DNA from: Candidatus Bathyarchaeota archaeon
GTDB taxonomy: Archaea; Thermoproteota; Bathyarchaeia; Bathyarchaeales; Bathycorpusculaceae
NCBI GenBank assembly: GCA_937873375.1
Contig: CALMWK010000163.1
Location: 1 to 53,889, forward strand
Length of the DNA stretch: 53,889 bases
Direction: 5' to 3'
The stretch's first letter is position 1. The number at the start of each line of letters is the position of its first letter. Under the pieces are notes generated by a model. The model saw nothing but the letters and a program-made list of their open reading frames with translations. It was not told the origin of the DNA and did not search any database. Below, one piece after another: positions 1 through 53,889 of the stretch. The translations under genes were made by a program, and so were the position numbers.

Positions 1-41
1 GTCATTGCATGTGAATGCTGTGTTTTTTGGGTGGGTCAGGT

Positions 42-368
42 TCATTTTTTTGGTTCCTCTTGCTGGTTTCTGTGTCCTTCGCCGTATTGGTAGGGTCTTC
101 CGAGGTTCTTGTTGAGTTTGTACTGGAACATTTCGTCCATGTTTACTGTTGGACAGGCTAGGCGGCTTGCGTCGAGGATGTAGAATATGGCGTCGATGAG
201 TTCCTCGGCGATTTTTTCTTGCGGTTGACCTTTCTTCCATGCGTCGCTTGCTTCGCCAAGTTCAATGAAGGCGAAGAGGAGTTTTTTTGGGATATCCTCA
301 GGTTTATTGTAAAAGCCCTTGGTAAGGACGAGGTTTTCGATTTCTTTTTTCATCTCTTCAAGATGCAT
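42..368 (-). CDS. MazG-like all-alpha NTP pyrophosphohydrolase
   Basis: Protein has ELGEASDAWKK...EELIDAIFYILDASRL, resembling the ExxE...ExxD metal-binding helices of the MazG family. Confidence 0.75.
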   Translation of the reverse strand: MHLEEMKKEIENLVLTKGFYNKPEDIPKKLLFAFIELGEASDAWKKGQPQEKIAEELIDAIFYILDASRLACPTVNMDEMFQYKLNKNLGRPYQYGEGHRNQQEEPKK

Positions 369-416
369 GTCGGGTTGTTCTCCTTGCGGTTGCTGAACTC
401 TATTGCTCGGAGCAAA

Positions 417-690
417 CTATAGCCCCCTTATTTATAGAATTTATGTTGACGGTTTTTGACCTCTGATAGGACCCTATAGTTTTGACCTGCCCCTTCCTCC
501 TGCCCGTTTTCAGAATCCCAGAGATAACAGAACTTGACCCTTAGTAGGGTACCCTACGTTTCAGCTACCCCCTCCCCCTACCCTTTTTTGAAAACCCCAA
601 TTTAAGCCCATTTTTTAATTCAGGGTTTAGATTTGGTTTGTTCCGCGGCTGGGAAAGGCATAGAAAGGCTGGAAACGGCGCAGTTCGGCT
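417..690 (+). repeat. Dispersed intergenic C-rich repeat, copy A (core motif 417-442; units about 445-520 and 533-690)
   Basis: Shares 'GTTGACGGTTTTTGACCTCTGATAGGACCCTA' with 37981-38016 (reverse strand) and 'TTGACCCTTAGTAGG..CTACGTTT' plus 'CTACCCCCTCCCCCTACCCTTTTTTGAAAACCCCAATTTAAGCCC...AGGGTTTAGAT' with 49313-49640. Confidence 0.75.
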
Positions 691-756
691 TGAAAAGGCG
701 GTTTAGCTACACAAAGTTTTTGTGCCAATATAGGCCTTATATGTGATGAGATCTGC

Positions 757-1107
757 ATGGCGTTTTATCTTTTGGCTATCAAGTACTATGTGGGCAAGAA
801 AAAGAATGTGAGACGTTTTCGTTCCTTCAATTGTTCATCTGAAGAATTAATTGCCCATTACGTGCAACCCATTAACAATAATGTGCCTTTGTTGGTTTCT
901 GGAAGAAAGGTTCTGTGTTCTCAGATAGAGCAGTTCTTAATTTTTTCAAGCCCATCACCTATTCTAGAAGATATGCTTCTTTCAACTGAAACAAAAATAG
1001 GCGAGGAGAAACATGATTTAATGGTGAAGTGCCTTCTTAAAGGAGAACTCAACGTGGTCGATGTTACTTCAGAGTTTCTTCATCCAATAGAAAACAAAGG
1101 GGCATAG
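757..1107 (+). CDS. hypothetical protein
   Basis: 116-aa ORF in otherwise empty space; no recognised motif. Confidence 0.5.
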   Translation: MAFYLLAIKYYVGKKKNVRRFRSFNCSSEELIAHYVQPINNNVPLLVSGRKVLCSQIEQFLIFSSPSPILEDMLLSTETKIGEEKHDLMVKCLLKGELNVVDVTSEFLHPIENKGA

Positions 1108-1158
1108 TGAAGTTAGGTCAAAAAGCAGATTCTAAGCAATTAAAGAAATCAATGAACT

Positions 1159-1434
1159 TTACAGTAGGTCTAGGACTTTTTTAGGAATTGTGTATATCTT
1201 GTGACAGTGAGTGCAGGTAACTTCATTTGACTTTGAAGCAAGCTTTTGAGAAGAACCACAATAAGGACACTCCATAACTATGGAATCAAGTTTGCCCATC
1301 TCTTTCTTCACGATTGGCTTTGCCTTTTCAATCTCAGCAAATTTTTCTTCGGAAATAAGGTTTTTACTGTGGCAATATGGGCACATCTCAGGGTTACGCT
1401 GCATTATGTCTTGGTGGCAATCAGCACATATCAT
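1159..1434 (-). CDS. zinc-ribbon protein with multiple CxxC pairs
   Basis: MICADCHQ..CPYCHS...CPYCGSS...CTHCHK. Confidence 0.75.
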   Translation of the reverse strand: MICADCHQDIMQRNPEMCPYCHSKNLISEEKFAEIEKAKPIVKKEMGKLDSIVMECPYCGSSQKLASKSNEVTCTHCHKIYTIPKKVLDLL

Positions 1435-1570
1435 AGATTCAAGTTATGGAAACGGTGTAATTTATTATTTCCCCAAGTTTTCTTTAGAAAAGATTGTTCA
1501 GTTAGGTTATCAACAATCAAAACCATTGACAATAAATCCTCAGAATTAAGCCCAGTTTTGGAATTAGTGG

Positions 1571-1654
1571 CGCGGGGTGTGGGAATTGAACCCACGTGGC
1601 CTTTCGACCACAGACTTAGCAGGCCTGCCCCATACCAGGCTTGGGGAACCCCGC
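1571..1654 (-). tRNA. tRNA-Ser(GCT), CCA encoded (1568-1570)
   Basis: Reverse complement GCGGGGT..CAGGC-CTGCTAA-GTCTG..long variable arm TGGTCGAAAGGCCA..GTGGG-TTCAATT-CCCAC-ACCCCGC-G-CCA. Confidence 0.95.
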
Positions 1655-1761
1655 AACATCGCGCCAGATTTAACGCGGTTAGTACATTCTGTGAACTGAC
1701 TTATTTTTGTCTTTTGTGTCCAGAAAAAAATTACGTTTTTTCTGCGGAAAAATGGGCAGCT

Positions 1762-2424
1762 TTATCGTAGGCTGGCGTCGTTGGGGTAGCCTCTGCTTTC
1801 CCAGTAACCCCGATAGTTCACGTTGTCGGACAACTCAATTCTGGTTATCCACTTAATCCACTTGTACCCGTACTGGCTCTCCGCAACCAACATAAACGGG
1901 AAGCCTCGCTCAGGCGGAATTTCTACGCCGTTCATCTTGTAAGCCAAAATTATGCTGCTGTTTGTTATGTATTCCAGTGGGAAAGAGGTGGAGTAGCCGT
2001 CAACCGCGTAAAAAATCACCACTTTAGCTTCAGGTTGAACACCCACTTCGCTAAACAGGTCTTTGAGCAGGATGCCCTCCCAAAGAATCTTCACACTCCA
2101 ACCCTCCACACAGTACAAGGTGACTACTTTTTGGTATTTTTGGCGGGTCAAAACTTGGTCGTACGTGTACACCGTCGGGTTATCGACAAGCCCCGTGACG
2201 TTTAGTCGGTAGCTGGTCTTGTTGATGTACTGTGGTCCGTGGATGGAGTTTTCCCTAAAATCGTTAATCGCCGAAAGGTCCTCTCCCTGATACTCCCGAA
2301 CCTCACTGGGCAGCAAAGGTTTAGGCAACGTAGAAAACCAGTAAAAAGCAAAAACACTCACAGCTAAGACAGCGACAAGAAGCAAGCCAACAATTGGTTT
2401 TTTGTATTGACTAAAACTCTTCAT
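1762..2424 (-). CDS. molybdopterin-dependent oxidoreductase (sulfite oxidase/MsrP-like fold) with N-terminal membrane anchor
   Basis: Sequence YRLNVTGLVDNPTVYTYDQVL..VTLYCVEGWSVKILWEG..YGYKWIKWITRIEL; the VTLYCVEGWS segment carries the conserved Cys. Confidence 0.85.
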   Translation of the reverse strand: MKSFSQYKKPIVGLLLVAVLAVSVFAFYWFSTLPKPLLPSEVREYQGEDLSAINDFRENSIHGPQYINKTSYRLNVTGLVDNPTVYTYDQVLTRQKYQKVVTLYCVEGWSVKILWEGILLKDLFSEVGVQPEAKVVIFYAVDGYSTSFPLEYITNSSIILAYKMNGVEIPPERGFPFMLVAESQYGYKWIKWITRIELSDNVNYRGYWESRGYPNDASLR

Positions 2425-2635
2425 TATACTCCACTAAAAATGCGTTTTCGCCATATTTATAGCTCCCGAAAAGAAGGGCAATTCTGAATGCAAAGGTTTT
2501 TCACCAGGTTTGCCATTTTCATGACGAAACCAACCTTCCCATCAGATGCTGAGTGAACGGGATTTTAGGCGTGTTGGTGTCAACAATCCTTTTTATGCTG
2601 TGGCAAGAAACAGTGAAGTACAAGGTGAAAGATAG

Positions 2636-4549
2636 GTGTCGGCGCCCAAACTTAGCAACACAGTGAAACACACATGTGACACGCTGCGGCAGGGCGCAAC
2701 CAAGCAGGTCGCCGATTACGAGCAGCGGTTTGGCGCGCTCAAAAACCTCTACGATTATTTGCTTGCAAACCTCATAGTTACAGACTTCAACAAGGGTGAG
2801 GCGTGGAAAACCGCCAAGGAATTCTTCGGCACAGAAGCAGTGCGTTTTGCAGGCGTAGACGGCACCCTCTACTCGCGTCCACTGTTCGACATGGTCATAT
2901 TCTTCGGCGGCGCATACGCGTCAACTGGCACGGTCACGTTTTCGCCAGACGCCCAACCCAAAGTCAAGTACGACTCAAAAACCATCCAGCAGAACATGGG
3001 CATAAGCAGCGTCGTCCCCATATACATCAACGAAATTCCCGACGTAGACCACACCTTCGCAGCACAAGAACAACCAAACGAACAAAACCCAGCCAAACCC
3101 ACAACAGACGAGGAAATCGCCAACAACAGCCTCATAGCCAACGCCATCATGACCTTCAGCGAATACTACTTAGCACTTAAACTCGCCACAGACCCAGAAC
3201 AAAACATCCACATCCTCCTCATGGACCGCAGCTTAAGCACGGAACGCGCAAGCCTCCTGTACGAGACTAGGAAAACGTCGTTTTGGCACGCGAAAAGCAC
3301 GATTCTGGGCTACGAAGTTGACGGCGTAGCCATTGACAAGAGTGATTTGACGCTTGCAAGACAGCACATGGGCAACGTGGAGTTAGGGTTGCCGCCGCCA
3401 CGGGCAGATTACCTACACACCGCTATAGTTACGTTGCTTGAGCAGAAAAAAACACTAACCCCCCAACAAATTCTCCAAGCCTTCAAAATAACCGACGAAA
3501 AACGAACGCAACGGGTACAACGCACGCTTGGAAGACTTGTGGAAAGGCAAGTTCTCACGCAAGAAAACGGCGCTTACGCTTTGAATCCGCGTTACGCTAC
3601 AACGTGGGAACGCATCCGAAAACTCACACTCGATTTAGGCGACAAACTGTTTTTCAGCAAAACGCAGGGCGCTGAGACTGCGAGTTCCATGAAGATATGG
3701 AAAAATGGCAAAGAGCACTGGCTGACCACGTTGGACATCAGTTTTCTCACGTTGTTCACTTTGCAGATGCTGCTGGAGGAGTGCTGGAAAAAACGCATCT
3801 TGCTAGTGGGCATAACTAAGGATACGGCGGCGCGGGACTTTAAACGCCAACTGGTTCCCATCTTGCACAGGGAAGGCTACCTGAAAACGCAGATGAAACT
3901 TGAAGCGCTGGCGGAGCTGCCAAACACTGACCGCATGATACTTCAGAGCGCAAGCGTTTTCAACACCGACAAAGTGCAGCCGCCTTGGAGCCTCATCGAG
4001 TACGACAGCGCGTTTCGAACTATGCTGCCTGATGGGGAACGGGGCAAAGGGTACGTTTCGGGCATAATAAAAAACAAAATCAGCCTCGAAAAAGCGTTTT
4101 TGAAGACGTATGTGCAGCTTAGCCAAGCCAAGTCTGACCCGTTGCTGCGGAGTAACGTGTTGTTGATTGACCGTTTGGCGTATCCAGAGTTTGACTACAA
4201 ACCCCCGAACGTTACTGTGTTTCTGAATGCAATGAGCGACGGAACAGAGGAACCCGTGGAAACGTTACTGTTCAAAGACAAAACCGCTCCAAACAAGCTG
4301 CAGAACCTAACCATGAACCTACTCATCGCCATGGCACCCGCAAACATACCCGAAGCCTTCGGACACAACAAAGCCTTGTTCATCGCGGATAAAATTGCGA
4401 AGTGGAACTACAGCCAATTCAAATCCGTAGTTGACTCGACCGCGGTTTGGATTTTGAATAATCATAAATTGCGAAAGTTCATATTTTACATGAGCACGTT
4501 CAGAGAGAGGCGAAGCCAAATTGAGCACACACGAAGAGAAAAAACTTAA
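2636..4549 (+). CDS. nurA: NurA-domain nuclease, large form with internal winged-helix-like insert
   Basis: GTG start; VRFAGVDGTLYSRPLFDMVIFFGGAYAS resembles the NurA DG(S/T) motif; C-terminal IDRLAYPEF...LFIADKIAKW; followed directly by HerA. Confidence 0.8.
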   Translation: MSAPKLSNTVKHTCDTLRQGATKQVADYEQRFGALKNLYDYLLANLIVTDFNKGEAWKTAKEFFGTEAVRFAGVDGTLYSRPLFDMVIFFGGAYASTGTVTFSPDAQPKVKYDSKTIQQNMGISSVVPIYINEIPDVDHTFAAQEQPNEQNPAKPTTDEEIANNSLIANAIMTFSEYYLALKLATDPEQNIHILLMDRSLSTERASLLYETRKTSFWHAKSTILGYEVDGVAIDKSDLTLARQHMGNVELGLPPPRADYLHTAIVTLLEQKKTLTPQQILQAFKITDEKRTQRVQRTLGRLVERQVLTQENGAYALNPRYATTWERIRKLTLDLGDKLFFSKTQGAETASSMKIWKNGKEHWLTTLDISFLTLFTLQMLLEECWKKRILLVGITKDTAARDFKRQLVPILHREGYLKTQMKLEALAELPNTDRMILQSASVFNTDKVQPPWSLIEYDSAFRTMLPDGERGKGYVSGIIKNKISLEKAFLKTYVQLSQAKSDPLLRSNVLLIDRLAYPEFDYKPPNVTVFLNAMSDGTEEPVETLLFKDKTAPNKLQNLTMNLLIAMAPANIPEAFGHNKALFIADKIAKWNYSQFKSVVDSTAVWILNNHKLRKFIFYMSTFRERRSQIEHTRREKT

Positions 4550-6410
4550 CACAACCTGTTTCACAGATTTCGACGGCAAATTCAACGCGCGACTAGCCGC
4601 GGTTATCCCCCGCATGTTCGGCGGCGGCGAAGAATCCAAAGTTTCAGGCACCAGCGCCCGCTACCAGTGCCGCATAAAAATTGAGTACCAAAAAGACCTC
4701 ATGGGCTTGCTCGAAGAAGGCATGCTGCTGGCGGTTAAGAACTTCAAGCAGCCAAGCGAGGGGGCGGAGAGGTTTACGCTTATGGAAATTAGCCGCGTGT
4801 GGCCTGAGCACTTTGGCTTGCGGGGCTTGAGTGACCATGGGTATTATCCGATGCAGTTTGAGATAATCGAGCAGTCTGAAGAGGACTGGCAGACCAATGA
4901 CACGTCTACGATGATGATTCAGATTGACGCGATTCCAGTAAACTATGATTTAATTCTCAAAAGCGACTGCGGCTTCGAGTTCTGCAAGGGCTTCAGCTAC
5001 CCCGTAGTAGGCAGCCCCGTGTACCTGCTTAACAGTGAAATGATTAACCGCATGTACAACAAGAAAATCACCGACCAACTCGGCATCGACACCACCAAAA
5101 CTTCCTCAGATGCACGCGTGGACCCGAGGCTGGGCTTGATTAAGATGTTCGAAGCGGACAAGACAAAAATTCCAATTTACGTGGACTTCGAAAAACTCGT
5201 GCGTTACCACTTTGGGGTTTTTGCGTTTACGGGCGGCGGCAAATCCAACCTGATGTCAAACATCCTCAGGCGAATGCTGCTACACACTGACGACACGAAA
5301 ATTGTCATATTCGACATAAGCTGCGAGTACGCCTTCCTGTTGCTGGATGTTTTGGCTGACCCGAATGTGAATGCGAAGCTGGTTTTGGAGCACCGTATTG
5401 ATTCGCCTGAGAACTTCTACAATTCAGTGGTGAAACCCAGAGAGTACGAGGATGACGAGCGAACCAAGGCGGGGTTGCAAGCAATTATGAGTCAGGGTAA
5501 GCTGACGTACTACACCAAGCCCAAGCAGAAAATTCCCACTTACAGTCAGTTTATGGATGAGTTGGATGACCAGCGCAAAGACGCCGTTGCCAAACCGCAC
5601 TACGTGAACGCCATAGACGCTATTCACGATGCCGTGCGCGATTATGTGGAGAAGCAGGGTTTGAGTGAGAACCAAGAAGTCAACGAAACCTTTGTCGCCT
5701 TCATTGATGGGTTAGCGCGGGAAACAGTTGAGCAGTTTAAGGTGCATGACAAGAGCGGGTTGTACGCTTGGGCGACAACGCGGAACACTATTGCGGATTT
5801 GTTCAAGAAACGCAGCGCCAAAGAAGACAGTGCCAAAGCAGGCTTGACTGTGGACGGCATACGCGAACTGCTTGAAGACAAAACCACGAACCTTGTGGTG
5901 CTCTCAATTAGCGACCCCTTCACGATTAAAGAGTTAGCCATGAGCCTCACCCAAAACCTGCTCGTGCGAAGAAAACGCCGATTCGTCATAAAGCCCTACA
6001 TACTTGTAGTATTCGACGAAGCCCAAGAATTCATCAGCAACAAGGAAGGCGGCTTAGACGGCAAAGTCAGCCACCACGTCGAAACCCTGCTTCGCCAAGG
6101 CAGAAAATACGGGTTAGGCGTCTGCATAGCCACACAGCGGATTGCTTACCTGAACACGAACGCCCTGCAGCAACTTCACACGTACTTCGTTGGAACTCTG
6201 CCCAGACCGTACGACCGTATGCTGGTAAGCGACACTTTCATGATAGACAAAGGCATACTGGAGAAAACGCTAGAGTTTGCACCAGGCGAATGGTTGCTGT
6301 CAAGCTACATCGCAACGGGGATTGAGAACGTGCCCATATTCATCAAAGCTGACAACGCAGAAAAAGAAATAGAAAAATACCTATCGCAACTGAAACAGGT
6401 CTTTCCCTAA
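4521..6410 (+). CDS. herA: HerA-type FtsK/HerA hexameric ATPase
   Basis: Walker A FAFTGGGKSN; Walker B ILVVFDEAQEFI; TQRIAYLN..LQQLHTYFVGTL; TTG start overlapping nurA by 29 nt. Confidence 0.88.
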   Translation: MSTHEEKKLNTTCFTDFDGKFNARLAAVIPRMFGGGEESKVSGTSARYQCRIKIEYQKDLMGLLEEGMLLAVKNFKQPSEGAERFTLMEISRVWPEHFGLRGLSDHGYYPMQFEIIEQSEEDWQTNDTSTMMIQIDAIPVNYDLILKSDCGFEFCKGFSYPVVGSPVYLLNSEMINRMYNKKITDQLGIDTTKTSSDARVDPRLGLIKMFEADKTKIPIYVDFEKLVRYHFGVFAFTGGGKSNLMSNILRRMLLHTDDTKIVIFDISCEYAFLLLDVLADPNVNAKLVLEHRIDSPENFYNSVVKPREYEDDERTKAGLQAIMSQGKLTYYTKPKQKIPTYSQFMDELDDQRKDAVAKPHYVNAIDAIHDAVRDYVEKQGLSENQEVNETFVAFIDGLARETVEQFKVHDKSGLYAWATTRNTIADLFKKRSAKEDSAKAGLTVDGIRELLEDKTTNLVVLSISDPFTIKELAMSLTQNLLVRRKRRFVIKPYILVVFDEAQEFISNKEGGLDGKVSHHVETLLRQGRKYGLGVCIATQRIAYLNTNALQQLHTYFVGTLPRPYDRMLVSDTFMIDKGILEKTLEFAPGEWLLSSYIATGIENVPIFIKADNAEKEIEKYLSQLKQVFP

Positions 6411-6484
6411 ATCCTAATTTGTATCTTTCTTTGTTTAGGTATCAGAAAGACGCAGGGGAAGGAGTAGTCAAAAGGATAGGCGTC

Positions 6485-7369
6485 CTACTGAGGGTCAGCA
6501 GGCTTTTTTTGTTTGGCTAAGCTTAAAGTGATAACGCCTATCACAATCAGGATTCCGCCCGCAAGCTGATTTACCGTGGGAGTCAACGCCAAAACAGCGA
6601 AAGAGAATATCGCCGTCAAAAACGGCTCCGCAGTGCGAATTGACGCAACTTTGGACACTTCATAGACTTCCAGTGCCTTAAAAAACAAAATAAACCCCAA
6701 AAATCCACCCGTGAAAGCGCCTACAATCGCATAGGCAAACGCAACCGTTGGAATCGCAACCTGCAGTTTCCCAAACAGAAAGGCATAAGCAAAAAGGAAT
6801 AAAAACTCAAAAAGGGCGTTGCCACCAGCCAAACTAAGCGGATTAATATTTTTGACGTAAACTTTCGAAATCAAATTTGAAGAAGCAAACAACACCGCTG
6901 CACACAAAACCGCGACTGTGCTGACAAGTTCCACATCAAAATGTCCATACGCCAAAACAAACACCCCCACCACCGCAGCAACAACTCCTAATCCCTCCTG
7001 CCGCGTGAACCGCTCCTTCAAAAACACCACACCAAACAGTATGGTGAAAACTGCTGTGAACTGAAGCAGAAAACCCGCGTTCACAGGACCCGCAAGCAAA
7101 AGCCCATAAGTATAAAGCAAGAAACCGGCGGTGCCAAGCAACCCCAGCAAACTCAGCTTCTTCCAATTCCTAAAAAGAACCACCAAATAGTGACGTTTTT
7201 TGGCGAGAACAAAAAATAACATGAAAAACACGCTGGAAAAACCTGACAACACAACATTCATAGTTTCAAAATTAACCAACTCAAGAACCAGCACCATAAG
7301 GACGGGAAGAAAACCTAACATAAGGCTGGTCAGAACAGAAAACGAAACGCCTTTACGTTTATCACTCAT
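6485..7369 (-). CDS. EamA/DMT-family transporter
   Basis: Ten hydrophobic segments; two EamA-like repeats (YTYGLLLAGPVNAGFLLQFTAVFTILFGVVFLKERFT). Confidence 0.88.
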   Translation of the reverse strand: MSDKRKGVSFSVLTSLMLGFLPVLMVLVLELVNFETMNVVLSGFSSVFFMLFFVLAKKRHYLVVLFRNWKKLSLLGLLGTAGFLLYTYGLLLAGPVNAGFLLQFTAVFTILFGVVFLKERFTRQEGLGVVAAVVGVFVLAYGHFDVELVSTVAVLCAAVLFASSNLISKVYVKNINPLSLAGGNALFEFLFLFAYAFLFGKLQVAIPTVAFAYAIVGAFTGGFLGFILFFKALEVYEVSKVASIRTAEPFLTAIFSFAVLALTPTVNQLAGGILIVIGVITLSLAKQKKPADPQ

Positions 7370-7553
7370 TGCCCCACATCACAGCAACCCAACTCCAGCA
7401 AGCCGTTTCCATGCAGCTAACAACTCTCGCCAACTTCAGCTACTTGCTACGCTCCAACCATTTAAAATCTTCTTACCAAAGCTTACCGCAAAAAGTCTTA
7501 CTTCTCCAAAACGAAACAGAAAAAACAAAAAATAAAAATGAAAAAGTTGGGTG

Positions 7554-8543
7554 TTATGCCGTTTTTGGCGCTTCACCGCATTTCTTAAGAAGCTTAGCCC
7601 AACGCTCATCTGTCCAGCGTTGAATCTCGTCAAGCACCGGTTTGCCCTGTGGCTTGAACAAGTGTCTGAAGCGTCCTTGACCCTTCAGGTAATCGGTGAC
7701 GGGCTTTTTCTTCTGAGGCGCAAGGGCAATAAGCTTGCTTGGCGTCGACAACTGATATTCTCCGTTGACGGCTTCCCACAGTGGGAACACACACGACTCC
7801 ACTGCCAGCTTTGTATATTCTATACTGTTGGCAGGGTCACTTCTCCAGCCACGAGGACAAGTGGCGAACACATGCAGAAACGCTGGACCTTCAACTTCCA
7901 AACCCTTCCGCACCTTCGTCAGCAGGTCCTTCCAGTAGTATGGTGAAGCAGTTGCAACGTACTCCATGTCATGCGCAACCATAATGTCCGTGATTGGTTT
8001 TTTGTGCTGCAGTTTACCGGGCCTAACGGAGCCAGCAGGAGTTGTCGTCGTCGCCGCACCCAATGGGGTACCGCCGCTTCTTTGGATACCAGTGTTCATG
8101 TAAGCTTCGTTATCGTAGAGCACAAACAGGAAATCGTGCCCACGCTCCACCGCACCAGAAAGCGCCTGCAAGCCAATGTCGTAAGTGCCGCCGTCGCCAG
8201 CAATCGCGATGATGTCAATGTGTTCCTTCACTTGACCTTTACGCTTCAAAGCTTTCAGTGCAGCGTCGATGCCCGCAGCGTTAGCGGCGGCAGTCTCGAA
8301 AGCTGTGTGTAGCCATGGAACAGCCCATGAAGTGTAGGGGTAAATTGAAGAAACTACTTCCATGCATCCGGTAGCTTCAGTTACAATTGTTGGTCCGCGG
8401 GTAGCTTTCATAACCAGCCTAAGGACAGTTGCTGGCACGCAGCCTGCACATGCTCGGTGTCCTGAAAGGAACTGGTCTGGTTTTTCGGCAATATCTCGTG
8501 CAGTGAATTTCCATTCTTGAGTTGTCATTTTCTTTTCCTCCAT
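7554..8543 (-). CDS. porB: pyruvate:ferredoxin oxidoreductase beta subunit
   Basis: CAGCVPATVLRLVMKA...ATGCMEVVSSIYPYTSW..IAGDGGTYDIGLQALSGAVERGHDFLFVLYDNEAYMNTGIQRSG. Confidence 0.95.
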   Translation of the reverse strand: MEEKKMTTQEWKFTARDIAEKPDQFLSGHRACAGCVPATVLRLVMKATRGPTIVTEATGCMEVVSSIYPYTSWAVPWLHTAFETAAANAAGIDAALKALKRKGQVKEHIDIIAIAGDGGTYDIGLQALSGAVERGHDFLFVLYDNEAYMNTGIQRSGGTPLGAATTTTPAGSVRPGKLQHKKPITDIMVAHDMEYVATASPYYWKDLLTKVRKGLEVEGPAFLHVFATCPRGWRSDPANSIEYTKLAVESCVFPLWEAVNGEYQLSTPSKLIALAPQKKKPVTDYLKGQGRFRHLFKPQGKPVLDEIQRWTDERWAKLLKKCGEAPKTA

Positions 8544-9775
8544 TACTCCCTTAACCCTAAAAAGTGTACCAACTTGTCCACACGTCCAGCATGCAGCATG
8601 CGATGTACATCATCGTAAACTCTACGAAACTCTTTGGGGTTGAGGTCTCTTCCGCCTAAACCGTAAATGTAGTCCACAATCAACGGATGAGTAGCAGCAT
8701 CGTACATTGCGTGTCGAACTTCGTGGAAAACTGCGCCGCCGTTTCCGCCAAAACTCATGCTTTTGTCCATCACCGCCACAGCTTTCACGTTCTTTAGTGC
8801 ATTTCGAACTGCTTCGACGGGGAAAGGTCTGAAAGTGCGAAGTTTCAGAAGCCCAGCTTTTACTCCTTCTTGCCTTAGTTCATCAACAACTGTTTTCATT
8901 GTGCCCGCTGTTGAACCTGCGCATATGGTTGCTACCTCTGCATCTTCGAGTTGATATTCTTCAATGAGTCCGTTGCCGTAGCTTCTCCCGCTCAACGCAG
9001 CGTATTCATCATGGACCTGCTGAATCACAGTAAGCGCATTCTTCATGCCTTCTTCCTGTTGCCGTTTAAACTCGAAGTAGTAATTCTGAAGAGCGATAGG
9101 TCCTATAGTCATGGGGTTTGCAGGGTCAAGTTTGAAAGGCACAGTTTTGCCTTCGTGGGTTGTTACAGTTGTAAGCTGGCGTGTACCAACAAATTGCTTA
9201 ACTGCATCGTCGGGCAGCCCATTTACGTTTTCAAGGGTATGGCTCAAAGTGAACCCGTCTAGGCCCACAATAACTGGCAAGAGCACCTTGCTGTTTTCAG
9301 CTATCCTGAATGCCTGAATTATTGAATCATAGGCTTCTTGCGCGTTCTCCACGTAGATTTGTATCCACCCCGAGTCTCTCTGCGCCATGCTGTCCGAGTG
9401 GTCACCGTGAATGTTCAACGGAGCAGACAGAGCACGGTTCGCTATTGCCATCACTATGGGCGTGCGGCAACCACTCGCCACAAACAGCATTTCATGCATC
9501 AAAGCTAAACCTGCTGAAGCGCTTGCAGTGAATGTTCTTGCGCCAGTAGAAGAAGCGGCTATGCACGCGGTTAGGGCGCTATGTTCGGATTCGGTGCAGA
9601 CAAATTCTGTGTTGACTTCGCCGTCAGCAACGTACTCGCTGAATTTTTCAACAATTATCGTCTGAGGTGTAATTGGGTAAGCTGCAACCACATCTACCTC
9701 GGACTGTTTTGCAGCGTAAGCCGCGGCTTCGTCGCCGTTTAACGCCATACGTTCCTGTTTAACATTGTTTGCCAT
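8543..9775 (-). CDS. porA: pyruvate:ferredoxin oxidoreductase alpha subunit
   Basis: GDEAAAYAAKQSEVDVVAAYPITPQTIIVEKFSEYVADGEVNTEFVCTESEHSALTACIAAS. Confidence 0.95.
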   Translation of the reverse strand: MANNVKQERMALNGDEAAAYAAKQSEVDVVAAYPITPQTIIVEKFSEYVADGEVNTEFVCTESEHSALTACIAASSTGARTFTASASAGLALMHEMLFVASGCRTPIVMAIANRALSAPLNIHGDHSDSMAQRDSGWIQIYVENAQEAYDSIIQAFRIAENSKVLLPVIVGLDGFTLSHTLENVNGLPDDAVKQFVGTRQLTTVTTHEGKTVPFKLDPANPMTIGPIALQNYYFEFKRQQEEGMKNALTVIQQVHDEYAALSGRSYGNGLIEEYQLEDAEVATICAGSTAGTMKTVVDELRQEGVKAGLLKLRTFRPFPVEAVRNALKNVKAVAVMDKSMSFGGNGGAVFHEVRHAMYDAATHPLIVDYIYGLGGRDLNPKEFRRVYDDVHRMLHAGRVDKLVHFLGLRE

Positions 9776-10062
9776 TATTCGTCACCTTTGTCAAGTTTCA
9801 TAGTTATCGCTTTAGTGGGGCACTCGTTAGCGCATATCCCGCAACCCTTGCAGAAATTGAGGTCAATCTCTATTTTTCCCAATTCTGGACGCCAACGTAT
9901 GGCACCGTCAGGGCAGTAAATCACGCAGATAAGGCAGGTTGTGCATTTCTCCAAGTCCCGCACAGGTGTATACGTCTTCCAATCGCCAGTCAAAAAGCTA
10001 GTACTGGATTTTGGACAAACGCCTGCAGGCGAAATTTCTTTCCAAGTTTTTTCGCGACTCAT
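9775..10062 (-). CDS. porD: pyruvate:ferredoxin oxidoreductase delta subunit (2x[4Fe-4S])
   Basis: CTTCLICVIYCPDGAI...CKGCGICANECPTKAI. Confidence 0.95.
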   Translation of the reverse strand: MSREKTWKEISPAGVCPKSSTSFLTGDWKTYTPVRDLEKCTTCLICVIYCPDGAIRWRPELGKIEIDLNFCKGCGICANECPTKAITMKLDKGDE

Positions 10063-10622
10063 TCCACTTTTGCCTCCTCATATGCCTGTTTGATGACAGC
10101 CATGTTTTTCTCGGCAATTTCGGGTCTGAATTTTTCTTTAACAGCTGTAGCTATTCCTTCCATGGAAACAATTTCTGTGGCACGTGCAACAACACCCAGC
10201 AGAGCAGTGTTCGTTATTGGTGCGCCCAACATTTTTAGGGCGATTTCAGTTGCGGGAACAGTCCACACATGCCCTTTCTCCACTCTGAGACGCGCTTTAA
10301 TCGCAGAGGGCTCCTCTGTGGAGTTAATTATGAGAACGTCATCGTCTCTGTTCAGACCAGCGGTCACTGGAACAGTTTTCAACAACGTGTTGTCCAAGAC
10401 TATAACCACATCTGGATCATAAATTGAACAGTGAATCCGAATGGGCTCGCTGCTGATTCGGGTAAACGCCGTTACAGGTGCACCCATCCGTTCTGGACCA
10501 AACTCGGGGAAAGATTGAATATATTTTCCTTCAGCAAGAGCTGTCCGCGCCAAGAGTTCACTTGCAGTCCAAGCGCCTTGTCCGCCCCTACCATGCCATC
10601 TGAATTCTAACATTTTTTTCAA
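10059..10622 (-). CDS. porC: pyruvate:ferredoxin oxidoreductase gamma subunit
   Basis: EFRWHGRGGQGAWTASELLARTALAEGKYIQSFPEFGPERMGAPVTAFTRIS. Confidence 0.95.
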   Translation of the reverse strand: MKKMLEFRWHGRGGQGAWTASELLARTALAEGKYIQSFPEFGPERMGAPVTAFTRISSEPIRIHCSIYDPDVVIVLDNTLLKTVPVTAGLNRDDDVLIINSTEEPSAIKARLRVEKGHVWTVPATEIALKMLGAPITNTALLGVVARATEIVSMEGIATAVKEKFRPEIAEKNMAVIKQAYEEAKVE

Positions 10623-10891
10623 GTTGTCCCTTTACTCCCTATGATTGTTTAAAGTGTGTTAAGGTTCTTTCATATACATTTCGACATAAAATACAGGTAT
10701 GGACATATCAATTGGCAAGTTGTGTCTTTCATACTAATATGTCGACCTTGACTTTATCTACAAAACTGCGTGGACTAATATAAGTTTTTACGCACTATTG
10801 AGTAAAAGTCTTGTTGGAAAAATTTTAGTAACGTGCGGTCACACGAAATGTTTTTACAGCGAAAAAAATAAATTCTATACAAGGGAACATA

Positions 10892-12367
10892 ATGCCTGAT
10901 GTTATTTTAACAAGTGACCGAACGCTAATGAGCAACTACCACAACAACGAGTTTTTAGGTTTCGGCACCTGTGCTCCTCCAAACTTCGTGCCTGAATGGC
11001 TCTACACGTACCTATTTTTTCCTCATATTAAAACAAAACAGGGCATTCCTGTGGCAGCGCCTTACGGCTTGAGGAAAGCTGAAGCTCAACTTCTGAAAGA
11101 GGGCTTTGATGTTGCTACAGTAAGCCCAAAACACCTAAAACATTTCATCGGCGAAGCAAAAGCTTTAGGCATCTACATTATGGATCCATTTGGTTTGGGT
11201 CCTGCATCCAGCACGCTAGCTGCGATTTTGAAGAAGGAGCCGTATTTGGCAAAGCACTTCAAGGGTTTGCTAAACACGCCAGAGGTTGTGGAAGCTAAAA
11301 AACGAGGGTTGAAAGTAGTTGTTGGCGGTCCTGGAGCGTGGCAGTTCAAGTATCGCCCAGAATTTGTTGAGAGTAGCGGGATAGATTGTATAGTGGAAGG
11401 CGAAGCAGAGAAAGTTTTGGGCAAAGTTTTCAGAACCGCTTTGAACGGCGAGAAACTGCCTAAACACTACGAAGTTGATATGGGTAATGTGCCCAAGCTT
11501 GAAGATATTCCAGATATTGTTCAGCCTTCCGTGAACGGCTTAGTTGAGATTGGACGCGGTTGCTGTAGAGGCTGCGAATTCTGCAATGTAACGTTAAGAC
11601 CCCTGCGGTGGTATCCAGTTGAAAAGATTCTGCGGGAAATAGACGTGAACATTGAACTGGGCAAGAATCAGGGGGTGTGTCTTCACGGCGAAGACGTTAT
11701 GCTATACGGTTCCAACAACGTAACCCCCAACGATGAAAAATTGCTTAAACTTCATGAAGCAGTTATGAAGAAAGCGGATAGCATCAGCTGGAGTCACTGT
11801 TCACTGGCTGCAGTAGCGTCAAAGCCCAAACTTTTTGCGCAGATAAGCGAAATGATACTTGCCAAGCAAGCATGGTGGGGAGCAGAAATTGGCATCGAAA
11901 CGGGTTCGGCGATGCTTGCAAAGAAAATTATGCCTGCAAAGGCGCTTCCCTTCAAAGCTGAAGAGTGGCCTGAAGTGGTCAAGCAGGGCATGGGTTTGAT
12001 GCATGATAGTTTGTTGGTTCCTGCGGGAACTTTGATTGTGGGGCTGCCTGAAGAACGCGAAGAAGACCTATTGAAGACCATGGAGTTGGTGGATGACTTA
12101 AAAGACTGCCGAAGCTTGATTGTGCCCTTGTTCTTTGTTCCGCTAGGCAGGCTGAAAAGCGAGGACTGGTTCAAGCAAACAGAATTGACCGAACTACACA
12201 AACAACTACTCGTTCAATGTGCTGAGCATGATTTTCGCTGGGTGGGCAACCTCATGGATATGACGTTCGCGGGCAAATGGTATAGCCCAGCACTAAAGGG
12301 AGGGTACAAGTTTTTCGCGTGGATGGCTAAACGCAAAACAAAACAGCACGTCAAAAGTTTCCACTGA
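10892..12367 (+). CDS. B12-binding-like radical SAM protein
   Basis: Radical SAM cluster motif EIGRGCCRGCEFCNVT (CxxxCxxC); N-terminal Rossmann-like region ending VVGGPGAWQF..CIVEGEAEKVL. Confidence 0.88.
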   Translation: MPDVILTSDRTLMSNYHNNEFLGFGTCAPPNFVPEWLYTYLFFPHIKTKQGIPVAAPYGLRKAEAQLLKEGFDVATVSPKHLKHFIGEAKALGIYIMDPFGLGPASSTLAAILKKEPYLAKHFKGLLNTPEVVEAKKRGLKVVVGGPGAWQFKYRPEFVESSGIDCIVEGEAEKVLGKVFRTALNGEKLPKHYEVDMGNVPKLEDIPDIVQPSVNGLVEIGRGCCRGCEFCNVTLRPLRWYPVEKILREIDVNIELGKNQGVCLHGEDVMLYGSNNVTPNDEKLLKLHEAVMKKADSISWSHCSLAAVASKPKLFAQISEMILAKQAWWGAEIGIETGSAMLAKKIMPAKALPFKAEEWPEVVKQGMGLMHDSLLVPAGTLIVGLPEEREEDLLKTMELVDDLKDCRSLIVPLFFVPLGRLKSEDWFKQTELTELHKQLLVQCAEHDFRWVGNLMDMTFAGKWYSPALKGGYKFFAWMAKRKTKQHVKSFH

Positions 12368-12422
12368 ATAACTAAACTTAAATAGTCTTTTTCAAACTGA
12401 GAGTGGAGTAGTACAATGTTGT

Positions 12423-12496
12423 GCCGCCGTGGCTCAGCCCGGTAGAGCGGCTGGCTGTTAACCAGTCGGTCAAAGGTCCGAATCCTTTCGGCGGCG
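12423..12496 (+). tRNA. tRNA-Asn(GTT), CCA encoded (12497-12499)
   Basis: GCCGCCG...CTGGCTGTTAACCAG...AAAGG-TCCGAAT-CCTTT-CGGCGGC-G-CCA. Confidence 0.95.
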
Positions 12497-12606
12497 CCAC
12501 TTCCCAGTTACATTTATACCGAAATCGCTTTTTTGAAATTTCAGTTCATGTTTGCGTAGAACGGTTTTTCTATGCTAAAGTACACTAGTATTTTTCGGGT
12601 GTTTTT

Positions 12607-12990
12607 GTGGAAAACAAAAAGCAGTACAGAAAACTAACCCCTAAAGAGGAAAGCGTCATCGTCCATAAAGGTACGGAGGTGCCGTTCACAGGCAAGTACT
12701 TTGCTTTCTGGGAGAAAGGTACCTACGTCTGCAAACGCTGCGGCACACCACTTTATCGCTCCGAGAGCAAGTTTGAGTCTGACTGTGGTTGGCCAAGCTT
12801 CGACGACGAAATTCAAGGAGCAGTCAAAAGGAAAACCGACGCGGACGGAGTGCGCACTGAAATTTTATGTGCTAAATGTGGCGCCCACTTAGGACATGTG
12901 TTCTTGGGGGAGCGCTTCACAGAAAAGAACACGCGGCACTGCGTCAACAGTATTTCAATGGATTTCATACTCGACACTTTAGAAAAGTAG
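12607..12990 (+). CDS. msrB: peptide-methionine (R)-S-oxide reductase
   Basis: CKRCGTPLYRSESKFESDCGWPSFDD...CAKCGAHLGHVFLGERFTEKNTRHCVNSISM. Confidence 0.95.
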   Translation: MENKKQYRKLTPKEESVIVHKGTEVPFTGKYFAFWEKGTYVCKRCGTPLYRSESKFESDCGWPSFDDEIQGAVKRKTDADGVRTEILCAKCGAHLGHVFLGERFTEKNTRHCVNSISMDFILDTLEK

Positions 12991-13115
12991 TTACTGTGTC
13001 ACGTACTTGTGGTTACTTGCGGCAAATTTCCTGCACTGGAAAATAGAAAAGGCATTTGAACATATTCAGCGTGAACCTTAAATATCCACTGAAAACATTG
13101 ACTATCTGAGCACAC

Positions 13116-13436
13116 GTGGAAAGCCAATACAAGAAATTTCACTTCCAAGAAGTCGACTGTCTAATTTATTTTTCGCCTAATGGCAATTCTGGAAAGTACT
13201 GCAATTATAATGTGGTGCTTGTTGACAGGAAAACTGGGAAAGCACAACCTGAAAAAGTTGTTAAGCTTGGCGATTTTCTTGACAGCCCCGAAATTGAGCA
13301 AAAATACCCTCACACGATTGGTTACTTCAAGGTTTCCTCGGGAGAGAAAGAAAATTTTAAACCTGAGTACTTGGAGTTGAGGGTAATTAGAACGGTTGAG
13401 GAGTTCTGGCTGTTCCTTAACGCCTTAGACATATAG
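13116..13436 (+). CDS. hypothetical protein
   Basis: 106-aa ORF (GTG start) in a gene-free gap; no recognised motif. Confidence 0.5.
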   Translation: MESQYKKFHFQEVDCLIYFSPNGNSGKYCNYNVVLVDRKTGKAQPEKVVKLGDFLDSPEIEQKYPHTIGYFKVSSGEKENFKPEYLELRVIRTVEEFWLFLNALDI

Positions 13437-13571
13437 CCCTACAATAGTAAACAAAATATTCTCCGAAGTCTGACGACCTTGAAGGCTGGAATAACCTTTT
13501 CAAAAGGAAAATAACAGGGTGCAAAAGACTTAACAGTGCCCGATACGTTACGTTTTATTGAGGAGAATTAA

Positions 13572-13769
13572 TTGACTGAGGGAAATAAAATGGCAAAAAA
13601 ATCAGACGATTTTGGCGACACCTTACTTAAAGTGATTGACAAGCTCGCTGGAAAGGAATCTGACATTAAACTTAGTTTTCAAGACCTCACTTTGGAAGTT
13701 GGCATGATGAAAGCCAAACTTAACGGCTCTATAGTTTTAGATGTCCTTTACGTATCAGAAAAGAAGTAA
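13572..13769 (+). CDS. hypothetical small protein
   Basis: 65-aa ORF immediately before another same-strand small ORF. Confidence 0.5.
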   Translation: MTEGNKMAKKSDDFGDTLLKVIDKLAGKESDIKLSFQDLTLEVGMMKAKLNGSIVLDVLYVSEKK

Positions 13770-13795
13770 AACGCTTCCTTAAAGCGGGTGCAGCT

Positions 13796-14164
13796 GTGCA
13801 GTTATCAACTTGGTTAGGTCAGGTTATCAAATCGGGAGAAGCCACGTTATTTACGGGCGATGTTGAAGCTCTTCAAATAAAAGCTGAAAACAACAAAATT
13901 GAGCTTAAAACAGATAATAAAAAATTTTTGAAAGATATTGTTGGTAGCGCAGGAAATAAAAGAGCCATCCGAAGTAAGCTTGCACAGTTAAAAAGCATGG
14001 CGGGTGAACTGAAGGATGAGGGACTTACTTACACCCTTTCTTACAAAGGCACTCGGGTACTAACCATAGGTTCAGAGGCTAAACCCAAGTTTTCACGTGC
14101 AATAACGCGGACAAACGCCATAGAAATTAACAGTATGCGTAAGTTGCTAGAAATAAGCGTTTAA
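13796..14164 (+). CDS. hypothetical protein
   Basis: 122-aa ORF, GTG start, 26 nt after the preceding ORF. Confidence 0.55.
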   Translation: MQLSTWLGQVIKSGEATLFTGDVEALQIKAENNKIELKTDNKKFLKDIVGSAGNKRAIRSKLAQLKSMAGELKDEGLTYTLSYKGTRVLTIGSEAKPKFSRAITRTNAIEINSMRKLLEISV

Positions 14165-14291
14165 GACATGCGCTCAGCCGTCAACGTTTTTGATGTCCCA
14201 GTAAGCGGTTGCAGATGCAACGCTCAAGAATCAGATATACCTGCAAATTTAAGAGTTAGCAGAGTATAGTTTTGGTAACCTTCAACAGGGT

Positions 14292-15137
14292 GTGGATGGC
14301 TTGGGCGTTTTTGTGATAAAAGCGGACGGCTCCAGACAGTTGTTTGACAAAGAGAAAGTTATCAGGACCTGTTTGAGGATGGGCGCAAACAGGCAAGTTG
14401 CTTATGAGATTGCAACGAAAATTGAAGAGCGGCTTTATGATGGCATAACAACGGCTAAAATTCTTCAAATGCTTTTCAGGTTTCTGCCCAAGTACAGACC
14501 CGCCACGCGACATCTTATTGATTTGCGGAAAGGTTTAAGCTTGATGCGTTCTAAGCCTGAATTTGAAGTGTTTGTTCAGCTTTTGTTGGCGCACCATGGC
14601 TTTGAGGTTACTCCAAATCAGATTATCAAGGGAAAATGTGGGGAGCATGAAGTTGACGCTGTAGCAAGGAAAGGCGGCGTTACATATTATGTGGAGGCGA
14701 AGCATCATGAGAACTATCACACTCCTACGGGGTTGGATGAAAGCCGCATAGCCAGAGCAGTCCTGGAGGACGTCACTGAGGGGTTTAGTTTAGGCGTAAA
14801 TGGCTTGAAAGTTGACCGCGCCATGATAGTCACGAACACTCGGTACTCAGAGCATGCAACGCGTTATGGTTCGTGCAGGGGCATTCTTCAGATTGGGTGG
14901 AGTTCCCCGATGGGTCTTGATTTGCGGGATATGATTGAAGAAAAAAAGTTGTATCCGTTAACTTGCCTTCGGGGTTTACGGTGGGAAGTGCAGGAGAAGC
15001 TGGGAAATGCTGGTGTAGTGCTCATTAAGCAGTTAGTTGAGGAAAACCCATATGCGCTTGCTATGAAAACGGGGCTTTCGCGGATGGCTCTTGGGGAAAT
15101 CGTTGAAAGAGCGCATGCTGTAATGCAAAACCTTTGA
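14292..15137 (+). CDS. ATP-cone domain fused to Mrr/HJC-like restriction-endonuclease-fold nuclease
   Basis: N-terminus VIKADGSRQLFDKEKVIRTCLRMGANRQVAYEIATKIEERLYDGITT is ATP-cone-like; then FEVFVQLLLAHHGFEV..GKCGEHEVDAVARKGGVTYYVEAKHH, a PD-(D/E)xK core. Confidence 0.85.
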   Translation: MDGLGVFVIKADGSRQLFDKEKVIRTCLRMGANRQVAYEIATKIEERLYDGITTAKILQMLFRFLPKYRPATRHLIDLRKGLSLMRSKPEFEVFVQLLLAHHGFEVTPNQIIKGKCGEHEVDAVARKGGVTYYVEAKHHENYHTPTGLDESRIARAVLEDVTEGFSLGVNGLKVDRAMIVTNTRYSEHATRYGSCRGILQIGWSSPMGLDLRDMIEEKKLYPLTCLRGLRWEVQEKLGNAGVVLIKQLVEENPYALAMKTGLSRMALGEIVERAHAVMQNL

Positions 15138-15148
15138 TGCATTGGGTG

Positions 15149-16390
15149 TTAGGGTTTTGGTGTGAGCGTTACTGTGGCGTAGTTGTTTTCTTGGAAGTAC
15201 TTGTTTGCGGTTTCAGCGATGTCATTTGAAGTTATCGCCTTTAGGTTCTGGATGTAGTCGGTCAGGGCGTTTGGGCTGCTAAACAGCATCTCCATACTGG
15301 CCAGAGTTTCAGGCAGGTTGGTGGGGCTGTCAACTTCGCGGTAAATTGCGCCCAGAATCATGTCTTTGGCTTTGGTGAGTTCCGCCGCAGGAACTTTTTC
15401 GGTTCGTATTTTTTCCAGTTCTTTACGAAGAAGCGTGGTGGTTTTGCTTAGGTTTTTGGTTTTTACGGCGCAGTCTATGTGGAAGTATCCGTAGTCTATG
15501 CCGCATTCTTGGCTTGACAGGATATTGTATGCGAGGGCTCTTTTTTCGCGCATTTCAATAAACAACCGTGAGCTGGCGCCTCCTCCAAGTATGGCATTGA
15601 TTAATTCGAGTGCGGGTATGTCGGCGTGTTTTCCCGAGACTGTTCTTGTGCCTATGCTCAGGTACGCTTGGGCGAGACCCCTCTTTGTCTGAGTTATTGT
15701 TTTTTTAGGCGATTTATTTTCAGGGCAGTTTATGGTGTTGGTTGGGGTTTTGCTGTTTTGTGTGGAATCAAAGTTTTGGAATACGTTTTCAACTTGGTTT
15801 TCTGAGAATTGTCCTGTGATTGCCAAAACGATGTTGCTTGGGACGTATTGGGCGTTATGGGTTTGCTCTATGTCGTTGAGAGCCAAGTTGCTTACGGTTT
15901 TCTTGTAGCCTGATACGGGGTACCTTACGGGGTGACTACTGAAAAGACATTGGGTGAGCATTTCGTCGATTTGGGTCCAAGGGTTGTCGGAGGCTTCGGC
16001 AATCTCGTGCAGGATTATTTTTTGTTCGCGCTCAAAATTTTCCTTCTCAAAACGTGAGTCAAACAGCAGCTCGGACATAATTTTTGATGCCTTATCGACT
16101 TTTTCGGGGGCAACATCGGCGATGGTCATGGTGTAATCGTGCGTAGTAAAGAAGTCTAGGCATCCGCCTAGCCGCTCTATGTACCGTGATAGTTGAATTC
16201 TTTCAGGTGAGCCACCTGCTATCATGTGTTCGAGAAAGTGGGCGGTTCCCGATTTGTCTTCAGCGTCGGCGTTGGAGCCATACTTTAGGGCAATAGCCAG
16301 TTGGGTGGTCATTCCAGAGGCACGGGGAAAAAGCAGCGCTGTCAAACCATTTAAAAGAACTTCGCGTTTCCACTGCAAACGGCCTTGCAT
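15149..16390 (-). CDS. M16-family zinc peptidase
   Basis: GTAHFLEHMIAGGS (HxxEH) and downstream EQKIILHEIAEASDNP; C-terminal GGGASSRLFIEMREKRALAYNI. Confidence 0.92.
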   Translation of the reverse strand: MQGRLQWKREVLLNGLTALLFPRASGMTTQLAIALKYGSNADAEDKSGTAHFLEHMIAGGSPERIQLSRYIERLGGCLDFFTTHDYTMTIADVAPEKVDKASKIMSELLFDSRFEKENFEREQKIILHEIAEASDNPWTQIDEMLTQCLFSSHPVRYPVSGYKKTVSNLALNDIEQTHNAQYVPSNIVLAITGQFSENQVENVFQNFDSTQNSKTPTNTINCPENKSPKKTITQTKRGLAQAYLSIGTRTVSGKHADIPALELINAILGGGASSRLFIEMREKRALAYNILSSQECGIDYGYFHIDCAVKTKNLSKTTTLLRKELEKIRTEKVPAAELTKAKDMILGAIYREVDSPTNLPETLASMEMLFSSPNALTDYIQNLKAITSNDIAETANKYFQENNYATVTLTPKP

Positions 16391-16429
16391 GCTAAAAAAG
16401 GGGCGATTGCCCTCTAAATAGGTTGATGG

Positions 16430-16822
16430 TTAACGTTTGTTTTTTACCACAAGAACATTGCAGTATGCGTTGCCGACAACTTTTTTTGACACGCTGCCCA
16501 GCAGCATTGACACTTTTCCGCCTAAGCCTCGGCTGCCTACCACGATGAGGTCAATGTTTTCCTGCTTAGCCATAGTCGTTAAGATTTTTGCGGTGTCAGA
16601 ACCCACAACCAAAGCTACGTCGTGCGCTATGTTTTCTTTTTTTAGTTCATGTGCGGCTTCGTTGAGGATGGTTTCTGCTTTTGTTTCTGAGCCTTTCTCG
16701 TAAACGGTGACTACTTTAATGAAGCCTGAAAAATGTTTAGCTATGGTTATTGCTTCGGCGAGGGCGTGTGTTGACTGAAGTGAACCATCTGCGCCTACTA
16801 AAATTCTGATTTTTTCAAACAT
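16430..16822 (-). CDS. universal stress protein, UspA family
   Basis: ILVGADGS...IDLIVVGSRGLGGKVSMLLGSVSKKVVGNAYCNVLVVK. Confidence 0.93.
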   Translation of the reverse strand: MFEKIRILVGADGSLQSTHALAEAITIAKHFSGFIKVVTVYEKGSETKAETILNEAAHELKKENIAHDVALVVGSDTAKILTTMAKQENIDLIVVGSRGLGGKVSMLLGSVSKKVVGNAYCNVLVVKNKR

Positions 16823-17018
16823 AAGTCGCCAATCACTAATTAAGAGCTACAAGAAGATAATATTTTCGCTGTTAGTACCTCATCAAAAGACCTCTATAAC
16901 ATAAAGTGTTCTTTCGTGTACCCTCAAATGTAAATGCACTTGAAAACAAACAAGCATATTTCTCGTCACTGAAAGCTTGCGCTAAAGAATTATTAGGGCT
17001 ATCAGCGTAACCTTTGTT

Positions 17019-17132
17019 ATGGCAGCGCCAAATTGTCCTTGTCCCGAAAAAAAATGTGTTCATCATGGCAATTGTGAAGAGTGTGTGAAAAATCATAGGG
17101 AAAAGGGCGAGTGGCCATTTTGCTCAAGGTAA
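17019..17132 (+). CDS. small cysteine-rich protein (37 aa), not in ORF track
   Basis: Manual translation MAAPNCPCPEKKCVHHGNCEECVKNHREKGEWPFCSR*; six Cys in 37 aa. Confidence 0.75.
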   Translation: MAAPNCPCPEKKCVHHGNCEECVKNHREKGEWPFCSR

Positions 17133-17247
17133 GTTATGCATGATTTGGCAGAGTCACGTGTTTTTCGCGAAATTCAATAGAATATAAAACTATTCTGAAA
17201 GCTAAAAAGAATGTGTGAAAAACAGGTATTAGGATACTGAGGTAAGC

Positions 17248-20200
17248 TCAAGATTGAATCTGATAGTTAATTTGACCGTTTTTGTTTGCCTTCGGAATCG
17301 TCATCACGAATTTTGCGCCTTCGCCCGGTTTGCCTGTTTCTTGGATTTGCCAGCCGTAAACCTCAGTCATCTTCCTAATCAGGAACAGACCAAAGCCTGT
17401 GCTGCCGCCTGTGCTAAAGCCTTCCTTGAAAAGGTTTGACTTATTCTCTTCAGTTATGCCTACACCATCGTCTTCATAGACCAATCGTAAGCTGTCCTGA
17501 CCTTCATCTTCAAAGTAGACTCTTATGGTTGTTGTTTTTTTGCCGTATTTTCTTGTGTTGTCGATGAAATTGAAGAATAGCTGCCGTAGAAATGAATCTG
17601 CAAGAACAGTTAAGCCATGGCAATCATTGACTACTTTGATTGTTAAACCAGAAAAAAGTGAAGCTGCTTCGTTTGCCGCTTTCTCCACGTTAACATAGGT
17701 CAAGTCTTCAGCACCTAGTTGCTCGTACATTTTGGCGAACTCAAAAATCTTCACTGAGTCCTTAACAGCCTGCTCAATCTTGCCAAGCCCATCTATTATG
17801 TCGGCTTGATCTGCATGCTTCTTTTTCAGCAAATACGCATAACCAGTCGCCGCAGTGAGCTTGTTGCGAACATCATGCCTCGTCAACCCGCCAACCACAC
17901 GCAATTTCTCATTCATTATGGCAATTCTTTCGCTGTTTTCTTCGAGTTTCTCCTCAGCTTTCTTGCGCTCCGAAATGTCTGCTACCAACGCAAGTGTACC
18001 AACGCTGTTTCCTTCATCATCTTTAATAGGTGAAGCAGCTACACTTGCATAGATGCGGGTTCCGTCTTGGCGAGTAAAAACAAACTCACATTGGCTTTGA
18101 GTGCCGAGTTTGCAGCCCTCCAAATTGCTCGTAGCAAATTCTTTATACTGTGTATCCATGAATGCGCCTAAATCCTGTCCGATCATTTCGCCTTCAGTGT
18201 ACCCCAGCATCTCTGCCATGCGAGGGTTAACAAAAACTGTCTTGTAGCTATTGTCCAGTGCCCAAACACCCTCATGTGCAAGCTCAACCAACATACGGTA
18301 TTTTGTTTCGCTTTCCATCAAAGCCGCCTCTACTCTCTTAGCTTCCGTCACATCTCGATATATGCTGTAAAGAAACGTCTTTCCAGATAGCGCAATCGCC
18401 TGCGAAATAATTACGACATCTCTAACGTCGCCGTTTTTGGTGCGGTGTTTAGTTTCCCATTCAGCTTTGCCCACACGCAATATCTTATCTATCCTATCTC
18501 GGGTTTCAAGGGGAGTTTCGTCGGCTTTATAGTCGTAGATGCTACGTTTTGCAAATTCTTCTCTGGAATAACCTAGCTGCTTGTGGGCTTCTTCATTGAA
18601 TTCAACAGGAACCCCAGTTTGGGGGTCAATAATTAAGACACCCAATGGGGTCTGATCAAATAGGGCGTGGTAGCGTCTTTCTGCTTGTTGAATTTGTGTT
18701 TCCATTTGTTTTCTTTCGGTAATGTCTCTGGCTACGTGAATTATCACTGTCTTGCCTTCGGGATTTTTCACAGGGCGAGCCGAGACTTCCACGATTCGCT
18801 GATTGTTGTTTTCGTCAAGATGGATATGCTCAACCGTCACGGGTTTGTCAGTTTCTAGCACTTCTCGAATTGGACAAATATCATTTGGAGGTTGACAGGG
18901 AGCAGATCTGTGGTGCGTCATTTCATAGCATGTTTTTCCAACAGCATCTTCTTTTTTCAGCTTCATCTGCTTTAGTGCTGCTTCATTGACAGTGATTATC
19001 TTATAGTCGTCAGGGTCAATCACTAAAAGAGCATCGCCAAGAGAGTTAATTATTCTTTCATCAAACGCCTTCAAATTCCTCAAATTTTCTGAGGCTTTCG
19101 CGCGTTCGGTTATGTCGCGTATAGACCCTACTACGCCTATAGTGTTGCCTGCTCCATCCGTAACCTTTTGCCTAACCGTAGAGTAAACCCTGTCGCCAAC
19201 TGTCTCATCCGCAGAAACAAACCCCGATTGCAGCGCCTTCATGTCAGCTTCGTTACAGACCTGAGCGGCTTCCTTAGGCAATAGTTCAAAATCTGATTTG
19301 CCAATAGCTTCTCCGGGTTTTAGTCCAAGAAACTGTTCCAACGCCCTGTTGGCTGCAACATATTTCAAGGTTTTATCTTTGAAAAAGACAAGATCAGGCA
19401 AAGAGTTGAAAACGTGTCTAAGTTGCTCTTCACTTTCCTTTAGCACTTCGGTTTTTTTGCGTTCGGTGATATCTCGCGCTAAAGCAATTACTAATGTTTC
19501 TTCGTCAAAAATTATAGAACTTAGAGTTACCTCTATTGGAAATACGTTTTTGTCCTTACGTTTTTGGGTGCTCTCGAAACTAACAGATCCCCCCGCAAGC
19601 ACCTTAGCCCAAATGTCGCCTCGCGCCACATCTTTGTCCGCGACAGGAGAAATATCGGGTATATTCATTGAAAGCAGTTCTTCTTTAGTGTACCCCAGAC
19701 TTTCACACGCTTTCTGATTCACATCAACAATTTGACCGTTTGCATCGTGAACAAAAATTGCTTCTGCTGCCTGCTCCATAAGAGTGCGATAACGTCTTTC
19801 GCTCTCCTCTAACGCAGATTTTGTTTTAGCTCTTTCCGTGGCTAAGCGTATGCCGTGTGCGAGTTCTCCGTAGACGGTTTCTGTTGAACCTTGCTTGTTA
19901 TGATACCCGTCGGCTCCAAGATTTAGAGCTTTTATGGCGACTTCTTCACGTCCCTTCCCCGTAAACAAAATAAACGGAACATCAACATTTTTTTCCTTTA
20001 ACTCCCCCAAAAAATCCAAACCATTCTTCCCAGGCATCTCATAATCAGAAACAACAACATCAAAACCACCATCCGCCAACTTTTGAAAAGCCACATCAAC
20101 CGAAGTTACCGTTTCAACCTCAAATGGGCCTTCCCCTTCAAGTATTTCTTTTGAAATCTCCAAAAAAGAAAAATCATCATCAACGTGTAAAACGCGAATA

Positions 20201-20256
20201 CCACCAGAATTATCAGAAACCTTCAAATTAGTCATGGGTAATGCCCTCCCCTCCAC
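17248..20256 (-). CDS. REC-multiPAS sensor histidine kinase
   Basis: N-terminal receiver VLHVDDDFSFLEI..VVSDYEMPGKNG..FTGKGREEVAIKALNLGADGY; several PAS repeats (..DITERK); H-box GGLTRHDVRNKL; ATPase DDGVGITEENK..GFGLFLIRK. Confidence 0.93.
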   Translation of the reverse strand: MEGRALPMTNLKVSDNSGGIRVLHVDDDFSFLEISKEILEGEGPFEVETVTSVDVAFQKLADGGFDVVVSDYEMPGKNGLDFLGELKEKNVDVPFILFTGKGREEVAIKALNLGADGYHNKQGSTETVYGELAHGIRLATERAKTKSALEESERRYRTLMEQAAEAIFVHDANGQIVDVNQKACESLGYTKEELLSMNIPDISPVADKDVARGDIWAKVLAGGSVSFESTQKRKDKNVFPIEVTLSSIIFDEETLVIALARDITERKKTEVLKESEEQLRHVFNSLPDLVFFKDKTLKYVAANRALEQFLGLKPGEAIGKSDFELLPKEAAQVCNEADMKALQSGFVSADETVGDRVYSTVRQKVTDGAGNTIGVVGSIRDITERAKASENLRNLKAFDERIINSLGDALLVIDPDDYKIITVNEAALKQMKLKKEDAVGKTCYEMTHHRSAPCQPPNDICPIREVLETDKPVTVEHIHLDENNNQRIVEVSARPVKNPEGKTVIIHVARDITERKQMETQIQQAERRYHALFDQTPLGVLIIDPQTGVPVEFNEEAHKQLGYSREEFAKRSIYDYKADETPLETRDRIDKILRVGKAEWETKHRTKNGDVRDVVIISQAIALSGKTFLYSIYRDVTEAKRVEAALMESETKYRMLVELAHEGVWALDNSYKTVFVNPRMAEMLGYTEGEMIGQDLGAFMDTQYKEFATSNLEGCKLGTQSQCEFVFTRQDGTRIYASVAASPIKDDEGNSVGTLALVADISERKKAEEKLEENSERIAIMNEKLRVVGGLTRHDVRNKLTAATGYAYLLKKKHADQADIIDGLGKIEQAVKDSVKIFEFAKMYEQLGAEDLTYVNVEKAANEAASLFSGLTIKVVNDCHGLTVLADSFLRQLFFNFIDNTRKYGKKTTTIRVYFEDEGQDSLRLVYEDDGVGITEENKSNLFKEGFSTGGSTGFGLFLIRKMTEVYGWQIQETGKPGEGAKFVMTIPKANKNGQINYQIQS

Positions 20257-20640
20257 ACATCTACAATCTCTTGTGTAATGTCTATTAAATCATTTGTGTA
20301 TCTGCAATACAGGGAGCAGATTGCCCTAAACTCGAAAAATATAGGGGTCACTGAAATCCAAAAAAATAGAAAATTGTTGATAAAAGGGAAAAAGCGAATC
20401 ACAGCGCGACGCAAAGAAACTATTTTTTGCCTTTGGCGGCGTGTTTTGCTGGGAGTGAAACCTGTTTTTTCTCTTTTCGTTTCTGGTCTTTTTCGCGCTG
20501 CAGTTGCTTGTGATGTTCTAGACCTTCGGCTTTCTTTGCTTTTCTAGACAATATTCATCATCCTTAGATGGCAATAGAAAGCAGGGATACTCAAAAACTT
20601 TCCCTCTTAGCTGAACCCATAATGTTGTCGTTATCTTTAA

Positions 20641-20835
20641 TACCCCAACAGTTTATGCCTATACTGGGAGGGAACAGAAACGCCGACCGCCAAAATATGC
20701 TGCCCAAAATGTGGTTCTCCAGCGGTAGAAAAAAACAAAAACCAAGAGTTCCACTGCAGCGCTTGTGGAAAAATTTTCTATTTTGTTACCCCAAAATGCG
20801 GCTCTGACCCCAGCTCTGAAAAATACAAACTCTAA
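20641..20835 (+). pseudogene. zinc-ribbon coding fragment without start codon
   Basis: Open frame between stops encodes ETPTAKICCPKCGSPAVEKNKNQEFHCSACGKIFYFVTPKCGSDPSSEKYKL*; no ATG/GTG/TTG in frame upstream. Confidence 0.4.
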
Positions 20836-20891
20836 CAATAATATTCAACTATCCCGTACCAACTCAATTTTCAGAAAATAAGTTTTTGTGG

Positions 20892-20966
20892 TGGGCCGGA
20901 CCGGATTCGGACCGGCGACCTTCTGCACGTCAAGCAGATGTCCTAACCAGGCTAGACGACCGGCCC
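20892..20966 (-). tRNA. tRNA-Val(GAC), CCA encoded (20889-20891)
   Basis: Reverse complement GGGCCGG...TCTGC-TTGACGT-GCAGA...GCCGG-TCCGAAT-CCGGT-CCGGCCC-A-CCA. Confidence 0.95.
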
Positions 20967-21311
20967 ACGATTATGCTTATGCTACAAGGTTTCCGTGTTC
21001 GGAATATTTATGGGTTTTGCGCACATCTAAACAGAAAAACCGCGATTGTGCAAGTTGCAGTGAAACAGGGGTTCACTTAGAAATTTACTCTATAAATAGA
21101 GGGGGGTATGGTTTGTGAGAGCAGCAGAGCTTTTAGCGGTTTTAGGCATCTTGAAGCACAGAATCTGCTTGTTGCTGGTTGCACAACCAAGGCACAACCA
21201 AACAGCGCCCAAACCAAACCCCTTCACCAAAACAGCGCAAACAGCTCAACGCCTAAGAAGTAGATGTGTATAGCAACCAAACAACAACTACAACTAAACA
21301 ACTTTTGAAGA

Positions 21312-21630
21312 GACGGTGGGTCACAGAGGTTCGACGCCTAGACTCCGCCAAGCACCTCGAGCCCTACACTCATACCCGAACCCCTTTGTGCGCTGAACGC
21401 CCAAACTTAGGTTGCTCTCTCCCGAGCCTAGCCAGATTCGCCTGATGAACCCCAAAGACGGTTGCCCTACGGAAACCGCTCAGAGACCGCCAGCCTCAAA
21501 GGACGGATAGTCACTGTTTCGGAAATGAGGGTCTTGACGGCCTTTTGCGCCTCAGCCTCAGCTGTTAGCCCGTCATGTAGAGGGTTTACGGTGCAAGGGA
21601 CCCCTACCCCCCCGCCTAAGACCCACCGCC
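21312..21630 (-). ncRNA. Signal recognition particle (7S) RNA
   Basis: Minus strand contains GGCGAATCTGGCTAGGCTCGGGAGAGAGCAACCTAAG (21407-21441 region), aligning with the SRP helix 8 consensus GGTGAACC..CAGGTCCGGAAGGAAGCAGCCCTAAG; ends pair as a helix (GGCGGTGGGTC / GACCCACCGTC); length about 319 nt. Confidence 0.88.
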
Positions 21631-21652
21631 AAACATACAAACCATACGCTGC

Positions 21653-21660
21653 ACTTTAAA
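21653..21660 (-). promoter_or_regulatory. TATA box for SRP RNA
   Basis: Minus-strand TTTTAAAG centred about 26 nt upstream of the inferred RNA 5' end at 21630. Confidence 0.6.
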
Positions 21661-21696
21661 ACTTTACCCTGAACCTTTCTTGAAAAATCTTTCGTG

Positions 21697-22368
21697 CTAC
21701 GCAACACGCAGCGTGCCTTTCTTCCCAACACGCATCTGGCGTTCATGCCTATACTCGGAAACCATACCGTTCTCAATTTCAACCATGTCGCCCACCGTCA
21801 CCGCGCTTATCTGGTCGTTCCAAAGGCACAACTTAATTTGCCCTGTCTCGTCAGAAACCATGGCGTTGGCTACACTTGCGCAGTTCCCAAACCGTGTAAC
21901 CACAACCGTGGGCTTGGATACTTCAAGAATTTTGGCTTTCAGACACACCTTTTTCATTCCGATATGTAAGTCTTTAATCTGCAACAATTGGGTCTCGTCC
22001 TTTTTCTCTGGACGCTTATCAAATAGGTATGCACTCTTAAGTGCTGCTTGAAGGGGGTTGCGTTTTTCCGACAGAAATTCCTCAGGAATGCGGAACTGGG
22101 CAACAACCTTTGAGTCCTGCGTTATCAACATAGTCAACGTGTTTTCCTGTTTGCCCCTCAATTCTATGGAAAGACTGCCGCATTCGGATTTTTTGTTTTT
22201 CCAAGCTAAAATTAGTGCATCAAAGAATTTTTCCACATCTACGTCATATTTAGTGGCAAGAAACGCCAAGTACTCGCTTGGATAAATTTTACTCCGCATT
22301 ATTTCCCTACTTTCCACGTAATTGTCCCGTTTTAGGTAACCCTGCTTTTTTCGCCAAGAACACTTCAA
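21697..22368 (-). CDS. OB-fold single-stranded nucleic acid-binding (RPA-like) protein
   Basis: KAKILEVSKPTVVVTRFGNCASVANAMVSDETGQIKLCLWNDQISAVTVGDMVEIENGMV is RPA-type OB-fold-like; true start may be an internal Met. Confidence 0.78.
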   Translation of the reverse strand: MKCSWRKKQGYLKRDNYVESREIMRSKIYPSEYLAFLATKYDVDVEKFFDALILAWKNKKSECGSLSIELRGKQENTLTMLITQDSKVVAQFRIPEEFLSEKRNPLQAALKSAYLFDKRPEKKDETQLLQIKDLHIGMKKVCLKAKILEVSKPTVVVTRFGNCASVANAMVSDETGQIKLCLWNDQISAVTVGDMVEIENGMVSEYRHERQMRVGKKGTLRVA

Positions 22369-22476
22369 ACAGTTGCTAAAGGCAATTTAGGAAGGATTAC
22401 TCGCTATGGAGATGTAAATGCACGTTATTATGGTTAATGGCGAAAAACCCGTTAAATAGAAAGGTGGAAAACGAGC

Positions 22477-23286
22477 TTATGGCAAAGCAGCCTTTTTCAG
22501 TTTCAGCGCGGTTTCCTCAAGCTCCAAAAGCATCTGGTTGCGGTTTTCTCGGTTTCTGTTTATGATGTTGACGAAGGCGCTGCCCACAATTACGGCGTCT
22601 GCTCCCGCTTCAACTACGCTTTTGACGTGTTCAGGTTTTGAAATTCCAAAGCCCACAGCCAACGGCACTCGTCCAGTTGTGAAAGGCAGAACCCTTTTGA
22701 TTAGCTGCAGAGTTGCGTTTTCAACGCTGGCTTTTGTGCCTGTAACCCCGAAGTGTGAAACCAGATACAGAAAACCTGAAGTGTAAGTCACTATGTTGCT
22801 GAGACGCTCATTTGACGTTGACGGCGCCGCAAGGAAAATCGTGTCCACTTTACATGCGTCTGCGGCTTTCTTGTAATCGTTAGCTTCTTCGACTGGCAGG
22901 TCAGGAACTATGACGCCGTCAACCAAGCAGTCTTTAGCTAAGCGGAAGAAGCTGTCAAGCCCCATCCGAAACACAGGATTATAGTAAGTCATTATGACAA
23001 TGGGCACTTCATGTTTTGCTCGGATTTGCTTGGCTATCTCCAGCACTTTTTTGGGTTTTGTTCCCGCTTTCAAAGCACGTATACTTGCCTCTTGGATGGT
23101 TGGTCCGTCAGCTATGGGGTCAGAGAAGGGCAACCCAAGCTCAAGGATGTCGACGCCGCCTTTGATTAGGGCTTCAGCAATTTGTGGCGTATACTTCGGG
23201 TCAGGGTCACCTGCGGTAACGTAGCCTATGAGTGCGGCTTCTTTGCGTTTTTTGAGTTTCTGGAAAGTTTCATTTATCGCGGTCAT
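22477..23286 (-). CDS. trpA: tryptophan synthase alpha subunit
   Basis: [47 protein letters not shown]. Confidence 0.97.
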
Positions 23287-24515
23287 ATTTTCACTCCCAA
23301 GTAATCCGCTATAGTTTCCACGTCTTTGTCTCCGCGCCCCGACAAATTCACTACGATGAATTCGTCCTTTTTCATTTTCTTCGCCAACTTCATAGCGTAA
23401 GCAACGGCGTGGGATGACTCCAAAGCTGGAAGAATACCCTCCTCCTTGGACAATGCCAGAAATGCGTCTGCGGCTTCCTTGTCTGTGGCGGAAACATATT
23501 CTGCTCGTTTCAGAGATTTCAGGAACGAGTGCTCAGGACCAACGCCTGGGTAATCTAAGCCTGCCGATATGCTGTGCGTGTTCTGGATTTGTCCTTCGTT
23601 GTCTTGGAGGACGTAGGTTAACATGCCGTGGAAAACACCCTCAACGCCCGCGCCCAGCGAGGCAGCGTGTTTACCTGTGGTTATGCCTTTTCCTGCAGCT
23701 TCAACACCGTACATCTTCACGTCGGCGTCGTTTTCGAAGGGGTAAAATGTGCCCATAGCGTTGCTTCCGCCGCCCACACAAGCAACCAGCGCATCTGGCA
23801 GTCGACCTTCTTTCTGTTTGAATTGCTCTTTGAGTTCTTTGCCGATTATGCTTTGGAAGTCGCGCACTATCATGGGGTACGGGTGGGGACCCACAACTGA
23901 CCCGATGAGGTAGTATGTAGTTTCGATGTTGGTTACCCAGTCCCTGAAAGCCTCGTTAATGGCGTCCTTCAAAGTTTTACTGCCCGTTTCCACAGGGTGA
24001 ACCTGTGCGTTTAGAAGCTTCATTCGGAATACATTGAGTTTTTGGCGTTCGGTGTCTTCGACGCCCATGTAAACTTCAGCCTTCAAACCTAAAGCTGCAC
24101 ATGCCATGGCGGTTGCGACGCCGTGCTGTCCTGCGCCTGTTTCCGCGATGACCCGCTTTTTGCCCATACGTTTTGCCAACAAGGCTTGTCCGATGGTGTT
24201 ATTGATTTTGTGGGCGCCGCCGTGGGCTAAGTCTTCGCGTTTTAGGTAGATTTTGGCTCCGCCCGCCTTTCGGGTCAGGTTCTCAGCGAAGTAAAGCGGT
24301 GTGGGTCTTCCGACGTATTCGCTCAGGTAATACGCCAGTTCCTCCTTGAAGCGCTTGTCGTTTTTTGCTTTTTCGTAAGCCGCTTCCAACTCAGTTACGG
24401 CTTCCATGAGCACTTCGGGCACGAAACGCCCGCCGTACTTGCCGAATTTCCCGTCCACTGGATACGTGTCTATTTTTTTCATATTTTTTCCTCGTTTAGG
24501 TTTAGCATTATTCAT
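23283..24515 (-). CDS. trpB: tryptophan synthase beta subunit
   Basis: [51 protein letters not shown] overlap with trpC. Confidence 0.97.
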
Positions 24516-25294
24516 CTTGCCTGTACGAACTCCTTCACTTTCGCTTCCACATCATCCACCAGCATGATTGCTGACCCGACAAGAAACGCCTTCGCACCGC
24601 ATCTACGCAGAAAACGAATATCCGTAGCGGAGTTTATGCCGCTTTCGCTCACCACAACTTTCCCGTTGGCGACGTTTTTCTCCAAGATGCCTTTGGTCAC
24701 GTTCAAGTCAACCTTCAAAGTTCCAAGGTCGCGGTTGTTTATCCCTATCAAGTCAGCGTTGCTGTGTACTGCACGTTGAAACTCGTCCGCGTTATGCGTT
24801 TCCAAAAGCACCTCAATGCCTCTTGAGTGCGTCTGCTCAATCATCTCGCCTAAGCCGAATTCGCAGTAGCCTCGGTCGAAGAGCGCTTGAATAAGCAGAA
24901 CAGCGTTGGCTCCGATTTGCTGAGCTGCGTCTAACTGCTTGGGGCTTATGATGAAGTCTTTCATGAGAATCGGAAGCTGCACTGACTCGCGGACTTGGGC
25001 GAGGTAACTGAGGGAGCCGTTGAAGTGTTTGGGTTCGGTGAGTACTGATATGCCTGTTGCCCCGCCTTTTGCCATGGCTGCTGCGATTTCTTTTGGCGAA
25101 ACGTGTTTTCTGATGGTGCCTGCTGACGGGGAGGCCACTTTAATCTCAGTTATGACAGCGACCGCTTTGGTTTGGGTTATGGCTTTTTTCAAACTTGCAG
25201 CAAATGCCGCGCTTGTTGGGGTTAGACGCTTGTAGTAACCCGAAAGCACGGTTTCTTTTGCGTTTTGCGCCAACGTATCAAGGAAGTCAGGCAT
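24512..25294 (-). CDS. trpC: indole-3-glycerol phosphate synthase
   Basis: [16 protein letters not shown]...[27 protein letters not shown]...[15 protein letters not shown]; start set at MPDFLDTLA. Confidence 0.95.
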
Positions 25295-26360
25295 ATTTCT
25301 TCTCCAACTCCTCAAGCCTTGACAAGTCGCCACCCGATGTCTTGACTAACAGTTTAAGTTTCTTGTAGGCAGTACCACTGTGGATAGATTTTCGGGCTGC
25401 TTCCATACCGCCACTGAAGTCCTCAGCTTTCTTTCCCAGAAGTATTCCTGCAGCGCTGTTAACAAGAACTACGTCCATTTTCGGGTCGCTTTGTAGGCAG
25501 TGTCCGCTTAGAATTTTAAAAATTATCTCGGCGTTTTCCTCAGAAGTTGCTCCTTGCAAATCTTCCAAGGTTGCTTGGTGTACGCCGAAGTCTTCAGGAC
25601 CAGCTTCCACCGTTTTGACAGCTCCGTTTTTCAAGTGTGAGATAACGGTTTTGCCGAAAGTTGAGATTTCGTCTAAGCCCCCTAATCCGTGGACAATCAT
25701 GGCCTCTTCGCAGCCCAGATTCTTCAAAACATAAGCCAAAAGCTCAGTTAGCTTCGGGTCGTAAACGCCTAACAGTTGTGCATTGGCGTTTGCTGGATTA
25801 GTAAGCGGACCAAGAAGATTGAATGCAGTTCGGATGCCTATTTCTTTCCTCGGAGCTACAGCATACTTCATAGCTGGGTGGAACACTGGCGCAAACATGA
25901 AACCTATGCCTACTTGCTCAATAGCCGTTGTTACGGCGGGGGTTTCCATTTTAAGGTTGACTCCAAGACGTTCAAGCACATCGGCGCTTCCACTTTTGCT
26001 GGTGACCGAGCGGTTCCCATGCTTAGCTATAGCTACGTCTGCTCCTGCAACCACAAAAGCCGCTGCTGTGCTGATGTTGAACGTTTTTATCCTGTCGCCG
26101 CCTGTTCCGCAGGTGTCAATTAAGCGACCGTTAACTTTAGGATGGATTCGGCAACAGTTTTCCCGCATAACCTTCGCAAAAGCGGTAAGTTCCTCAACTG
26201 TTTCGCCCTTCAGCCTCAAAGCGGTCAGGAAGGCGGCTATTTGGGCATTTGTTGCGTTTCCAGTCATGATTTCTTTCATGGCGGCTTCGGATTCTTCGCT
26301 GGACAGGTTGATGCCGTCAACGAGTTTGGCTATGTTTTCTCTTATCATGGACATCTGCAT
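25287..26360 (-). CDS. trpD: anthranilate phosphoribosyltransferase
   Basis: LIDTCGTGGDRIKTFNISTAAAFVVAGADVAIAKHGNRSVTSKSGSADVLE. Confidence 0.96.
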   Translation of the reverse strand: MQMSMIRENIAKLVDGINLSSEESEAAMKEIMTGNATNAQIAAFLTALRLKGETVEELTAFAKVMRENCCRIHPKVNGRLIDTCGTGGDRIKTFNISTAAAFVVAGADVAIAKHGNRSVTSKSGSADVLERLGVNLKMETPAVTTAIEQVGIGFMFAPVFHPAMKYAVAPRKEIGIRTAFNLLGPLTNPANANAQLLGVYDPKLTELLAYVLKNLGCEEAMIVHGLGGLDEISTFGKTVISHLKNGAVKTVEAGPEDFGVHQATLEDLQGATSEENAEIIFKILSGHCLQSDPKMDVVLVNSAAGILLGKKAEDFSGGMEAARKSIHSGTAYKKLKLLVKTSGGDLSRLEELEKKYA

Positions 26361-26932
26361 TCCAAGAAGTTTTTTATGATTAGTTTGCCGTCCTCGCACA
26401 GTATGGATTCAGGATGAAACTGAATTCCCTCAATTGGGTATTGCTTGTGGCGGACACCCATGACTTCGCCGTCGTCAACTGCCACTGCGGTTACTTCAAG
26501 GCATGCGGGGATGGTGTCTTTTTCTCCTGCAAGGGAATGGTAACGGGTTGCGGTGAAGGGATTCTGCACCTCCGCAAAGAGGCATTTGCCGTCGTGTTTT
26601 ATCTGGCTGGTTTTGCCATGCATCAGCCGCTTCGCCGAGACCACTTTGCCCCCGTAAGTGCTGATTATTCCCTGATGCCCAAGACAAACGCCCAACGTTG
26701 GAACTTTGGGGCTTACCTGTTGCAGAATCGCCTTGCAGACGCCGAAGTATTTTTCGTCTTCAGGGTTGCCTGGACCTGGAGAGAGCACTATGCGGTCGGG
26801 TTTGAGTTTTTGGACTTGCTGGAGGGTGACTTGGTCGTTTCTGTAGACGATGGTTTCTGGTCCGAACTCTCCAATGTACTGGACGAGGTTGTAGACGAAG
26901 GAGTCGTAGTTGTCTATGACTAGGACTTTCAT
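26345..26932 (-). CDS. trpG: anthranilate synthase glutamine amidotransferase component
   Basis: [23 protein letters not shown]...LSPGPGNP...LGVCLGHQGI..GIQFHPESIL. Confidence 0.96.
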   Translation of the reverse strand: MKVLVIDNYDSFVYNLVQYIGEFGPETIVYRNDQVTLQQVQKLKPDRIVLSPGPGNPEDEKYFGVCKAILQQVSPKVPTLGVCLGHQGIISTYGGKVVSAKRLMHGKTSQIKHDGKCLFAEVQNPFTATRYHSLAGEKDTIPACLEVTAVAVDDGEVMGVRHKQYPIEGIQFHPESILCEDGKLIIKNFLECRCP

Positions 26933-28317
26933 TTTTTGTTGTCTCCTGTTTCTTGCAGTGCTTTCATGAGGGCGCTTGCTTTGTGCTCGGTTTCGAACCA
27001 TTCACGTTCAGGAACCGAATCGGCTACGATTCCTGCGCCTGCTTGGATGTAGGCTTTGCTGTTTTCCGAGAAGAGAGTGCGTATGGTTATGGCGAAATCA
27101 GAGTTGCCATTGTAAGAGAAATACCCAACAGCGCCTCCGTATGGACCACGGCGCGTAGGTTCAAGCGCCTCAATTATCTCCATAGCTCGAATCTTGGGTG
27201 CTCCTGAAACCGTCCCCGCGGGAAAAACAGCTCTTAACGCGTCGTAGCTTTCTTGGTCATCTCTAAGGTCGCCAACTACGCGGGATACGATGTGTTGAAC
27301 ATGGCTGTAACGGTGGACCTGCATGAACTCGGGGACACGAACACTTCCATATTTGGCTATTCTGCCCACATCGTTTCTTGCCAAATCCACAAGCATCACA
27401 TGTTCCGCGCGCTCCTTAGGGTCGGCAAGCAGTTCTTTGGCTAAGCGCCTGTTCTCGATGTGGTTTGAGGTGCAGGGTCTTGTTCCCGCGATTGGGAAGG
27501 TTTCTACAGTGCGGTTTTCAGTTCTAGCGAGCATCTCGGGGCTGGCGCCGACGATTTGCCTGTTACCTGCTTTGAAGAAGTACATGTAGGGCGACGGGTT
27601 AATTGCTCGTAGTGCGCGGTAGAATTCTGTGAGGTCGCCTTGGAAGTTGAAGTCATAACGTTTAGACAGCACCACTTGGAAGATATCGCCTTGGGTCACG
27701 TAGTCTTTGGCTTTCTCAACTGCTGTCTCGTACCGCTTTTTGGTGGTGTTCACTTTTGGCTGGTTGAACGTAAAAGTTTCCGAGTTGGCTGTTTTTTTGG
27801 TGAGTTGGGTTATTTCTGGGAGGCGATTTTCATTGTAGTAATAGTAGTATGCGCGTTTTTGTTTGTGGTCAAACACTATGCCGTCGTCGAAGACGCCCAT
27901 TTCGATGTCTGGGAAGCCCAAATCGTCTTTTGTGGTTTGGGGGAGTTTTTCCCAGTAGCGAACTGCGTCGTAGGAGATGTAGCCGACGGCGCCGCCTGCG
28001 AAACGGAACTCTTTGTTGGCGGTTGCCCTGTCTTTGATAAGTTGCTTGATTGCGTGGAGGGGGTCGGTGGTGGTTTCTTTGGTTTCTTCGCCTGTTCGCT
28101 CGTTGCGAGTTAGGGCAATTCCATTTTTAACCTGAATTGTAAGTTGTGGGTCGAAACCTATGAAGGAGTATTGCGCCAGCTTTTTTGGTCCTTCGATGGA
28201 CTCTAGAAGGTAAGCTGTCGGGTACTGTTTGTAGAGTTTGGAGAAGATTTCAAGGGGAGAGTTTTCAAAATTGATTTTTTTGAAGCTCAGGGGGTTAACT
28301 AGTTTAGTGGTTGACAT
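26929..28317 (-). CDS. trpE: anthranilate synthase component I
   Basis: [63 protein letters not shown]. Confidence 0.96.
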
Positions 28318-28414
28318 TGCTGTAGTTGGCGTTTCTGAGCCAAAGGCGATACCCCATTTGTATGTTGCTCCTGTGGTTCAGAAGCATACAGTAATGTTTT
28401 ATTTAAGGCTTTTC

Positions 28415-28430
28415 AGTACAAAAATGTACA
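28415..28430. promoter_or_regulatory. Inverted repeat upstream of trpE (AGTACA-AAAA-TGTACA)
   Basis: GTACA/TGTAC arms separated by AAAA, in the trpE promoter region upstream of an AT-rich TTAAATAAAA element. Confidence 0.45.
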
Positions 28431-28436
28431 TCTAAC

Positions 28437-28757
28437 CTATTTCAGAACACTGCCCAACCAATCAAGGTACGCTGCTGAACCTTTCAAAACGGGCAACGCG
28501 ATAACTTCAGGCACCTCGTAACTGTGCAAAGCATTAACCTTCGCGACCAAAGCCTCAAACAGGTCAACGCGTGACTTCATCAACATAAGATATTCTTCCA
28601 CATGGTCGATTTTTCCCGCCCAATTAAAATGCGAAGCCACAGGACCCACAACATTGACGCAGGCAATCAGTTTTTCTTCAAGTAGTTGCTGGGCTATTTT
28701 TTCTGCTTCCTGCTTGCTGCTCGCGGTAACCATAACCAAGATGTAAGGGTTTTCCAT
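28437..28757 (-). CDS. cutA: CutA-like divalent cation tolerance protein
   Basis: Core MENPYILVMVTASSKQEAEKIAQQLLEEKLIACVNVVGPVASHFNWAGKIDHVEEYLMLMKS..HSYEVPEVIALPV. Confidence 0.93.
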   Translation of the reverse strand: MENPYILVMVTASSKQEAEKIAQQLLEEKLIACVNVVGPVASHFNWAGKIDHVEEYLMLMKSRVDLFEALVAKVNALHSYEVPEVIALPVLKGSAAYLDWLGSVLK

Positions 28758-28905
28758 ATGCATCACCAAAATACTGACTAAAGCTAAAGTGGTTTCTGCT
28801 AAAAAACACTTTGCCGAATTTGGTTCTGCGAAAAGAATCGTCACCTTTATTTCCAAACAGAAACATAAACACTGTACAGTATCCCACTTCAGGAGCGTTT
28901 GACGT

Positions 28906-29868
28906 TTGAAAACCATCGGCATAGTCACAACAGGCGGAGATGCGCCGGGCATGAACGCAGCCATCCGCGCGGTCACACGTATAGCTCACGTAAAAGGACT
29001 CCAAGTTGTAGGCTTTGAGCATGGCTGGGAGGGGCTAGTGAAGAATAAGTGCCAAAAGTTGACTCCGCGCTCCGTAGGCGGCATCATACAATTAGGAGGC
29101 ACCATGCTTCATACGATAAGGTGCCCCGAATTCAAAAAGGACGAAAACCTTGAGAGAGCCGCCCGAACCTTGGCAAAAAACAAAGTGGACGGCTTAGTGG
29201 TTATAGGCGGCGATGGTTCATTCCGAGGCGCACTCGATTTAAGCAAAAAAAGCAGCGCCCAAATGGTGGGCATTCCTGCCTCAATCGACAACGACGTTAA
29301 CGGAACCGATGAGACCATTGGATTTGACACCGCCGTGAACACGGCAGTTGGCATAATTGACAAAATTCGAGACACCGCTATCTCGCATGACCGTCTCTTC
29401 ATAGTGGAAGTTATGGGCAAAGAAAGAGGTTTCCTAGCGTTGAACGTTGGTATAACTGTGGGGGCGGAAGTTATTTTGATTCCGGAGCAGAAATGCCAAA
29501 TGAAACAAATTCTCCAAACCATACACGAAAATGCTCGCAAAGGTAAACGCGCAGGCATAATTGTTGCTGCGGAAGGTGTCGGAGACAATGCTAAACTCGC
29601 CAAAGAACTCCAAGAGCACACCAAATCAGAAGTGCGGCTGTCAATCGTAGGTTATGCCCAGAGAGGGGGCAGCCCTACAGCTCGAAGTCGACTTTTGGCA
29701 AGCATGTTTGCAGAAAAAGCCGTAGAACTCATGTGCCAAGAAGAAGGAAACCGCGTCGTCGGATTACAGCATAACTCGATAGGCAGTATTGAACTTGAGA
29801 AGGTATGCGCTACAAAGAAACCTGTTGACCTGAGCCTGCTTGAACTGGCAAACATGTTGGCAACATAG
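28906..29868 (+). CDS. 6-phosphofructokinase (PfkA family)
   Basis: TTGGDAPGMNAAIRAV..VVIGGDGSFRGAL..PASIDNDVNGTDETIGFDTA..VEVMGKERGFLAL..GYAQRGGSPTARSR; TTG start. Confidence 0.93.
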   Translation: MKTIGIVTTGGDAPGMNAAIRAVTRIAHVKGLQVVGFEHGWEGLVKNKCQKLTPRSVGGIIQLGGTMLHTIRCPEFKKDENLERAARTLAKNKVDGLVVIGGDGSFRGALDLSKKSSAQMVGIPASIDNDVNGTDETIGFDTAVNTAVGIIDKIRDTAISHDRLFIVEVMGKERGFLALNVGITVGAEVILIPEQKCQMKQILQTIHENARKGKRAGIIVAAEGVGDNAKLAKELQEHTKSEVRLSIVGYAQRGGSPTARSRLLASMFAEKAVELMCQEEGNRVVGLQHNSIGSIELEKVCATKKPVDLSLLELANMLAT

Positions 29869-32301
29869 TTATCTTGACAGCTTCACTTCGCCATGCTTCA
29901 TCAATTTGAAATAATGTATTTTCAATGTGTCAGTTATCAAGAAGCTGAGCAGCGCATAGCCCCAAACGAAAGCTGCTAATCCCCACCCTATGGGTGCCAT
30001 GAAGACGCCGTAGACGGCCAAAAGCGTGCCCAAAACTTGGGTGAGTTCTGCAGTGAAGAAAAGAATGCCGGCTGGAAGTGGGCGTTCCCAGAAATGATGT
30101 ACGCCTGTGCGTGCAAGGTAAATTGTCATGTGACCCCCAACCGTTAGCTTGAGGAATATGAGCGTCTGCAAGGTAGCCATGTCCAAATTGAGCACTCGTA
30201 AACCTATCAGGAACAAAATGAAACTTGAGAACACACCAGTTAAGCCAAGCAGAGACGCCACAACTAACACATCGCGCATGTTCCAGCGCACAGGTTTCTC
30301 TTGGATTTTCACTTTGTCGTAGGCAATCATCATGATAGGTAAGTCGTTAAGCAACGCCAAAATAACAATCATAACCGCGGTCACAGGGTAAAAATCGAAG
30401 ATAAGAATCGAAAACGACAAGAAAATTAAAACGCGGGTAGTTTCGGCAATTCGGTAAATAGAGTAGTTTTGCATGCGCTGGAAAATCTTCCGACTTTCCT
30501 TAATGGCGTCAATTATAACGGAAAGCCCAGGTTTAGTGAGCACAACATCTGCTGCGGATTTGGCTGCGTCAGTAGCTCCCGCAACAGCGATGCCGGCATC
30601 TGCCTTCTTCAACGCAGGCGCATCATTAACTCCATCACCTGTCATGGCTACAATGTGACCTTTTTCCTGAAGCAGATGCACTATTCGGTATTTGTGTTCA
30701 GGGAAAACTTGGGCGAAGCCGTCTGCGTTTTCAATTAACCCTTTTGTTTCGCTGTCAGGTTTATCAACAAAAGCAGAAGCGGGCAGGATGTTTGTGCCAA
30801 GGTTCACTTCGTGCGCGATTTCTTTGGCTATGGCGATGTGGTCGCCTGTGACCATTTTGACGTTTAGCCCCATTTTCTGCGCGGTCTTTATGGTTTCAGC
30901 TGAATCTTCACGTGGCGGGTCGTAAATTGCAAGGAGCCCAACGTATTGCCAGTTGCCCTGCTCGTTTCCTTTGATTACACCTAATGCGCGGTATCCTTTA
31001 CCAGCGTAGTTGTTTATGATTTCGTTAATCCTGTCTTCAATTTCGTCTTTGTTTTCAACCAGAGAAAGCACAACTTGGGGTGCGCCCTTAGACACCTTGA
31101 AGCGCCTCCCTTCTTTGTTCTCAACTGTTGCTTCAGTTCGCTTTGAAACAGGGTCAAACGGTTTAAAATCAACCACACTAAACGTGCCAATAGCCTCAGC
31201 AACTGCTTTTATCGCCTTGGCCTTTGCGATTACTGCATCGTCAATGGGGTCGTGGTTTTCACCTCGGGACGCTAATGTCCCAAACAACAGTGCATCGTCA
31301 ATTTGGAATTTGCCGAAGGTTTGAGCTTCAGCTACAGTTAGTTCATTCTTGGTTATGGTACCTGTCTTGTCTGAGCACAGAATATCCACGCCAGCCATTT
31401 CTTCAATGGCTACAAGCTTGCTGACGATGGCTTCTTTTTTGGCGAGCGCAACGGCTCCAATAGCCATGGTAACCGTTAAAACTGCGGGCAAAGCCACGGG
31501 TATCGCTGCCACAGTTAGAACTAAGGCAAACTGGAGAATTTCCAGCGGGTTAACATTTCGGAAAAGTGCTGCAACAACAACTGCGGAAACCATCACCACG
31601 GCAAGTGCAATGAGGTAGTTGCCAATTTTTATGACTGCTTTTTGGAAGTGGCTTCCAGTTTTTGCTTCTTCGACAAGTTTGGTTGTTTTGCCGAAAAAGC
31701 TGCTGATGCCTGTTGCTACAACGTAAGCGTCCATTTCGCCTTGTCGCGCTATCGAACCAGCATAAGCAAGTTCGGATATGTGCTTTTCCACGGGCAATGA
31801 TTCGCCTGTTAACGCGGATTCATCTAAAAGTAGGTAGTCACCTTTCATGAGTTTAACGTCAGCGGGCACAATGTCGCCTAAACGTACGCGAACAATGTCT
31901 TCAGGCACCAGTTCTATAGAGGGGATTTCGCGCCATGTGCCATCTCTGAGCACGCGGGCTTTCGGCGCCAGCCTCTTTTTAAGTAGTTCAATGGCGTTGT
32001 CGGCTTTGTGTTCCTGCCAGAAACCCACCACCGCGTTCACTATTAGCAATGTAAGTATTATTGCGAAGTCTTCCCAGTGCTGAATTGCAATTGATAAAAT
32101 TGCAGCTGCTTCTATCATCCACGGGATAGGCCCCCAGAAATAGCTCAAAAACTTGCGGAAGGGATTCACTTTCTTTTCAGGAATCTCGTTGGGACCATAC
32201 TGAGCAAGTTTCTTCGCTACCTCTTCAGAAGAAAGCCCGGTTTTGGCACGAACAGAATAGGGCGTTGTATCAACAGAACCTTGTGGCTCTTCAGATGCCA
32301 T
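29869..32301 (-). CDS. P-type (P3A-like, proton-type) ATPase
   Basis: CSDKTGTITKNELTV phosphorylation motif; TGES loop LTGESLPVEK; VAMTGDGVNDAPALKKADAGIAV. Confidence 0.93.
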   Translation of the reverse strand: MASEEPQGSVDTTPYSVRAKTGLSSEEVAKKLAQYGPNEIPEKKVNPFRKFLSYFWGPIPWMIEAAAILSIAIQHWEDFAIILTLLIVNAVVGFWQEHKADNAIELLKKRLAPKARVLRDGTWREIPSIELVPEDIVRVRLGDIVPADVKLMKGDYLLLDESALTGESLPVEKHISELAYAGSIARQGEMDAYVVATGISSFFGKTTKLVEEAKTGSHFQKAVIKIGNYLIALAVVMVSAVVVAALFRNVNPLEILQFALVLTVAAIPVALPAVLTVTMAIGAVALAKKEAIVSKLVAIEEMAGVDILCSDKTGTITKNELTVAEAQTFGKFQIDDALLFGTLASRGENHDPIDDAVIAKAKAIKAVAEAIGTFSVVDFKPFDPVSKRTEATVENKEGRRFKVSKGAPQVVLSLVENKDEIEDRINEIINNYAGKGYRALGVIKGNEQGNWQYVGLLAIYDPPREDSAETIKTAQKMGLNVKMVTGDHIAIAKEIAHEVNLGTNILPASAFVDKPDSETKGLIENADGFAQVFPEHKYRIVHLLQEKGHIVAMTGDGVNDAPALKKADAGIAVAGATDAAKSAADVVLTKPGLSVIIDAIKESRKIFQRMQNYSIYRIAETTRVLIFLSFSILIFDFYPVTAVMIVILALLNDLPIMMIAYDKVKIQEKPVRWNMRDVLVVASLLGLTGVFSSFILFLIGLRVLNLDMATLQTLIFLKLTVGGHMTIYLARTGVHHFWERPLPAGILFFTAELTQVLGTLLAVYGVFMAPIGWGLAAFVWGYALLSFLITDTLKIHYFKLMKHGEVKLSR

Positions 32302-32406
32302 TAAGAAGCCTTCTAAATAACAGAATCATTTTTGAGAACCTTGCTCTTAAATGTTGCCTGCATAGTGTAAAGTCACAGTTAAAGAAACGGGATTATCTCA
32401 TGTTTT

Positions 32407-33660
32407 TCACGGAAGGACTGATTCGTATATTTTCAGTGTTTCATCTGCAACTTTGCGCCAAGTGAAAAACTCCAGCACTCGTTTGCGCCCGTTTTCACCC
32501 CAGTTCCGCGCTTTCTCAGGGTTCCGCAATACCTCGTTTATTCCCCAAGCTATGTCGGCCGAGTCTTCGCCGTTAACGTGCACGCCGTTTTGGTCTGTTC
32601 CTGAGTTTATGACTTGTTCTCTGAAGCCTACCACGCCGCGAGCGCCCACAACCACAGGTTTCTCCATTGCCATGGCTTCTAAGCTGACTATGCCGAACGG
32701 TTCGTAGATTGAGGGGAAAACGCACAGGTCCGCAGCAGCGTAATGTAGGATACGTTCGTCTTCAGGGATAAAGTCGAAAATGTAAACTATGTTATTTTTA
32801 ATGTTCAGCCTGTCGGCGGTTTCCACTATATCGCGTTGTTCTTCACCTTTACCTAATATCACTAGCTTGGTGTTGGGGAATTCCTTCAAAACGGTAGGCA
32901 TCGCCTGCAAAATGTTGCGGACACCCTTCACCCACGCGAGCCTACCAATAAACAAGATCATATTCCAGTCTTTTGGTATGCCATATTTCGCTCGGATGCC
33001 TTCTACGTCTTCTTTCTTGATTTTGTGCGGGTCGTAACGGTCAGGATCCACGCCGTTCCAGACTACGCTAATTTTTGATTGCTGCCAACCGTGCTGTATA
33101 AGGTCCTGCTGCATGGCATAGCTGACGGTTATTATCCTATCGGAGTTCTGCGCCATAGCCCTCTCAAAGTGGCTCACAACTTCGGAGCCTTGACCGCCGC
33201 TTCTTCCCCACTCGGTGCTGTGTGTGTGGAAAACCACGGGGATTTTTGTTTCATTTTTAATAACTAGACCGGAAAGGCTGCTGAGCCAGTCGTGCACGCA
33301 GACGACGTCAAAATTGTATCGCTCCTTTTTAATCAAACCGTTGATGAATTTTGTGGCGCTTAAGATGTTGTAGATGAAGATGTCGTTGAAGAGTTTGATG
33401 TTGGTACCCCACTTCTTAAGGTCATCAACTACGAAAAACGGGAAAACGTTGCTTGCATCCGCGATTATGGGTCGGTGAACTTCGACGCCTCGCAGAATTT
33501 CCCGCGTTTTCAAGTTCCCCTGATTAAGGGTAAAAACGGAAACGTCATGCCCAATGTCCACATACTCTTGGGTTACGTATTCAGCGTAAGTGCCTAAACC
33601 ACCTACAAGTGCTGGAGGGTATTCCCAAACAAAAAAGCCAATTCGCAAAACATTCACCAC
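32407..33660 (-). CDS. GT4-family glycosyltransferase (glycogen synthase-like)
   Basis: FFVWEYPPALVGGLGTYAEYV...VWNGVDPDRYDP...FIGRLAWVKGVRNILQA...VFPSIYEPFGIVSLEAMAMEKPVVVGARGG-like motif. Confidence 0.92.
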   Translation of the reverse strand: MVNVLRIGFFVWEYPPALVGGLGTYAEYVTQEYVDIGHDVSVFTLNQGNLKTREILRGVEVHRPIIADASNVFPFFVVDDLKKWGTNIKLFNDIFIYNILSATKFINGLIKKERYNFDVVCVHDWLSSLSGLVIKNETKIPVVFHTHSTEWGRSGGQGSEVVSHFERAMAQNSDRIITVSYAMQQDLIQHGWQQSKISVVWNGVDPDRYDPHKIKKEDVEGIRAKYGIPKDWNMILFIGRLAWVKGVRNILQAMPTVLKEFPNTKLVILGKGEEQRDIVETADRLNIKNNIVYIFDFIPEDERILHYAAADLCVFPSIYEPFGIVSLEAMAMEKPVVVGARGVVGFREQVINSGTDQNGVHVNGEDSADIAWGINEVLRNPEKARNWGENGRKRVLEFFTWRKVADETLKIYESVLP

Positions 33661-33827
33661 AGTTCTGTGGTTTCAAACTATCTTTGAAAATGTATTTATA
33701 GCTTGTCTCTCGCGGGTTAGAACAAAGAATACGTTTTTCTCAGTCGGATTTCGACATTTCAGAAGCCAATTTGTCTTATAGTAACTTAGTAACTAAAATA
33801 ATCCATACGCACTAGAAATAGAGTAGC

Positions 33828-34544
33828 ATGACCCACAGGGAAGCTGACAGGTTGAATAAAGAAGTTAAACGCTCTGAAGACAAGAGCCCAAAAGTTGTGG
33901 TTACAAAAAACGGACCTTACATTATTTTTGGTAATTTGCCGCTGACCAAGGAAGTAATAACCATTGGCAAAGACGGCGAGCCTGAAAAGTGGACAAAGGG
34001 CGAAACATACCCGTCTCAAGAAAGCTACGCTTTATGTCGATGTGGCAACTCAAAAAACAAACCTTACTGCGATGGAACACACACAAAAATTGGCTTTAAC
34101 GGCACAGAAACAGCAAACCAAGAACACTACCTTGACCAGCCAAAAGTAATCAATGGACCCGCCCTGAAACTCACCGACGTAGAGGAACTTTGTGCTTCAG
34201 CCCGCTTCTGCCACCGCGCAGGAGGCATCTGGAACCTAATTCCAAAATCAGACAGCTCTAAAGCGAAAAAAATAGCCCGAGAAGAAGCTTGCGATTGCCC
34301 CTCGGGTCGCTTAATGGTTCAGGATAAAAAAGCTCAGAAGGCAATTGAACCAAAATTTGAGCCATCCATCGGTTTAGTGGAAGACCCCGCAATGGGAGTC
34401 AGCGGACCAATCTGGGTGCGCGGCGGCATCTCCGTTGAATCTGCTAAAGGCAAAACCTACAGGGTCCGCAACCGCGTTACTCTGTGCCGCTGTGGCAAGT
34501 CGAAGAATAAGCCTTTCTGCGACAGCAACCACTACCCTGAATAG
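33828..34544 (+). CDS. Twin CDGSH iron-sulfur domain protein
   Basis: CRCGNSKNKPYCDGTH near the N-terminus and CRCGKSKNKPFCDSNH at the C-terminus; central Cys-containing segment. Confidence 0.92.
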   Translation: MTHREADRLNKEVKRSEDKSPKVVVTKNGPYIIFGNLPLTKEVITIGKDGEPEKWTKGETYPSQESYALCRCGNSKNKPYCDGTHTKIGFNGTETANQEHYLDQPKVINGPALKLTDVEELCASARFCHRAGGIWNLIPKSDSSKAKKIAREEACDCPSGRLMVQDKKAQKAIEPKFEPSIGLVEDPAMGVSGPIWVRGGISVESAKGKTYRVRNRVTLCRCGKSKNKPFCDSNHYPE

Positions 34545-34575
34545 CAAATTCTACTATGGTTGGGAACCTTTGATT

Positions 34576-34600
34576 CTCCTATATATTAAGGGGGCTATAG
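34576..34600 (-). repeat. Dispersed TATA/C-run core motif, copy 3
   Basis: Reverse complement CTATAGCCCCCTTAATATATAGGAG matches copy 1 CTATAGCCCCCTTATTTATAGAATTT. Confidence 0.6.
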
Positions 34601-34732
34601 TCTTTGCCAAGCAACAGCGTACACAAACAGCAACGTTGCATCTCGTACGTCCAAAATTTCCTTGCCCAGAAGAGTTAATAACAGAGAACAAGACCTTTAA
34701 AATTGAGAATCTTCTCACGGTTTTGACACAAC

Positions 34733-36184
34733 ATGACTTCTGCAGCGACTACTTACAAAATTGACGCCGAAGTCCCACCCAGCTACTTCGAAAAACTACT
34801 CGACTTCATATACCAACACTATTTGACACCGCAGAAACAGCGATTCACAAACCTATCCAAACAAACAACCGAAAACAGCGCTCACATCACATACACAATC
34901 ATTGACGAGCAAGGAAAACAACTGCTCCAAGTAGAAGTTGCCAGCACCAAAACCGTCAACGTAACCATAACACCCCTAAACTCACAAGTATCCCAAGCCA
35001 ACATAACAGAGGCAAAACAAGACATAGTTATAGCCACACAACTGTTCAAGGAAAAAGCCCGCAAAGCCACATGGTACTTCGCATGGCAAGAAGGCGAAAA
35101 CATTGTTCCTGAAAAAGTTCAAGCCCACGAAAAAAGCTTCAGCCGAATATTACTGGAAACCCAAGTACTGCTTTTTGTCGTGTTCATAGTTCTGGGTATG
35201 GGCATATTTGTTGTTGTTTATGCGTTCGCGCCAGACTGGTTTTGGCTTGCCCCAATTACGCTGATAGCTATCCAATTTGTCGTTGTTTTCTACTCTAACA
35301 AGATAATCGCGCGTACAGGTGACTGGACAATCACCAAGGATAACCCGTCAATTCACTTCTTAGAATACCATTTGCCAATCGGGGCAATTGACGATTTCAA
35401 AGAAACCCCGCCAGAACAACTTGCAGCCATAAAAAAAGAAGTCTACGAAGAAATACTGTCTAAGCAGGGAGCAATTGACTGCGGCGAAGCACACAAAGTT
35501 TTCACAAAATTCAACGTTTCATGCCAAGAAGATAATCTGTCAGCCAAAAAAGTTAACGTCCACGCGCTCGTGAAAAAGGTCGCTGACAAATTTGGTTATC
35601 CAATGCCTAAAATTGTTATTTCAAACACGATGGTGCCCAACGCAGCCGCTTCAGGTCCCAGCCCCAGCCGCGGAATTGTATTAATCACAACGGGCTTGCT
35701 GGTGCAGCTTGAAGAAGATGAAGTAGTCAGCGTTTTAGGACACGAATTTGGGCATCTCAAAGGTCGAGACCCACTAATCCTTTTTGGGCTCGCAAGCGCA
35801 GAGTTCCTATTCAGGTTCTATGTACTGTTCGCCCTGTTCCCAGTGATATTCTCATCTTTCCTGTTCTTTGCTTACTTCTGGGTAGTAATGACCGTCATTT
35901 TCTTTATCGGAAAATTCTTTGAAGCCAGAGCAGACTTGGTCTCAGCCATCATGATGGGCAAACCCAAAGTTTTAGCAGCGGCACTAGAGAAAATCGGCTT
36001 CCAACGACTACTGTTCGAACGCAAACCCAGCTTTCGCCTCCAAGAATGGATAGGCTTGGATTCACATCCACCAATTTACTTCCGAGTTGAACGTCTAAAC
36101 AAGCTGCAGGAGCCCGTGAAAGTGAAGTATCCGCTGATTCAATCCATCAAAGAAGTGTTTAGGGGATTCGCGGCAAGCTTTTAA
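34733..36184 (+). CDS. M48-family membrane metallopeptidase (HtpX-like)
   Basis: [16 protein letters not shown] (HExxH); transmembrane segments; [13 protein letters not shown]. Confidence 0.9.
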
Positions 36185-36204
36185 AAAACAAAAAATTAAA
36201 GTTG

Positions 36205-36708
36205 CTACTGATTGGTTAGGACCAAATCGTCCATTTCTCCGCAGTTAACCTCTAAAGTTCTCGCCAGCTGCTTAAGCTCATCAGCATTAACCAAATCCGA
36301 ATCCAGATAAGCCAGAATCCTGTTTTCATCCCAACCTAAAGCTTTCGCTTCATCCACAGATACTCGGTAAGCCTCAATCTCCAATGGCCTTTCCACATAA
36401 CTTACAGATGGGTCTGAGTTTTCTCCACTCCACGCCTGCTTAACATGAACAAGCTCATGAACTATGTCTAAGTAAATTTCAGTAAAGTCGCCGCTGCTCA
36501 GATAATGCGGATTAACTAAAAGGGTACCTTCGTGGTCTACCCTCATGTAAAGAGTAGCACTGGTGAATTCTACACGGATTTGTGTTAACGTATCCTTGGT
36601 TTTGTCACCGAAAATTTTCCGTACAGCGTCAACATTGTCAAAGCCTTTAAAATGGTCTGTGAAAGAGCATATCTGTGATGTTGCGTTGCGTATTATTTCA
36701 ATTTTCAA
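36205..36708 (-). CDS. putative zincin-like metallopeptidase
   Basis: IVHELVHVKQAWSG (HExxH) with downstream ERPLEIEAYRVSVDEAK. Confidence 0.65.
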   Translation of the reverse strand: MKIEIIRNATSQICSFTDHFKGFDNVDAVRKIFGDKTKDTLTQIRVEFTSATLYMRVDHEGTLLVNPHYLSSGDFTEIYLDIVHELVHVKQAWSGENSDPSVSYVERPLEIEAYRVSVDEAKALGWDENRILAYLDSDLVNADELKQLARTLEVNCGEMDDLVLTNQ

Positions 36709-36917
36709 TGACGTAACCTCCTAAGGATAGTTTTCTTATTCGTAATCACAAATAAGTATTGCTATTAGCTTATAACTAAATCAACCTTCAATCTGAATAG
36801 TTATTTACGTGCAGTATAAAATGAAAACAACCCAATCAACCGTTAGCTTCGCGTTGGTTGATTCAGTAAACCTTATTTTTCGCAAACTCCAAAGGTAACT
36901 GTTGCATTCTCGGAGAA

Positions 36918-37877
36918 ATGAAGCAGATGAGCACTCATTACTCGGTTCAACTAATCAGTCCCGAAGAAAAAGACAGCCTCTACGAAAACTACGAAAATAG
37001 GTTCCTATACACCAACAAGGCTGACATCTACGGCTGCTGCATCAAACTGATCACAGATGTGGAACGCATAAAAAACGAGTGGGAAGACAATTTTTACACC
37101 ATGGACGAACACACGCGTTCACATGGCAGACTTGTCGTACTGGAAGAGCCAAAGCAACCGGCAAACACTATCAAGTATGACCCTTACACAAAAACCGCGT
37201 TTCTCATAAACGTGGACTATTACGGCTGGATAAAAAGCATAGCCCTAGCCGTTGCAGGTGACGTTCTTGAAGATGAACACCAGATATATTCAGTTCACGG
37301 AGCAGCCATAGACGTAGGCTCCACAGGCATCTCCATCATAGCACCCAGCGGCACAGGCAAAACCACCCATTCCTGGGGACTACTGCGGCTTCCGAATGGA
37401 CGATTGGTTTCGGATGACTGGTACTTTGTGCGACTCAGCAGCCGTGAACCTTTAGCTTTCGGCTCAGAAAAAAACTGTTACATAGAAGCAGATATTGGCA
37501 AAATCTGGAACGAATATGAACGACTTGTGGACAAGGCAACGTTTGACCAGAAAGGCCGCGCAGTTGTGAACGTACGCTGGATTGTCGGCGCAGGCGGAGT
37601 AATCCCGATGACAACCATGAAAACAGTTATTCTGCTTAAACGAGATTTCCAAGACCCAAACATTGTTACCCCTTTAGGCGCCGATGAAGCCGTGGACTAC
37701 CTTTTAGCAAATGACTTCTGCAACCCCCACCAACTCGTAAAAGACAAACGAAAAACCGCGCTCAGGAAAGAGTTCTTCCGCAAACTTTTCAAGAAAACCG
37801 ACGTTTACCTCGTAAACACCACAGGAACACCACAAGAAACGCAGACTGAAATCAGGGCACTTGTTGTAACAGAATAA
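36918..37877 (+). CDS. HPr kinase/PEPCK-like P-loop protein
   Basis: YSVHGAAIDVGSTGISIIAPSGTGKTTHSWGLLRLPNGRLVSDDWYFV: P-loop preceded by HG and followed by a SDD motif, as in the HprK-like fold. Confidence 0.75.
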   Translation: MKQMSTHYSVQLISPEEKDSLYENYENRFLYTNKADIYGCCIKLITDVERIKNEWEDNFYTMDEHTRSHGRLVVLEEPKQPANTIKYDPYTKTAFLINVDYYGWIKSIALAVAGDVLEDEHQIYSVHGAAIDVGSTGISIIAPSGTGKTTHSWGLLRLPNGRLVSDDWYFVRLSSREPLAFGSEKNCYIEADIGKIWNEYERLVDKATFDQKGRAVVNVRWIVGAGGVIPMTTMKTVILLKRDFQDPNIVTPLGADEAVDYLLANDFCNPHQLVKDKRKTALRKEFFRKLFKKTDVYLVNTTGTPQETQTEIRALVVTE

Positions 37878-37949
37878 AAAAATAGAAGTTTGGTTACCGT
37901 TTTCACCTGAACCCATGTGTCAAGTTTTAAGCCTCTGCGGTATGTTACA

Positions 37950-38061
37950 AAAAACCGAGGGGGGAGGGGGTAGAGAAAACGTAGGGTACCTATCAGAGGT
38001 CAAAAACGTTAACATCGGTTTTCTGAAAAGTTGTAGGGGAAATTCTATAAAAGGAGCTATC
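37950..38061 (-). repeat. Dispersed intergenic C-rich repeat, copy C (core motif 38041-38061)
   Basis: Reverse complement TTTTATAGAATTT...GATGTTAACGTTTTTGACCTCTGATAGGTACCCTACGTTTTCTCTACCCCCTCCCCCCTCGG; matches 430-520 and 544-575. Confidence 0.7.
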
Positions 38062-38089
38062 AAGAACTTCAAGCAACCAAACGCTTGTG

Positions 38090-39109
38090 CTACCGATTAT
38101 ACATCCAAGTCAAATACTCCTCAGTTGAATCAAAATACTGGTCCATGTAGTCACTGAATACTCGATAGACATGCACATCGTTGCCCAGTGAAGGACGCCA
38201 AATATTCATCCAACTGTAAAGCTCCGAAGAAACACTGTTCAAAGACAGAGCACCCAACGTATCATGACTGTAATAGTCCCGCACAGGATCCAAAATCATC
38301 AACTTGCCATCCTTAAACGGAATCTGAACTGCAACATGCCCAGCATTTTCACCAGTTATCCAAACACACTCAACCGTGAAAGAACTATTCCCATCATAGA
38401 AATACGCACGAATCATAGATGCCAACAACACCGCAGTGTCCTCGCAATCGCCCTTTCCCAAACTCAAAGTCTCATTAGGAAACTGTGCCATCTGATCCGT
38501 GTGCTGCAAACCCTTTGGCACAATATCAGTAAGGTCATACGGCAAAACAGGATACAGCCCATCCTCACGATATTCAATATTATTATTCACCCAATCATAC
38601 ATCGCTTTAATGTCCCGCATATAAGAACTCGCATTCGGGGCACTCTCAACCTTCCCAGTTGCATTCAACATGACACTGACCACAGCAGGATCAAACGGCG
38701 TAATAAACGCCTGAACATTCCCACGCATCAACCGCTGATCAGTCAAACTGCGCAACGCGGAATAATCCGCCAACAACCTGTCATACTTAGTTTTCAAACT
38801 GCCATACAAACTCTGCAAAGCCGCCAAACGCGAAACATACGTATCATTCGCCAAACCCGAACCACCAGGATTGGGCACCAACGATGGACTCTCCATCAAA
38901 AGCCGCGTATAATTCCACTCGAGGAAACTGTAATTGCCCATGAGCCAGTAATAATTTGTTTGCAAAACATTATACTCATCCTGAAGCTTAGTCAAATCAC
39001 TAGTTAACTTCGCATTTTGGCTGTTCGTATTAAACAAACCCAAAAACCCAGCAGATGCCAAAACGCCAACTACAACAAGAACTGAAAAAGTTATAACGAA
39101 CCTATTCAT
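38090..39109 (-). CDS. membrane-anchored transglutaminase-like protein
   Basis: N-terminal TM and coiled-coil; LGKGDCEDTAVLLASMIRAYF...GHVAVQI...ILDPV: Cys/His/Asp of transglutaminase core. Confidence 0.85.
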   Translation of the reverse strand: MNRFVITFSVLVVVGVLASAGFLGLFNTNSQNAKLTSDLTKLQDEYNVLQTNYYWLMGNYSFLEWNYTRLLMESPSLVPNPGGSGLANDTYVSRLAALQSLYGSLKTKYDRLLADYSALRSLTDQRLMRGNVQAFITPFDPAVVSVMLNATGKVESAPNASSYMRDIKAMYDWVNNNIEYREDGLYPVLPYDLTDIVPKGLQHTDQMAQFPNETLSLGKGDCEDTAVLLASMIRAYFYDGNSSFTVECVWITGENAGHVAVQIPFKDGKLMILDPVRDYYSHDTLGALSLNSVSSELYSWMNIWRPSLGNDVHVYRVFSDYMDQYFDSTEEYLTWMYNR

Positions 39110-39140
39110 GGAAAGTTGCCTCGCGCTACAATAGGCGCAT

Positions 39141-39174
39141 CAAGCATTTTTATATCTTATGAAACAAATGCTTG
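39141..39174. promoter_or_regulatory. 9-bp inverted repeat flanking a TATA-like element upstream of the transglutaminase-like gene
   Basis: CAAGCATTT (39141-39149) and AAATGCTTG (39166-39174) with AT-rich spacer. Confidence 0.5.
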
Positions 39175-39227
39175 AAAACCGCTTTACGGTTTTTGACCAG
39201 TCTTTGATAGATTTTTCATGTACCGAC

Positions 39228-41279
39228 TCATCGAGAGTCACGAATTCGCCCTTTAGTATACGGCACAAATTCTCTAATGCTTTCTATTGATGCTTTGCCC
39301 ACTTTGTCACGCTGCTCCTTTGGCAACTTTAGCATCAAAACCCGAAGAACCTGCCGCAGTAAATCCTTACCCGACAAATCACCTGGAACCAAAACTACAA
39401 ACGCCTTTGCCTTAGCTTTCACAGTATCCACTGGACCACCAATGAACCGCAACTCACCATCATCTTCAGCCACACCGACAGCTACCTGTAAAGGTGCACC
39501 GCGCATCCAACTCCGTTTGCCAGTCACCGCAAACGCGCCATGAGGCACAGACTCTCCTGAAGGACCACTTTTGCTGAGCTGATCAGGGTTTACCCAGTAA
39601 ACATCCGCTGATCCCATGCCTTCACGCCACGCCCTTGAAAAAGAGGCTGCAAATTCGCCAGCTTCGTGCAATGTTTGCTCGCCAACTTCTCTGCCTTCAG
39701 TCTTAACAACCACAAAAGGTGAACCAACAATTTCAGCATGGAAAACCACATCGTTAGATGCTGTATGTTTCTTGATTAGAACCTCGTTGCTAACTACGTC
39801 TTTGCCTGCAACCACCAAGAAATCTTCAGAGGATGTGAACCACCTGAACTTCTCAAACCACTCTTTACTTTCGACTCTGCGTTTGCTGAGTTCCTCTAGA
39901 ACTTCCGCAGGCTTGAGGCTTTTCAGGCGCTCTGCCTCGTTTAAGTCCGCTTGGATTTCAACCAATTGCTTCTGGGAGTGCTCAAGCGCTGCCAAAGCAC
40001 CAACCGACCGTTGCTTAGCCTTCTTACCACGGTCATAAAACTCGGCAGCATTCTCAAACAACGTCTTGCGCAAACCTAGACTAAACCGCAACCCATCAAC
40101 AAAAACGTTAATCGCTAAGTTCCGCGCGTCAAAAGAATCATATAAAGTAAACGGCGTTGTACCTGCACGTTCAGCAGCCACAACATACGCAATTACCGTA
40201 TCCCAGTCTTTTCCTTCCAGCTTTGCCCGGGAAAACAAACCCAGCAACTTTTGCAGCTCGTTAGAGTGCGCATAAATGACGTTGCCTATGGTTTTGTCCG
40301 CTTCAGTTTTCTCTTCAGATTCAGCTATTATCCGCTGTTGCTCAGCAATGACGCGTTTGAGCTTTTCCTCTTCGCGTTTTATGTCGCGTGTTTCGATTTT
40401 CGCTTTTGCCTTCTCAACACTCGTCGTTTTAACGTAAAACTCGTCCAACGCGCCGTAAAAACTGTCAAAAGCCTGAACCGCGAAGCCCTCGTAACGTTTA
40501 AGCCTAAAGGGAACAACATCCAAAAAGCCACCAGTTTCATCAAGAACTATGCAGGGTTCCAATTTCCCCGCTACAATAGGAGACAACAAGCTCTGCAGCG
40601 CCTCAAAAACTGCCTTCACGTCTACTTCTGTTAATGTGCTGCAAGCCTTGCGCTTATCAACGCCGGCTCTCAGGAGTAATTCTTCTGCATATGAACCACC
40701 GACACCCAAAAACCGCGCCAACGCCCTAACAACCTCAACGTCACCCACCTTCTTCAACGCATCAGCCAACTCGGTTTCGCTGACATTGAAGGGGTTCTTT
40801 CCACCTGACGGCGGAAGCACAAACACCTCACCTCGAATTATATTGCGGTCACGCATACGCTTGCAAATCAGCGCCTGCAAAATCGCACCCTTCTCGCTGA
40901 CTAAGATGACGTTGCCTTCGCCGAAAAGCTCCAAAATCAGCTTAAATGTGCCCTCAGAAGTCCTAAACGAGAACGCCACAACCCTCTCAAACCCATACTG
41001 CTCAACACCAACAAGCCAAGCACCCCGTAGGTACTTGCGCAACGCCATGCAAAACCCTGGCGGATTGTGAGGATTCTCGAGCGCATAACTTGTCAAGTGT
41101 AGCCGTCTGCCTGCTTCCAAAACCACGCGGATTGGCGGTTTGTTAGTTTTGTGTAGCTTTAGGGTGAAGGTTTTTGCGTCCATTTGGTAGATGTTGTTTA
41201 CGCGTGAATCCAAAATTTCGGCTTTTAGCTCTAGGATAACTGCTGCGATGTCAAAGCTGGCGAATTCTTTCTTGGGCAA
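39228..41279 (-). CDS. rqcH: NFACT / RqcH (NEMF/Rqc2-like) ribosome-associated protein
   Basis: FDIAAVILELKAEILDSRVNNIYQMDAKTFTLKLHK..NPPGFCMALRKYLRG..GKNPFNVS..WFTSSEDFLVVAGKDVVSNEVLIKKHTASNDVVFHAEIVGSPFVVVK; TTG start chosen at LPKKEFASF. Confidence 0.92.
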   Translation of the reverse strand: MPKKEFASFDIAAVILELKAEILDSRVNNIYQMDAKTFTLKLHKTNKPPIRVVLEAGRRLHLTSYALENPHNPPGFCMALRKYLRGAWLVGVEQYGFERVVAFSFRTSEGTFKLILELFGEGNVILVSEKGAILQALICKRMRDRNIIRGEVFVLPPSGGKNPFNVSETELADALKKVGDVEVVRALARFLGVGGSYAEELLLRAGVDKRKACSTLTEVDVKAVFEALQSLLSPIVAGKLEPCIVLDETGGFLDVVPFRLKRYEGFAVQAFDSFYGALDEFYVKTTSVEKAKAKIETRDIKREEEKLKRVIAEQQRIIAESEEKTEADKTIGNVIYAHSNELQKLLGLFSRAKLEGKDWDTVIAYVVAAERAGTTPFTLYDSFDARNLAINVFVDGLRFSLGLRKTLFENAAEFYDRGKKAKQRSVGALAALEHSQKQLVEIQADLNEAERLKSLKPAEVLEELSKRRVESKEWFEKFRWFTSSEDFLVVAGKDVVSNEVLIKKHTASNDVVFHAEIVGSPFVVVKTEGREVGEQTLHEAGEFAASFSRAWREGMGSADVYWVNPDQLSKSGPSGESVPHGAFAVTGKRSWMRGAPLQVAVGVAEDDGELRFIGGPVDTVKAKAKAFVVLVPGDLSGKDLLRQVLRVLMLKLPKEQRDKVGKASIESIREFVPYTKGRIRDSR

Positions 41280-41444
41280 GGGTGCTACACCTGTTCTGAC
41301 TGATAATAGATTTTGAAGATTATAAACAACCCGAACCCAAACAGAAAAAACCCTGCAAGAAACAGTTAAATAACCACAAAGAGTGAAAATAATAGAAGTT
41401 TTAAGCCTGCTTTTAGCTTCAAAAATTGGTGAGGCGCAAGAAAA

Positions 41445-42047
41445 ATGCAATGTGAAGAATTCAGAATTCAACTTCATAAACCCAGCGTGAATGAACGCTT
41501 GTTCTTTCTCTTGTCGGGAGCCATCCTGAGTGTACCTTTAACGCTCTTCATCGACCAGTACGTAACTATTTTACTATCAGGATTATCCACGTTCTACGCC
41601 AGTGCTATTTCTATAGCGGTTTTTGCTCCCTTAATAGAAGAGTTCTCAAAAGCGTACCCCCTTTTCTACCGCCACGGGGAAACGCAACGTTCCATATTTG
41701 GTTTAGCGCTGTTTGTAGGTTTAGGATTTGGCGTCGTCGAATTTCTCACATATATTTTTGCCCTTGGAGTGTCGCCGATTCAGAGAATTCCGGGACTTTT
41801 TTTCCACCCAGCCAGCACAGCTATAACCGCATACGGGATAGCAACAAAACGACCGGTGCATTACTATCTGGTTGCTGTGGCGCTTCATTTTGGCACCAAC
41901 TTTTTTGCAGTCCTGAACGTTTCAGCGGTGCCCAGCGCTTTGGTTGTCATAGCAACGGTTTACTTAGCATACCAGCTATATAGAAAAAGTGAGGCAAAAT
42001 TCATAGACCAACCAGCGCTGGTTGGACGCAAGGACAACTCGCAATAA
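41445..42047 (+). CDS. PrsW-like intramembrane protease family protein
   Basis: APLIEEFSKAYPLFY...GFGVVEFLTY...FFHPASTAITAYG...ALHFGTNFF: EExxK, E, HPxxT and H motifs. Confidence 0.8.
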   Translation: MQCEEFRIQLHKPSVNERLFFLLSGAILSVPLTLFIDQYVTILLSGLSTFYASAISIAVFAPLIEEFSKAYPLFYRHGETQRSIFGLALFVGLGFGVVEFLTYIFALGVSPIQRIPGLFFHPASTAITAYGIATKRPVHYYLVAVALHFGTNFFAVLNVSAVPSALVVIATVYLAYQLYRKSEAKFIDQPALVGRKDNSQ

Positions 42048-42124
42048 GAGGGCTACTCAGTGTACAGTAACGGTTTATTAACTAGGCAACTTTTTAATGT
42101 AGTTTCAAAATATACCTAACAGGT

Positions 42125-42463
42125 TTGAACGCGTTGAATATACTAACAAAGATTTACTGGTTGCGAGTAGCTTTGGGCGCCATTGCAGGTTTGGTGAGCG
42201 CCTGCATCCCCATTATAGCGAACTCAGTCACAGGTATTTCACTGACAGCACAGATGAGTGAACTTAACACGCTGCTGAACGGCATAACGGTAGCCTTACT
42301 CATTTACTTGGTATCATTTTGGGTTTTGAAGTCTAAATATGCCGCGCAAGTGGAGAAGCCATCCAAAATCATGAGCATGGGCATATTCATTTACTTCTTC
42401 ACATGGCTAGTAGTCATGGTACTGATACTAAGCGTAATCATTGGACCTGTACCAATCGTGTAA
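42125..42463 (+). CDS. small membrane protein (about 3-4 TM)
   Basis: 112-aa hydrophobic ORF; GTTGA-type TTG start. Confidence 0.6.
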   Translation: MNALNILTKIYWLRVALGAIAGLVSACIPIIANSVTGISLTAQMSELNTLLNGITVALLIYLVSFWVLKSKYAAQVEKPSKIMSMGIFIYFFTWLVVMVLILSVIIGPVPIV

Positions 42464-42492
42464 GGCAGCTTCCATTTTCTTCTCGGCTGTTA

Positions 42493-42966
42493 TTATTCCT
42501 CTTCTGCGTCAGCCAATTTTTTCTTCAGAAAATTAGCAATAGTCGCTTGGCTTTTGTCGCTTCTCAAAGTTTCCAAACGCTCTTTTTCAGCTGCCACGTT
42601 AGCCGCAGTGCTGTTCTGTTGAGTTGGGACTTCAAGTCTGGTGAGAACGCGCATGCAATCTGACCAAGCGGAGAAGTATCCGCGGTCAAAGTCGCCGTGT
42701 AATCCGTTTCGGGTGTGGTCTAAAAATTCTCGTCTGTAGCCGTGCAGGGTGGGTTTGTCGGTTAGGTCCAGTTTGGCAAAGAAGGAGTAGTTGTCATTGT
42801 TTTTCTGGGAGAGGTACATTCCGTATAGTGCGCGGAAGTAGCCTCTGTTCCACTCGGTTTTGGGCATTTTTTGTTTGACGCGTTCCAACTCGCGTTCGCC
42901 TTCAGTGAACTGCCTGCCCGCTATGAGTTGGAAGTATCGGGTTACTAGTGCTTGAGGTATGGGCAT
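42493..42966 (-). CDS. conserved hypothetical protein adjacent to radA
   Basis: 157-aa ORF, 2 nt from radA, same strand. Confidence 0.7.
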   Translation of the reverse strand: MPIPQALVTRYFQLIAGRQFTEGERELERVKQKMPKTEWNRGYFRALYGMYLSQKNNDNYSFFAKLDLTDKPTLHGYRREFLDHTRNGLHGDFDRGYFSAWSDCMRVLTRLEVPTQQNSTAANVAAEKERLETLRSDKSQATIANFLKKKLADAEEE

Positions 42967-42968
42967 GT

Positions 42969-44024
42969 TTAACGACCACGTGTCTTTGCGGCTTTCTCTT
43001 CTTCAGTTACATCTTCTATTCCGTTTTCTGTTACTTTAAGTATTTCCTCGCCTTCAGGCAGATACGGGCTTGAAACCAAGCGGGCGATGCGTACTGGACC
43101 ATGTGAAGCTCTTCTGAGGTAGATGCGGGTGTGGCTGGTGTGTCCGACAATGTGCCCGCCGATGGGGTGTGTCGCGTCTCCGAAGAATTGGTCGGGTTTA
43201 GCCATGACTTGGTTTGTTACAACGGCTACGGTGTTGAAGGCTCTTGCCAGAGCAATAAGTTTGTGCATGTGTTTGTTTAACTTCTGCTGGCGTGATGCCA
43301 ACATTTCCCGTCCAATGTATTCACTTCTGAAGTGGGCGGTTAAGGAGTCTACGATTATTATTTTTATGTTGTTTGCCTTGATTATTTCGTCTGCGTTCTC
43401 TAAAAGAAACATCTGATGGTCTGAAGTGTAGGCTTCAGCGTAAATGATGTTTTTAACCACCTGTTCAGGGTCAAGACCCAAATGCTTAGCCATCTGGATA
43501 ATTCGCTCCAGCCTGAAGGTGTTCTCAGTATCCACATACAACGCGCCACCGTTTAATCCTCCACGTTCTGGAGGTAGTTGCACGTTCACGCAGAGTTGGT
43601 GACAAAATTGGCTTTTTCCACTGCCGAATTCGCCGTAGAACTCAGTTATGGTTTGTGTTTCTAATCCCCCATCAACCATTTTGTCCACTGCTTTGCTGCC
43701 TGTTGTCAGTCGCAAAACGGTTTGGCGCATTTTGTAAAGTTCGTCTGCGCGTACGAAATTTATGCCTATAGCGGAGCGTGCGGCACCAATTATTTGGAAA
43801 GCTTTCTTTTCGCTGACGCCTACAGGTTCGAGTTCGCGTGATGTAGCCATCGCTAGTGACTCGACGGTGTGGTAGCCGAGGTCGCGTAGTTTTTGTGATG
43901 TTGCTGGACCAACTCCTGGAAGGTCTTCGATGAATTTGTACTCTGATTTTTTGGGCTCGGTTTCTTTTTCTTTTTCGGCTTCTTTTGTTTTTGTTTGTTC
44001 TTCGATGGGTGTGTCTTCTGACAT
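42969..44024 (-). CDS. radA: DNA repair and recombination protein RadA
   Basis: HhH EDLPGVGPATSQKLRDLGYHTVESLA; Walker A GEFGSGKSQ; IIIVDSLTAHFRSEYIGRE; NQVMAKPDQFFGDATHPIGGHIVGHTSHTRIYLR. Confidence 0.97.
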   Translation of the reverse strand: MSEDTPIEEQTKTKEAEKEKETEPKKSEYKFIEDLPGVGPATSQKLRDLGYHTVESLAMATSRELEPVGVSEKKAFQIIGAARSAIGINFVRADELYKMRQTVLRLTTGSKAVDKMVDGGLETQTITEFYGEFGSGKSQFCHQLCVNVQLPPERGGLNGGALYVDTENTFRLERIIQMAKHLGLDPEQVVKNIIYAEAYTSDHQMFLLENADEIIKANNIKIIIVDSLTAHFRSEYIGREMLASRQQKLNKHMHKLIALARAFNTVAVVTNQVMAKPDQFFGDATHPIGGHIVGHTSHTRIYLRRASHGPVRIARLVSSPYLPEGEEILKVTENGIEDVTEEEKAAKTRGR

Positions 44025-44208
44025 GGTGTTCTCACTTTTCTGCGTGTACTTTGTGGGTTAAGTGGCGTTAAGGTGTATTTAAAACACGCGAAGATTGTGC
44101 TGTTTTGGTCTGCGGAGGGGTAAGTTAAAGTGAACGTGTTGGGCATGCCAAGGTATAAGTACGATTTGCCATGTATAGAAAAAGTGGCTGACGAAGTGGG
44201 ATTAAGCG

Positions 44209-45099
44209 TTGAAGCAAACAGATAGTATTGTGGAAAATGTGGCTTTCAATCTTGTTAAGCAGGCGGTGGTTTACTTGCCAGACGACGTTAAAGCTTCTTT
44301 ACGCAAAGCTTACGCTGAAGAAACAAGTGAAGCGGGTAAAACGCAGTTGAAAACTATCTTGGATAACCTTGCTTTAGCCGAGAAACATGAAGCGCCCATT
44401 TGTCAGGACACGGGAACTTTTGTTTTCTACGTTAAAGCGGGTGCAGATTTTGAGGGGCTGGACTGTGTAGAAGAAGCACTAACAAATGCGACACGGAAAG
44501 CCACGTTTGAGGTGCCGCTTAGACCTAACGCTGTGCATCCGTTTACTCAGAAGAACAGCGGAGACAACACTGGAAAGGGTATACCGCAGGTGCATTGGGA
44601 ACTTGTTTCAGGCGACAGCTTGGAATTGACTGTGTTGGCGAAGGGTGGTGGTTCCGAGAACGTTTCTGTTTTGGGTATGCTGAATCCAAGTGAAGGCTTG
44701 CAGGGGCTGAAGCGCTTGGTTGTTGATGCGGTAATTAAGGCAGGTGCGCAACCTTGTCCACCTACGATTCTGGGCGTTGGCGTTGGAGGTGGAGCGGATG
44801 CAGCTTTGAGTTTGGCAAAAAAAGCCTTGCTTAAACCCCTAGACGAAGCTAATGAGGAGGCTGAAATTGCAGGGTTGGAGCGGGAAATTCTGGAAGCCGC
44901 AAACATGACGGGCATTGGTCCAATGGGGTTGGGTGGAAAAACGACGGTGTTGGGCGTGCATGTTGATTGGGCGTTTAGGCATCCTGCGTCTTTCCCTGTG
45001 GCGGTTGTGTTCAACTGCTGGGCTGCTAGGCGTGCTTCTGCAAAAATAAACGCCGATGGTTCTGTTGAATATTTGACTCATAAGAAGAGACCACGGTGA
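44209..45099 (+). CDS. class I fumarate hydratase alpha subunit
   Basis: APICQDTGTFVFYVKAG...LRPNAVHPFTQKNSGDNTGKGIPQVHWELV...GPMGLGGKTTVLGVHVDWAFRHPAS; TTG start. Confidence 0.93.
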   Translation: MKQTDSIVENVAFNLVKQAVVYLPDDVKASLRKAYAEETSEAGKTQLKTILDNLALAEKHEAPICQDTGTFVFYVKAGADFEGLDCVEEALTNATRKATFEVPLRPNAVHPFTQKNSGDNTGKGIPQVHWELVSGDSLELTVLAKGGGSENVSVLGMLNPSEGLQGLKRLVVDAVIKAGAQPCPPTILGVGVGGGADAALSLAKKALLKPLDEANEEAEIAGLEREILEAANMTGIGPMGLGGKTTVLGVHVDWAFRHPASFPVAVVFNCWAARRASAKINADGSVEYLTHKKRPR

Positions 45100-45106
45100 A
45101 AAGTGG

Positions 45107-45712
45107 ATGGCAACGTACAGGTTAAAAACGCCCATTTCGGAAGCGCAAATTCGCAAACTCGAAGTTAACGATGTGGTTTACCTCTCTGGAACTGTGGTTA
45201 CTGCGCGTGACCAAGCGCACAGGCGAGCAATAGAGTTACTTCAAAAGGGCAAAGCGTTGCCAGTTAACCTTGAGGGTTTAGCGGTTTTCCATTGTGGTCC
45301 CGTAATGAAAAAAGAAAATGACAGTTGGGTTGCGGTTGCTGCCGGTCCAACAACGAGCACACGGATGGAAATGGTTGAAGACGAATTCATAAAGGGCTCC
45401 AAAGTGCGCGTGGTAATCGGCAAAGGTGGCATGGGCAAACGAACATCAGCTGCCATGGTGAAGTATGGTGCGGTTTACTGCGCTTTTACTGGTGGTGCGG
45501 CGGTTTTGGCTGCCAAAGCCATAAAACACGTTAAAGGTGTTGAATGGTTGGATTTGGGCATGCCTGAAGCGTTGTGGATTCTTGAGGTGGACGAGTTTGG
45601 TCCTTTGGTGGTTGCCATTGACTCTTGTGGACGCAACTTGTTTTTGGATGTTGCAAAGAAAGTTGAGGCGAACCGGCAGAGGATTTATAGAAAACTCGGT
45701 TTCCAGCCCTGA
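45107..45712 (+). CDS. class I fumarate hydratase beta subunit
   Basis: LSGTVVTARDQAHRRAIELL..VFHCGPVM..AAGPTTSTRMEM..VIGKGGMGKRT..DLGMPEALWILEV. Confidence 0.95.
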   Translation: MATYRLKTPISEAQIRKLEVNDVVYLSGTVVTARDQAHRRAIELLQKGKALPVNLEGLAVFHCGPVMKKENDSWVAVAAGPTTSTRMEMVEDEFIKGSKVRVVIGKGGMGKRTSAAMVKYGAVYCAFTGGAAVLAAKAIKHVKGVEWLDLGMPEALWILEVDEFGPLVVAIDSCGRNLFLDVAKKVEANRQRIYRKLGFQP

Positions 45713-45739
45713 CTGGGTAACTGTTGTGCTCTTTTTTGT

Positions 45740-45764
45740 CTATACCCCCCTCTATTTGTAGATT
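45740..45764 (+). repeat. Dispersed TATA/C-run core motif, copy 5
   Basis: CTATACCCCCCTCTATTTGTAGATT, matching the other copies. Confidence 0.6.
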
Positions 45765-45924
45765 AAAGGGAGCCGTGAACTTTGGGTTCTTTGGATTCGG
45801 TCTTAGGGAGGCAACTACGACTCGGAGCTTTTCTTTTTTTTAAGCCACCCAATTTTCATCGCGCTTTATGCGTGGAAAGTTATAAATTAGTAAAGTTCCC
45901 CTGTGAAACAGCAGTTGAGCGGTC

Positions 45925-46104
45925 ATGACAATTGAGCCTGTGAAATCTGCTGATGAAAATAAAACAGTGACGAAGTTGCCCTGCGGATGCATATATCAAG
46001 ACAAAGGCTGGATATTGACACGAATAAACGAATGCGAAAAGCACAGGCGTAGACGAACAACTAAACGTCCTTACAGACCGAAAGCTGAATGCGTCAGACC
46101 CTAA
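45925..46104 (+). CDS. small protein (59 aa), not in ORF track
   Basis: MTIEPVKSADENKTVTKLPCGCIYQDKGWILTRINECEKHRRRRTTKRPYRPKAECVRP*; CxC plus two Cys, basic C-terminus. Confidence 0.55.
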   Translation: MTIEPVKSADENKTVTKLPCGCIYQDKGWILTRINECEKHRRRRTTKRPYRPKAECVRP

Positions 46105-46207
46105 GACGCACAGTCCACTGCTTAGGGCTAAATGGATAGCCTTGGAGTTTAATCTCTTAGAGTTTGTCTGCTAATATAATCGCAGATGAAGATTTTTGAG
46201 GCCTACT

Positions 46208-46609
46208 TTAGACGGAGATGGCGCTGGTTTTCTTTGGAAAACTGGAACCAGACATACTTATGGTTGCGGCTTCAATTTTGACTTTGGTTTCGGATGCCAT
46301 TGTTCTGCAGATCAGGTTCAGTGAGCCTTCGGTAAAATTCAGCACTGTTTGCCCCTCAGTTGTGAGGGCGTATACTTTGCGGGGGCGCTCGGTATCCATG
46401 TTCCATTCGCTTTTAACGTAACCTTTCTTCTCAAGAGAATTCATTAAAGGATAAATTGTGCTGGGTCCGAAGTAGACACCGAAGTTCTTGCGGATTTTGG
46501 TGATTACTTGGTAGCCGTGCATGGGTTGGGCATCAAGGAATTGAAGGATTATCATGTCTAGCAGGCCTTTGGTGAGTTTGGTTTGGATTTCCTTTTGGAA
46601 GTTTGCCAT
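46208..46609 (-). CDS. PadR-family transcriptional regulator
   Basis: MANFQKEIQTKLTKGLLDMIILQFLDAQPMHGYQVITKIRKNFGVYFGPSTIYPLMNSLEKKGYVKSEW; start moved from 46651 to MANFQ. Confidence 0.93.
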   Translation of the reverse strand: MANFQKEIQTKLTKGLLDMIILQFLDAQPMHGYQVITKIRKNFGVYFGPSTIYPLMNSLEKKGYVKSEWNMDTERPRKVYALTTEGQTVLNFTEGSLNLICRTMASETKVKIEAATISMSGSSFPKKTSAISV

Positions 46610-46636
46610 TTTTCTTTGTTCCTTGTGTTGTTGTGT

Positions 46637-46670
46637 TGTACAGATGTACAATATGTCTTTCCTTAGACAT
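46637..46670. promoter_or_regulatory. Putative PadR operator region: TGTACA-GA-TGTACA and ATGTCT-TTCCTT-AGACAT
   Basis: Two adjacent inverted repeats just upstream of the padR start. Confidence 0.5.
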
Positions 46671-46857
46671 ATCTTATGACTTCATACGCAGCAAACACGC
46701 ATATAAACCTTAACACATACCGAGAGCATATTGAACATTCCTGAATCAGGTATCAACACTGTTGATTAATGTTGTAGGTTCAGATTCTGAGGCGGAAAAG
46801 TGTGGTGTTGGGAACTGTTCAACACATAAACAGTAAACGATTAAAACATGTGTAAAT

Positions 46858-47271
46858 CTAGGCGTGCATGAAGCGGCGGAGACTTTCAACATAAGCTACG
46901 AAAAATAAACGGTTTTTTCTGGGGTGAAACTTGAAGCTTGGTGTCTTGTTGTGAAGTTGTTGCATTATACGTACTTCAAGCACCAGTGTGCCTTTTCCAA
47001 AGAGAGCTTCTAGTGCGACCGCGAACCCAGCAACATCATACGGGATTGTTTCTCTATTGAGGCCATAGGTGTTCTCTAAATGGTGATAGATTGCTTGTTT
47101 GCATGATTTGCCCAACAAAGAAAACGTTGTGTCCACGGATTCGAGAAATGTCGCTTCAAAAGTGCGTGTTTTTTTGTGGTCGAGGTTTATTTCGAATGTT
47201 GGTTGCAGTTCGGTTTTGAGGGTCATGGTTTGGTCCTTCTGTATTTTGTTGAAAGTGTTTACGTGTACCAC
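46858..47271 (-). CDS. hypothetical protein
   Basis: 137-aa ORF, possibly starting at the internal MTLKTELQP; no confident family. Confidence 0.6.
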   Translation of the reverse strand: MVHVNTFNKIQKDQTMTLKTELQPTFEINLDHKKTRTFEATFLESVDTTFSLLGKSCKQAIYHHLENTYGLNRETIPYDVAGFAVALEALFGKGTLVLEVRIMQQLHNKTPSFKFHPRKNRLFFVAYVESLRRFMHA

Positions 47272-47456
47272 GTTGATACAGGCAGAATAGGCGTATCGTA
47301 AATCGCAATATAATGGTTGTTATGGGCTTTGATATATTCCGAAAACTGATATATGTACACAGACCAGCCTAACAAGAAAACCCTAAAGCCAAGGCTACAG
47401 TTGATTAAAATAAGTAAGTAACTCATCTTGTACATGTAAACGCTGAAGGCAGGTTT

Positions 47457-48224
47457 TTGGATTTGAAGTTAAGTTTGTCCAACGGCATCTTCTCCAAGCA
47501 GCCTTTAGGCGAAAACATCGCAGCAATCAGTCGATTGGGTTTTTCGAATTTAGAGTTCAACATGAAAAGCGTTGAAGAAAGCGACGAAGATTCTGTGTGT
47601 GTCGCCAAAAAACTCATTGGCAGCCACGGGTTGCGGTGCCTTACGGTTCACGCTGCCAGTCTGCATGTAAAGGATGAGGTTGAAGTGCCCAAAGCAGTCT
47701 ACTACGTGAAAGTCTCAGCGGATTTCGCCCATAAACTCTCAGCGCCCGTCATGGTGGTTCACTCCAACGTTTCCCGCAGACTAACTGAAAACCTAAGGCA
47801 CAAGTTCCTCAAAGAGATTTTTGGTGCACTGAACCCGTACGCAGCGAAGTTAGGTGTCAAGTTAGCTTTGGAGAACCTTTCGTATGCGTCCAGCGGTTAT
47901 GGCAAAAACGTGTGTGAGCTTGAAGAAATCCTTAGCGTAATTGACGGTTGTGACATGGGGGTAACTATTGATTTTTGCCATGCTGAAGCCACCGGACAAA
48001 CCTTCCAGCTTCTCGAGAAATACAAAGACATGCTCTGTGACGTCCACATAAGTAACCGAGCCCATAAGCCGTTCATGGAGGAAACTCCGAACTTGGTTGC
48101 GTTCCTTGCAAAACTCAGTGAATATGGGTACCGTGGGCCTTTAACGCTTGAGCTAAACCAGAAATGTACAGCGAAGGAAATTCTGAAAAACAAGGCGATT
48201 CTTGAAAAAATCCTGAGCAGATAG
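47457..48224 (+). CDS. sugar phosphate isomerase/epimerase-like TIM barrel (AP endonuclease 2 family)
   Basis: LTVHAASLHVKDEVEVPKAVYYVKVSADFAHKLSAPVMVVHSN...GVKLALENLSY...MGVTIDFCHAEATG...DVHISNRAH...GPLTLEL. Confidence 0.88.
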   Translation: MDLKLSLSNGIFSKQPLGENIAAISRLGFSNLEFNMKSVEESDEDSVCVAKKLIGSHGLRCLTVHAASLHVKDEVEVPKAVYYVKVSADFAHKLSAPVMVVHSNVSRRLTENLRHKFLKEIFGALNPYAAKLGVKLALENLSYASSGYGKNVCELEEILSVIDGCDMGVTIDFCHAEATGQTFQLLEKYKDMLCDVHISNRAHKPFMEETPNLVAFLAKLSEYGYRGPLTLELNQKCTAKEILKNKAILEKILSR

Positions 48225-48284
48225 CGGTAAACTTTTTCAGGAGCCAACAACTCAAGTTTACATGGTTGTGTTGGAGGTGAATGC

Positions 48285-48428
48285 ATGACTAATGTTGGAG
48301 AACTCTACCTTTGTAAAATATGTGGGAACTCGGTGGAGGTTGTTGCTGCTGGAGCTGGAAAGTTGGTTTGTTGTGGGCAGCCTATGGAACTCATCGGTAA
48401 CGTAGATGACGAAGAAAAAACAAGCTGA
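48285..48428 (+). CDS. desulforedoxin-domain protein (47 aa), not in ORF track
   Basis: MTNVGELYLCKICGNSVEVVAAGAGKLVCCGQPMELIGNVDDEEKTS*: CxxC...CC pattern of the desulfoferrodoxin N-terminal domain. Confidence 0.88.
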   Translation: MTNVGELYLCKICGNSVEVVAAGAGKLVCCGQPMELIGNVDDEEKTS

Positions 48429-48489
48429 CCTCATTAAGAGACCCGCAAGATTAATCATTGCCCACGCGGTTATTAGTAAGGGATTTAAG

Positions 48490-48750
48490 ATGAAGCCTAA
48501 AGTAACAAAACCCTCTCCGAAAGAGAAGCAGGAAGCTGAATCGTGGCCTATCTGGGAAAAAGAAGAGTCCATTTTCCCATGGGAATACGACGAAAAAGAA
48601 ACCTGCCTAATCCTCAAAGGCAAAGCCGCAGTTAAATGCCCAGAAGGAACGGTTGAGTTCGGTGCAGGCGACTATGTGGTGTTCCCCGTAGGACTCAAGT
48701 GCACGTGGGAAATTAAAGAGAAAATCAAGAAACACTACAACTTCGGCTAA
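48490..48750 (+). CDS. cupin-domain protein
   Basis: MKPKVTKPSPKEKQEAESWPIWEKEESIFPWEYDEKETCLILKGKAAVKCPEGTVEFGAGDYVVFPVGLKCTWEIKEKIKKHYNFG. Confidence 0.88.
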   Translation: MKPKVTKPSPKEKQEAESWPIWEKEESIFPWEYDEKETCLILKGKAAVKCPEGTVEFGAGDYVVFPVGLKCTWEIKEKIKKHYNFG

Positions 48751-48823
48751 AAGCACCATTCTTTTTTACTCCAAACATTCCAAGAGCTTAACTGTTCGCT
48801 TATCAAATATTGCAGAAGGTTGA

Positions 48824-49306
48824 TTGAGTATGTCAAGCGGCAACGTGAAAGACAAAACAGGCAATTGTGTCAGGATTGCTCCAGTGGAGACCGACCACAA
48901 CCACAAGGACAAATTTGGCAAAAAAAGAGTGATGACGCGGCAGTGGCGGCCTGATAAGTTTGGGCGGTTTTTTTCAGCCAGTTTGTCTGTTGTGCAGTTG
49001 AAGCCTATTCTGGAAAAGGCTAAAGTGAAGCTGGAGAATCTTTCGTTGAAAGATGAGGGCGACTGCATAGTTTACCAGTACAAAGGCAGACCTCTGATTG
49101 AGCTTAACCGTAAAAATGGGCAGTTTTACTCTCTCGCATCTGAAATTAAGGAGTTCGGCAAAGAAGCGGTTCAGCAGCAAGCACACATAGTTTTGAACAT
49201 ACTCAAAGAGTACGGATTGTCAGGTGCGACGCGAGGGCGAGAAGTTTTTGCGACAAGTGTAAGGCAGCTTTTGGGTCGATTAGAAACCTACAAACGTGAT
49301 TCATAA
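48824..49306 (+). CDS. hypothetical protein
   Basis: 160-aa ORF between cupin gene and repeat region; no recognised motif. Confidence 0.6.
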   Translation: MSMSSGNVKDKTGNCVRIAPVETDHNHKDKFGKKRVMTRQWRPDKFGRFFSASLSVVQLKPILEKAKVKLENLSLKDEGDCIVYQYKGRPLIELNRKNGQFYSLASEIKEFGKEAVQQQAHIVLNILKEYGLSGATRGREVFATSVRQLLGRLETYKRDS

Positions 49307-49312
49307 AAATGG

Positions 49313-49640
49313 AATTTGACCCTTAGTAGGATAGCTACGTTTTAGGCCTGCCTCTATACCCTACGTTTTTTGCTTGGCCCCTCGCTCTGCAGCTACCTAC
49401 CCCCCTCTATAAATAGAGTCAACTGCGGCGTAGACTACAAATTTACTGCGAGTAGCCTTTTCTTGCTCTGCGGGTATCCCCACTCCCTTCTCTAAAGAAG
49501 GAAATTTTACCTCTGAGTGGTCTCTATCTCTTTCATCTAACCCCTCCTCCTACCTTTTTGAAAAAACCAATTTACGCCCCTTTTCGGTTTTAGGGTTTGG
49601 ATTTTTGTTAGTCCACGGTAGGAAAAGGCAAGATTTGGCG
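49313..49640 (+). repeat. Dispersed intergenic C-rich repeat, copy B (core motif 49394-49418 inside an extra internal segment)
   Basis: TTGACCCTTAGTAGGATAGCTACGTTTT and CTAACCCCTCCTCCTACCTTTTTGAAAAAACCAATTTACGCCCCTTTTCGGTTTTAGGGTTTGGATTTTTGTTAGTCCACGGTAGGAAAAGGCA align with 533-660. Confidence 0.75.
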
Positions 49641-49926
49641 CACTCCAATCTTGAATCATGCACTCGCCCTCGTTTTCGGCAACGGTTAGGCGCAAACGTG
49701 ATTGGGGTGAGGTATTTCTTGGAGTTTGTGGATGGTAACTCTTGAGAAAATCAGCCCCTTTTCGGAAGATATTTTTAGAATTTGTGTGGTTTACCAAAAA
49801 GTAGATTCTCAGTATTCACCCGAATAGAATCTCTGTTTCTTATTGCAGAATACTCGTGTGTATTTTGAATTCACAACCTTCTATAATTGCTGTTTTAAGT
49901 ATTTATCAGCAGGGGCGAATTGTAGC

Positions 49927-52395
49927 ATGGCTAATTTGAAGTCTACTGATGACAGGTCTATTCGTGTTTTGCATGTTGACGACAGCTCAGACTTTTTGAA
50001 GGTTTCCAAGCAGCTTCTGACGTTGATGGGCAACTTTGAGGTTGACCACGCCCTCTGTGTAGACGAAGCCTTCCAAAAACTAGAGAAACAAAAGTATGAT
50101 GTGGTTGTTTCTGACTATGAAATGCCCAAAAAAGGCGGCTTAGAATTTTTAAGCGAGCTTCGGGAACAAAACAATCATATTCCCTTTGTCTTGTTTACGG
50201 GAAAAAGTAGAGAAGAAGTAGCCATAAAAGCGCTAAATCTGGGCGCAGACGGATACATAAACAAGCAAGGCTCAACAGAAACCGTCTATGGAGAATTGGC
50301 GCATACTCTTGAGTTAGTCAATGATCGCAAGAGAGCTGAAATTGCCTTAAGAAAAAGCGAGTCACACTATCGCCTAATAGCAGAAAATGCGCGTGACGTG
50401 ATTTGGACGATGGATTTAGATGGCCACTTCACTTACGTTAGCCCATCTGTTTTTCAGCTCAGGGGCTACACTCCAGAAGAGGTATTGCAGCAGTCCATGA
50501 TGGACGCATTAACTCCCGACTCTGCACGAGTAATTCTTGAAGGCTTTCAGCGTTTTTGGGAAACAGGAGCAATTGCTTCAAACTATTATGAAGTAGAGCA
50601 GCCTTGTAAGGATGGCTCAACTGTTTGGACCGAGGTTAATTTTACTGTTTTTCGGGATAAAGATGGAAAACCGGAATCAATCTTGGGCGTGAGCCGTGAC
50701 ATAACTGAGCACAAGAAAGCTGAAGAGGAGTTGAGAAAAGAAAGGCAGGAACTTGACTATGTTATAGATTCTTCGCCAATCATAATTTTCTATAAAGATA
50801 AAGAAGGAAAATTCGTACGCGTTAACAAAGCATTTGCTGAAGCACTCCAAATACCCCCAGAAGAATTCGTGGGAAAAACAGTTTTTGACTTTTATTCAAC
50901 CAAGGTTGCGCAAGGCATGACAGATGACGACTTTGAAGTTTTAGAATCTGGGCATCCCAAGCTGGGAATAATAGAGCTATACGAATCCGCAAGTGGATTG
51001 AGATGGGTGCAGACAGATAAGGTTCCGGTTTTTGACGAAAAGGGCTTTGTAGTTGGTTTGGTAGGCTTTGCACAGGACATCACCGAACGCAAACAAGCAG
51101 AGAAAGAACAGGAGATTCTGGCTGGCTTTCTAAACATAGTCAACAGAAATACCCAGCTTGAGGGTCTAATTAAGGCCACAGTTGCCTTCTTGAAGGAGCA
51201 ATCTGGCTGCGAAGCAGTAGGTATCCGCTTAAAACGTGGAGATGATTTTCCCTACTATGAAGTAAACGGATTCCCCGACGAGTTTATCAAATCGGAGAAC
51301 AGTCTGTGCGCCAAAGGCTCGGAGGGCGAAACCTTGCGTGACAGTACAGGTAACCCCGTGTTAGAGTGCATGTGTGGAAACGTAATTCGCGGACGCTTTG
51401 ACCCCACAAAAGAATGCTTCACAAAATTTGGCAGTTTCTGGGCAAACAGCACTACCAAACTCTTAGCTACAGCATCAGATGAGGCTCGTCAAGGGCGGAC
51501 ACGTAACCGATGCAACAGTGCAGGCTACGAATCCGTCGCGTTGATTCCCCTGAAAACCAAAACCCAAAATGTGGGTCTTATACAGTTAAATGACCCTCGA
51601 GAAGGAATGTTCTCTTTGGAAACCATTTCTTTATGGGAGCGGGTATCATCGGAGTTTGCTTTGGCTTTGGACAGGTCTTTGTCTGAAGCTGCTTTAAAGC
51701 AAAGTGAGAAGTGTGCACAAGAAACCACAAGGAAACTGGCGGTGGCCAATGAAAAGCTGCATGTTGTGGGTGGCTTGACTAGGCATGATGTTGGCAACAA
51801 GCTTACGGTTATAAAATCTAACATGTACCTGCTAAAAAGACAAATAGGTAACAATTCTGAAGTAGACAAATTCATTAGGGAAATTGATCGGGCAATTAGT
51901 GACGCAGGTAGGCTTTTTGAGTTCAGCTGTCTGTACGAGAAAATCGGGTCTGAAAAGCCAATAAACATCAACGTAGAAGATTGTTTTAACGAGGCAGCAG
52001 GGTTTTTCGCTGATTTTAGTGCAGTCAAATTTGTGAACGCATCTGCAGGGTTAGTTGTTGCTGCTGACTCGTTGCTCAGACAGCTCTTTTACAACCTTAT
52101 TGAGAACACACTGAAGCATGGCGAAAAAGTAACTGAGATAAAGCTTAGCTTCAAAAAAGAAGGCGATTGTGTGAAGTTGGTTTACGAAGACGACGGTGTA
52201 GGAGTCCCTGAAGCTAATAAGTCACGGATTTTTCAAGTTTTCTCTTCGGGTAGGGGGTCGGGGTTAGGTTTGAAGTTTGTGAGCAGGATGCTGGAAGTTT
52301 ACGGGTGGAAAATAATTGAAGAAGGCACGCCAGGAAAAGGCGCAAAATTCGTAATTTCCATCCCAAAAAAATCTGTTTGCCAAGAAAACTCATAG
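49927..52395 (+). CDS. REC-PAS-PAS-GAF-like sensor histidine kinase
   Basis: Receiver VLHVDDSSDFLKV..VVSDYEMPKKGG; two PAS repeats; Cys-rich GAF-like segment; H-box GGLTRHDVGNKL; ATPase DDGVGVPEANK..GSGLGLKFVS. Confidence 0.92.
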   Translation: MANLKSTDDRSIRVLHVDDSSDFLKVSKQLLTLMGNFEVDHALCVDEAFQKLEKQKYDVVVSDYEMPKKGGLEFLSELREQNNHIPFVLFTGKSREEVAIKALNLGADGYINKQGSTETVYGELAHTLELVNDRKRAEIALRKSESHYRLIAENARDVIWTMDLDGHFTYVSPSVFQLRGYTPEEVLQQSMMDALTPDSARVILEGFQRFWETGAIASNYYEVEQPCKDGSTVWTEVNFTVFRDKDGKPESILGVSRDITEHKKAEEELRKERQELDYVIDSSPIIIFYKDKEGKFVRVNKAFAEALQIPPEEFVGKTVFDFYSTKVAQGMTDDDFEVLESGHPKLGIIELYESASGLRWVQTDKVPVFDEKGFVVGLVGFAQDITERKQAEKEQEILAGFLNIVNRNTQLEGLIKATVAFLKEQSGCEAVGIRLKRGDDFPYYEVNGFPDEFIKSENSLCAKGSEGETLRDSTGNPVLECMCGNVIRGRFDPTKECFTKFGSFWANSTTKLLATASDEARQGRTRNRCNSAGYESVALIPLKTKTQNVGLIQLNDPREGMFSLETISLWERVSSEFALALDRSLSEAALKQSEKCAQETTRKLAVANEKLHVVGGLTRHDVGNKLTVIKSNMYLLKRQIGNNSEVDKFIREIDRAISDAGRLFEFSCLYEKIGSEKPININVEDCFNEAAGFFADFSAVKFVNASAGLVVAADSLLRQLFYNLIENTLKHGEKVTEIKLSFKKEGDCVKLVYEDDGVGVPEANKSRIFQVFSSGRGSGLGLKFVSRMLEVYGWKIIEEGTPGKGAKFVISIPKKSVCQENS

Positions 52396-52498
52396 TGTCC
52401 GTTTTCAATGATGAATTTCAGTTATTTCAATGGAAAAATAAGGTCAAAAATAGAATGTTACATGTGAGTGACTGAGAAAACAAATTAGTTTACTTTGT

Positions 52499-52741
52499 TT
52501 ATAGCAGTGCGTAGTTTGTGTCCTTAATTTTCCCTTTCAAGTCCACAAAAACCTCAAACTTCTCAGCCCATTGGTGTCCTTCCATGTCTATGGGCAGCGT
52601 GCCTCTTATGAGCCAGCCGTTGCCGTATTCTTCTATGGCGGCTACGTCGATTTTGTCCGTGTGTTTTTGCCACCGTAGGTATTCGACTGCGATTTGGGCG
52701 GCGGTTTGTTTGGTGTGTTGGGGCAACGCAAAATCACTCAT
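52499..52741 (-). CDS. hypothetical protein
   Basis: 80-aa ORF MSDFALPQHTKQTAAQIAVEYLRWQKHTDKIDVAAIEEYGNGWLIRGTLPIDMEGHQWAEKFEVFVDLKGKIKDTNYALL. Confidence 0.65.
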   Translation of the reverse strand: MSDFALPQHTKQTAAQIAVEYLRWQKHTDKIDVAAIEEYGNGWLIRGTLPIDMEGHQWAEKFEVFVDLKGKIKDTNYALL

Positions 52742-52871
52742 GCACGCAATAGTTGACGTTTGTGGTTTGTTGCCTTAAAATGTTATGAACCGAAAATAGG
52801 GATTCCAGTTCCACTCCAAAAGTCGATAAATTCAAATCCGCCAACCATCCTAAGCACTAGTTGACGTAGCC

Positions 52872-53889
52872 ATGACGGAGAAAAAACGGGTTATCTTCCA
52901 CTTGGACATGGACCACTTCTACACGGCAGTGGAAACCCGCGAACGCCCCGAACTCAGCGGCAAACCCGTCGTGGTCGGCGCAGACCCAAAAGGCGGCTCA
53001 GGCAGAGGCGTCGTGTCCACAAGCAACTATGAAGCCCGAAAAGTAGGCGTCCGCTCAGGCATACCGATTAGCCGAGCATACAAACTCTGCCCCCAAGCAG
53101 TTTACCTTCCACCGAATTTTCCCCTTTACATCCGCGTCTCAAACGAGATAATGGAGATAGCAAAAAAATACGCCGACAAGTTTGAGCAGTGGGGCATAGA
53201 CGAAGCCTTTTTGGATGTATCTTCTCGCGTTAAAGACTGGGGCGAAGCCGAAAAACTCGCCAAAACCATCAAACAAGAAATCAAAGACAAACAAAACCTG
53301 ACTGCCAGCATCGGAGCAGGACCCAACAAACTCACCGCAAAAATCGCCAGCGACTACCAAAAACCCGACGGCTTAACCATAATCAAAGAATCAGACGTAG
53401 TCAAATTCCTCGAACCATTGCCTGTGCGCAAGCTGCTGTGGGTGGGGCGCAAAACCGAAGAGAAACTCAAAACCATGGGCATCCAAACCATCGGCGACCT
53501 CGCACACTACGACCCAACAATACTCGCAGCAACCTTCGGCGTCATGGGCACCCAACTTTACCTCATGGCGCAGGGCATAGACCGCAGCGAAGTCGAACCC
53601 CGCAACGGCGTCAAATCCATCAGCCACGAAACCACCTTCGAACGCGACACTGCAGACCCCCAAACCATCCAGCAAGCAACAGACACACTATCGGAAGCGG
53701 TCACAAAAGAAACCACAGCCCAAAAACTCTTCTTCAAAACCGTCACCCTCAAGATTCGGTACGAAAACTTCGAAACCCACACCACCAGCAAAACCCTACC
53801 CTACATGACCAACCGAGAGCAAGACCTGAAAAAAACAGCCAAAGAACTCCTCCAACCCTACCTAAAAACAGGCAGAAAAGTGCGCCTCA
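52872..53889 (+). CDS. dinB: Y-family DNA polymerase IV (DinB/Dpo4-like), truncated by window end
   Basis: Manual translation MTEKKRVIFHLDMDHFYTAVETRERPELSGKPVVVGADPKGGSGRGVVSTSNYEARKVGVRSGIPISRAYKLCPQAVYLPPNF..QWGIDEAFLDVSS; absent from ORF track because no stop lies in the window. Confidence 0.95.
   Translation, partial: MTEKKRVIFHLDMDHFYTAVETRERPELSGKPVVVGADPKGGSGRGVVSTSNYEARKVGVRSGIPISRAYKLCPQAVYLPPNFPLYIRVSNEIMEIAKKYADKFEQWGIDEAFLDVSSRVKDWGEAEKLAKTIKQEIKDKQNLTASIGAGPNKLTAKIASDYQKPDGLTIIKESDVVKFLEPLPVRKLLWVGRKTEEKLKTMGIQTIGDLAHYDPTILAATFGVMGTQLYLMAQGIDRSEVEPRNGVKSISHETTFERDTADPQTIQQATDTLSEAVTKETTAQKLFFKTVTLKIRYENFETHTTSKTLPYMTNREQDLKKTAKELLQPYLKTGRKVRL

Follow-up and report, generated by a model that had tools for sequence, protein, structure and literature searches.

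A modular, dispersed non-coding repeat in a Bathyarchaeota genome, with positions shared between species and differing modules at those positions

A modular, polar and non-coding repeat is dispersed through the genome of a Candidatus Bathyarchaeota archaeon, and a near-complete copy of it lies at positions 405 to about 700 of the 53,889-nucleotide stretch analyzed here (contig CALMWK010000163.1; the window). Copies in related species often share both gene end and orientation, and they differ in the modules that they contain. We read the focal stretch as a composite miniature element of probable mobile origin with a BOX-like organization, whose copies are refreshed by recombination, and we give this reading about an even chance of being right.

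The focal copy has the composition M1-M2-M3-M5, with all modules on the forward strand. The 5' end module M1 (GCTCGGAGCAAACTATAGCCCCCTTATTTATAGAATTTA) occupies 405-443 (nhmmer E = 2e-12), and its similarity sets in slightly earlier, at about 398. Two paralogous C-rich units follow, M2 (TTGACCTCTGATAGGACCCTATAGTTTTGACC...) at 456-510 (E = 8e-13) and M3 (TTGACCCTTAGTAGGGTACCCTACG...) at 534-588 (E = 1e-14). The copy is completed at 590-665 by M5 (E = 6e-22), which alternates with a second 3' end, M4, among the copies. The initial annotation had described two successive units within 417-690. Both units were recovered and a copy is present there, but it is longer, starting with M1 at about 398-405 and ending with the tail of M5 at about 665-700. 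This tail, from 660 to about 700, carries the degenerate words AAAGGC, TTCGGC and TTTGGC at a spacing of about 10 bases. Tails beyond M5 are alike in other copies, and the number of words varies from copy to copy.

The kinship proposed earlier with two other parts of the window holds as well. The stretch at 37981-38016 on the reverse strand corresponds to an M3 unit at 37960-38003 (reverse strand, 41 bits, E = 6e-11), after which a degenerate M1-like stretch is seen in the sequence at about 38035-38055. The matches at 49313-49342 and 49536-49640 belong to a third copy on the forward strand, which consists of M2 at 49316-49371 (E = 4e-6), M6 at 49381-49436 (E = 3e-17), a second M2-type unit at 49508-49559 (E = 1e-5) and an M5 3' end at 49560-49629 (E = 1e-16). 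The count of three sites was too low even for the window. Besides the M6 of the third copy, it had missed an isolated M3-type unit at 6455-6497 (E = 6e-6), an isolated M6 at 21071-21130 (E = 2e-8) and an isolated M1 at 34579-34612 (E = 8e-8), all on the reverse strand, and a weak partial M6 on the forward strand at 45742-45780 (E = 0.003 only). The latter contains a 26-nucleotide inverted match to 21084-21109 (92% identity).

All six congeners have the gene adjoining the focal copy (42-368), at 83-88% identity. Upstream of this gene their genomes showed no element, bar a weak stretch resembling M6 in G001, possibly a TATA box. Because the upstream neighbor differs in the congeners, they provide no clean empty site for the focal copy, and the failure to recover such a site counts against a mobile origin. 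The lack of an element beside the orthologues of this gene, together with the different neighbor, makes the focal copy appear lineage-specific and located at a synteny break.

A search of the assembly with a 230-base query from the focal copy gave 42 matches, the best non-self match having 90% identity and E = 2.8e-55, so chance likeness is excluded. When queries from other copies and three sequence-only profiles were added, about 108 distinct intergenic sites were counted on 72 contigs of the 2.0-Mb, 164-contig assembly, which confirms the earlier proposal of a dispersed intergenic repeat family. At least five sites stand at contig starts, where a repeat that interrupts assembly would be expected. 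Two M5-bearing copies on different contigs (L107 on C21 and L122 on C61) have more than 100 bp of host flank in common, including a gene start, which suggests that a segment was duplicated or that the element mediated ectopic recombination.

When 74 sites and their flanks were annotated with profiles, the modules showed a fixed order: M1 at the 5' end, then M2/M3, M8, M6 and M7, and finally M4 or M5 at the 3' end. The end modules are fixed in their places, and copies vary in which modules are present and in the number of middle modules. Within one copy all modules are co-oriented, two weak calls excepted. Copies are about 40-330 bp long, intergenic and without coding capacity. In L136 the gene upstream of the M2-M5 copy takes its stop codon from the element, an observation in favor of the composite mobile reading. 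The M2/M3 units have the layout TTGACC..TAGG..CCTA..CTACCCC(C/T)TCCCCCTAC..TTTT. M4 has the core sequence CTATTAGGCTCCAAATATG and terminates in ..CTAATAGGCTCCAAATATGA; its 3' boundary is sharp, with information at background about 9 bases past CAAATATGA. The core of M6, TACCCCCCTCTATAAATAGA, is an invariant stretch that is mostly identical in 20 of 20 copies.

This organization resembles that of BOX elements in Streptococcus pneumoniae and S. suis, which are composite intergenic repeats of one 5' module, a variable middle and one 3' module, with alternative end modules (boxE and boxF) in S. suis and many dispersed copies in a 2-Mb genome (PMC3049150). The archaeal element likewise has a 5' module, a variable middle, alternative 3' ends and many dispersed copies. 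About half of BOX insertions are common to strains, and stem-loops are predicted for them (PMC3049150). In contrast, the archaeal element has no predicted stem-loop or consensus structure (z about 0 in 49 copies), its middle is composed of several modules (M2/M3, M8, M6 and M7) whereas that of BOX is mainly boxB, and its positions are common to species, with modules exchanged there. By analogy, the element would work like a BOX-type composite repeat, a likeness in organization; a search for a described family into which it fits found none.

The modules differ in how widely they occur. Across 60 related genomes, the M2/M3 profile had 76 matches in this species versus 0-7 elsewhere, and the M6 profile had 43 here and 15 in one congener. 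Named genomes searched with the M3 core pattern gave nothing outside, and phage and plasmid collections gave zero matches to the element. M4 extends further: its profile found 52, 33, 44, 42 and 75 copies in five of the six congeners, 0 in the sixth (G004), and 31, 59 and 98 copies in three other genera. In these other genera, M4-terminated elements have an M1-type start and different middles made up of internal M4-type units and M8; M1-type ends are also present in G030, G007 and G019. Of 165 genomes from the order, 48 contain a 19-bp core of M4, and a control with the reversed pattern gave 0 hits. Within one other genus, 9 of 32 species have this core in 1 to 116 copies and 23 have none. A genome of another family (G058) contains it 53 times, and the copy inspected there is recognizable only over the 19-20-base core. 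M5 was absent from every locus fetched from relatives, these loci having been sampled through M4.

Two local variants were seen among the relatives. In G030, several elements (L221, L228, L231, L232, L233 and L234) are followed just after M4 by an inverted repeat, GTCAAGAAATCTTGAC, which often recurs nearby and has the look of another repeat, specific to this species and joined to the element. In G003 (L260), G005 (L281) and G006 (L327), a sub-family shows conservation that extends beyond M4 into the flanks (ATTCAACAGTTGCAG ... CCCCTCARAAACTA); its G005 and G006 copies are orthologous, and the G003 copy adjoins another gene.

For the 74 sites of this species and the element loci of two congeners, G006 (59) and G005 (31), we compared the flanking genes. 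In 26 of the 29 cases in which an orthologous gene adjoins an element in both genomes (12 of 14, 1 of 2 and 13 of 13), the gene end and the orientation of the element agree, where independent placement would give about 25%. These numbers come from mostly draft assemblies, from relatives sampled by way of M4, and in part from orthologies supported by a single flank. The concordant comparisons represent 25 distinct element pairs, and at the site shared by L327 and L281 both flanks support the assignment. A freely jumping element would not show such frequent agreement in place and orientation between sister species.

The content of these shared positions is a different matter. Copies at shared positions are barely more alike than random cross-species pairs, with a likeness of 0.75 versus 0.70 between G006 and G005 and 0.65 versus 0.64 between G000 and G006. 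The copies have species-diagnostic ends, and each species has a diagnostic sequence of its own, for example AGGCTCCAAATATGA in this species and AGCATCCAAATAGG in G006. Whole modules differ too: the shared positions hold M8-M4 in G006, an M3-like unit with M4 in G005, and M2/M3 units in this species. Six shared sites (L104, L120, L123, L136, L159 and L109) have M4 in G006 or G005 and M5 here. At the pair L129/L275, M4 is better conserved than the adjoining intergenic sequence, and its boundary matches to the base between alignable flanks. STAR elements of staphylococci, whose copies are direct repeats with spacers, are reported to have locations that are not conserved between species (PMC3532100). 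They share with the archaeal element an interspersed intergenic placement, lineage-specific sequence and uneven abundance between species, and they differ from it in that its locations are partly conserved and its modules are unlike each other.

The composite element of mobile origin accommodates these observations in two steps. Copies would first have spread in trans through an enzyme recognizing the conserved asymmetric 3' end (CTAWTAGGMTCCAAATATG); the module grammar, the abundance and the uneven presence fit a BOX-like element that spread in this way. Later, other copies of the same genome would have replaced the content of resident ones through recombination or gene conversion, so that the position is inherited and the content refreshed. 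Inherited positions with replaced content fit such ectopic recombination or gene conversion between copies. The positional conservation across species exceeds what is expected of an active mobile element, and selection could be its cause. More tentatively, and with some doubt, we suggest that these are genomic landmarks whose positions outlast a species, with sequence sub-type and even whole modules rewritten in each one. Such dispersed non-coding elements would be an archaeal instance of concerted evolution, with either gene conversion between copies or a co-evolving DNA-binding protein specific to the 19-bp core as the driving force.

The chief rival, possible but in our judgment rather doubtful, is that the repeat is a landmark of host-functional DNA in which M4, possibly together with M1 and the C-rich units, serves as the binding site of a sequence-specific chromosomal or regulatory protein. 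If the protein and all its sites drifted together in each species, shared positions with species-specific sequence would result. The 25 element pairs with common gene end and orientation, the better conservation of M4 than of its surroundings in L129/L275, the 19-bp core conserved between families and the invariant stretch of M6 all speak for such a landmark. However, presence is very uneven, and the total absence from sister species (G004 and the 23 species without the core) means that the element is at least dispensable. The swaps of whole modules also go beyond what a drifting binding motif needs. Gene contexts are mixed, and orientation relative to the neighboring genes is not fixed, since all four arrangements occur: the element is opposite to both neighbors in 22 cases, co-oriented with both in 18, between converging genes in 14 and between diverging genes in 9. 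The same lack of a fixed orientation argues against a role as terminator, promoter or leader, and an intrinsic terminator or promoter element was rejected on these grounds. Copies that retain M1 start about 2-107 bp from the 3' end of a co-oriented gene in 7 cases versus 1-2 opposite ones, too few for certainty.

We consider it unlikely that the copies are a classical family of MITEs or insertion-sequence ends, that is, deletion derivatives of a still-active autonomous insertion sequence that jump by recognition of terminal inverted repeats. The sharp 3' boundary of M4, the high copy number, the uneven distribution and recent copies of high identity are in its favor. Archaeal MITEs, such as SM1-SM4 of Sulfolobus, typically have terminal inverted repeats, target duplications and an autonomous mobilizing element (PMC10969869). 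The repeat resembles them in being short, non-coding and present in tens of copies per archaeal genome, but none of these other features was found here. The best terminal inverted word, TTGGAGC, was not significant against shuffles (p = 0.19). At seven M1+M4 sites the longest shared word was 4.7 versus 4.5 in the control, hence no target-site duplication was detected, with ends uncertain by several bases. No hairpin structure was found, neither a transposase nor an autonomous copy was seen in the fetched loci, and many positions are common to several species. A non-autonomous mobile element, as the initial annotation had also considered, stands as the best broad class, but the terminal inverted repeats and target duplications that define a MITE were looked for and not found. 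A tyrosine recombinase gene (Phage_integrase, PF00589; 2-1117 of L129, reverse strand) is separated by about 105 bp from a copy that consists of M4 alone, and the arrangement recurs in G006 (L294) with 79-80% identity. This recombinase was rejected as the mobilizer because no more than 5 of 61 genomes have it and most of the element-rich ones do not.

Still less probable is repeated independent insertion at preferred sites, by which the shared positions would be directional hot spots instead of inherited copies. Different modules at the same site in different species, and the near-random likeness of orthologously placed copies, are as such insertion would leave them. It would nevertheless need specificity for site and orientation at many unrelated gene ends, while the overall gene orientation is not fixed, and the base-exact M4 boundary with alignable flanks in L129/L275 also opposes it.

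The T-runs at the ends of units and the short palindromes inside them (TAGGGTACCCTA) bring to mind a riboswitch-like leader, a transcription terminator or another structured RNA family. Such a reading is very hard to credit given the variable gene orientation, the zero pairs predicted by RNAalifold and the lack of covariation in M2/M3 and M4 (M6 has 4 invariant pairs only), folding energies that match dinucleotide-preserving shuffles for either strand (mean z of 0.10 and 0.07 over 49 copies), and the absence of a credible Rfam match for the element. The window does contain an archaeal SRP RNA (Archaea_SRP), which marks the organism as an archaeon. The earlier suggestion of a REP-like repeat fares no better. 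REPs are imperfect palindromes that alternate in orientation within BIMEs (PMC2817692, PMC3116915). The archaeal element is also dispersed, short, extragenic and composite, as are REP/BIME and REPIN repeats, but its modules are not hairpins, it has no palindromic unit, and each copy keeps a single orientation. Since no RNA structure, significant terminal inverted repeat, target duplication or match in Rfam, phages and plasmids was found, neither a structured RNA nor a REP element nor a textbook MITE is supported.

Composite intergenic repeats are familiar from bacteria (BOX, BIME, NIME), and no published archaeal counterpart with such a module grammar was found in open full texts. Different modules at the same place and orientation offer a natural system in which to study the homogenization of dispersed repeats in an archaeal chromosome, and the conserved 19-bp core is a concrete bait for a protein that moves or binds the element.

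Two further features of the window were observed. Two large genes, at 17248-20256 (reverse strand) and 49843-52395 (forward strand), have in common a 207-nucleotide inverted stretch (19856-20062 and 50097-50303) with 75% identity; the product of the latter gene is a response-regulator, PAS and histidine-kinase protein. The predicted protein of 36918-37877, adjoining the copy at 38 kb, has a weak likeness to HPr(Ser) kinase / PEP carboxykinase, with model scores far under the curated cut-offs.
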